From Nocardia wallacei (GTDB lineage Bacteria > Actinomycetota > Actinomycetes > Mycobacteriales > Mycobacteriaceae): a stretch of DNA of 43,049 bases. The position numbers and the translations under genes are program-made. This document shows, piece after piece, positions 1-43,049 of this stretch. The notes below the pieces were generated by a model, which made no database searches, was not told where the DNA came from, and saw only the letters and a list, made by a program, of their open reading frames with translations. Location of the stretch: positions 1 to 43,049 of the forward strand of contig NZ_JARWQD010000141.1 of assembly GCF_029869545.1 (NCBI RefSeq). The letters are read 5' to 3'. Position 1 is the first letter of the stretch. Every line of letters begins with the position of its first letter.

Positions 1-1
1 A

Positions 2-3000
2 CAGGTGACTCATCTGTTCATCACCCCGGCGGCGTTGGCGACGCTGGATCCGGCGGGTCTGGACAGTCTGCGGGTGCTGGCCGTCGGTGGTGAGGCGTAT
101 TCGCCCGAGCTGCTGGCGAAGTGGGCCATCCCGCTCGGCGAGGACGGTCCCGTCCGCGCGTTCCACAACGTGTACGGCCCGACCGAGACCACGGTCGTGG
201 TCAATATCGGCGCGCCGCTGCTGCCGGGCGATGCCCTGACGATCGGCGGCCCGAACCGCGGCGTCCGTTCGCTGGTGTTGGACAGCCGGTTGCAGCCGGT
301 GCCGGACGGTGTCGCGGGTGAGCTGTATATCGCGGGTCCGCAGGTGACGCGTGGTTACCACGCGCGTGCGGGGTTGACCGCGGATCGGTTCGTGGCGAAC
401 CCCTTCGGGGACATCACTGGCGGGACCGGCGCGGCAGCTGCGGGGGGCGCAGCGGGTGAGCGGATGTACCGCACGGGCGACGTCGTCCGGTGGAAGACCC
501 GCGCACTGCCCGGCGGCGAGATCGAGTATCGCCTGGAGTATGTCGGCCGCTCCGACTTCCAGGTCAAGGTGCGCGGCTTCCGCATCGAGCTGGGCGAGAT
601 CGACAGCGCCCTCACCTCGCACGAGACGGTCGATTTCGCGGTCACGGTGGGTCACCGGACCGATGTGGGCTCGACCATCCTGGTCTCCTACGTGCACGCC
701 GCGGCCGGTCGGACGGTCGACGCGGCGCAGCTGACCGAGCACATCTCGCAGACGCTGCCCGAATACATGGTCCCGACCTCGATCATGGTGCTCGACGAGA
801 TCCCGCTGACCCCGGTCGGCAAGCTGGATCGCCGGGCGCTGCCGGAACCGGTCTTCACGGCGCGCGAATTCCGTGCTCCCGCAAGCGAAACCGAGGCGCT
901 GATCGCCGAGGTGTTCGCCGATGTGCTCGGTGTCGACCGGGTCGGCGTGGACGATTCGTTCTTCGCGCTCGGCGGCGACAGCATCCTGTCCATCCAGCTG
1001 GTGTCGCGGGCCAAGGCTCGCGGGCTGAACTTCAGCCCGCGCGACGTGTTCGAACAGCGCACCGCGGCCGGGCTGGCCGAGGTCGCGGCGCTGGGCGCGG
1101 GCGTGGAGCGGTCGCGGCTGACCGAGCTGCCCGGCGGCGGCGTGGGCGAGATCCCGGTGCTGCCGGTGATGACGCACTTCCTGTCGAGCGGGTCGTCGTA
1201 CCAGCGGTTCTCGCAGTCGATGACGCTGCGCCTGCCGGACGGCATCGATCGGGCGACACTGGTCGCGACGATCGGCGCGGTCTTCGACCACCACGACGTG
1301 CTGCGGTCGCGGCTGCGCGGCGATGCCGACAACGGCTGGGAGTTCGAGGCTCTGGAGCGGGGCGCCGTCGATGTCGACGCGCTCGTGCACCGGGTCGAGG
1401 TGCCCGCGGACATCGCCGACGACGAGCTGACCCGCCTGGCGAGCGCGGAATACGATGCGGCACTGGGCCGTCTGGATCCCGCGAACGCGGCCATGGTGCA
1501 GTTCGTGTGGTTCGCCTTTGCGGCGGGAGCGACGGGACCGGAGGAGGCAGCCCGCGGCACCGACCGCCGGGACGTGCTGATGATCGCCGGGCACCACTTC
1601 GTGGTCGACGGCGTGTCGTGGCGCATCCTCATCCCGGACTTCGCGGTGGCCTGGTCGCAGCTGGTCGCGGGCCAGCCGGTGGCGCTGCCCGCGAACGGGA
1701 CCTCCATGCGGCGCTGGGCGCACGCCCTCGTCGAGGAGGCCGTGGCCGCGGATCGGGTCGCGGAACTGCCGTTCTGGCAGGAGGTTTCGGCGACACCGGA
1801 TCCGCTGCTGGGCTCGCGCGCCTTCGATCCGGCCATCGACACCAACGAGACCGTGGAACGGATCCAGGTCACGCTCCCGGCCGATGTCACCGATGCGGTG
1901 CTCACCACCGTCCCGGGGCAGTATCACGGCGGCGTGAACGACGGACTGCTGTCGGCACTGGCCATGGCGATCGCGAAATGGCGTGGGGAACAGTCCGGTT
2001 CGTCCGCGCTGATCCGGCTGGAGGGCCACGGCCGCGAAGAGGACGTCGTCCCGGGCGCGGACCTGTCGCGCACGGTGGGCTGGTTCACCAGCGTCTACCC
2101 GGTCCGGCTGGACCTGGGCGGCGCCGACCTGAACGACGCCTTCGACGGCGGAAACTCGGTGGGGCGCATCGTCAAATCGGTCAAGGAACAGCTGCTGGCG
2201 GTGCCCGACAAGGGCATCGGATTCGGCCTGCTGCGCTACCTGAACCCGGAAACCGGTGCGCGGCTGGAGAATACGGGCCAGATCAGCTTCAACTACCTGG
2301 GCCGTGTTTCGGCCGGTGACGTGCCGGAGCAGCTGGGCGAACTGGGCTGGGTGCCCGTGGCCGACCTGGGCGAGGTGTCCGGGCTGATGGATGCGGACAT
2401 GCCCGCCAACGGCGTCGTCGACATCAACGCGATCGTCACCGACGGCGACGAGGGCCCGCAGCTCAGCGCCACCTTCGCCTATCCGTCCGGGCTGCTGACC
2501 GCGGACCGGGTGCGGGAGTTCGCCGACCTGTGGGTCGCCGCGCTCACCGCACTCGCCGGGCACGCGCGCCGCCCGGGCGCGGGCGGCTACACCCCGTCCG
2601 ACCTGTCGCTGGTGCGCGCCACGCAGTCCGATGTCGAGGGCTGGGAGCGGCAGTTCCCGGATCTGGTCGACGTGTGGCCGCTGTCCACGCTGCAGTCCGG
2701 TCTGCTGTTCCACGCGATGCTGACCCAGTCGACCTTCGACGTCTACACCATCCAGGCGGTGGTGAACCTGGGCGGCACGCTCGACACGGCGCGGCTGCGC
2801 GTGGCGGCGCAGGCCGTCCTGCAGCGCTACCCGAACCTGCGGACCGCGTTCGTCGCCGACCTCGAGGGCACCTCCGTGCAGGTGGTGCTGGAGCGAGTCG
2901 AGGTGCCGTGGCGCGAGGTGGATCTCACCGGCGTGCCCGCCGACCAGCGGCAGGCCGAACTCGAGCGGCTGATCGCCGAGGACCGGGCGACCCACTTCGA

Positions 3001-6000
3001 CCTGTCCGCGCCGCCGCTGCTGCGCTACACCGTGTACCGCACCGAGGCCGATCAGTGGCAGCTGGTCATCACCACGCACCACATCCTGCTCGACGGCTGG
3101 TCCATGCCGCTGTTGATGCGAGATCTGCTGGTGCTGTACGCCGTTCGCGGCGACGGCTCCGCGCTGCCGCGGCCGTCGTCCTACCGCACCTACCTCGGCT
3201 GGCTGGCCGGGCGGGACAAGCAGGAGTCGCTCGACACCTGGCAGCGGGCGCTGGCCGGGGTGGACGAACCCACCCAGCTGGCCCCGCAGACCACGCTCGA
3301 CGAGACCTACGAGATCGGCAAGCGGGTCGTCGAGATCGACGCCGAGCGCACGCGGCGCCTCAAGCGCCTGTGCGCCGAACTCGGCATCACCATGAACACG
3401 CTGGTGCAGGCCGCGTGGGGTGTGCTGGTCGGCCGCATGACCGGTCGCGACGACGTCGTGTTCGGTGCGACGGTGTCCGGCCGCCCTGCGGAGCTGCCCG
3501 GCATCGAGTCGATGGTGGGTCTGTTCATCAACACGCTGCCCGTGCGGGTGCGCATCGACGACCACGCCACGGTCGCCGAGCTGCTGACCGGATTGCAAGG
3601 GGCGCAGGCGGATCTGCTCGATCACCACTACGTGGGGCTGCCCGAGATCCAGCGGGTCGCGGGCATCGGCGCGCAGTTCGATTCGCTGCTGGTGTTCGAG
3701 TCGTACCCGGTGGACAAGGACGCGATCGCCGCGACCAGTTCCATCGACGGCATGTCGGTGCTCGACGCCGGGATCAGGGACGACACCCACTACCCGATGA
3801 CGGTGATGGTCACCGCCGACACGACCGTCGTGCTGCAGCTCAAGCACCTGCTCAGCCGGTTCACCGCCGACGAGGTGGAGACGCTGGCCACGCGGCTGCT
3901 GCGGATCGTCGACGAACTGCTGGCCGATCCGAAGGGCCGGGTCGCCGATATCGACGTCCTCGGCAATGCCGAGCGCGATCGAATCCTGGTGGAGTGCAAC
4001 GACACCCGGCGCGAGGTCCCGGCGGAACTGCTGCTGGACGGCTATCGCCGCGCGGTCGCCGCGCATCCGGATCGGGTCGCGGTGGTCTACGAGGGTGCGG
4101 AGCTGACCTATCGCGAGTTCGATGAGCGGGTCAATCGCCTGGCGCGGCACCTGATCTCGCTGGGCGTCGGATCGGAATCGCTTGTCGCCCTGGGAATCCG
4201 GCGGTCGCTGGACCTGGTGGTCGGCATGTACGCGGTACTGACCGCCGGTGGCGCCTACGTGCCGCTGGATCCGGATCATCCCGCCGAGCGCATCGCCTAT
4301 GTGCTGGAGACGGCGCAGCCGGTGTGCGTGCTGTCCCGGACCGTGGACGAGGTTCCGGTGCCCGAGGGCATCGAGGTCCTGCACCTGGACGCGCTGGAGC
4401 TGAGCGGCCTCGACGCGAGCCCGGTGCGGCCCGGGGAACTGCTGCGCCCGGTGCGCGATGAGAACCCGGCCTATGTGATCTTCACGTCGGGTTCGACCGG
4501 ACGCCCGAAGGGTGTGGCGGTGTCGCACTTCGCGATTCAGAACCAGATCACCTGGATGCTGGACGAGTACTCGCTCGGCATCGACGACGTGTACCTGCAG
4601 AAGACCGCCACCGTGTTCGACGTGTCGCTGTGGGGCTACTTCATGCCGCTGCGCGTCGGCGCGAAGCTGGTCGTGGCCACCCCCGACGGGCACCGCGACC
4701 CGGCCTACCTGGCGCAAACCATTGCCGCGCAGGGCGTGACGTTCACCGACTTCGTGCCCTCGCTGCTCGCGGTGTTCGCCTCCGAGCTCACCCCCGGCAG
4801 CGTGCCGACGCTGCGGACGGTGTTCGCGGCGGGTGAGGCGCTGCCGCCGGAGACCGTCGCGGCGCTGCGCGCGGTGTCGGATGCGGCCGTGCACAACGTC
4901 TACGGCCCGACCGAGGCCGCGGTCACCGTCACACACTGGCCGGTGAGCGGCGCCGAGCGGCGCACGGTCCCGATCGGCCTGCCGCAGTGGAACACCCGCC
5001 TGTACGTGCTGGATTCGCGGCTGCGGCCGGTTCCGGCGGGTGTCGCGGGCGAGCTGTATCTCGCGGGCGACCAGCTGGCACGCGGCTATGCGGCGCGCCC
5101 CGATCTCACCGCGGATCGTTTCATAGCCAATCCCTTCGGTACGGGCGAGCGCATGTACCGCACCGGCGACCTGGTGGTGTGGCGCGAGGTCGACGGGCAG
5201 GGCGCCCTGGAATACGTGGGCCGCACCGACTTCCAGGTGAAGGTCCGCGGCTACCGCATCGAACTGGGCGAGATCGACGCGGCGCTGACCGCGCACCCGG
5301 ATATCGACTTCGCCGTCACGCTCGGCCGCAAGACCGACGCGGGCGCCGACATCCTGGTGTCCTACGTCCGGGCCGTCGCCGAGCACACCGTCGACGTGCC
5401 ACAGGTGACGGAGTTCCTGTCCGGCCGGTTGCCCGAGTACATGGTGCCGACGGCGATCGTCGTGCTCGACAAGATCCCGGTGACCGCGGTCGGCAAGCTG
5501 GACCGCGCCGCACTGCCGGATCCGGAGCTGGGCTCGCACGAATTCCGCGCTCCCACCAGCGATATCGAGGCGACCATCGCCGAGGTGGTCGCGGAGGTAC
5601 TGGGCCTGGAGCGGGTCGGCGTGGACGATTCGTTCTTCGCGCTCGGCGGCGACAGCATCCTGTCCATCCAGCTGGTGTCGCGGGCCAAGGCCCGGGGCGT
5701 GGTGTTCTCCCCGCGCGACGTGTTCGAGCGGCGCACCGTGGCCGGGCTGGCCGAGATCGCCACCACCGGCGCCGATGCCGAGCGGCAGCGGCTGGCCGAA
5801 CTGCCGGGCGGCGGCGTCGGCGACATCCCGGTGCTGCCGTTCATGGCGTCGGTGCTGGCGAAGTCGGATGCGTCGTCGTACCAGCGGTTCTCGCAGTCGA
5901 TGACGCTGCGCCTGCCCGTCGGCATCGATCGGGAGACGCTGGTCGCGACGATCGGCGCGGTGTTCGATCACCACGACGTGCTGCGTACGCGGCTGGGCGG

Positions 6001-9000
6001 AGACGCCGAGAACGGTTGGGCCTTCGAGGCTCTCGACCGCGGGGCCATCGACGTGGACGCGCTGCTGCACCGTGTCGATGTCCCGGGCGACATCGACGAC
6101 GCGGAGCTGAACCGCATCGCGAACGCGGAATACGATGCGGCACTGGGCCGTCTGGATCCCGCGAACGCCGCGATGGTGCAGTTCGTGTGGTTCGCCTTCG
6201 GGGCGACGGACCGTCCGGGCGTGCTCCTCATCGCGGCGCACCACTTCGTCATCGATGGTGTCTCGTGGCGCATCCTGATCCCGGACTTCGCCGTGGCCTG
6301 GTCGCAACTGGCCGCCGGACAGCCGGTGACACTGCCCGCGAACGGGACCTCGATGCGGCGCTGGGCACACGCCCTGGTCGAGTCGGCGTCCGAGCGCGAG
6401 TCGGAACTGCCGTTCTGGAAACAGGTTTCGGCCACGCCGGATCCGCTGCTGGGCTCGCGCGCGTTCGATCCGGCGGTCGACACCAACGCGACCGTGGACT
6501 CCGTGCGGGTGAGTGTGCCCGCCGCGGTGACCGACGCGGTCCTCACCGCGATTCCGGGCCTGTACCACGGCGGCGTGAACGACGGCCTGCTGTCGGCGCT
6601 GGCCATGGCCGTCGCGAAATGGCGTGGGGAGCAGTCCGGTTCGGCCGCACTGATCAAGCTCGAGGGCCACGGTCGCGAGGAAGAGGCGGTGCCGGGCGCG
6701 GATCTGTCGCGCACGGTGGGCTGGTTCACCAGCGTCTACCCGGTGCGGCTGGATCTCGCGGGTGCGAACCTGGCCGAGGCGTTCGCGGGCGGAGATGCCC
6801 TGGGCCGCATCGTCAAATCCGTCAAGGAACAGCTGCTGGGCGTCCCCGGTAAGGGCATCGGCTACGGCCTGCTGCGGCACCTGAACCCGGAGTCCGCCGA
6901 GCGCCTGCCCGACGCGGGCCAGATCAGCTTCAACTATCTGGGCCGCGTCTCCACCGCCGATGTCCCCGCGCAGTTCGCCGAGATCGGCTGGGTGCCGGTC
7001 GACGACCTGGGCGAGCTGTCCGCGGTGATGGATGCCCAGATGCCCGCCAACGCGACGCTCGACATCAACGCGATCGTCACCGACGGCGACGACGGCCCGC
7101 AGCTGGGCGCGTCGTTCGCGTTCCCGAGCGGTCTGCTCACCCGCGAGCAGGCGCAGGAGCTGGCCGATCTGTGGGTCGAGGCGCTCACCGCGCTCGCTGA
7201 GCACGCGCGCCGTCCGGAAGCCGGCGGCCTGACACCGTCGGATCTGCCGCTGGTGCGCGCCGCGCAGTCGGATATCGAGGTGTGGGAGCGGCAGTTCCCG
7301 GACCTGACCGACGTGTGGCCGCTGTCGAGCCTGCAGTCGGGTCTGCTGTTCCACGCCATGCTGAGCGCGGCGACGGTGGACGTGTACACCCAGCAGGCGG
7401 TCGTCGATTTCGACGGCACCCTCGACCTGTCGCGACTGCACAGCGCGGCGCAGGGCATGCTGGAGCGCTACCCGAACCTGCGCGCGGTCTTCGTCGCCGA
7501 CTCGCAGGGCGAGCCGGTGCAGATCGTGCTCGACAAGGTCGAGGTGCCTTGGCGGGAGGTCGATCTCACCGATCTGCCCGAGGCGGACCGGCGGCCGGAG
7601 CTGGAGCGGCTGCTCGAGGTGGATCGCCTCACCCACTTCGACATGACCACCTCGCCGCTGCTGCGCTTCGCGGCGTACCGCACCGGCGACGCGTCGTGGC
7701 ATCTGTCGATCACCGCGCACCACATCCTGTTCGACGGCTGGTCGATGCCGCTGCTGATGCAGGACCTGCTGGTGCTGTACGCGGTGCGCGGCGATGTGTC
7801 CGCGCTGCCGCGGGTCCCGTCGTACCGGAACTTCCTGGCCTGGCTGGCCGGGCGGGACCGGGATGCCTCGCTGCGGGCCTGGGCGCACGCGCTCGACGGC
7901 ATCGATGAGCCCACCGTGCTGGCCCCGCTGCCCAAGCCGGACGAGACCTACGAGATGGACAAGCAGGTCGTCCACCTCGATGCCGAGTACACCCGCCGGG
8001 TCTCCGAATTCTGCGCCGAGCTCGGGATCACCGTGAACACGCTGGTGCAGGCGGCCTGGGGTGTGCTGGTCGGCCGCATCACCGGTCGCGACGACGTGGT
8101 GTTCGGTGCCACCGTCTCCGGTCGTCCGGCCGAACTGCCGGGCATCGAGTCGATGGTGGGTCTGTTCATCAACACGCTGCCCGTGCGGGTGCGCATCGAC
8201 GAGCAGGCGAGCGTCGCCGAGCTGCTGACGAGTCTGCAAGGGGCGCAGGCGGATCTGCTCGACCACCACCACGTGGGTCTCGCCGATATCCAGCGGGTGG
8301 CCGGTATCGGCGCGCAGTTCGATTCGCTGCTGGTATTCGAGTCGTATCCGGTGGACAAGGACACGATCACCGCCGCGAGCGCGATCGACGGGGTCTCGGT
8401 GGTCGGTGCCGGAATGACCGGTGGCACGCACTATCCGATGACCCTGCTGGTCAAGGCCGAGCAGACCATCGAGATCGTGCTCGAGCACCTGCTGAGCCGT
8501 TTCGGCACCGACGAGGTGGCGACGCTGGCGGCGCGGCTGCGGCGGATCCTGGACGAGCTGCTGGCCGGGGCGGGCCGCCGGGTCCGCGATCTCGACATCC
8601 TCGAGCTCGCCGAGCGCGACCGAATCCTGGTGGAGTGGAACGACACCCGGGAGCCGGTGGACGCGGAACTGCTGCTGGACGGGTATCGCCGTGCGGCGGC
8701 GGAGCATCCGGATCGGATCGCGGTCGCCTACGAGGGCGACGAGCTGACCTACCGGGAGTTCGACGAGCGGGTCAATATCCTGGCGCGCCGGTTGATCTAC
8801 CAGGGTGTGGGTCCGGAATCGCTGGTGGGCCTGGCGATCCGGCGTTCGCTGGATCTGGTCGTGGGCATGTACGCGATCGTCACGGCCGGTGGCGCGTACG
8901 TGCCGCTGGATCCGGATCATCCGGCCGAGCGCATCGCGCACGTGCTGGAGACGGCGCAGCCGGTGTGCGTGCTGACCCGGACCGCGGATCTGGTCGAGGT

Positions 9001-12000
9001 GCCCGAGGGTGTCGAGGTCATGAACCTGGACACCGTCGACCTGGACGGATTCGACGGCACCCCGATGCGGTCCGACGAGCTGCTCGCGCCGGTGCACCCG
9101 GAGAATCCGGCGTACGTGCTGTTCACCTCGGGCTCGACCGGACGCCCGAAGGGTGTGGCCGTCTCGCACGCGGCGATCAACAACCAGATCACCGTCATGC
9201 TGCGGGCCTATCCGATGACGCCGGAGGACGTGTACCTGCAGAAGACGCCGACGACGTTCGACGTCTCGCTGTGGGGCTACTTCATGACGCTGCGCGCGGG
9301 GGCGAAGCTGGTGGTCGCCACCCCCGACGGCCATCGTGATCCGCTGTACCTCGCGGAAACCATTGCCGCGCAGGGCGTCACGTTCACCGACTTCGTGCCC
9401 TCGATGCTGACCGTGCTCGCCGCCCACACCGCGCCCGGCGCCATGCCGACGCTGCGGACGGTGTTCGCGGCCGGTGAGGCGCTGCCGCCGGAGACCGTGC
9501 AGGCGGTGCACGCGATCTCGGATGCCGCCGTGCACAACCTGTACGGGCCGACCGAGGCCGCGATCACCGTGGCCCACTGGACCGCGACGGGCACCGAGAG
9601 CCCGAGCGTCCCGATCGGCCGCCCGGAGATCAATTCCCGCCTGTACGTGCTGGATTCGCGGTTGCGTCCGGTGCCCGCCGGGGTCGTCGGCGAGCTGTAC
9701 CTGGCCGGTGACCAGCTGGCGCGCGGGTACATGCGGCGCCCGGATCTGACCGCGGATCGGTTCGTAGCCAACCCCTTCGGGGGGATGAACGGCGGCGGGG
9801 CCGCGGGCGAGCGGATGGATGGTGGCGGGGCCGCGGGCGAGCGGATGAATGGTGGCGGGGCCGCGGGCGAGCGGATGTATCGCACCGGTGACCTTGTGGT
9901 GTGGCGTGACGGTGGTGTGCTGGAGTACATCGGGCGCGCCGACTTCCAGGTGAAGTTCCGTGGTCAGCGCATCGAGCTGGGGGAGATCGAGTCGGTGCTG
10001 CTGGCGCAGCCGTCGGTCAGCCAGGCCGCCGCCCTGGTGGTGCCGTCCGAACTCGGCGACCAGCTCGTGGTCTACGCGGTGCCCGCACCCGGCGCGCGGA
10101 TCGAACAGGCGCCGCTGCTCGAGGCGGCGATGCGGAGCCTGCCGACCTACATGGTGCCGTCGCAGGTCATCGCGCTGGAGGCGTTCCCGCTCAACCCGAG
10201 CGGCAAGCTGGACCGCAAGGCCCTGCCGAAGCCGACCTTCACGCAGCGGGAGTTCCGCGCGCCCGCCACGCCGATCGAGGAGATCGTCGCGGGCGTCTTC
10301 GCCGAGGTGCTCGGCGTGGAGCGGATCGGTGCCGACGACGACTTCTTCGCGCTCGGCGGCAACTCGCTGATCGCCACCCAGGTCATCGCGCGCGTCGGCG
10401 CCGCGGTGGGCACCCGGGTGCCGGTGCGGGCGCTGTTCGAGCGGTCGACGGTCACCGGTTTCGCGGCGGCGATCGAATCGCAGACCCGCGATTCGGGCGC
10501 GCCCGCGCTGGGCACTCTCGAACGGCCGGAACGGATTCCGCTGTCGCTGGCACAGCAGCGCATGTGGTTCCTCAACCGGTTCGATCCGGAGTCCGCGGCC
10601 TACAACGTGCCCATGGCGGTGCGGTTGACCGGTGAGCTGAACGTGGCCGCGCTGCGCGAGGCGATCGGTGACGTGGTGGCCCGGCACGAGGTGCTGCGCA
10701 CGGTGTACCCGGAGGTCGACGGCGCACCCGTGCAGGTGATTCTGCCGGTGGCGCAGGCGGTTCCGGAGCTGGAGCTGCGCACGGTCGCGCCGGACGCGAT
10801 CGAGTCCGCGGTGATCTCGGTGGTGTCGACGTCGTTCGATGTCACCAGCGCGGTGCCGCTGCGGGTGGCACTGTTCGAGATCGACGGTGCCGTAGGCGAA
10901 TACGTCCTGGCGATGGTGGTGCATCACATCTCCGGCGACGGTTCCTCGATGGCCCCGCTGACCCGCGACGTCATGACCGCCTACGCGGCGCGCGCGGCCG
11001 GAGAGCCGCCGAGCTGGGCGCCGCTGGCGGTGCAGTACGCCGACTACAGCATCTGGCAGCGCGCGCTGCTGGGCAGCGAGGACGATCCGGAATCGTTGTC
11101 CGCCAAGCAGATCGCGTACTGGCGTGCGGCGCTGGCCGATCTGCCCGACCAGCTGGATCTGCCGTCGGATCGCCCGCGCCCCGCGGTGCAGTCCTTCGCC
11201 GGGGCCAAGGTCGGGGTCGAGATCGACGCCGAGCTGCACCGGGCCCTGCACGAGTTGGCCCGGGGCGAGAGCGCGACGCTGTTCATGGTCGTGCATACGG
11301 CGTTCGCGGTGCTGCTGTCGCGGTTGTCGGGGACCGAGGACATCGCGATCGGCACGCCGATGGCGGGTCGCGGTGAGCGCGAGCTGGACGATCTGATCGG
11401 CATGTTCGTCAACACCCTGGTGTTCCGCACGCAGGTGGACGCGGGCGCGTCGTTCACCGAGCTGCTGACGCGGCAGCGGGAGTCGGATCTACAGGCGTTC
11501 GCGCACGCGGATGTGCCGTTCGAGCGGCTGGTCGAGGTGCTCAACCCGGTGCGCTCCACGGCCCATCACCCGCTGTTCCAGGTGGGCCTGTCGTTCCAGA
11601 ACCTGGGCCGGACCAGCCTGGAGCTGCCGGGCCTGAGCCTCTCGGGCGTGGACTACGACACGCAACTGTCGCAGTTCGATCTGCATCTGATCGTCTCCGA
11701 CGGCTATGACGAGTCGGGCGCACCGGCCGGTATCGGCGGCGTGCTGACCTACGCCACCGACCTGTTCGACGCCCCGACGGTCGAGCACTTCGCCGAGCGC
11801 TTCGTGCGCCTGCTCCGCCAGATCGTCACCGCCCCGGCGACGCCCGTGGGCGATCTGGAGCTGCTCGCCGACGGCGAGCGCGCGAACCTGGTTATGGGCT
11901 GGAATGCCACCGGGCACGAGGTCGATCGGTCGCTGACGCTGGTGTCGCTGCTGGAGCGGACGGTGTCGTCGACTCCGGACGCGGTGGCGCTGGTCGGGCC

Positions 12001-15000
12001 GGACGGTGGCCCGGTCACCTACGCCGAACTCGGCGAGCGGGTGAACCGCCTTGCGCGGCATCTGGTTTCGCTGGGCGTGGGTCCGGAGTCGCGGGTGGCG
12101 CTCGCCTTCCGCCGTTCGGTGGACCTGGTGGTCGCGATGTACGCGGTCACGGTCGCGGGCGGTGCGTATGTGCCGGTCGACCCGGACCAGGCCGCCGAGC
12201 GCGTGGGCTACATCCTGGAGACGGCCGATCCGGTGGCCGTGTTGACGACGTCCTCCGTTGTCGCCGCGGACATCTCGGGCAATGCCGCCGATCCCTCCGG
12301 TGCGACCGGTCCGGCCCTGGCCGCAATGACCGAGCGCCTCGTCCTGGTCGACCAATTGGATCTGTCGCCGCTGCCGACGGGCCCACTGACCGATGCGGAC
12401 CGCACCGGCCCGCTGCGTCCGTCGAACACGGCCTACGTGATCTTCACGTCGGGCTCGACCGGCCGCCCCAAGGGCGTGGCGGTGCCGCACGAGGCGATCG
12501 TCAACCAGTTGCTCTGGGAGACGGCGGAATTCGGCCTGGCCGCGGACGACGCGGTGCTGCTGAAGACGGCCGCGACCTTCGACCTGTCGGTCTGGGAGTT
12601 CTGGACGGCCGCGGTGTGCGGTGGCCGCCTGGTGATCGCCACGGCCGACGGGCATCAGGATCCGGAGTACCTGAACGAGCTGATGCGCCGGGAGTCGGTC
12701 ACGACCCTGCACGTCGTGCCGTCGATGCTGGACGCGCTGCTCACCGAATCCGGTGGGACGCTGTCGGATTCGCTGCGGCGGGTGCTGGCCATCGGTGAGG
12801 CGCTGCCGGGTGCGACCGCGCAGCGGTTCCGCCGCGCCAACCCGGCGGGCCTGTTCAACCTCTACGGTCCGACCGAGGCGGCGGTGTCGATCACCAGCCA
12901 CGAGGTCACCGACGCCGACGCGGTCTCGGTGTCCATCGGTGCGCCGGAATGGAACAGCCGGGTCTACGTGCTCGACGCCCGGTTGCGGCCGGTGCCCGTC
13001 GGGGTGCCGGGCGAGCTGTACCTGGCCGGTGCGCAGCTGGCGCGCGGCTACTTCGGCCGCCCGGATCTGAGCGCGGATCGGTTCGTGGCCAACCCGTTCG
13101 AGCCCGGCACGCGGATGTACCGCACCGGCGACCTGGTCGCCTGGGACGCGAACGGTGAACTGGATTACCGCGGCCGCACCGACTTCCAGGTGAAGATCCG
13201 TGGTTTCCGGATCGAACTCGGCGAGATCGAGGCCGCGATCCTGGCGCTGCCGGAGATCGCGCAGACCGCGGTGCTGGCGAAATCCGATGCGCGCCTGGGC
13301 GATCGCCTGGTCGCCTACCTGGTCCCGGCGGGATCCGAGGCAGTCGATGTCGACGGCGTGCGGACCGCGCTCGCCGCGGCCCTGCCGTCGTACATGGTTC
13401 CCGCGGCCTTCGTGGTGCTGGAGGCGTTGCCGCTCAACGTGAACGGCAAGCTGGACCGCAAGGCGCTGCCGGAGCCGGAGTTCGAGACCACGGCCTACCG
13501 CGCGCCGTCGACACCGACGGAGCAGACGCTGGCCGAGGTGTTCGCCGACGTGCTGGGCCGCGAGGAGATCGGCGTCGACGACGACTTCTTCGCCGTGGGC
13601 GGCAACAGCATCCTGTCCATCCAGCTGGTGTCGCGGGCGAAGACGCGCGGCGTGCTGTTCGGTGCCCGAGAGGTGTTCGAGCACCGCACGATCGCCGGAT
13701 TGGCGGCCGTGGCGCGGCTGGGCACCGGGCAGGAGCTGGAGCTGCCGACCGGTCCGCTGGTGCAGGTCGACCCGGCCGACGCCGCGGCCTGGGAGCAGAC
13801 CTACCCGGGGATGACCGAGGTGTGGCCGCTGTCGCCGCTGCAGTCCGGCCTGCTGTTCCACGCCCTGATGACGCAGTCGAGCGTCGACGTGTACTCGCAG
13901 CAGGCGGCGATCGACTTCGCCGGGGAGCTGGACGTCGAGCGGCTGCGGACGGCGGCGCAGGCCATGGTCGACCGGTATCCGAACCTGCGCGTGGCGTTCA
14001 CCACCGACACGGCCGGGCAGCCGGTGCAGATCGTGCTCGACCGCGTCGAGGTGCCGTGGCGCGAGGTCGATCTCACCGGCGTGGCCGGCGAGGACACCGA
14101 GGCCGAGCTGCGCGAGCAGCTGGCGCGGGAGCGGGCCGTCCGCTTCGATATGGTCGCGGCGCCGCTGCTGCGGTTCGCGCTGTTCCGGAGCGAGGGTGAT
14201 CGGTGGCGGCTGGCGATCACGGCGCACCACATCCTGTTCGACGGCTGGTCGATGCCGCTGCTCATGCGGGATCTGCTGGTGCTGTACGCGACGCGCGGCG
14301 ACCGGTCGATGCTGCCCGAGGCCGGGTCCTACCGGGACTTCCTGGCCTGGCTGTCGACGCGGGACCGCGATGCCTCGCTGCAGGCCTGGGCGCAGGCGCT
14401 GTCCGGGGTCGACGAGCCGACACAGCTTGCGGCGCAGCCGAAGTCGGTCGAGAACTACGAGATCGCCAGGTTCACGGCCGAACTCGACGCCGAGCGGACG
14501 CAGCAGCTGACCAAGTTCTGCGCCGATCTCGGGATCACGGTCAACACCGCGGTCCAGGCGGCGTGGGGTGTGCTGCTCGGCCGCCTCACCGGCCGCGACG
14601 ACGTGGTGTTCGGCGCCACCGTCTCCGGTCGTCCGGCCGAACTGCCCGGCATCGAGTCGATGGTGGGCCTGTTCATCAACACGCTCCCGGTGCGGGTGCG
14701 CGTCGACGGGCGGCGCACGGTCGGCGAGCTGCTGACCGGCCTGCAGGGCGAGCAGGCCGCCCTGCTCGACCACCACTACGTGGGCCTGACCGATATCGTG
14801 CGCGTGGCCGGAATCGGTGCGCAGTTCGATTCGCTGCTGGTGTTCGAGTCCTACCCGGTGGACCGGGACGCGATCGCGGCCGCCAGCTCCATCGACGGCA
14901 TGTCGGTGACCGGCGTCGACTTCCAGGGCGGCACGCACTATCCGCTGACGCTCATGGTGACCGAGGGCGCGTCGATCGGACTGAACCTCGAGTACCTGAC

Positions 15001-15931
15001 CAACCGGTTCTCCGCCGACGAGGTGGAGCGCCTGGCGAGGCGGCTGAGCTGGGTGCTGGAGGAGTTCGTGCGCGATCCGGCCACCCCGGTCGGTGACATC
15101 GATATCGTCGATGCCGCCGAGCGGGCCCGCATCCTTGCCGAATCCGGTGTCACCGCAGCGGATTCCGGGGCGCAGCCCGCCCGGGTCGGGGCGCGCACGG
15201 TGGCCAAGACGCTCGGCGCGGTCGTGGAGGAGGATCCGCAGGCTCCGGCGCTGCTGTCCGAGGGCGATGAAATCCCGTACCACGTGGTGGATTCGCGCTC
15301 GTCGCAGCTGGCTCGGGTGCTGATCACTCGCGGTGTGGGGCCGGGCGATGTCGTCGCGGTCACCCTGCCGCGCTCGGTCGATGCGGTGGTCGCGGTGTGG
15401 GCGGTGCAGAAGGCCGGTGCCGCGGCGCTGCTCGCCGACGGCCTGTCGTTCGGCGAGATCGTCTCCGCCGGAGCAGGTTTCGGCATCACGCTGGAACCGG
15501 CGGCGAGCTCGCTGCGCTGGCTGGTGCCCTCGGATCCGAAGGTGCAGGCGGAACTGGCCGCGGCGCAGACCCACCCGGTCTCCTACGCCGACCGGGTGCG
15601 CCCGCTGCACGAGGACCACCCGGCCTTCGTGCTCCCCGGCGCCGACGGCACCTGGCGCACCCTGACCCAGGACCAGGCCCTCGACCGCGCCGACGCCCTG
15701 CGCGAGGCGAACGACATCGACTACGAGTCGACCACGTTCACCACCGCCTCCGCGGGCCCCGCCGCAGTCTCGGAGTTCCTGTCCTGGACCACAGCGGGCG
15801 CCCTGTCCGTCCTCCCCGGCAAGGACATCGAGTCCGACCTGGAAGACGGCGAGGTAACCCACTGGTTCACCACCCCGGGCGAACCCACCGACCCCGCCGC
15901 CGACGAGGTCCGCATCATCACCGTCGAGTAG
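2..15931 (+). CDS. Non-ribosomal peptide synthetase, 5'-truncated by the window edge
   Basis: Multimodular peptide synthetase, about 5,308 visible residues; the frame is open at the left edge, so the true start lies outside. Domain order with residues counted from position 5: second half of A1 (1-282, YGPTE near 57, YRTGD near 155); T1 (GGDS, Ser 326); E1 (about 378-852, HHFVVDG at 530); C2 (HHILLDG at 1025); A2 ([10 protein letters not shown] at 1494); T2 (GGDS, Ser 1884); E2 (HHFVIDG at 2079); C3 (HHILFDG at 2572); A3 (3041); T3 (GGNS, Ser 3454); C4 (HHISGDG at 3640, LCL-like start [10 protein letters not shown]); A4 (4148); T4 (GGNS, Ser 4535); C5 (HHILFDG at 4741); then an A-domain remnant (about 5050-5308) that ends at TAG. 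Two D-configured residues are expected from the E domains. Ten-letter A-domain codes read by eye: A2 DVWDFAVVTK, A3 DVWDFALITK, A4 DLWHLILVSK; I do not assign substrates. No thioesterase, reductase or MbtH-like gene is present. Confidence 0.95.
9785..9874 (+). repeat. Three in-frame 30-bp tandem repeats in NRPS A3
   Basis: Three consecutive 30-bp units starting at 9785, 9815 and 9845 encode [20 protein letters not shown] and [10 protein letters not shown]. They sit directly before the core A7 motif YRTGD of adenylation domain 3. The units differ at only a few bases, so the expansion is recent. A1 carries a related Gly/Ala-rich insert at the same loop (about nt 412-465), while A2 and A4 have short loops there. 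The loop probably tolerates length change. Confidence 0.9.
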
Positions 15932-15972
15932 CGCTGTGCCTGGGTAGACTGCGGTAGTGGTCAGTGCGGTCG

Positions 15973-15990
15973 CGCTGACCCAGGTCAGCG
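15973..15990. promoter_or_regulatory. 8-bp inverted repeat upstream of the Uma2 gene
   Basis: Perfect arms CGCTGACC and GGTCAGCG with a 2-nt spacer lie in the 76-bp gap between the NRPS stop and the Uma2-family start. The repeat ends 3 bp before the ribosome binding site AGGAGG (15994-15999). It could be an operator, or a hairpin masking the start region. It has no T-tract, so a classical terminator is unlikely. Confidence 0.4.
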
Positions 15991-16007
15991 AGTAGGAGGT
16001 GGCTCTC

Positions 16008-16607
16008 ATGGCGATGCCGGTTCCCGAACCGTCGCCCGCGCTGCTGCCTGCGGGGGATCGTTGGACCGCGGCCGACCTCGACAACCTGCCCGATCACGGC
16101 ATCCGGTACGAGGTGATGAATGGCCAGCTCATCGTGAACGCCGCCCCGAAGCCGCGTCACCAGGAGGTCCTGACCTGGCTATTGATCGCGCTGACGTCCA
16201 CTATGCCGATGGGGTACTGGGTGTTGCCCGGCGTCGGCATCCTGATCGGTGATGGTGAGCCGATCCCGGATCTCATCGTCGGCAAGGGCGCCGTGGAGAA
16301 GGACGAGCGCGGCGTACCTCCCGACCAAGTCCAATTGGCAGTAGAGATCGTCTCCGCCTCTACGACCTTGCAGGACCGTATGGTGAAGCCCGCCGTCTAT
16401 GCCGAGGCTGGCATACCGAGTTACTGGCGTATCGAAACGAATTCGTTCAAAGGCCGCCTGCCCGGCGAGGCCACGCCGGTCCTGTTTGCCCATGCCCTCG
16501 GCGACAACGGCGAATACGAGCTGACACACCGAATCTCTGCCGGTGAGCCTGCGACGCTGCACGCGCCGTTCGAATTCACGATCGATCCGGCGACGCTGCT
16601 TCGATAG
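16008..16607 (+). CDS. Uma2-family (DUF820) endonuclease-like protein
   Basis: A 199-residue protein of the Uma2/DUF820 family, a PD-(D/E)XK nuclease-fold group whose cellular role is mostly unknown. Visible family features are RYEVMNGQLIV (Glu of the fold), PIPDLIV (Asp), LAVEIVSAST (Glu) and the Lys/Tyr stretch ending in AGIPSYWRIE, so the catalytic set looks intact. The length is normal for the family. I chose the ATG at 16008 because AGGAGG (15994-15999) stands 8 nt upstream; an in-frame GTG at 15999 overlaps that site. It follows the NRPS in the same direction, but nothing ties it to peptide synthesis. Uma2 genes are often multicopy in actinobacteria and cyanobacteria. Confidence 0.85.
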   Translation: MAMPVPEPSPALLPAGDRWTAADLDNLPDHGIRYEVMNGQLIVNAAPKPRHQEVLTWLLIALTSTMPMGYWVLPGVGILIGDGEPIPDLIVGKGAVEKDERGVPPDQVQLAVEIVSASTTLQDRMVKPAVYAEAGIPSYWRIETNSFKGRLPGEATPVLFAHALGDNGEYELTHRISAGEPATLHAPFEFTIDPATLLR

Positions 16608-16833
16608 CGCGATCGCCCTCGGATCTGCCTGCTGCTTCAGATCGGTGGAGTCTCCAATCCGCCGCACATCAGCCGTTCATATGCTGCGATGTCGGGCGTA
16701 GCAGTCGAGTCGCTACTGCGTGGCGGGAAGTAGCCGCTCGACCGTGCTTGGCCACCGGTGCTGGGACCGGTAGCGCTGCCGTCCGGCGGGGCGATCTCTA
16801 GGGTGAGGTCGCGCCTAATAGAGGAGGGGACGT

Positions 16834-17598
16834 ATGCAGCCGGAGCAACCTGCACTGCAGCTGACCGGGTTGTACAAGAAGTTCGCGGGGCCGTGGGTGG
16901 TGGATGGGGTGGGGCTGACGGTGCCGCCGGGGTCGTTCTTCGGGCTGGTGGGGCCGAATGGGGCCGGGAAGACGACGACGCTGTCGATGGCGGTGGGGCT
17001 GCTGCGGCCCGATGCGGGGGAGTCGCACATCTGCGGGTTCGATGTGTGGGCGGATCCGGTGCGCGCCAAGACGATCGTGGGGGTGCTGCCGGACGGGCTG
17101 GCCTTGCCGGAACGGCTCACCGGTCGTGAGTTGCTCACCTACACAGGACTTCTGCGGGGCATACCGGAGGCGACCGTGGCCGGGCGGGCGCAGGAGCTGC
17201 TCACCGTCCTCGAACTCACCGGTGCCGAGAACACCCTGGTCGTCGACTATTCCGCGGGTATGCGCAAGAAGATCGGCCTGGCCACGGCCCTGCTGCACGC
17301 CCCGAAACTGCTGGTGCTCGACGAACCCTTCGAGGCCGTGGATCCGGTGTCGGCCGGAACCATCCGCACCATCCTGCAGCGATTCGTCGCCGCCGGGGGT
17401 TCGGTGGTGCTGTCCAGCCATGTGATGGCGCTGGTGGAGAACCTGTGCGACCGGCTCGCGGTGATCCACCGCGGTCAGGTGGTGAGCGCGGGCACAGTCG
17501 CCGAGGTGCGCGGAGCGGGCACCCTCGAGGAGGCATTCGTGCGACTGGTCGGCGGCCGCGTCGGCGGCGAGGAGGGGCTGTCGTGGTTGGCGTCCTGA
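16834..17598 (+). CDS. ABC transporter ATP-binding protein
   Basis: A 254-residue ABC ATPase. Walker A is GPNGAGKTT (40-48), the signature is the variant YSAGMRKK (139-146), Walker B is LLVLDEP (159-165) and the switch histidine is in SSH (194-196). This is the CcmA/DrrA-like exporter class, which pairs with a separate membrane protein. The ribosome binding site GAGGAGGGG (from 16821) precedes the ATG at a good distance. The gene overlaps the downstream permease by 16 nt, so the two are translationally coupled. Substrate unknown: export of the upstream NRPS product is possible by position, but a 226-bp gap and the Uma2 gene lie between. Confidence 0.92.
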   Translation: MQPEQPALQLTGLYKKFAGPWVVDGVGLTVPPGSFFGLVGPNGAGKTTTLSMAVGLLRPDAGESHICGFDVWADPVRAKTIVGVLPDGLALPERLTGRELLTYTGLLRGIPEATVAGRAQELLTVLELTGAENTLVVDYSAGMRKKIGLATALLHAPKLLVLDEPFEAVDPVSAGTIRTILQRFVAAGGSVVLSSHVMALVENLCDRLAVIHRGQVVSAGTVAEVRGAGTLEEAFVRLVGGRVGGEEGLSWLAS

Positions 17599-19160
17599 TC
17601 CGGATGCGCTGGCGGCTCACCGCCCGCTCGCTCAGCAGCGGCAAGACGGCCGCCGCGTTCTGGATCGGGCTGGTCCTCGGTGTCGTCGCCGCCCTGGCGA
17701 CGGCGCTGCTGATGGCCCTGGCCGGGCACGGCTGGGACGCCCGGGCGGCGATCAACGCCGCCGCCGCGCTCTACGCCGTATGGACGCTGGGCTGGGTGTG
17801 CGGCCCGATTCTCGCCGGTAGCAGCGACGAGACGCTGCAGCCGGAACATTTCCGGCTGCTGCCGCTGAGCTATCGCCAGCTGGCGATCGGCCTGCTGGCG
17901 GCGGCCTTCGCCGGTCCGGCGGCGGTGGTCAACCTGATCGCCTTCGGCGGGCTGGTGCTGATCGCGGCCCGATTAGGTGCCGCGGCAACGATTTTCGCGG
18001 TGGTCGGCGCGGTGGTGCAGCTGATCTTCGTGGTGGTGCTGTCCCGGGTGCTGCTGGCCTGGATCGGCGCGGCGATGCGGTCGCGGCGCGGCCGGGACCT
18101 CGGCGTGCTGCTGGCCGCGCTGGCGGGGCTCGCCTACTACCCGATGCAGCTGCTGGTGACCACGGTGGGCCCGAAGCTCGAGCACGCGTCGCGGCCGGTG
18201 GAGCTCGCGCTGCGGATCCCGCCGTCCGGGTGGGCGCCGTACGCGGTGGAGGCGGCCGCGCGCGGACAGTGGTGGCTCGCGCTGCTGTGCCTGCTCGGCC
18301 TGGGTCTGCTGTCGGCCGCGCTGTGGCAGGCGTGGGCGGTGCTGCTGCGCCGCAGGCTCACCACGACCGCCGCGCCCGCGGGCCCGGTCCGGGCGCAGGC
18401 GGGTGGCGGCCTGCTGGATCGCGTGGTTCCCGCAACTGCTGTGGGAGCCGTGGTGGTCAAGGAGATGCGCACCTGGTGGCGCGACAGCCGGCGGCGGGCG
18501 GCGCTGCTGCCGCTGATGCTGATCGGCATCGTGCTGCCGATCGTCCTGTCGGTGCAGGGCGCGGGCGCGCCGGTGCCGTTCGTGGGCACGTTCGTGGTGT
18601 GGATGGCGGCCATGGCCAGCGCCAACATGTACGCCTTCGACGGCACCGCGCTGTGGCACACGCTGGTGATCCCCGGCGCCGTCGGGGCCGACGTGCGCGG
18701 GCGCATGATCGCCTGGGTGCTGCTGGTCGCGCCGCCCGCGCTGCTGCTCACGCTGATTCTGCCCGGCGCGCTCGGGCAGGCCGAGATGTATCCGTGGGCA
18801 CTGGCGACACTGCCCGTCATCCTCGGCGTGGGGGTCGGCACGGCGATATTCCTGTCGGTGTACGCGGCCTACCCGCTGCCCCCGCAACGCGGCAACCCGT
18901 TCGCCGGGGGCGGCGGAAATCCGGGCTGCGCCAGGGCATTGGTGCAGCTGGCGGTCGGTTTCGGGCAGTTGCTGGTGAGCCTCCCGGTGATCGCGATCCT
19001 GGCAGCCGGCGCCTACCTGGGCAACGCGCTGATCCAATGGAGCGCACTGCCGGTCGGCGCGGCACTCGGCGTCGGCGCGGCGCTGCTGGCCGCGCGCATC
19101 GCCGAGCAACGCCTGGCCGCCCGCGGCCCCGAACTACTCGCCGAGGTCGAACCACGCTGA
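17583..19160 (+). CDS. ABC transporter permease
   Basis: A 525-residue polytopic membrane protein with many hydrophobic segments in two halves, separated by a basic loop (RRRLTTTAAP region). It is the membrane partner of the ATPase it overlaps. I chose GTG 17583, inside the 3' end of the ATPase gene; an in-frame ATG at 17604 is an alternative. No periplasmic binding protein or extra domain is present, which fits an exporter or membrane-remodelling system rather than an importer. I cannot name a substrate. The 307 bp after its stop hold a palindromic repeat (19231-19272) and a 12-bp palindrome (19345-19356), and no credible gene. Confidence 0.85.
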   Translation: MVGVLIRMRWRLTARSLSSGKTAAAFWIGLVLGVVAALATALLMALAGHGWDARAAINAAAALYAVWTLGWVCGPILAGSSDETLQPEHFRLLPLSYRQLAIGLLAAAFAGPAAVVNLIAFGGLVLIAARLGAAATIFAVVGAVVQLIFVVVLSRVLLAWIGAAMRSRRGRDLGVLLAALAGLAYYPMQLLVTTVGPKLEHASRPVELALRIPPSGWAPYAVEAAARGQWWLALLCLLGLGLLSAALWQAWAVLLRRRLTTTAAPAGPVRAQAGGGLLDRVVPATAVGAVVVKEMRTWWRDSRRRAALLPLMLIGIVLPIVLSVQGAGAPVPFVGTFVVWMAAMASANMYAFDGTALWHTLVIPGAVGADVRGRMIAWVLLVAPPALLLTLILPGALGQAEMYPWALATLPVILGVGVGTAIFLSVYAAYPLPPQRGNPFAGGGGNPGCARALVQLAVGFGQLLVSLPVIAILAAGAYLGNALIQWSALPVGAALGVGAALLAARIAEQRLAARGPELLAEVEPR

Positions 19161-19230
19161 CCCGCAAGGCAATCCCCCGTCTCCTCGCCCAGCGACCCGC
19201 ACTCCTCGCGCATTCCCGCACGGTTTGCCT

Positions 19231-19272
19231 GTTCCCGCACCCCTCGCAGGCTCATGAAAGGGGTGCGGGAAC
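19231..19272. repeat. Dispersed palindromic element, copy 1
   Basis: Perfect 14-bp arms GTTCCCGCACCCCT and AGGGGTGCGGGAAC around a 14-nt loop containing GCAGG and CATGA. Extra partial arms flank it (TTCCCGCAC near 19213 and GGGGTGCGGGAA at 19278-19289), suggesting repeated duplication. Near-identical in core to 21150-21197 and related to 30951-30997. It may act as a transcription terminator or be a REP-like element. Confidence 0.75.
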
Positions 19273-19344
19273 GGGGACGGGGTGCGGGAAGCGTTACTAC
19301 GCGGCGGTACTCGAATGGCGTTTTTGCGTCATGGCCGGACTCGG

Positions 19345-19356
19345 GTAGTGCACTAC
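19345..19356. promoter_or_regulatory. 12-bp perfect palindrome upstream of the haloperoxidase
   Basis: GTAGTGCACTAC is a perfect palindrome about 110 bp upstream of the haloperoxidase start. It is AT-richer than its surroundings and could be a dimeric-regulator site. Short palindromes also arise by chance, so this is weak. Confidence 0.3.
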
Positions 19357-19467
19357 TGCCGAAATTCTCGTGTGGGAGGTGCATGCTCGGAAGCAGAGGG
19401 CAGTTCGACGAGTCGCCAAGCTCCTGCGGGCCGGTATTGCGACCAGACCCCACGACTAGGAAGACAA

Positions 19468-20889
19468 GTGGATCAGATCCTGTACTGGAACAGTGTGGCG
19501 CTCGAATCGGATAGGTTGGCGCACACCGTCATTCGCCACGGAGAGCGGGGCGTGCGCGGGCCGGTCGGCAGTTCTCGCGCGCTGGCGATCACCCACCTCG
19601 CCATGCACGACGCCTACTTCGGTCTCGTGCCCGCCGGGCACGGGACCTATCTGACCACCCTGCCCCTCGTCCCGCCCGACGCCGCCGCGGACGCGGCGAT
19701 CGCCGTGGCCGCCCACACCGCCCTCACCACCCTGTATCCCGCGCAGACCGCACGGCTGGACGCCGCCCTGCAGCAGGCCGGATTGCACGGCCCGGGCATC
19801 GGCTCCGGCAGCGCCTACGGTCTGGCCGTCGCCCACGAGATGCTGGCGGCCCGCGGCGCCGACCCGGACCTCGGCGACACCGGCTACGAACCCGAGCCCG
19901 GCGACCTGAAACACCGTGTGGATCCGGCGAATCCGGGCCAGGGCTACTACGCGCCGCATTACGGCGCCCGCTCGCATTGCTTCGCGGTGACCACCCGCCA
20001 CACCCTCGACGCGCCGCCCAAACGCACCGACCCGGCGTACGAGGAGGCGCTGCGCGAGGTGCGCGGCAAGGGCATCGCGACCGACCGGATCGGCACCCTG
20101 CCCCAGGGGGTGTTCCCGCGCACGCCGGAGGAGACCCTGATCGGCCTGTTCTGGGGATACGATGCGGCCAAGGGCATCGGCACCCCGCCGCGGCTGTACA
20201 ACCAGATCGTGCGCGCGGTCGCCGCGACCCGACCGGCCCGGCTCGCATCGCATGCCCGATTGTTCGCCCTGATCAACGCCGCCATGGCGGACGCGGCCAT
20301 TCTGGCCTGGGACGACAAGTACCGTCACAACCTCTGGCGCCCGGTGCTCGGAATTCGCGAGCACGATCCGTCGGTCGGACCGAAAGGTGCAGTGGCACAG
20401 GGCTTGGACCCCCAGTGCGATCCCTTCTGGCTACCGCTGGGCGCGGCCCGCACCAACGAGCCCGGCGCGGCTCCCGGCACACCGGCGTTCCCGTCCTACC
20501 CCTCCGGCCACGCCACCCTCGGCGCGGCGGCCCTGCAGATCGCCCGCCGCTTCTTCGGCATCACCACCGACGGGCCCGACAACCTCACCGACGCAACGGT
20601 ATTCGTCTCCGACGAACTGGACGGCGCCGCACTCGACCGGCACGGCGTGCAGCGGCCCCGGCACGCGCGCACCTTCCCCGGTGGCCTGTGGCAGATGATC
20701 GAGGAGAATGCCCGCAGCCGCGTATTCCTCGGCGTGCACTGGCTTTTCGACGCCTTCGCCACCGATCCCGCGGGCCGCGTGGACCTGGCGCAGAACATCG
20801 GCGGCGTCCGCCTCGGCCTGGATATCGCGGCCGATATCTGGGCGAACGGCCTGAAGCAAGCGGCCGCCGCCGGACCACGCCGATCCTGA
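19468..20889 (+). CDS. Vanadium-dependent haloperoxidase (PAP2 superfamily)
   Basis: A 473-residue enzyme of the vanadium haloperoxidase/acid phosphatase fold, which uses vanadate and H2O2 to oxidise halides. The vanadate pocket is complete, with the residue spacing of the fungal chloroperoxidase: K284 and R291 in KYRHNLWRP, S346-G347-H348 in PSYPSGHAT, R418, and H424 in SRVFLGVHW. W281 and F341 occupy the positions of the chloroperoxidase Trp and Phe near the halide site. I chose GTG 19468 because the typical N-terminus (DQILYWNSVALE) begins there; the longer upstream frame is arginine-rich and unlike the family. No signal peptide or Tat motif is visible, so it is probably cytoplasmic. No obvious partner gene is adjacent. 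A haloperoxidase or vanadate-sensitive phosphatase activity cannot be separated by sequence. Confidence 0.88.
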   Translation: MDQILYWNSVALESDRLAHTVIRHGERGVRGPVGSSRALAITHLAMHDAYFGLVPAGHGTYLTTLPLVPPDAAADAAIAVAAHTALTTLYPAQTARLDAALQQAGLHGPGIGSGSAYGLAVAHEMLAARGADPDLGDTGYEPEPGDLKHRVDPANPGQGYYAPHYGARSHCFAVTTRHTLDAPPKRTDPAYEEALREVRGKGIATDRIGTLPQGVFPRTPEETLIGLFWGYDAAKGIGTPPRLYNQIVRAVAATRPARLASHARLFALINAAMADAAILAWDDKYRHNLWRPVLGIREHDPSVGPKGAVAQGLDPQCDPFWLPLGAARTNEPGAAPGTPAFPSYPSGHATLGAAALQIARRFFGITTDGPDNLTDATVFVSDELDGAALDRHGVQRPRHARTFPGGLWQMIEENARSRVFLGVHWLFDAFATDPAGRVDLAQNIGGVRLGLDIAADIWANGLKQAAAAGPRRS

Positions 20890-20930
20890 ATCACCCGTGC
20901 CGCAACGGTGCTCACAGTCATCCGCCGCGG

Positions 20931-21054
20931 CTGCAACGCGCTCATGGATATTCCGGCGTGACTGCAGCGTACTGATGGATGTTCCGGCGTCACTGCAGCG
21001 TACTGATGGATGTTCTGGCGCGGCTGCAGCGCGCTCATGGATGTTCCGGCGCGG
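20931..21054. repeat. Four tandem 31-bp repeats between haloperoxidase and atzF
   Basis: Units start at 20931, 20962, 20993 and 21024, each exactly 31 bp, with the shared core CTGCAGCG and ATGGATGTTCCGGCG. A degenerate fifth unit may precede them at 20900-20930. They lie in the 356-bp gap between the convergent haloperoxidase and atzF genes, which holds no gene. There are no unique spacers, so this is a minisatellite (VNTR-like), not a CRISPR array. Confidence 0.85.
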
Positions 21055-21149
21055 TTTTGGCCGGAATCCACTGCGGCGAGGTATGGATCCCGACCAAAGG
21101 CATGCCGGGATAGCTGGGTCGACGGATCACGCCGTTGCCGCACCCGTTG

Positions 21150-21197
21150 TTGGTTCCCGCACCCCTTGCAGGTCCATGTAGGGGGTGCGGGAGCCAA
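21150..21197. terminator. Dispersed palindromic element, copy 2 (probable bidirectional terminator)
   Basis: Arms of 16 nt (TTGGTTCCCGCACCCC and GGGGTGCGGGAGCCAA) pair with one G-U mismatch around a 16-nt loop. It lies 48 bp beyond the atzF stop, between two convergent genes, where a bidirectional terminator would sit. Its core matches the element at 19231-19272, including GCAGG and CATG in the loop. No U-tract follows, as is common in high-GC actinobacteria. Confidence 0.6.
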
Positions 21198-21245
21198 CAG
21201 GGCGTGCGTAAACCGGCCGCGTTAGCTGCACTGTCTGGCGGGGTG

Positions 21246-22871
21246 TCAGACCGCTCCGGCGGCGAGGGCGGACCGCCAGCCGCCGTGCTCGCTGATGTCC
21301 TTGGCGGCGGCTGCGGCGGCGGGGTCGCAGCTGAAGGCGGTTACCCAGGTGCCGTCGTCGAGTTCGACGGCGCCCAGTTGCATAGGTGCGGGGAGCGCGC
21401 TGAGGAAGCGGCCGAGGGCGGCGGGGGAGAGCACCCAGCGCTCACCGGCCACGGAGACTCCGGCCTCGCCGTCGGGGCGGCGGGTCACGGCCGGTTTCGG
21501 CGGCGTGGTGTCGAGCGCGCCCAGCCGGTAGCGCGGTGCGGTGCGAACGGGCCCGGCCCACCGGGCGCCGAGATCGGTGAGCTGATGTTCCAGCGGCTGC
21601 CCGCGCAGATGGGCACCGAAGACGACCAGCTCGTGCACGGGCGCCACCCGAGACGGCCATGCCGGGTCGGCCGGTTCCGCAAAGCCCTTGTCGCCGTGGG
21701 AAATCAGAGACGCGATATCCAACGCGACGGCGTCCTCGAAGGCGCGGGCGAAAACGGTGACACCGAACTGCGCGTCCCCCGCGGTGCCCGCCGGTACCGC
21801 GACGGCGCACAGATCGAACAGATTGCAGAAGTTCGTATAGGTCCCGACCCGGGAGTTCACGCCGATCGGATCGGCCGCCACCTCGGCGATGGTGGGATGC
21901 AGCGGGGCGGTCGGCGCGAGCAGGGCGTCGGCCCCGGCGAGGCTCGCCATGGCCCGGCCGCGCAGCCGTTGCAACTCGGCGAGGTCCGATACCAGCCGAT
22001 GCGCGGGAATGTCGCGGGCCGCCCGAATGATCGCCGCGACGGTCGGGTCGACCGCATCCGGGTGCTCGTCGACGAATTCACCGACCGCGGAATACCTTTC
22101 GGCGACCAGGGCACCGCCGTACAGCAGCCGCGCGGCTGCCAGAAACGGCTCCGGGTCGACGGTCACGATGCGCGCGCCCCGCTCCCGCAGTGTCGCCACG
22201 GTGTGCTCGAAAGCCTTGTGCCACAGCGGGTCCAGATCACCCAGCGAATCGAACACCGCGACAGTGGGTTCCGGCGGGGCGGCCAGCCGGGTATCACACG
22301 GCCAGGCGCGGTCGGAGGCGGTGGCCAGCGCGCTCATGGCCCGATTCGCCAGGGGCAGATCCGCGGCGAAGATCGTGACGCAGTCGTAGGAGCGGCAGGC
22401 GGGCACGACACCCTCGGTGCTGATCGCTCCGACGGTCGGCTTGATTCCGACGATCCCTTGGAAGGCGGCCGGGACCCGTCCCGATCCCGCCGTGTCGGTC
22501 CCGATCGCGATATCCGCCTCGCCCAGCGCCACCGCCACCGCGGACCCCGAACTCGAACCACCGGACACGAATTCGGGACGCAGCGCGTTGGGGACCACGC
22601 CGTACGGCGATCGCGTCCCGACCAGGCCGGTGGCGAACTGATCGAGATTGGTCTTCCCGACCACCACGGCCCCGGCCGCGCGCAGCGCCGCCACGGCGGG
22701 CGCATCGTGGCCCGGAACGTACGCGTACTCGGGACAGCCTGCGGTCGTGGGGATTCCGGCCACGTCCACATTGTCCTTCACCGCCAGCCGCAACCCGGCG
22801 AGCGGCCCGCGTGCCTGTGCGATCTCGGCAGCAACCTGTTCATCGGGCCGTCTGTGAATCCATACGCTCAT
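21246..22871 (-). CDS. atzF: Allophanate hydrolase
   Basis: A 541-residue amidase-signature enzyme that cleaves allophanate to ammonia and CO2, the last step of urea or guanidine breakdown through carboxylated intermediates. The triad is visible as K32 (VKDNVDV), the cis-Ser in GGSSSGSA (104-111) and the nucleophile S130 ([13 protein letters not shown]). The N-terminal amidase domain is followed by a full AtzF-type C-terminal domain (from about 420, beginning near [15 protein letters not shown]). AGGAGA precedes the ATG at 22871. It is the last gene of the minus-strand operon, 88 bp after the carboxyltransferase gene. Confidence 0.93.
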
Positions 22872-22959
22872 GTGCTTCTCCTATGCTGTTCGTCGCTGGC
22901 CTACGTGCGGGCCGAGCGCACCGGTTCGCCGGTCTGTCACTGAGTATCGGGAATCACAG

Positions 22960-23991
22960 TCATCGCCCCGCCCCCGTCAGCTCACCCGCCGCATGCCAGG
23001 AATTGCGCTCGGCGGCAAAGGCTTCCGACTGTCGGGCACGGAACTCGGCGATGGTCGGGGCATTGCTCTCGAGGAACGACCGGTGATCGGCGAGCCGGAA
23101 CTCACCGTCCTCGGCGTCCGAACGGCCCCGTCCCGCGGCCACATCGGCGCGCAGGTCCAGCAGTTCGTCGGCCGAGACCGGATACCAGCGAATACGGTCG
23201 AAATACCGTAGCAGCCAGGGATTTTCACTCACCTCTCCCGTACGGCGCGATTCGCCGAAGGACCGGTGATTCCATACCTGGGTGGTCCGGCCGACGAATT
23301 GGTACCCACCGGGTCCCTCCATACCGTAGATGCACAGGTACGCGCCGCCGATCCCCACCGCATTCTCCGGAGTCCAGGTGCGGGCCGGGTTGTATTTGGT
23401 GGTGACCAGGCGGTGGCGCGGGTCGGTCGGGGTGGCGACCGGTGCGCCCAGGTACACGTCGCCGAGCCCGAGCACCAGGTACTCGGCGGCGAACACGGTG
23501 TCGAAAACCTCTTCTACGCAGGACAATCCGTTCATCCGGCGAATGAACTCGATATTCCAGGGGCACCACGGCGCATCGGCCCGCACGCCGTGCATGTACC
23601 GGGTGATGGCCTCGCGGGTCGCCGGATCGTCCCAGGACAGCGGCAGCCGCACGGTGCGGCTGGGCACCACGAGCTCGTCGGAGGGCGGCAGCGCCGACTC
23701 GGCCTCCGCCAGCAGGGCGAGCAGTTTCACCGTCGGCAGCCGGTCCGGATCGGTGCGGACCTGCAGCGACCGCACGCCGGGAGTCAGCTCGGTGATTCCC
23801 GGTTCGCGCCGTTGCAGCAGATGCTGGTGCAGCGCGTGCACCCGCGCCCGCAAGCCGAGGTCCAGTGTCATATCGCCGTATTCGACGAGCACACCGTCGT
23901 CGCCTTGACGCCTGTAGGTGACCGCGGTGGTGTCGTCCGCCTCGCCGCGGGCCAGCACACCGTCGTCGCCGTCCCCGCCGGTCGACAGCAC
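22960..23991 (-). CDS. Urea/guanidine carboxylase carboxyltransferase half, AHS1/KipI-like
   Basis: A 343-residue AHS1 (KipI-type, CT_C_D) domain. Stretches such as [34 protein letters not shown] and [14 protein letters not shown] follow urea carboxylase rather than stand-alone 5-oxoprolinase subunits. In full-length urea carboxylase this domain lies after AHS2 and before the biotin carrier domain. Here the protein stops at the point where the carrier would begin; no biotinyl Met-Lys motif follows before atzF. The frame is identical to that of the upstream AHS2 gene and is separated from it by one TAG codon; the likely restart is GTG 23991, two codons further on. AHS1 and AHS2 together form the carboxyltransferase active site, so the two products must act together. 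Confidence 0.85.
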
Positions 23992-23997
23992 GAACGG

Positions 23998-24963
23998 CTA
24001 GCCCGCACGCCGGGCGGGCCCGAGCGCGCGCGGGGAGGCGGCGCGATCGGCCCGCACCGCGACGAATCGCACCGCATCACCGGGGGTCAGCTGCCCGAGC
24101 TTCCATCGGTCGGCGGCGACGACGGTGACCGGGCAGACGAACCCGCCGAGGCTCGGGCCGTCGGGACCCAGCAGAATCGGGGTGTCACCGGTGAAGTCCA
24201 GTGCGCCAACGGAGTACGCGTTGTCGTGAATATTGGACGGATGCAAACCTGCCTCGCCGCCGTCGGCGCGCGCCCACTGCGGCTTCGGCCCGATCAGCCG
24301 CACCCCCGTGCGATCGGAGTTGAAATGCACCTCGTAGTCGGTGCCGAGAATGGTGTCGAAGTCGTTGCGGGTGAAGAACTCCGGCGCCCCGTGCGGTCCC
24401 TCGGTGACGGCCAGTTCCCACCGGCGGGCGAAAACCGGCTGCTCCTCCGTCGGGACCGCGGCGGCAATCCGCCCGTGCGCGCGGCCGACCGGCAGGACAT
24501 CCCCGGCCCGCAGCGCGTTCCCGGTATCGCCGCCGAACCTTCCCAGCGTGAAAGTGGCTGCGCTGCCGAGATATTCGGGCATGTCGATACCCCCGGCGAC
24601 GAGGACATAGCACCGCATCCCCGGCCCGGCGACCAGCCCGATGTCCAGCACCCCACCGGCGGGCACCTCGACGGGCCGCCACTGCGGCACGGCGACACCG
24701 TCGACGGCGACCGGGGCCGGGGCGCCCGTCACGCACACCCAGGTCGGTGCCGAGAACCGCAGCGCCGGACCACCCAGCGTGCACTCGAGCCCCGGCGCAC
24801 CCTCGACATTGCCGACCGCCCGATTCCCGAGCCGGAACGACAGATCGTCCATGGGCCCCGAGGGCGGCACGCCCACATGCCAGTACCCGATCCGCCCCGG
24901 CCAGTCCTGCACGGTCGTCATCATCCCCGGCCGCACGACCTCGAATTCGGCGCCGCCGGTCAT
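23998..24963 (-). CDS. Urea/guanidine carboxylase carboxyltransferase half, AHS2/KipA-like
   Basis: A 321-residue AHS2 (KipA-type, CT_A_B) domain. [20 protein letters not shown] near the N-terminus and [22 protein letters not shown] and [10 protein letters not shown] further on match the urea carboxylase version. In the complete enzyme a biotin carboxylase of roughly 450 residues precedes this domain; here the ATG overlaps the previous gene's stop (ATGA), leaving no room for it. The gene ends in TAG at 23998-24000, after which the same frame continues into the AHS1 domain. Either the enzyme is split and a carboxylase and carrier come from elsewhere in the genome, or this is a reduced form. 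Guanidine is the more likely substrate given the DUF1989 neighbours (inference). Confidence 0.85.
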
Positions 24964-25601
24964 GAGCGCGTCACGACCATGCGCACCGGCGTCGGGTCGA
25001 ATCCGTTGCAGGGGTTGTTGATCTGCGGGCAGTTCGACACCAGCACCAGGGTGTCCCGCTCGGCGCGCAGTGTGACCTTCTTGCCGGGCGCCGACAGCCC
25101 GTCGACGATGCCGAGGGTGCCGTCGGCCTCCACCGGGACGTTCATGAACCAGTTGATATTCGATACCAGATCCCGTTTCCCCAGACCCCACTTCAGGGCC
25201 TCGGTCAGGAAGTTCTCCACGCAGGCGTGCTGGTGGCGGGTGTGATGGCCGTAGCGCAGCGTATTCGACTCCTGTGAACAGGCGCCCGCGACGGTGTCGT
25301 GGTTGCCGACCTCGTCGGCGATCACGGTCATGAGTGCCGCACCCGAATCCGTGCGCAGCACGCTGCCGGTGGTGAGGAAGATGTTGCGCTGCGCGGCGAC
25401 GGTGGCCTGCGCGCTGTAGCGGTCGCTGTGATCCGCGGCCGAATACAGCAGGCAGTCCACGGCCTGATTGCCGTGCAGGTCGATGATCTCCAGCCGGTCC
25501 CCGGCCGCGACCACCGCCGACCACGGCGCCCGGGCGGGGACGGTCTCGTCCCGGACGACAGTGCCCGCGAGGGCGCCGGATCCGTTCGCTGCCTTGTTCA
25601 C
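24960..25601 (-). CDS. DUF1989 urea-carboxylase-associated protein (carboxyguanidine deiminase-like subunit)
   Basis: A 213-residue DUF1989 protein. Conserved stretches are [44 protein letters not shown] and [12 protein letters not shown], with Cys/His residues suited to metal binding. Proteins of this pair, long called urea amidolyase-associated proteins, are now known from other bacteria as the two subunits of carboxyguanidine deiminase, which converts carboxyguanidine to allophanate. I do not assign A or B. GTG 25601 is the start: GGAGG stands 7 nt upstream, and it overlaps the previous stop by 4 nt (GTGA). Its own stop overlaps the next ATG by 4 nt, so translation is coupled on both sides. 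Confidence 0.85.
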
Positions 25602-26350
25602 GAGTACACCTCCGGGGTGAGTGCGGCGTGCCAGGCCCGCTCGGTGTTCTCCACGGCACGCAGGTATTCGGGATCGGTGTTGTGTTGCCGCGCAAGCTCT
25701 TCCGGCGCCCTCCAGGCGACGATGTCGAGATCGGTCGGGGGAGTGGAATCGAGCGGATGCGCGGCATTGGCGATCAGTAGTGTCACCGGCAGGTGCGTCA
25801 GCAGATCGACCGCCGCCCCCGCGCCCGCCCCGCCCGACACCACCAGGCCGCCGTCGGATTCGACCCGCACACCCCGGAAGAACGACACCGTCGGGCCGAT
25901 ATCCCGCGGTGCCAGACCATGTTTCGCACCGGCCAGCCGCAATGCCTGTCGCGCCGCCGCGCTCGGTCCGCACAGCGCGTCGTGCCGCCGCGACGAGTCG
26001 GCGACCACGGTCGCCAGCACGCGCCCCTGATCCGAGAGCAGCGGATGCCCCGCACCGAGGTACGCCTGCCACGGCACCTTCACCGTATCGGCGACATTCA
26101 GTCGCTCCCAAGGCGATTCGGACCGCACCAGCAGGACGTGCGCGCACGCCGCGCCGTCCGGATCCCGCAGCCGCACCCGGGTGCCGCGGCCCAGCACCAC
26201 ATTCGCGTACCCATCGGCGGGAAGCCGCTGTGCGAAGGTGATTTTCGCGGAGTCGACGTCCCCGGGGAGGTCGGGTCCGTCGATCGCCGCCCCGGCCGCC
26301 TGGGCGCGGGCATGGTCGCGCGCCCCGGTGGTCGATGCCGTACTTGTCAT
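25598..26350 (-). CDS. DUF1989 urea-carboxylase-associated protein, second subunit
   Basis: A 250-residue DUF1989 protein, the partner of the following gene. Visible family features are [60 protein letters not shown] and [15 protein letters not shown]. It starts with ATG at 26350 behind AAGGGA. The final TGA overlaps the next gene's GTG. With its partner it probably deiminates carboxyguanidine. A 424-bp gap separates it from the upstream permease gene, so it may have its own promoter in addition to the one at the operon head. Confidence 0.85.
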
Positions 26351-26470
26351 CAGAATTCCCTTCTCGAAAGATGTATCGACGCCCCGCCGGTCCGGGACCT
26401 GCGGAATCCCCGGGGCCGGGGCGGCTCACCACCACGGCCCGCCCACGCCATCCGCCGTCGACTACGGCGG

Positions 26471-26618
26471 CGATCAACGGGGGGCACGCACGGATGCCCC
26501 ACGTCGTTCGACCGCTTCATCGATCAACAGGGCGAGCACGGGACGCCCAGCGCCGTCGGACCGTCTCAGCGATCAGCAGGGCGAGTGCAGGACGCCCGAA
26601 TATGGTGGGCCGCAACGA
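26471..26618. repeat. Three imperfect ~50-bp tandem repeats within a 424-bp gap
   Basis: The gap 26351-26774, between the permease stop and the first DUF1989 start, holds no convincing gene in any frame. In its middle, three units start at 26471, 26521 and 26570 with CGATCAACGGG, CGATCAACAGGGCGAG and CGATCAGCAGGGCGAG, each continuing into GGAC/GGATGCCC. Units 2 and 3 agree over about 28 bp; unit 1 is more diverged. They may be a leader or spacer structure before the deiminase genes, or simple minisatellite drift. I see no guanidine riboswitch here. Confidence 0.65.
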
Positions 26619-26774
26619 TTTCGATACCTGCGTCACACGCTCGCCTGTCTCGGCCCGTCCGGAGGTGTTCCTCCGCAGCGCCTTCCGGAGCCTCGAGATC
26701 GCTTGTGCGGTGCGTCCTTCGGATGGTCGGTCGCGGGTGCCTCGCCGCTGGTCCATGGGGTATCGCCTCGGCGC

Positions 26775-28307
26775 TCAGGCGGGCTGGACTGCGGGAACGG
26801 ACCGACGTGCCGGGCCGGTGGCCGATATCCGGTACACCACCATCCCGACCGCGACCGCCGCCGCGACGAAAAGCGGAGCGGCCCAGAGCATCCACCACGA
26901 TCCACCGTCGGGTGCGTACACCTCCCGCCGCGGCCAGGCGAGGTTCACCGACATCGCGATACCCCACACCACCGCCAGCGCGTTCAGCGGAATCCCGAAG
27001 CGCCCCAGCGAGAACAGCCGCTCGGGCACCGCAGGATCGGCCGTCGGCCACCCGGTGATCCGGCGTATCAGCAGCGGCGCGGTGACCAGCAGGTAGGCCA
27101 GGTAGAACGTCACGATCCCGACGCTGGCGAGGGTCGCGAAGATCGCCGCATTGCCGAGATTGACCACCAGCAGCGCGATCCCGAGCACGCCGACCACGAC
27201 GGCCGGAAGGATCGGAGTGCCGAAGCGCGGGTGCACGACCGACAGCCGACGCGCGAACGGCAGCTTTCCGTCGCGCGCCATCGAGAACAGCAGCCGCGAG
27301 GCGGCGGTCTGAATGGCCAGCGTGCAGACCAGGATCGCCACCGCGACGCACCCCAGCAGCACCTTGCCCGCGGGCGTGGACAGCTTCGCCGAGATCACAT
27401 AGGCCAGGCCCTCGCTCGCGAGCCGACCGTCGTCGAGGCTGGGCGCGGCCATCAGCGCGCCGAGCAGCATCAGCACCCCGCCGATCCCGGACACGGTCAG
27501 CGCGCTGAGGATCGCCCGCGGTGCCACCCGGCGTGGATTCCTGGTCTCCTCGGAAAGCTCACCGGCGGAGCCGAATCCGACCATGACATAGGCGGCCATC
27601 AGCCCCGACACCAGGAACGCGGCCCAGTACGGCCCGGGCGCCGCGTGGCCGGTATCCAGCACCACCGACGGCCCGCGATCGGCATGGGTGAACAGCACGC
27701 CGACGGTGGCGAGCACACCGACGATCTCGACGGTGACTCCGACGGTGTTCAACCGCGACATCCAATCGATGCCGACCACGTTCACCGCGGTCGTCAGCAT
27801 CAGCAGCACGCTGCCCAGCAGCACGGCGTTCATGGCCCCCGACCGCGAGGTCAGCGCCGTATCCTCGCCGACGATCTGGAATCCACTCCAGATCGACGGC
27901 AGCACCACCTGCAGCGCAATCGCCGCGGCGGCGGCCGTCAGGATCTGCGCGATGATCATCATCCAGCCCGCGAACCAGCCGATGGCCTCGCCCGCCAGCC
28001 GCCGCGACCACTGGTAGATCGATCCCGAGATCGGGTAGTGCGCGGCCAGTTCGGCGAAGTTCAGGGCCACCAGGAACTGCCCGGCGAACACGATCGGCCA
28101 GGTCCAGAAGAAGGCGGCGCCGCCGAATCCGTAACCGAAGCCGAAGAACTGGAAGATCGTGGTGAGGATGGAGACGAAGGAGAATCCGGCCGCGAAGGAG
28201 GCGTACCGGCCGAGCTTGCGGTGCAGGACGGGCTGGTAGCCGAATCGTTCGAGGTCGGCGCTGTCGGAACCGCCGGATTCGGCGGGCGGGGCAAGGGTGG
28301 TGGCCAT
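26775..28307 (-). CDS. APC-family amino acid/amine permease
   Basis: A 510-residue APC-superfamily transporter with about 12 hydrophobic segments. FSFVSILTTIFQFFGFGYGFGG, NFAELAAHYPISGSIYQW and GFGSAGELSEETRNPRR are typical of the family, the last including the conserved acidic-basic loop. The C-terminus is short and basic. I chose ATG 28307 (MATTLAPPAE) behind AAGGA; the longer frame runs through the operator and is not credible. As first gene of the minus-strand operon it probably imports the substrate, guanidine or a related amine (inference from the neighbours). Its promoter region contains the palindrome at 28432-28451 shared with the divergent TetR gene. Confidence 0.9.
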   Translation of the reverse strand: MATTLAPPAESGGSDSADLERFGYQPVLHRKLGRYASFAAGFSFVSILTTIFQFFGFGYGFGGAAFFWTWPIVFAGQFLVALNFAELAAHYPISGSIYQWSRRLAGEAIGWFAGWMMIIAQILTAAAAAIALQVVLPSIWSGFQIVGEDTALTSRSGAMNAVLLGSVLLMLTTAVNVVGIDWMSRLNTVGVTVEIVGVLATVGVLFTHADRGPSVVLDTGHAAPGPYWAAFLVSGLMAAYVMVGFGSAGELSEETRNPRRVAPRAILSALTVSGIGGVLMLLGALMAAPSLDDGRLASEGLAYVISAKLSTPAGKVLLGCVAVAILVCTLAIQTAASRLLFSMARDGKLPFARRLSVVHPRFGTPILPAVVVGVLGIALLVVNLGNAAIFATLASVGIVTFYLAYLLVTAPLLIRRITGWPTADPAVPERLFSLGRFGIPLNALAVVWGIAMSVNLAWPRREVYAPDGGSWWMLWAAPLFVAAAVAVGMVVYRISATGPARRSVPAVQPA

Positions 28308-28431
28308 GGGCGGGAGTCCTTCGGCGTCGTGGCCAATATCTATCGGGTGAAAGTTTTGCAATCGCGTGCGGCGCGGTGGTGACGTCGATGTATCGGTCCC
28401 GGGACGCCGGGTAACTTCTGTGTTGCCCAAG

Positions 28432-28451
28432 TTTCTGTCGTATGACAGAAA
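28432..28451. promoter_or_regulatory. TetR-type operator palindrome
   Basis: Perfect 8-bp arms TTTCTGTC and GACAGAAA with a 4-nt spacer GTAT. It lies between the divergent permease (start 28307) and TetR gene (start about 28508), so one bound dimer could control both. It is AT-rich inside GC-rich DNA, typical of a real operator. A smaller palindrome, GTCCCGGGAC (28396-28405), lies nearby on the permease side. Confidence 0.75.
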
Positions 28452-28507
28452 TCTCACGGCCGCGGACGCGCCGAAATTCGGGATCGCCGATAGGCAAGAA
28501 TGGAGCC

Positions 28508-29176
28508 GTGACGCAACTCGGACCCGGCCGACCGCGCCTCGAGCCGCGGCGTCGCCAGGGGCAGACGCCGCGCGCCGAGATCCTCGATGCCGCCGCGGAA
28601 TTGTTCACCACCAAGGGTTATGCGAGCACCTCCACCCGCGGCATCGCCGATGCGGTGGGCATCCGCCAGGCCTCGCTGTATCACCACTTCGCCGCCAAGG
28701 ACGACATCCTCGACGCGCTGCTGGACGAAACGGTCACCGGCCCACTGGAATTGGCGGGCAGGCTGCGCGCCGAACCGGAGTCCGCGCAGGTGCGACTGTA
28801 TGCGCTGGCCTGGTTCGATGTCCGCCAATTGTGCGCGGCCCGATGGAATCTCGGCGCGCTGTACCTCTTGCCGGAGCTGCGTTCGGAGCGGTTCGAGGCA
28901 TTCCGGCTGCGCCGCCAGGAGCTTCGCGGGCACTACGAACACCTGGCCGACGAGGTGATCGGCGCCGTCGGCGCGCCCCGGGTGAGCGGGGCGCGGGTGC
29001 TGCCCTTCCGGCTCGTGGAGAGCGTCATCAACATCCGCTCCGATGAGGGGGCATCGCCCGAATACGCCGAGCGGCTGATCCCCGACGCCGCGTTGCACAT
29101 GTTGGGCTGGTCCGGTGACCAGGAAGCGATCCGCGCCGCAGCCGACAGTTTGCTGCAGCGCCTGGCCGGGTCCTGA
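28508..29176 (+). CDS. TetR-family regulator of the guanidine/urea operon
   Basis: A 222-residue TetR regulator. The N-terminal helix-turn-helix is TSTRGIADAVGIRQASLYHHF followed by KDDILDALL; the rest is a helical ligand-binding domain without a motif I can assign. GTG 28508 starts just before the usual basic N-terminus (GPGRPRLEPRRR). An in-frame ATG at 28442 lies inside the operator palindrome and is less likely. It is divergent from the permease operon with the palindrome between, the standard layout for a local repressor. The ligand may be guanidine, urea or a carboxylated intermediate (inference). Confidence 0.85.
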   Translation: MTQLGPGRPRLEPRRRQGQTPRAEILDAAAELFTTKGYASTSTRGIADAVGIRQASLYHHFAAKDDILDALLDETVTGPLELAGRLRAEPESAQVRLYALAWFDVRQLCAARWNLGALYLLPELRSERFEAFRLRRQELRGHYEHLADEVIGAVGAPRVSGARVLPFRLVESVINIRSDEGASPEYAERLIPDAALHMLGWSGDQEAIRAAADSLLQRLAGS

Positions 29177-29290
29177 CCTGGCTGCCCGCTGCACCCGCCC
29201 GCATTTGGCGAATATCTGGCAAACGACTCGTAGACTGGATGGCGCACGAGGTTCTTCGACGGCATTCCCAGTCGACGGCGGGAGTTGTGC

Positions 29291-30919
29291 ATGGTGGACG
29301 CGGGGCTCGATTCATCGCTGCAGCAGGACCGCAGGCGCTGGTTCGCGCTGGCGGCACTCGCGCTGGGCCTGGCCATGGTGGTTCTCGACAGCACCATCGT
29401 CGGTGTCTCGCTGCCGGTGATCATTCGCGACCTGGGTCTCGACTTCACCCAGGCGCAGTGGGTGACCAGCGTCTACGCGGTGGTGTTCGCCGCGCTGCTG
29501 ATCACCGCGGGTCGCCTCGGCGACCGCTTCGGTCGGCGCAAGATCTTCGCCGCGGGCGTGGTGCTGTTCGTCGCCGGTAGCCTGCTGGCCGCCGCCGCGG
29601 ACGATCCCTCGACGCTGATCTGGGGTCGCATCGTCCAGGGCATCGGCGGTGCGGGCGTGCTGCCGGGCACGCTGTCGACGGTCAACGCCGTCTTCCGCGG
29701 CCGCGACCGGATCATCGCCTTCGCGGTCTGGGGCTCGGTCATGTCCGGGGCGGCCGCCGTCGGGCCGCTGCTCGGCGGCTGGCTGACCACCAGTTTCACC
29801 TGGCCGTGGATCTTTCTGGTGAACCTGCCGCTCGGGCTGCTGGTGCTGGCCGGGATCGTGCTGTTCGTGCCGGAAACCCGGGCCGACACCCATGCGCACG
29901 GCCTGGACGTCGACGGATTCCTGCTCAGCGCAGCGGGTTTCGCGCTCGTGGTGTTCGCGCTCATCGAGGGCCAGACCTACGGCTGGTGGCAGCCGCTGCG
30001 TGAGTTCCACCTCTTCGGGCTGACCTGGTCCACCCGCGCCGCGAGTTCGCCGATTCCGCTCATGCTGGTGGTGGGTGTGGGGCTGCTGGTGCTGTTCGTG
30101 CTCTGGGAGCGGCATCGTGCGCACGTGAATCGCTCTGCGCTGCTGGATCTTTCGCTGTTGCGGATCCGAGGGTTCCGGTGGGGCAACACCGCCGCGTTCG
30201 CCGTGGCGCTGGGGGAGTTCGGCCTGCTGTTCGTCCTGCCGCTGTACATGGTGAACGTGCTCGGAATGTCCACGCTCCGAAGCGGTCTCGTGCTTGCCGC
30301 GATGGCCCTGGGCGCATTCCTGGCCGGTGCCGCTACCGAGAGGCTGGCGAAGTCGTTCGGCCCGGTGCGGATCGTGCGGATCGGCCTGGCGATCGAGGTG
30401 GTGGCCGTGGCGGTGACCGCGCTGTTCGTCTCGCCGGATGTCTCGCCGTGGCTGCTGGCGGTGCTGCTCGCCTGTTACGGCGTCGGGCTCGGCCTGGCCT
30501 CGGCGCAGCTCACCGGCACCGTGCTGGCCGATGTCCCGCCCGCGGCGTCCGGGCAGGGGGCCGCCACCCAGTCCACGGTGCGTCAGGTCGGCTCCGCCCT
30601 GGGCGCCGCGGTGCTCGGCGGGGTGCTCTCGGTATCGCTGGGGCGCATCCTGCCGAACCAGCTGGGAGAGGTGGACGGGCTGCCGGACCGCGCCGCCGGC
30701 GAGGTCGCGACCGCGACCCGCGAATCCGCCGGTGGCGCCATCACCGCGCTGCGCGACCACGACGGCACCCAGGAGGTCGTAGACGCCCTGTCCCGCGGAT
30801 TCGCCGACGCCACCCGAATCACCATGCTCGCCGCCGCGGTATTCCTCCTGCTCGGCCTCCTGGCCGCCACCCGAATCCCGCTACGCGCCTCCGAAACCCC
30901 CGACGACCCACGCCCTTAG
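29291..30919 (+). CDS. MFS transporter, DHA2 (EmrB/QacA) family
   Basis: A 542-residue drug:H+ antiporter of the 14-helix DHA2 group. LDSTIVGVSLPVI is the helix-1 motif and GRLGDRFGRRKIF is motif A in the first loop; GPLLGGWLT is motif C-like. A long soluble stretch follows the central helices and another precedes the last helix (residues about 455-515). ATG 29291 stands 6 nt after GGAG. It follows the TetR gene in the same direction after 114 bp, so the regulator might also act on it, but no copy of the 28432 palindrome is seen in the gap. Confidence 0.9.
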   Translation: MVDAGLDSSLQQDRRRWFALAALALGLAMVVLDSTIVGVSLPVIIRDLGLDFTQAQWVTSVYAVVFAALLITAGRLGDRFGRRKIFAAGVVLFVAGSLLAAAADDPSTLIWGRIVQGIGGAGVLPGTLSTVNAVFRGRDRIIAFAVWGSVMSGAAAVGPLLGGWLTTSFTWPWIFLVNLPLGLLVLAGIVLFVPETRADTHAHGLDVDGFLLSAAGFALVVFALIEGQTYGWWQPLREFHLFGLTWSTRAASSPIPLMLVVGVGLLVLFVLWERHRAHVNRSALLDLSLLRIRGFRWGNTAAFAVALGEFGLLFVLPLYMVNVLGMSTLRSGLVLAAMALGAFLAGAATERLAKSFGPVRIVRIGLAIEVVAVAVTALFVSPDVSPWLLAVLLACYGVGLGLASAQLTGTVLADVPPAASGQGAATQSTVRQVGSALGAAVLGGVLSVSLGRILPNQLGEVDGLPDRAAGEVATATRESAGGAITALRDHDGTQEVVDALSRGFADATRITMLAAAVFLLLGLLAATRIPLRASETPDDPRP

Positions 30920-30950
30920 CCCGCCGCCCGCGTCCCTTATCTCGCACCCC

Positions 30951-30997
30951 CTGCGTGCTCGCGCACCCTCTACAGGACCCTGTAACCAGTGCGGGAA
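30951..30997. repeat. Dispersed palindromic element, copy 3 (diverged)
   Basis: Lies between the convergent MFS and NUDIX genes. The outer arms CGCACCC and GTGCGGGA resemble those of copies 1 and 2. The loop keeps ACAGG-CC-TGTA and has become a palindrome itself (TACAGG/CCTGTA). It probably serves as the terminator region for both genes. Confidence 0.5.
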
Positions 30998-31022
30998 CGA
31001 ACAAACGGTGCGGGAATGGGGG

Positions 31023-31439
31023 CTACCAGTCGATGAGGCCGAGTTCGTGGAGGCGGTGGAAGACGAGCATGGAGCCGGGGGCTACGTGGGGCATGGATGC
31101 GTACTCGCCGACCGTGAAGTAGCGGAGTTCGGCGACCTCGCTGGTGGGGTGCGGGTCGCCGGTGAGGTCGGCGGTGAAGCACGTCATGTGCAGCGCGGTG
31201 CCCGGTGCGTGGCCGTACGCCTGGCATTCGAAGATGCCCAGTTTCCGGTAGGCGGAGACGCCGACGCCGAGTTCCTCGCGCACCTCCCGGTGCAGCGCCT
31301 GCTCGGGCGTCTCGCCGGGATCGATCTTCCCGCCCGCCATATAGAACACATCTTTCCCCGCCGACCGCGCCTGCAGCAGCCGACGATCCCGCACATGCGC
31401 CACGGCCGCTGTACGAATCACCACTCCACCTTCTTCCAT
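31023..31439 (-). CDS. NUDIX hydrolase
   Basis: A 138-residue NUDIX protein with a perfect box at 37-59: G37, E43, then REVREELGV (51-59), matching GX5EX7REUXEEXGU. These enzymes hydrolyse nucleoside diphosphates linked to another group, using Mg2+ held by the box glutamates. FYMAGGKIDPGET and the compact size resemble housekeeping MutT-like members, but the substrate cannot be read. I chose ATG 31439 (MEEGGVVIR); in-frame GTG codons a few residues later are possible. Its upstream side carries the ATTGCGGG repeat block (31536-31670). Confidence 0.9.
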   Translation of the reverse strand: MEEGGVVIRTAAVAHVRDRRLLQARSAGKDVFYMAGGKIDPGETPEQALHREVREELGVGVSAYRKLGIFECQAYGHAPGTALHMTCFTADLTGDPHPTSEVAELRYFTVGEYASMPHVAPGSMLVFHRLHELGLIDW

Positions 31440-31535
31440 TCCACCTGTGCGCCCCTCAACCCACCCGCCTGTTGTGGGCGCCGTCCTTGCGGGCACCGCG
31501 AGCTATAGGGCCCTGCCCTCTGCGTAGCACCAACT

Positions 31536-31670
31536 ATTGTGGGGCCACCCCACCTATTGCGGGGCGCCGCCCCATTGCGGGGCCGCGCTACGCCGCCTAT
31601 TGCGGGGGCGCTGCCGATTGTGGGCGCCGCCATTGCGGGGGCGCTGCCCATTGCGGGCGATGTCTATTGT
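31536..31670. repeat. Degenerate ATTGCGGG tandem repeats
   Basis: Seven to eight irregular units of 15-25 bp, each beginning ATTG(C/T)GGG and usually continuing GCGC(T/C)GCC, fill the gap between the NUDIX start and the stop of the next minus-strand gene. Spacing is uneven, so slippage and point change have both acted. The repeats lie where the NUDIX promoter should be. No gene, and no CRISPR-like repeat/spacer pattern. Confidence 0.75.
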
Positions 31671-31673
31671 GCG

Positions 31674-32204
31674 TCAGCGGGTGGGTGGGGCCAGTTTCCA
31701 ATGCTCGTGCAGGGCCTCGGCGATCTCCGGAAGCACGGTGACCGGAACCCGCTTGTGGCGCAGCATCTTCCGCACCTCGGCCACCTGTTCGCGCTTGCGA
31801 TGCTCGTAGGCGTTGGAGACCGGCCGCACCACCGGCGGAATGCTCAGCAGAATCAACTCACCGTGCGTCTCGTCCCCACCGGCCAGATCCAGCGCGAGCG
31901 ACCACCGCGCCCGCTCGTCGAGCGCGAACCGCCCCGCCACCACCCGATCCCACTCGATGCTGTCCTCCGCCAACGGCGTCCGCCGATAAATGGCCTGCTC
32001 GGTGAGCACCACAGCATCCCGCCCGAACAACCTGACCAACAACGCCACCGCCACCACGCCCCCCACCAACAGCCCGGTGAACACCCGATTCACCCCGAAC
32101 ACCCCCACGATCAACCCACATACCGCGACAGTGGTGAACACTCCCAGACAGCTGTAGACCAGCGCCCGGCGCCCCGAAACCACTCCCGCCCGCACTCCGG
32201 TCAT
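31674..32204 (-). CDS. Small membrane protein with PH-like (bPH) domain
   Basis: A 176-residue protein. Two hydrophobic segments (about 14-34 and 42-58) are followed by a soluble domain of about 110 residues beginning VVLTEQAIYRRTPLAEDSIEWDRV, the pattern of bacterial PH-like (YdbT/bPH) proteins: a turned strand, then WDRV. The function of these proteins is unknown. The C-terminal helix is Glu/His-rich (ALHEHWKLAPPTR). It lies 106 bp downstream of the encapsulin gene in the same direction, with a hairpin between them. Confidence 0.6.
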   Translation of the reverse strand: MTGVRAGVVSGRRALVYSCLGVFTTVAVCGLIVGVFGVNRVFTGLLVGGVVAVALLVRLFGRDAVVLTEQAIYRRTPLAEDSIEWDRVVAGRFALDERARWSLALDLAGGDETHGELILLSIPPVVRPVSNAYEHRKREQVAEVRKMLRHKRVPVTVLPEIAEALHEHWKLAPPTR

Positions 32205-32241
32205 CGGCCCTCCTACCTACGCTGCGAGCAACCGTACCGGC

Positions 32242-32264
32242 TGCCTCGCCGTCTCGGCGAGGCA
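32242..32264. terminator. Hairpin downstream of encapsulin
   Basis: Perfect 10-bp stem TGCCTCGCCG/CGGCGAGGCA with a 3-nt loop, 47 bp past the encapsulin stop on the minus strand. No U-tract is visible. It probably ends or attenuates the DyP-encapsulin transcript before the PH-like gene. Confidence 0.6.
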
Positions 32265-32310
32265 TGCGACGACCAGCGACACACAGCGGGGCCGCACCGG
32301 AAAGCAGGAC

Positions 32311-33111
32311 TCAGGCGCGTAGGGCGACCGCTGCCTCGGCCGTGTACACCAGGAAGGTCAGGCTTTGCTGGAAGTACAGCTGGACCGTGTCGGTGTCGTG
32401 GGATTGGTAGCCGATCGACAGGTCTTGGCCCAGTTGGAGGTCGAAGTCGCCGCCGCGGGTGGTGAGGACGAAGGCGCCGTCGATGGCCGGGGCCCAGATG
32501 ATCTCGCCCTCGGGGATCAGGCGCTCGATGTGGGTGCGGATCGGATGGCCGTGGTCGGAGGTCTCGCTGACCTGGGTGTACAGGTCGGCACTCAGCAGCA
32601 CCGAATACGGCCCGTCCACACCGGCCAGCCGCAGCTCGCTCAGCGCCTGCGCCACCGCCTCGGGCACCAGCCGGGGATCCGACGGCAGCGTGATCGGGGT
32701 ATTGGAGGAGGCCGCCCGGATGCCGGTGATGTCGGCGGCCGGATAGCCCTCGAAAATGCTCCGGTCCTCGGCGAAGGCGATTCGCCGCGCGGCATCCTTC
32801 ACCGGGTCCAGATCGGTGTCCTGGGCGCCGCGTTCGACGTTGTCGAGCTCCTCGCGCGACAGCGTGAACGGCACCCGCAACTCCACCAGCGGCGCCACCA
32901 CCCGCTGCCGCACCTGCACACCCTCGTCGGGCGCGCTGATGGCGGTGGTGCGCCCCAGCCCGACCGCGGAATAGTCGGTGCCGTGCGGACCGGACAGGTC
33001 GACGACGCGGCGCCCGGCGATATGCCGCTTGAACGTGCGGGTCGCCTCCTCCTCGATCGCCGTCCATGCCTCGTCGGTGATCGGCGCGAGCTCGCGATGC
33101 AGGTTGTTCAT
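32311..33111 (-). CDS. Family 1 encapsulin shell protein
   Basis: A 266-residue HK97-fold shell protein (linocin M18/encapsulin family 1) that self-assembles into a protein nanocompartment. MNNLHRELAPITDEAWTAIEEEA is the typical N-terminus; RRVVDLSGPHG, EDRSIFEGY, PYSVLLSADLYTQV and DLSIGYQSHD are conserved stretches, and the length is normal for the family. The ribosome binding site AAAGGA precedes the ATG. It lies 126 bp after a DyP peroxidase gene that carries a loading peptide, so the cargo is known from the sequence. The same shell/cargo pair occurs in mycobacteria and rhodococci, where it is linked to oxidative stress. Confidence 0.96.
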   Translation of the reverse strand: MNNLHRELAPITDEAWTAIEEEATRTFKRHIAGRRVVDLSGPHGTDYSAVGLGRTTAISAPDEGVQVRQRVVAPLVELRVPFTLSREELDNVERGAQDTDLDPVKDAARRIAFAEDRSIFEGYPAADITGIRAASSNTPITLPSDPRLVPEAVAQALSELRLAGVDGPYSVLLSADLYTQVSETSDHGHPIRTHIERLIPEGEIIWAPAIDGAFVLTTRGGDFDLQLGQDLSIGYQSHDTDTVQLYFQQSLTFLVYTAEAAVALRA

Positions 33112-33170
33112 GCTGCGTCCTTTCCGGTGTGCGCGGTGCCCTTCGTGAGTGCGGCCCGGTAATAGTCCAG

Positions 33171-33253
33171 GCCGCTCATACCCGATCCTGTGCCGCTCAT
33201 ACCCGACTCCCGCCGCTCATACCCGACTCCTTGCCCCTCATACCCGACTCTTT
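33171..33253. repeat. Four ~20-bp tandem repeats spanning the DyP stop codon
   Basis: Units at 33171-33191, 33192-33211, 33212-33232 and 33233-33253 share CTCATACCCGA(C)TCC. On the coding (minus) strand the unit reads AAGGAGTCGGGTATGAG. The first copy in transcription order (33233-33253) encodes the last DyP residues and its TGA; three more copies follow in the gap before encapsulin. Each copy brings an AGGAG-like stretch a few bases before an ATG, but no extended frame follows. Confidence 0.85.
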
Positions 33254-34266
33254 TTCAGGGTGCCGATTCCGAGGGAGCCGTCGCCCGTCGGTGCGGCGTC
33301 GGTCAGGGCACCCTCGTCGGCCGCCGGCTCCTCGTCGCCGGGCGGGCCCGGCGGGTCGTCCAGGAATTCGGTCGTGGGTGCGAAGAACAGGGTGCCGGTG
33401 ACGGCGGTGGAGAAATCGAGAATGCGGTCGTACGCGGCCTCGTCGCTGCCGAGGAACATCCGCTCCAGCATCCGCTCGGTGACGCTGGGCGTGGCGGCGT
33501 AGGCGATGTAGTACGTGCCGAACTCGCCCGCCTGCACGCTGCCGAAGGGCATATTGGCGCGCACGATCTGGCGCTGGGTGCCGTCCGGGTCGTACAGCGT
33601 GTTGACCGCCACGTGCGAGTTCAGCGGCTTCTCCTCGTCGGAGAGTTCGTAGTCGCCCAGTTTGGTGCGGCCGATGACGCGCTCTTGCTCCTCCACCGAC
33701 AGGGCGTTCCACGCGTCGAGGTCGTGCGTGTATTTCTGCACGACGACATAGCTGCCCCCGGCGAAGGCGGGATCCTCGGCGCCGACCAGCGCCGCCGCCG
33801 CGGCCTGCTGCCCCTCCGGATTCTCCGTGCCGTCGGCGAAGCCGAGCAGATCGCGCACCTCGAAGTAGCGGAAGCCGATGGTCTCGTCGACGATGGTGGC
33901 CGCCCCGCGCAGCCGGTTGCCGATCGCCATCGCCAGCTCGAAGCAGGCGTCCGGGGCCTCGGCCTTGATGTGGAACAGCAGGTCGCCGGGTGTCGCGGGG
34001 GCCTGGTGACGGTCGCCGGAGTAGCCCGGAAACTCGTGCAGCTCCGCGGGTTTCGGCCCGGCGAACAGGCGGTCCCACGCCGCGGAACCGATGCCCGCGC
34101 AGCAGCTGAGGTCGGCGCCGGGGACCCGGAACCCGACCGACCGGCGCAACCCGGACAGGTCGGCGAGCAGATCGCGAACGGCCGCTTCACCACCCTCGTC
34201 GATGGTGGCGACGAGGAAGGTCGCGGCCCGCGTGAGCGGATCGAGGATCGGCTGCGGCTCACCCAT
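33238..34266 (-). CDS. Dye-decolorising peroxidase (DyP), encapsulin cargo
   Basis: A 342-residue haem peroxidase of the DyP B type. GFADG (142-146) holds D145; H218 (NSHVAVN) is the proximal haem ligand; R236 and N238 lie in VRANMPFG. These four match the catalytic set of rhodococcal DypB with a constant offset of eight residues. The C-terminal tail from about 295 is Pro/Glu/Gly-rich and flexible, and ends in DGSLGIGTLKKSRV, a classical family 1 encapsulin cargo-loading peptide. The enzyme should therefore be packed inside the shell encoded next door. I chose ATG 34266; an upstream GTG (34290) would add eight residues. The stop codon lies within a tandem repeat. Confidence 0.95.
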   Translation of the reverse strand: MGEPQPILDPLTRAATFLVATIDEGGEAAVRDLLADLSGLRRSVGFRVPGADLSCCAGIGSAAWDRLFAGPKPAELHEFPGYSGDRHQAPATPGDLLFHIKAEAPDACFELAMAIGNRLRGAATIVDETIGFRYFEVRDLLGFADGTENPEGQQAAAAALVGAEDPAFAGGSYVVVQKYTHDLDAWNALSVEEQERVIGRTKLGDYELSDEEKPLNSHVAVNTLYDPDGTQRQIVRANMPFGSVQAGEFGTYYIAYAATPSVTERMLERMFLGSDEAAYDRILDFSTAVTGTLFFAPTTEFLDDPPGPPGDEEPAADEGALTDAAPTGDGSLGIGTLKKSRV

Positions 34267-34354
34267 GATCTTCAGCGTACGGGGTGCCACCGACAGGATC
34301 GCCGAGGATTGCCCCGAGTCTGCTGTGATCTCGAGCGGCTCGCCGGTGGGGCGG

Positions 34355-34681
34355 CTATTTCGCGACGGTCAGCAGAAACGCCACGTCGTCGAGGGCCTTC
34401 ACGCTGTGCCGGGCATCGGGGATGACCAGCAGGTCTCCGGGCGAGCCCTTCCACTCGTTGGCGCCGGAGAACAGGGTCAAGGTGCCGGTCAGCACCTGCA
34501 GCGTGGCCTCGCCCGGGTTCTCGTGCTCGGCCAGACTCTGACCCGCGGTCAGCGCGATCACGGTCTGACGGAGGCTGTGGGTGTGGCCGCCGTACAGCGT
34601 CTGAGAACTGCGTCCGCTCGTGGCGGTCGCGGCCAGTTTGAGTTGCTGGCGGGCCACCGCGGTCAGCGATTTCTTGTCCAT
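34355..34681 (-). CDS. Small cupin-domain protein
   Basis: A 108-residue single cupin. HTHSLRQTVIALTAGQSLAEH and ENPGEATLQVLTGTLTLFSG form cupin motif 1, and GDLLVIPDARHSV motif 2; His and Glu residues could bind a metal. ATG 34681 stands behind AAAGG. It lies 88 bp upstream of DyP in the same direction and may be co-transcribed with the peroxidase-encapsulin pair, though nothing in the protein shows a link. The function of such small cupins is not known. Confidence 0.8.
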   Translation of the reverse strand: MDKKSLTAVARQQLKLAATATSGRSSQTLYGGHTHSLRQTVIALTAGQSLAEHENPGEATLQVLTGTLTLFSGANEWKGSPGDLLVIPDARHSVKALDDVAFLLTVAK

Positions 34682-34810
34682 GGACAACCTTTCACGGATC
34701 AGCCGAGAGCGGGCTGTGGTCGCGGGCTGAATAGTCGTGAGTATGCCGGACGGGTGCCACGGTCTCGGGCGTTTCGCCGTTGCGATTCGGTGTGGATGAC
34801 GGCGCCGGTC

Positions 34811-35296
34811 TCAGCGGACGTAACGCGACCAGCGGTAACGCAGCCCGGATTTCGACTCGCGCCAGCCGCTGTCGGTGTCGATTCGCCAGCCGGATCCGAT
34901 CGGCGGGGCATAGGCATCGCCCTCGACCCGCGTATCCACCGTGGTGACCTCGAGATCGGTGGCGTATTCCATTGCCGCGCGGTAGATTTCGCCGCCCCCC
35001 ATGACCCAGATGGGATCGGCGTCGGCGAGCCGCAGGGCCTCTTCCACGGATCCCGCGCGTTCGGCGCTCGCGGCCGACCAGTCGGGCTGTCGCGTGACGA
35101 CGATATTCCGCCGGTCGGGCAGCGGCCGGAAACGCTCGGGCAAAGAATCCCAGGTGCGCCGCCCCATCACCACCGGGTGGCCCAGCGTCACCTCCTTGAA
35201 GTGCGCCATATCCTCGGGCACCCGCCACGGGATCGCGTTGTCGGCACCGATGACGCCCGCGGGCGTCTGCGCCCAGATCAGCCCGATGCGGCTCAT
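34811..35296 (-). CDS. dfrA: Dihydrofolate reductase
   Basis: A 161-residue dihydrofolate reductase, which reduces dihydrofolate to tetrahydrofolate with [25 protein letters not shown] holds the active-site Trp and acidic residue, [14 protein letters not shown] the cofactor-binding stretch, and [10 protein letters not shown] the Gly-rich turn. The length is normal for the chromosomal enzyme. Its ATG overlaps the thyA stop by 4 nt (ATGA), so it is translated after thymidylate synthase, which produces the dihydrofolate it recycles. The same order is found in mycobacteria. Confidence 0.96.
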
Positions 35297-36105
35297 ACCG
35301 CGACCGGTGCCTTGATGGCCGGATGATGCTGGTAACCCACGACTTTCACATCCTCGTAGGCGTAGTCGAACAGGGTCGGCGCCCGCCGCAGCTCCAGCTC
35401 GGGGAACGGATACGGCTCCCGCGCGAGCTGTTCGCGGACCTGTTCGACGTGGTTGTCGTAGATGTGGCAGTCGCCGCCGGTCCAGATGAAATCGCCGGGC
35501 TCGAGCCCGGCCTGCTGCGCCACCATGTGGGTCAGCAGCGCGTAGCTCGCGATATTGAACGGCACGCCGAGGAACAGGTCGGCGCTGCGCTGGTACAGCT
35601 GGCACGACAGCCTGCCGCCCGCGACATAGAACTGGAACAAGGCATGGCACGGCGCCAGCGCCATCTTGTCCAGCTCCGACACGTTCCACGCCGACACGAG
35701 CATGCGCCGCGAATCCGGATCGGTGCGCAGGGTGTGCAGGATCTGGGAGATCTGGTCGATGTGCGCGCCGTCGGGCGTCGGCCACGACCGCCACTGCACG
35801 CCGTACACCGGCCCCAATTCGCCGCTCGGATCGGCCCATTCGTCCCAGATCGTCACCCCGTGTTCGCGCAGCCACCCGATATTCGACTCGCCGCGCAGGA
35901 ACCACAGCAGCTCGTAGACGATCGACTTCAGGTGCACGCGCTTGGTCGTGATCAGCGGGAATCCGGCCGACAGGTCGTAGCGCAGCTGATGGCCGAAGAC
36001 GCTGCGGGTCCCCGTGCCCGTGCGGTCGGACTTCGGTGTCCCGGAAGCCAGCACCTGCCGCAGCAGATCCTCGTACTGGGTATCGCGAGAGCGGGCGCCG
36101 TCCAT
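35293..36105 (-). CDS. thyA: Thymidylate synthase
   Basis: A 270-residue ThyA-type thymidylate synthase, converting dUMP to dTMP with methylene-tetrahydrofolate. The nucleophile is C153 in [39 protein letters not shown] and HIYDNH are also intact. ATG 36105 was chosen because [15 protein letters not shown] is the normal N-terminus; the much longer frame upstream runs antisense to cobF. It overlaps dfrA by 4 nt. Only 45 bp separate it from the divergent cobF start, so the two promoters must overlap. Confidence 0.97.
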
Positions 36106-36150
36106 GACTGCCAAGTTAACGCATGGGACCGACTGGCAAGCTTGGGCATC

Positions 36151-36900
36151 GTGCAGCAGCTCTATGTGATCGGGATCGGCGCCGGGGATCCGACTCAGGT
36201 AACGGTGCAGGCCATCGAGGCCATGCGCCGCGTCGACGTCTTCTTCGTCATCGGCAAGGGCGACGCGAAACAGGAACTGGTCGAGGTGCGCACCGCGATC
36301 CTGACCGAACATCTCGACCGCCCGTACCGGATCGTGGAGATCGCCGATCCGCCGCGCGACCGCACCGTCACCGATCCGGACTACCGCGGGGTGGTCGAGG
36401 ACTGGCACGAGCGGCGGGCGGCGCTGCTGGAGGAGGCGTTCGCGGGGACCGACGGCGTCGGCGGCATTCTGGTGTGGGGAGATCCGTCGCTGTACGACAG
36501 CACCCTGCGCATGGTGCGCCGGGTGCTCGACCGCGGTCGCGCGCGGTTCGACTACGAGGTCGTCCCGGGTGTCACGAGTGCGCAGGCGCTGGCCGCCCGG
36601 CATCGCATCGTGCTGCACGAGATCGGCGAGCCGGTGCACATCACCACCGGTCGGCGCCTGCGTGAGGACGGTGTGGCCCCGGGGGAGTCCACCCTGGTCA
36701 TGCTCGACGGCGAGGGCTCGTTCACCAGCGTCCCCGGCGACGATCTGCACATCTGGTGGGGCGCCTACCTGGGCATGCCCGACGAAACCCTGATCGAGGG
36801 CCCGCTGCGGGCCGTCGAGGATCGAATCCTGCGGCGCCGCAGCGAACTCCGCGACGCGAAGGGCTGGATCATGGACATCTATCTCCTGCGCCGCGCCTGA
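36151..36900 (+). CDS. cobF: Precorrin-6A synthase (deacetylating)
   Basis: A 249-residue SAM-dependent methyltransferase of the tetrapyrrole class: C-1 methylation and deacetylation in aerobic cobalamin synthesis, precorrin-5 to precorrin-6[11 protein letters not shown] at the N-terminus is the SAM loop, followed by CobF-type stretches ([49 protein letters not shown]). I chose GTG 36151; TTG 36142 is in frame. No ribosome binding site is strong. No other cobalamin gene lies in the window, so cobF is separated from any main cob cluster here. Confidence 0.92.
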
Positions 36901-37006
36901 TTCCCGCGCCCTCGCGAATATGGCCGGAATCCGCCTGTACGAATCCGGATGCCGCGGTGAAACGAATCTCTTTCGAAGGCGGGGGTGTTCGATGAGGAGG
37001 TCGTCC

Positions 37007-37699
37007 ATGGTAGTACGGAATCGACTCGCCGCGGAGAGATGGCTGAAGCGCACCGGCTCCGCGCTGGTGGTCGGCGCGGTACCACTGGCGCTGGTGCTGT
37101 CGGCGACCCCGGCCGCCGCCGATCCCGCGGGTGACACCGACACGATCGCGCAGCAGCCCGCCCCGCCGGGCGACCTTGCCGCCGTCGGTGCGGCGATCCT
37201 GCGCCTTCCCGCTCCGGCCGCGGCCCCGATCCCGGCGCCCGACAACACCATTCGCATCGGCTCGGTCGTCGTCGGTCGCCCCGACTTCATCGATCCGCAG
37301 ACCACCACCCAGATCAACGACGCCGCCGCGAACGCCGAGGCCGGGCTCGCGCAGAGCCTCGACTCGGCCGGATTCGAGCCCGAGCGGTCCGATCGGATGG
37401 CCGCCGACACGCTCGGCGGCGCCGCCACCGGTGCGGCGGTGGGCGCGGTGGCCTCCGCTCCGCTCGCCGCGACCAGCGCGCTCGTCGGGAGCGTCGCCGG
37501 TCTCGTGGCCGGGGTGCCGTTCCTGCCGATCGGCCTGCTGATCGGCCCGGTGGTCGGCGCCCAGATCGGCGCCGCCGTGATCACGGTCCCCGCGGCCGCC
37601 GCCGGTGCCGCGATCGGCGCCGCCGCCGGTGCGATCGGCGGGTACGTGGCACCGCTGGCCGAGCCACCGGCCGTTCCGGCAGCCGAACCGGCCGCATAG
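37007..37699 (+). CDS. Secreted Ala/Gly/Pro-rich protein of unknown function
   Basis: A 230-residue protein with a clear Sec signal peptide (basic start, hydrophobic core about 18-33, probable cleavage after ATPAAA at residue 38). The mature part has a soluble middle ([16 protein letters not shown]..., [17 protein letters not shown]) and an Ala/Gly/Val-rich second half with glycine-zipper-like repeats ([27 protein letters not shown]), which may insert in or line a membrane. ATG 37007 follows GAGGAGG (36994-37000) by 6 nt, better than the ATG at 36992. I do not recognise the family; proteins of this look are common in Nocardia. Confidence 0.75.
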
Positions 37700-37740
37700 T
37701 GATCACCCGCCGTGTCGGTGGTGGCCGGTAAGCTGCGGGG

Positions 37741-38607
37741 GTGCCCGAGTTACCGGAGATCGTGGCGCTCGAGCGGTTCTTGGCCGAGCACGCGGTGGGC
37801 GCGGTTGTCGGGCGGGTGGATGTCGCGGCGCTGAGCGTGCTGAAGACCTTCGACCCGCCGATCACCGCGCTATCCGGTCGTGACGTCACCGGCGCGGGGC
37901 ACTGGGGCAAACACCTGGGCCTGCACTGCGGTGGCCTGTGGCTGATCACGCACCTGTCCCGGGGCGGCTGGCTGCGCTGGCTGGACGAGCCGAGCCCCAA
38001 CCCGCCCAAGCCCGGCAAGGGTCCGCTGGCGCTGCGGGTGCACTTCTTCACCCCCGAGGGCGCCACCCCGGCATTCGATCTCACCGAGGCCGGTACCAAG
38101 AAGCGGCTCGCGGTCTGGGTGGTGGAGGATCCGAAGTCGGTGCCGGGCATCGCGCGCCTGGGCCCCGATGCGCTGGAGATCACCGAGGACCGGTTCGCGG
38201 AGATCCTGCGCGGCACCTCGCAGCGCCTCAAGACCGCGTTGACCGACCAGACGCTGTTAGCTGGCATCGGCAACGCCTACTCCGACGAGATCCTGCACGC
38301 CGCCAAACTTTCCCCGTTCGCCACCGCCGGGTCCCTCACCCCGGAGAAGTCGGCGCAGCTCTACGAGGCCATGCGCGCCATCGTCACCGATGCCGTGAAC
38401 CGCTCGGTGGGCCAGGACGCGGCGCGGCTCAAAGGCGAGAAGCGCTCCGGCATGCAGGTGCACGCCCGGACGGGCCTCCCGTGCCCGGTCTGCGGCGATA
38501 CCGTCCGCGAGGTCGCCTACGCCGACAAGTCGTTCCAGTACTGCCCCACCTGCCAGACCGGCGGCAAGATTCTCGCCGACCGTCGCATGTCCCGCCTGCT
38601 CAAGTAG
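37741..38607 (+). CDS. Fpg/Nei-family DNA glycosylase
   Basis: A 288-residue base-excision repair glycosylase/AP lyase. PELPE at the start gives the catalytic Pro (after Met removal) and Glu; GHWGKHLGL carries the conserved Lys; [16 protein letters not shown] is the helix-two-turn-helix; CPVC and CPTC form the C-terminal zinc finger. The zinc-finger tail reads CQTGG, without the usual Arg of Fpg, and the protein groups by eye with the actinobacterial Fpg/Nei proteins distinct from true MutM. It starts with GTG at 37741 and ends 5 bp from the convergent esterase stop. Confidence 0.92.
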
Positions 38608-38612
38608 CCCGC

Positions 38613-40127
38613 TCACTGCAGCGCGGGAACCCGAACCCCTTCCCAGGCAAGACGTTTGGCCTTCTCCGGATCGACCTCGACCCGCGCCGGATGGTCGATG
38701 ATCCGCGTGCTGCGCCGCTGTTCGGTGTATTCCGGCCACGAGTCGAGGGGCTTGCCGGTGCGGGCGAACGACAGCCAGTTGTCCTGGAATTCCTCCTGTA
38801 CCGCACGGAATCCCCGATATCCGCCCGCCGCGGTCAACGCCCGCCCGACCGGCGTGTCGACGCCGCCGAATACGGGGATCAGATCCAGCGCGTGGGTGGC
38901 CGAGAACCCGGCCGCCTGCACCACGCGCGGTGCGTAGTCGAAGCGGTAGGCATACGCGGGCGCGTGTCGGCTGTGCCCCTCCAGCACGGCGATGGTCGGC
39001 CGCCAGAACACGAAGTCACCGCCCATGCGCACCGCCACCCTTCGCGCCGGATAGCCGGGATAGGCTGCGACGACCCGCTTTTCGAGCTCGGCGTCGCCGC
39101 AGCGCGACAGCGCGGTGTGCAGCTGCCCCGGGGTGGTGGGCAGCGTGCGATCGAAGCGCTGGAACAGCGTCCCCTCGTCACGATTGGTGCCGATGATGAG
39201 CGGGACGGCGTGCGCGCTGCCGTCGGCGAACGCGTCGATCGGCGCACGCGGCAGATAGTCGCCGTCCACGACCGGGGCCGCGGGGAAGCTACCGGGCTGC
39301 TCCCACAGCACCTTTCCGATGGCCCGATCCACACCCTTGCGAATATCGTTGGCGCCCATCGTGGTCAGCGCGGTCGCGGCGTCCTCCGCATCGATCCCGA
39401 GGCCCTGCAGGCACTGCCGTGCGAAGGCCCGCGCCTCGGTCGCCGTCATCGCCCAGTCGGCGGGCGCGCTCTGGGCGATGCCGCGCTGGAACAGCCCCGC
39501 CGCCGCGGGCGTGGCCAGCAGGCTCACCACCGCGTGCGCGCCGGCCGATTCGCCGAATATGGTGACATTGCCGGGATCTCCGCCGAACGCGGCGATATTG
39601 CGCTGCACCCACCGCAACGCCGCCACCTGATCGCGCAATCCCAGATTCGACTCGAACGGCCTTGTCGCGGTGGAGAATTCACTGAAGTCGACGTAGCCGA
39701 AGGCGCCGAGGCGATAGTTCAGCGATACCACGATCACATCGCCGCGCAACGCCAGCCGCGCCCCCGAATACAGCCGGAGCGCGGAGGTCCCGAGCACGTA
39801 GCCGCCGCCGTGGATGAACACCATGACCGGCCGCGGCGCCGACGACGGCGCGGCCGGGGCGACGACGTTCAGCGTCAGGCAGTCCTCGTCGGTCGGCTGG
39901 GACCGCCGCGGACCGAGCCGCGCTCCGTCTCGATGCTGCATGGCCGCGAATCCGAACGAGGTGGCCTCGCGGACACCGGACCAGGGCCGCACCGGCTGCG
40001 GTGCACGGAACCGTAGCTCACCGACCGGGGGAGCGGCGTAGGGAATCGACCGCCAGCGCAGGACGCGGCGGCCACGATGGCCCCGGACAACGCCGTCGGC
40101 CGTCGTGATGTCTGTCGTTGCCACCAT
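38613..40127 (-). CDS. Type B carboxylesterase (alpha/beta hydrolase)
   Basis: A 504-residue type B carboxylesterase. HGGG (106-109) forms the oxyanion hole; EDCLTLNV (81-88) is the family signature; the nucleophile is S194 in GESAG; the acid is probably the Glu in GTNRDEGTLF and the base the His in ATHALDLIPVF. There is no signal peptide, so it should be cytoplasmic. The natural substrate is unknown; these enzymes hydrolyse a broad range of esters. ATG 40127 was preferred over the adjoining TTG. It lies 16 bp after the DUF2630 stop, so the two genes may form one transcript. Confidence 0.92.
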   Translation of the reverse strand: MVATTDITTADGVVRGHRGRRVLRWRSIPYAAPPVGELRFRAPQPVRPWSGVREATSFGFAAMQHRDGARLGPRRSQPTDEDCLTLNVVAPAAPSSAPRPVMVFIHGGGYVLGTSALRLYSGARLALRGDVIVVSLNYRLGAFGYVDFSEFSTATRPFESNLGLRDQVAALRWVQRNIAAFGGDPGNVTIFGESAGAHAVVSLLATPAAAGLFQRGIAQSAPADWAMTATEARAFARQCLQGLGIDAEDAATALTTMGANDIRKGVDRAIGKVLWEQPGSFPAAPVVDGDYLPRAPIDAFADGSAHAVPLIIGTNRDEGTLFQRFDRTLPTTPGQLHTALSRCGDAELEKRVVAAYPGYPARRVAVRMGGDFVFWRPTIAVLEGHSRHAPAYAYRFDYAPRVVQAAGFSATHALDLIPVFGGVDTPVGRALTAAGGYRGFRAVQEEFQDNWLSFARTGKPLDSWPEYTEQRRSTRIIDHPARVEVDPEKAKRLAWEGVRVPALQ

Positions 40128-40143
40128 CAATAGATGGTAGCCG

Positions 40144-40389
40144 TTACTGCAGGTAACCCTCGACCTGCTTGGCGGAGTTGGCCTGCGCCTCGTCCGGGTT
40201 CTCGCCGCGATCGGTGCGGGCGCGCCGCTGCCGCAGCAGATCCCAGCACTGGTCGAGCATCACCTCGAGTTCGGCCAGCTGAGCGCGCTCCCGCTCCGGA
40301 TCCAGCGCGCCCTCCTCGGACTTGGACCGCAGCTGATGCTCACGATCCACCAGTTCCTTGATGCGCGTGAGAATGTCCTGTTCGGTCAT
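40144..40389 (-). CDS. DUF2630 family protein
   Basis: A small helical protein of 81 residues, DUF2630 type: TEQDILTRIKELVDREHQLR, then ERERAQLAELEVMLDQCWDLLRQRRA. The heptad-like pattern suggests a coiled coil or helical hairpin. The tail ends in VEGYLQ, typical of the family. The ATG at 40389 gives the usual N-terminus; ATG 40398 would add three residues. The family is restricted mainly to actinobacteria and has no known function. Confidence 0.85.
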   Translation of the reverse strand: MTEQDILTRIKELVDREHQLRSKSEEGALDPERERAQLAELEVMLDQCWDLLRQRRARTDRGENPDEAQANSAKQVEGYLQ

Positions 40390-40442
40390 GGGCTCCATGC
40401 TACGGCCGTCGCCCGAACGCGGACCCGCACCGCGCCCGGCGG

Positions 40443-40817
40443 TCATCGGGCCGGGGGCGGGACGAGGGTGGTGCCGTCGGCCATCCGCGCGGTCGCGCCG
40501 ACGGGCAGCACGGCGACGGCCTCGAACGGCTCGTCGTACGGGTTCCCCAGCCCGAACGAGGTGCCGGCCGGGATCACGACGGCATCACCGGCGGCGATCT
40601 CGTGGCGAACGCCGTCCAGCAGGGCGACGGCGCGACCGGCAACGGCCAGGACGACCTCCTCGCGGTCGAAGGAATGCTCGTCGGGCTCGACGCCCGGCTT
40701 GACGCGGGTGCGCCACACGCAGGTCTCCTTCGCGCCCCGGCTGGGGGAGGCCAGGCCGGTGAAGGTGACGTTGGGCAGGTCGAAGACGGGGGCGGTGGAG
40801 CCGTGGACCACAGGCAT
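40443..40817 (-). CDS. Cupin-domain protein
   Basis: A 124-residue single-domain cupin with motif 1 around EPDEHSFDREEVVLAVAGRAVALLDG and motif 2 GDAVVIPAGTSFGLGN. The His/Glu pair could hold a metal. ATG 40817 (MPVVHGSTAPVFDL) is the natural start. It is divergent from a MarR-type gene with a perfect 28-bp palindrome in the middle of the 94-bp gap, so it is almost certainly the MarR target. What it does is unknown; small cupins under MarR control often respond to phenolic or redox signals (inference). Confidence 0.85.
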   Translation of the reverse strand: MPVVHGSTAPVFDLPNVTFTGLASPSRGAKETCVWRTRVKPGVEPDEHSFDREEVVLAVAGRAVALLDGVRHEIAAGDAVVIPAGTSFGLGNPYDEPFEAVAVLPVGATARMADGTTLVPPPAR

Positions 40818-40850
40818 CGGGTGTAGCCTCTCATTACACAACCAAGGTTT

Positions 40851-40878
40851 ACAACCATAGTTGTACAACTATGGTTGT
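40851..40878. promoter_or_regulatory. Perfect 28-bp palindrome, MarR operator
   Basis: Two perfect 14-bp half-sites with no spacer, the first being ACAACCATAGTTGT. It is centred between the cupin start (34 bp away) and the MarR start (33 bp away). A third, partial copy, ACAACCAAGGTT, begins at 40839 on the cupin side. It is strikingly AT-rich for this genome. Confidence 0.9.
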
Positions 40879-40911
40879 CATTCGTCAAGCGCGCTGTCGA
40901 CGGGAGATGTG

Positions 40912-41361
40912 GTGCACTTCGGGATACTGCTCGGTCTCGCCTTCAATCAGTTCGTGCACGAACTGCACGAGCATCTGGAGGACCGCGGATTCACCCGGCT
41001 CAAACCGACCTTCGGCTACGCGCTCAAAGTGCTTGCCGCCGAGCGCATGACGACCAGTGCGCTGGCGGCGAAGCTCCAGGTCACCCCGCAGGGCGCGGCC
41101 AAGACCGTGGAGGAGATGGTGGCGGCCGGATATGTCGAGCGCGTCGCCGATCCCGGCGATGCCCGGGTGAAGCTGCTCGTGCTCACCGAGCGCGCCCGCG
41201 ACCTGCTGGCCGCCGGGTACGAATTCCACCGGGCCTTCGAGGGCGAACTCGCCGCCGAACTCGGCGACGAGTCGGTGGCCGCCGTGCGCAAGGTGCTCAC
41301 CGCGATCGTCGAGCGTAGCGACTCGCCCGACGGTTTGGCGCGCACCTTGCGTCGGCTCTGA
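40912..41361 (+). CDS. MarR-family transcriptional regulator
   Basis: A 149-residue winged-helix regulator of the MarR family. MTTSALAAKLQVTPQGAAKTVEEMVAAGYVERV is the helix-turn-helix, and ADPGDARVKLLVLTERAR is the wing. The flanking helices would form the dimer interface. GTG 40912 lies 5 nt after GGGAG; GTG 40909 is the alternative, and the longer frame runs through the palindrome. It probably represses itself and the divergent cupin. Its 3' part is overlapped on the other strand by the tail of the DUF1772 frame. Confidence 0.9.
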   Translation: MHFGILLGLAFNQFVHELHEHLEDRGFTRLKPTFGYALKVLAAERMTTSALAAKLQVTPQGAAKTVEEMVAAGYVERVADPGDARVKLLVLTERARDLLAAGYEFHRAFEGELAAELGDESVAAVRKVLTAIVERSDSPDGLARTLRRL

Positions 41362-41873
41362 CCCGTCGGCGTCAAAACCGTCACCGGCGCAGTGGATTCC
41401 GCCGCCTCCCGGGGTGTGCGTGCCAGCCAGGTGGCGATCACGATCACCAGTACGAACGCGAGCAGCGAGGTGCCGGTGCGTAATCCGTGGTACAGGTCCC
41501 AGCGGGCGAGGATGTCGGCGTAGTCGCCGGGTGTTCCCTCGGTGATCCACGCTCTGATCTGCCGGTTGATCGGCACGTTGCCGAACCGGGTGATCAGGAA
41601 CGAGGCGACGACCAGCGATCCCGCCGTCGCCGCGAGCGCACGAACTCGGCCGCGGTGTAGTGCGGCCAGCACGAAGCAGCTCAGGGCCGCGACGGCCATC
41701 GTGATCTGCATGCTGATGCTGTTGTTCCGCATCAGCTCGGCGTGGAACTCCAGGCGCATCTGCAGGGGTACGCGGTGGAACGTGGGTGCGAGATTGACCA
41801 GGCCGTATCCGAAAGCGCCCGTGAGCAATCCGGTGGCGAGCAGCGCAAGGGCCTGGATGTAATGTGCGCGCAT
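41016..41873 (-). CDS. DUF1772-like membrane protein with antisense C-terminal extension
   Basis: The first about 165 residues are a DUF1772-like membrane protein: four hydrophobic segments, with RLEFHAELMRNNSISMQ and a terminal FVLVIVIATWLAR. Proteins of this family normally end about there. This frame instead continues about 115 residues, Ser/Arg/Ala-rich (SSPSSAASSPSKARWN...), until a TAG at 41016, entirely antisense to the MarR gene. The tail looks like a shadow of the MarR coding sequence, so a stop was probably lost, or the true end differs by a sequencing error near 41360-41390. The ATG at 41873 lies 12 bp after the upstream SnoaL-like stop, so the two are probably co-transcribed. Confidence 0.7.
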   Translation of the reverse strand: MRAHYIQALALLATGLLTGAFGYGLVNLAPTFHRVPLQMRLEFHAELMRNNSISMQITMAVAALSCFVLAALHRGRVRALAATAGSLVVASFLITRFGNVPINRQIRAWITEGTPGDYADILARWDLYHGLRTGTSLLAFVLVIVIATWLARTPREAAESTAPVTVLTPTGQSRRKVRAKPSGESLRSTIAVSTLRTAATDSSPSSAASSPSKARWNSYPAASRSRARSVSTSSFTRASPGSATRSTYPAATISSTVLAAPCGVTWSFAASALVVMRSAASTLSA

Positions 41874-41885
41874 GACGCCCCCGTG

Positions 41886-42278
41886 CTACTCGGCCGCGAG
41901 GGTTCGGGTGAGCTGATGGGAGCGCCGCATGCGGCCGTCCGGGGTGAACTCGCCGAACAGGTGGACCTCGGTGGTGAGCGCCTCCTTGCGCATGCGCGCG
42001 TGAATGGTCAGGCGGGCGGCGATGCGGTTGCCGTCGGCGAATGCCTCGTGCACATCGAATCGGTACTCCCGCAGGTTCTTTCGCACCGACCGCAGGTGGG
42101 CGGCCAGGCGGTCCCGGTCGATCCGGATGCCGTCGCTGATCTGGACGACGTCCGGGGTGTGGAAGCGGTCCACGATCGCGCCCGGATCGCTGCCGTCGTC
42201 GCGCACGGCCGCGTCGGTGAAGCCGGTGAGGAAGTCGGCGATGAACCGTTCCGGGGTGTGGGTCGGTGTGGGTCTCAT
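41886..42278 (-). CDS. SnoaL-like (NTF2-fold) protein
   Basis: A 130-residue NTF2-fold protein of the SnoaL-like type: ERFIADFLTGFTDAAV, then VDRFHTPDVVQISDGIRIDRDRLAAHL and later REYRFDVHEAFADGNRIAARLTIHARMR. Such proteins bind small hydrophobic ligands; some are isomerases or cyclases and many have no known role. ATG 42278 stands behind GGAG. It is divergent from the TetR gene at 42355, with two operator-like sites between, so it is likely repressed by that TetR together with the DUF1772 gene. Confidence 0.8.
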   Translation of the reverse strand: MRPTPTHTPERFIADFLTGFTDAAVRDDGSDPGAIVDRFHTPDVVQISDGIRIDRDRLAAHLRSVRKNLREYRFDVHEAFADGNRIAARLTIHARMRKEALTTEVHLFGEFTPDGRMRRSHQLTRTLAAE

Positions 42279-42299
42279 GGCGCTCCAGCCGTAGAATTC

Positions 42300-42350
42300 T
42301 GACAACGCTGTAAACGTTATGCGGCCGGATCAACTTTGACAAGGGTGTAA
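42300..42350. promoter_or_regulatory. Two operator-like TGACAANGNTGTAA sites
   Basis: TGACAACGCTGTAA at 42300-42313 and TGACAAGGGTGTAA at 42337-42350 are direct copies 37 bp apart; each is itself nearly palindromic (TGACA-N4-TGTAA). They fill the gap between the divergent SnoaL-like and TetR genes. TTGACA at 42336-42341 could also be a -35 element, so regulator binding would block it. Confidence 0.7.
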
Positions 42351-42354
42351 GATT

Positions 42355-42933
42355 TTGACGAGTGGAGGGGAACCTCGGCGCCGCGCCGATGCCGAGCGCA
42401 GCCGGGCGGCCATCATCGACGCCGCGGCGCGATTGTTCGCGCAGCGGCCAGGGGCGGGGCTGGCCGCGGTCGCCGCGCAGGCGGGTGTGACGCGCCAAAC
42501 CATCTACGCCCACTTCGCTTCTCGCGACGATCTGCTGGCGGCCGTCGTCGACCATGTCACCGATCGGACGATGGCGGCGATGAACGCCCTGGATCCGGAC
42601 GAGGGCTCCGCGACCGACGCCCTGATGCGGATGCTCGAGGTCAGCTGGCGGGCCTTCGAGGAATATCCGGTGCTGTCGCGCGGGGAGCCCGTGCCGGGGG
42701 ACGACCGCGCCCGCCACGTCCCCGTCGACGACCACCTGCAACGCCTCATCCGCCGCGGTCAGCGGACCGGCGAATTCGATCGCACCCTGAAACCCGACTG
42801 GCTGGCCACGTCGATCATCGCCCTGGGCCACGCCGCGGGGGAACAGGTGAAAGACGGGCGCATGACCACCCGAGCGGCGGAGAAAGCGTTGCGGGACAGC
42901 GTACTTCGACTGGTAGGCAGCAGTTCGAGCTAA
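42355..42933 (+). CDS. TetR-family transcriptional regulator
   Basis: A 192-residue TetR regulator. The N-terminal domain runs RSRAAIIDAAARLFAQRPGAG then AAVAAQAGVTRQTIYAHFASRDDLLAAV, a standard TetR helix-turn-helix. The ligand-binding half has no assignable motif. TTG 42355 is the only start giving the full domain; no in-frame ATG or GTG is closer, and the ribosome binding site (AAGGG at 42341) is weak. It probably controls itself and the divergent SnoaL-like/DUF1772 pair through the two sites at 42300-42350. Confidence 0.85.
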   Translation: MTSGGEPRRRADAERSRAAIIDAAARLFAQRPGAGLAAVAAQAGVTRQTIYAHFASRDDLLAAVVDHVTDRTMAAMNALDPDEGSATDALMRMLEVSWRAFEEYPVLSRGEPVPGDDRARHVPVDDHLQRLIRRGQRTGEFDRTLKPDWLATSIIALGHAAGEQVKDGRMTTRAAEKALRDSVLRLVGSSSS

Positions 42934-42958
42934 CCGGAGCCCGGTTCCGACGATATCC

Positions 42959-43049
42959 CCGGGCCCCGGGGGGGGGGGGGGGGGGGCGGGGGCGGGGGCG
43001 GGGCGGGGGGGGGGGGGGGGGGGGGGCGGGGGGGGGGGGGCGCGGGCCG
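42959..43049. other. Poly-G low-complexity tail at the window end
   Basis: After CCCCGGGCCCC the last about 80 bases are almost pure G with scattered C. No organism-like sequence is present. This matches the no-signal G calls of two-colour sequencing chemistry carried into an assembly end. Confidence 0.85.

Follow-up and report, generated by a model that had tools for sequence, protein, structure and literature searches.

The carboxyltransferase (CT) encoded by a predicted nitrogen-scavenging operon of Nocardia wallacei has neither a biotin carboxylase (BC) nor a biotin carrier domain, and is likely served in trans by an acyl-CoA carboxylase, whose alpha subunit, most likely of the AccA3 type, would supply carboxybiotin. 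The operon lies in a window of 43,049 nucleotides, the whole stretch of DNA that was analysed. The catalytic residues of this CT are retained even though its biotin domains are gone, so activated CO2 is likely borrowed from a different biotin enzyme, probably one of fatty-acid synthesis. The arrangement AHS2-AHS1 without BC or carrier domain is called CT-only in the following.

Organization of the operon

The genes that an earlier note on this DNA had listed (transporter, two DUF1989 proteins, AHS2, AHS1 and atzF) were all found on the minus strand, in the order permease-UAAP1-UAAP2-AHS2-AHS1-AtzF, and each of the six was assigned to a family other than PxpA. The APC-type permease of the urea-carboxylase system (26775..28457; TIGR03428) is followed by two carboxyguanidine deiminase-type subunits of the DUF1989 family, UAAP1 (25598..26350; TIGR03425) and UAAP2 (24960..25601, GTG start; TIGR03424). 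The pair passes its models with 210 bits for TIGR03425 (cut-off 205.95) and 335.2 bits for TIGR03424 (cut-off 284.7); we take these models to represent the carboxyguanidine deiminase CgdAB. AHS2 (23998..24963; CT_A_B, PF02626) is the N-terminal half of the CT and has an Asp at the site of K. lactis 1330. Its ATG (24963-24961) overlaps the stop codon of UAAP2 (24962-24960), as previously described. AHS1 (22960..23991, GTG start; CT_C_D, PF02682) is the C-terminal half and bears the equivalents of Asp1584 and Lys1605 (K. lactis numbering). The allophanate hydrolase AtzF (21246..22871; TIGR02713, with Amidase and AH_C domains) completes the set. A divergent gene on the plus strand (28442..29176) codes for a TetR-family regulator (PF00440); judged by the gene numbers in Table 3 of PMC4222082, this is the position occupied by amtR in N. 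farcinica.

AHS1 and AHS2 share one reading frame. They are separated by a linker (23992..24000, minus strand) composed of an in-frame TAG (24000-23998) and the two codons CCG TTC that precede the AHS1 GTG. Relatives have AHS2-AHS1 as one protein, and among 57 CT-only rows the window alone has a stop in the linker (0 of the 56 others, two of which were flagged for a stop at their C-terminal end, outside the linker). In the window strain this TAG may reduce or eliminate CT function. Structure prediction for the fused N. nova relative gave a mean pLDDT of 60 from 16 rows, a low confidence.

Absence of the biotin carboxylase and carrier

Model TIGR02712, which has 1201 positions, is covered in the window only at 448-754 by AHS2 (480 bits) and at 786-1111 by AHS1 (474 bits). 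These scores identify both CT domains; the whole-protein cut-off of 1303.85 bits is not reached by the window proteins. Because the matches are confined to these two spans, the BC and carrier parts are both absent, in agreement with the clean loss of both outer domains reported before. No carrier match was found anywhere in the window, the AHS1 match stopping at position 1111 of the model.

The assembly is a draft of 399 contigs. No full-length urea or guanidine carboxylase, whose presence would have spoken against the earlier note, was found elsewhere in the genome, and the seven BCs detected there all belong to types other than that of urea carboxylase. Contig C68 encodes AccC and AccB as standalone proteins, which were rejected as a dedicated partner: their neighbours are acyl-carrier-, oxygenase- and cyclase-like genes, and no counterpart emerged as best match for any of the 17 BCs from six other CT genomes. 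Judged by eye, the surroundings of these two genes resemble a polyketide cluster.

Distribution in related genomes

The comparison with related actinobacterial operons that had been proposed reveals that the CT-only form recurs across genus and family. CT-only genes are present in 30 of 35 genomes of the same genus and, broken over two contigs, in one more; the 30 loci fetched gave no match to a urea-carboxylase-type BC or carrier. In the family sample this AHS2 is found in 207 of 301 genomes. A urea-carboxylase-type BC, called at E up to 1e-128, is found in 71, all of them within the 207, and was not found in the remaining 136 of the 207. CT-only loci also occur, among the named loci, in Rhodococcus, Gordonia, Williamsia and Mycolicibacterium. 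The absence of the two domains is thus a lineage trait, not a peculiarity of the window, and assembly error, raised earlier as an objection, is ruled out because 136 AHS2-bearing family genomes show the same absence. In the tree, the 52 CT-only rows of the family group together as a single clade (SH-aLRT 95), with full-length guanidine-type enzymes next to it, a position that fits domain loss.

The search for an orphan BC that the earlier note had advised was unsuccessful: none of urea-carboxylase type was seen in the window genome or among the 71 found in the 301 family genomes. Seventy of these sit in open frames 1194 or more amino acids long and the last (G090) reaches a contig end. None was seen standing alone, and a BC kept as a split-off gene was rejected.

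Conservation of the carboxyltransferase and predicted substrate

Guanidine carboxylases are recognized by Asp at positions 1330 and 1584 (PMC11410670), and Lys1605 is the proposed general base of carboxyl transfer (PMC5770610). The window CT has both Asp residues. Asp1330, Asp1584 and Lys1605 are kept in 52/52 family CT-only rows. A set of 80 named loci contains 48 CT-only rows, of which 47 keep all three, the remaining one being truncated before these sites or not alignable; the K. lactis-numbered positions were counted by hand on alignments. Of 213 columns that do not vary among 13 full-length enzymes, the window retains 211. The 52 CT-only rows keep on average 97.2% of the same columns, to be compared with 85-100% in full-length rows left out singly. 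Median dN/dS is 0.145 for AHS1 and 0.141 for AHS2, lower than for AtzF, UAAP1 and the permease and higher than for UAAP2; by this measure the CT is under purifying selection. AHS2 shares 71-74% identity with full-length guanidine-type enzymes of the same family.

The substrate proposed earlier, guanidine or urea, can be sharpened to a prediction of guanidine on the basis of the Asp at K. lactis 1330, urea being less favoured. No guanidine riboswitch was detected at gathering score in the window, nor in 22 relatives' loci (11 CT-only, 11 full-length), so the assignment to guanidine rests on the residues and the deiminase genes. The RNA-family search of 20900-29400 at E up to 5 returned two chance matches to miRNA families only.

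Candidate donor of carboxybiotin

In the proposed pathway the permease would bring the substrate in, and a candidate AccA3-type alpha subunit would use ATP and bicarbonate to form carboxybiotin. The AHS2-AHS1 CT would transfer the carboxyl group onto guanidine, the two DUF1989 proteins would deiminate carboxyguanidine to allophanate, and AtzF would cleave the latter to ammonia and CO2. Since the 301 genomes yielded no orphan dedicated BC of urea-carboxylase type, the role of donor would have to fall to an alpha subunit with several purposes. The window genome encodes candidates for it, and an AccA3-type BC-carrier protein (at least 68% identity) occurs in 18 of 22 genomes searched. AccA3 partners the carboxyltransferases AccD4, AccD5 and AccD6 (PMC5407890, PMC11001197). 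Against such a partnership, a published pull-down study of carboxylases in mycobacteria (PMC4347857) contains neither "urea" nor "amidolyase".

One universal alpha partner was rejected. No AccA3-type protein was found in the CT-only genome G066, a single contig of 3.16 Mb whose only biotin enzymes found are pyruvate carboxylase and a C20-type alpha subunit; the C20 type was not found, at E up to 1e-145, in 6 of the 136 CT-only genomes. No single alpha subunit was therefore found in all. The C20 type is present in 130/136 CT-only genomes versus 59/94 genomes without AHS2, a difference confounded by lineage and genome size.

Alternative explanations

The split form working in trans, one of two options in the earlier note, is the best-supported reading in view of purifying selection, kept residues and the failure to find a BC of its own type in the genome. 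The other option, a biotin-independent job, is weaker and seems to us rather unlikely. AHS2-AHS1 would use ATP to activate its substrate, or would draw CO2 from carboxyphosphate or carbamoyl phosphate, in the manner of PxpB/PxpC, which have domains of the same kind and are assumed to use ATP for the phosphorylation of 5-oxoproline (PMC13274462). The mapped CT-only loci, devoid of urea-carboxylase-like BC or carrier matches with one exception (L108), are consistent with such a role. The CT groups nevertheless with urea carboxylase (474 and 480 bits to TIGR02712 versus 34 for PxpB and 128 for PxpC), keeps Lys1605 where the AHS1-like PH0987 has an Arg, and retains nearly all columns invariant in its biotin-dependent relatives (211/213). 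The carrier match of L108 (genome G349) lies at the locus edge and belongs to an AccA1-like protein encoded some 5 kb past AtzF. Lending of BC and carrier by a full-length urea carboxylase of the same genome is very improbable. It could operate in the 48 of 207 AHS2-bearing family genomes that have at least two AHS2 genes and such a BC, and AtzF appears common to both loci, since among Nocardia with a full-length enzyme it adjoins the CT in 2 of 16, versus 11 of 15 of those without (Fisher p 0.001, counts made by hand); such lending cannot hold for the window genome or for the others without such a BC, 136 of 207 in total.

We give equally little credit to a decaying relic or an assembly error, in which damage removed the domains and left a functionless remainder. 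The in-frame TAG that splits the window CT and the 399-contig draft assembly would agree with it, but AHS2 occurs in 136 genomes that show no BC of its type, and low dN/dS, invariant catalytic residues and a single clade stand against it; partial loss of function by the TAG is possible in the window strain alone. Action on urea instead of guanidine is improbable. In databases, relatives bear the names urea carboxylase or 5-oxoprolinase/urea amidolyase family protein, and the full-length locus L242 has Asn at 1330 yet both UAAP genes. Against it stand the Asp in place of Asn at K. lactis 1330 and the neighbourhoods of the first set of 13 full-length rows, in which UAAP genes adjoin 9/9 Asp-type and 0/4 Asn-type enzymes. 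The link between Asp1330 and the deiminase genes has exceptions among the named full-length loci, namely L242 and also L196, which has Asp at 1330 and no UAAP match.

Implications

Returning to a CT supplied in trans, we tentatively consider that in Mycobacteriaceae the essential AccA3 of fatty- and mycolic-acid synthesis might also feed a guanidine CT, a split enzyme having arisen by discarding two domains. Nitrogen scavenging and envelope lipid synthesis would then compete for one carboxybiotin pool. If the CT-only proteins belong to a split guanidine carboxylase, borrowed CO2 would make guanidine usable as nitrogen source, the AmtR nitrogen-starvation operon would gain a likely purpose, and the interchangeability of BC-carrier modules would become testable with a non-CoA substrate. 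Among 120 listed of 7890 matches, named Nocardia relatives appear under the titles '5-oxoprolinase/urea amidolyase family protein' or 'urea carboxylase'; on the same condition, many such vaguely named genes would gain a substrate. A CT working without biotin would represent a new way to activate guanidine.

Comparison with known systems

The operon is known as an AmtR-regulated 'urea carboxylase' operon of actinobacteria, with the same gene set by annotation, in which PMC4222082 lists N. farcinica nfa22180-nfa22230. Section 10 of that paper describes the gene as a putative urea carboxylase and leaves the missing domains unmentioned; we found no text on the absent BC and carrier halves. No paper on a CT-only guanidine carboxylase was found either, a weak absence given partial coverage of the central pathway literature. 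The 5-oxoprolinase subunits PxpB/PxpC (KipI/KipA) likewise have AHS1-/AHS2-type domains without BC or carrier, but the window CT scores 34.3 bits to PxpB (cut-off 145.55) and 128.3 bits to PxpC (cut-off 500), and shares 39% identity with the PxpC-like gene of its own genome. This gene lies on contig C232; AHS1 fragments are found at the contig ends of C14 and C232. Guanidine carboxylase (BC-AHS2-AHS1-BCCP, TIGR02712) has the homologous CT with the same signature residues, and its gene neighbourhood likewise includes two DUF1989 subunits, AtzF and a permease. It possesses the BC and carrier that are absent here; the operon has no replacement gene of that type, and none was found in the rest of the genome. 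Mycobacterial acyl-CoA carboxylases, in which one AccA3 BC-carrier subunit serves several CTs, provide an arrangement like that proposed here, with the difference that the alpha subunit whose sharing we infer would serve a urea-carboxylase-type CT acting on a substrate that is not a CoA ester.

Operon organization and carboxyltransferase domain content

The operon lies on the reverse strand and is transcribed in the order APC-type permease (26775-28457), the paired DUF1989, carboxyguanidine deiminase-type subunits UAAP1 (25598-26350) and UAAP2 (24960-25601), AHS2 (23998-24963), AHS1 (22960-23991) and the allophanate hydrolase AtzF (21246-22871). A divergent TetR-family gene on the forward strand (28442-29176) faces the permease; amtR of N. 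farcinica occupies the matching position, judged by gene numbers in Table 3 of PMC4222082. Coordinates 19282-20889 encode a vanadium chloroperoxidase-like protein (PF17897). The earlier note had described an AHS2-AHS1 order with both outer domains missing and an AHS2 start overlapping the previous stop, and both points hold. The two genes cover only positions 448-754 (AHS2) and 786-1111 (AHS1) of the 1201 of TIGR02712, the biotin carboxylase (BC) part before AHS2 and the carrier part behind AHS1 being absent, and the UAAP2 stop overlaps the AHS2 start. Tests for two domains that define the family came out negative, so this carboxyltransferase (CT) is not a full TIGR02712 member; we call such genes CT-only.

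AHS2 and AHS1 of the window share one frame and are separated by a TAG (24000-23998) and two codons preceding a GTG. Relatives encode a single AHS2-AHS1 protein, of about 640-700 residues in most, and the linker stop is found in the window alone among 57 CT-only sequences; two others flagged by script have their stop at the C-terminal end, not in the linker. The TAG may be a sequencing error of this 399-contig draft, a true split into two subunits or early decay.

Distribution and origin of the CT-only form

Comparison with related operons, suggested by the earlier note, reveals that the CT-only gene recurs in 30 of 35 same-genus genomes (AHS2 identity 77-85%). G014 has it additionally in two contig pieces (L095, lacking AHS1, was excluded from the sequence set and the fragment L096 retained), and it was not seen in G010, G015, G018 and G022. 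Among 301 genomes sampled in the family, AHS2 is present in 207 (E up to 1e-60) and a urea-carboxylase-type BC in 71 (E up to 1e-128), all within those 207; this leaves 136 genomes with AHS2 and without such a BC, while 48 combine the BC with at least two AHS2 genes. The 71 BCs belong to frames of at least 1194 aa, except one reaching a contig end. The best 80 named loci comprise 48 CT-only (one, L202, truncated after AHS2), 31 full-length and one (L240) with a BC match but no carrier match. All 48 come from Nocardia, Rhodococcus/Rhodococcoides, Antrihabitans, Skermania, Mycobacterium/Mycolicibacterium/Mycolicibacter, Gordonia and Williamsia; full-length loci are from Streptomyces, Actinoplanes, Arthrobacter, Lolliginicoccus, three Mycobacterium/Mycolicibacterium loci and others. 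AHS2 occurs in 16 of 396 genomes of the phylum sample, and CT-only genes outside the family were seen in families f4 and f56 (two genomes each) and f59 (one genome).

A CT tree of 70 sequences (57 CT-only, 13 full-length), built by a quick method without bootstrap and with long branches flagged, groups the 52 CT-only sequences of the family in one clade (SH-aLRT 95) beside same-family full-length guanidine-type enzymes; those of f4, f56 and f59 are placed apart. The CT-only/full-length label changes three times, two changes being forced by well-supported branches. This topology fits a putative loss of both outer domains.

Catalytic residues and selection

Guanidine carboxylases are recognized by Asp at positions 1330 and 1584 of K. 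lactis urea carboxylase (PMC11410670), and Lys1605 is the proposed general base (PMC5770610). Located by counting along alignments, the three residues are found in the window, in 52/52 CT-only sequences of the family and in all 47 CT-only sequences with both halves from the best 80 named loci, whose 31 full-length enzymes have Asp (29) or Asn (2) at 1330. The first 13 full-length sequences divide into nine with Asp1330 and adjoining UAAP genes and four with Asn and no UAAP genes. Exceptions to this association are L242, an Acidimicrobiaceae MAG full-length enzyme with Asn yet with both UAAP genes adjoining, and L196, with Asp and no UAAP match; L234 also has Asp1330 and no UAAP match, its locus starting near a contig end. 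No guanidine riboswitch was found in the window or the loci of 22 relatives, which counts against the guanidine reading.

The 13 full-length sequences have 213 invariant columns in common. Every one of the 52 CT-only sequences keeps 126 of these columns, 190 columns are conserved in 95% or more of the CT-only set, and three are altered in more than half of it. The window retains 211; the CT-only mean of 97.2% is inside the 85-100% range of full-length sequences left out one at a time. Compared with eight to ten Nocardia relatives, the window gives median dN/dS values of 0.145 (AHS1) and 0.141 (AHS2), next to 0.176 (AtzF), 0.205 (UAAP1), 0.243 (permease) and 0.103 (UAAP2); all are rough, given far-diverged synonymous sites.

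CT-only genes of f4 and f56 (L100, L101, L143, L144) have Met or Ile at 1330, retain Asp1584 and Lys1605, and adjoin UAAP-like genes and AtzF; perhaps they act on a different substrate. All three residues are altered in the f59 gene. Since these residues differ, conclusions on the family clade need not extend to the three outside families. Locus L142 (7302-9446) has a lone CT-only gene of 714 residues that immediately precedes an rpoB-like gene; its three catalytic sites are occupied by Ala, Glu and Arg, and one BC was found in its genome.

Candidate carboxyl donors

The window genome (8.07 Mb in 399 contigs, completeness 99.8%) has one other AHS2, in a PxpC-like gene, together with AHS1 fragments at two contig ends. 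It has seven BCs, named from length, domain order and similarity: two are AccA3-like, and the others are a pyruvate carboxylase, a multidomain frame of 1823 residues, a standalone AccC, an AccA1-like protein and a C20-type protein. The genome-wide search proposed in the earlier note gave no urea-carboxylase-type BC at a threshold catching such BCs. Identity of the seven to two BC domains of urea carboxylases is 41-54%, and these two domains are 61% identical to each other. On contig C68, locus L029 (6474-19139) has a standalone BC and a standalone carrier amid acyl-carrier-, oxygenase- and cyclase-like genes, by eye resembling a polyketide cluster.

BC sets were compared in six genomes that have AHS2 but lack a urea-carboxylase-type BC and hold few BCs overall, the CT loci being read in G066, G077 and G075 only. 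G066 has pyruvate carboxylase and the C20 type, G095 these two and AccA3, and G077, G119, G075 and G196 the AccA3, AccA1 and C20 types. These sets therefore rule out pyruvate carboxylase, AccA1, the multidomain protein and standalone AccC as general partner. Over all the samples taken together, no candidate partner is universal. An AccA3-type BC-carrier protein (at least 68% identity) is present in 18 of 22 genomes searched, those without it being G066 and three of other groups (G448, G717, G466); the C20 type is present in 130 of 136 CT-only genomes. G066 (L105, L128, L136) is a single contig of 3.16 Mb, and a same-genus genome does have an AccA3-type BC. In G349 an AccA1-like BC-carrier gene lies about 5 kb beyond AtzF, a neighbourhood not observed at any further CT-only locus.

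Mycobacterial AccA3 serves AccD4, AccD5 and AccD6 (PMC5407890 and PMC11001197); in an AccA interaction study the evidence was firm for AccD4 and AccD5, whereas AccD6 was recovered in a single direction (PMC4347857). From this known service and the genome distribution of BC types we infer that AccA3 is the favoured candidate donor, with the C20 type second. The words urea and amidolyase are absent from the main text of PMC4347857, which counts against the reading. For the last pathway step, there may already be a sign that parts are shared: by hand count over 31 Nocardia genomes, a full-length urea carboxylase is held by 2 of the 13 in which AtzF adjoins the CT and by 14 of the 18 others (Fisher p 0.001).

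Relation to known systems

By annotation this is the AmtR operon, induced in nitrogen-starved M. smegmatis, where msmeg_2184 rises 48-fold and msmeg_2187 3-fold (PMC4222082). The 120 listed of 7890 database matches have the two CT domains only, Nocardia relatives among them being labelled '5-oxoprolinase/urea amidolyase family protein' or 'urea carboxylase', and a literature search that did not include some central works found no text remarking on the missing BC and carrier halves. TIGR02712 guanidine/urea carboxylases have BC and carrier domains, whereas the window CT is without both; we propose that the CT-only enzyme is a guanidine carboxylase variant, putatively working like a multi-subunit acyl-CoA carboxylase.
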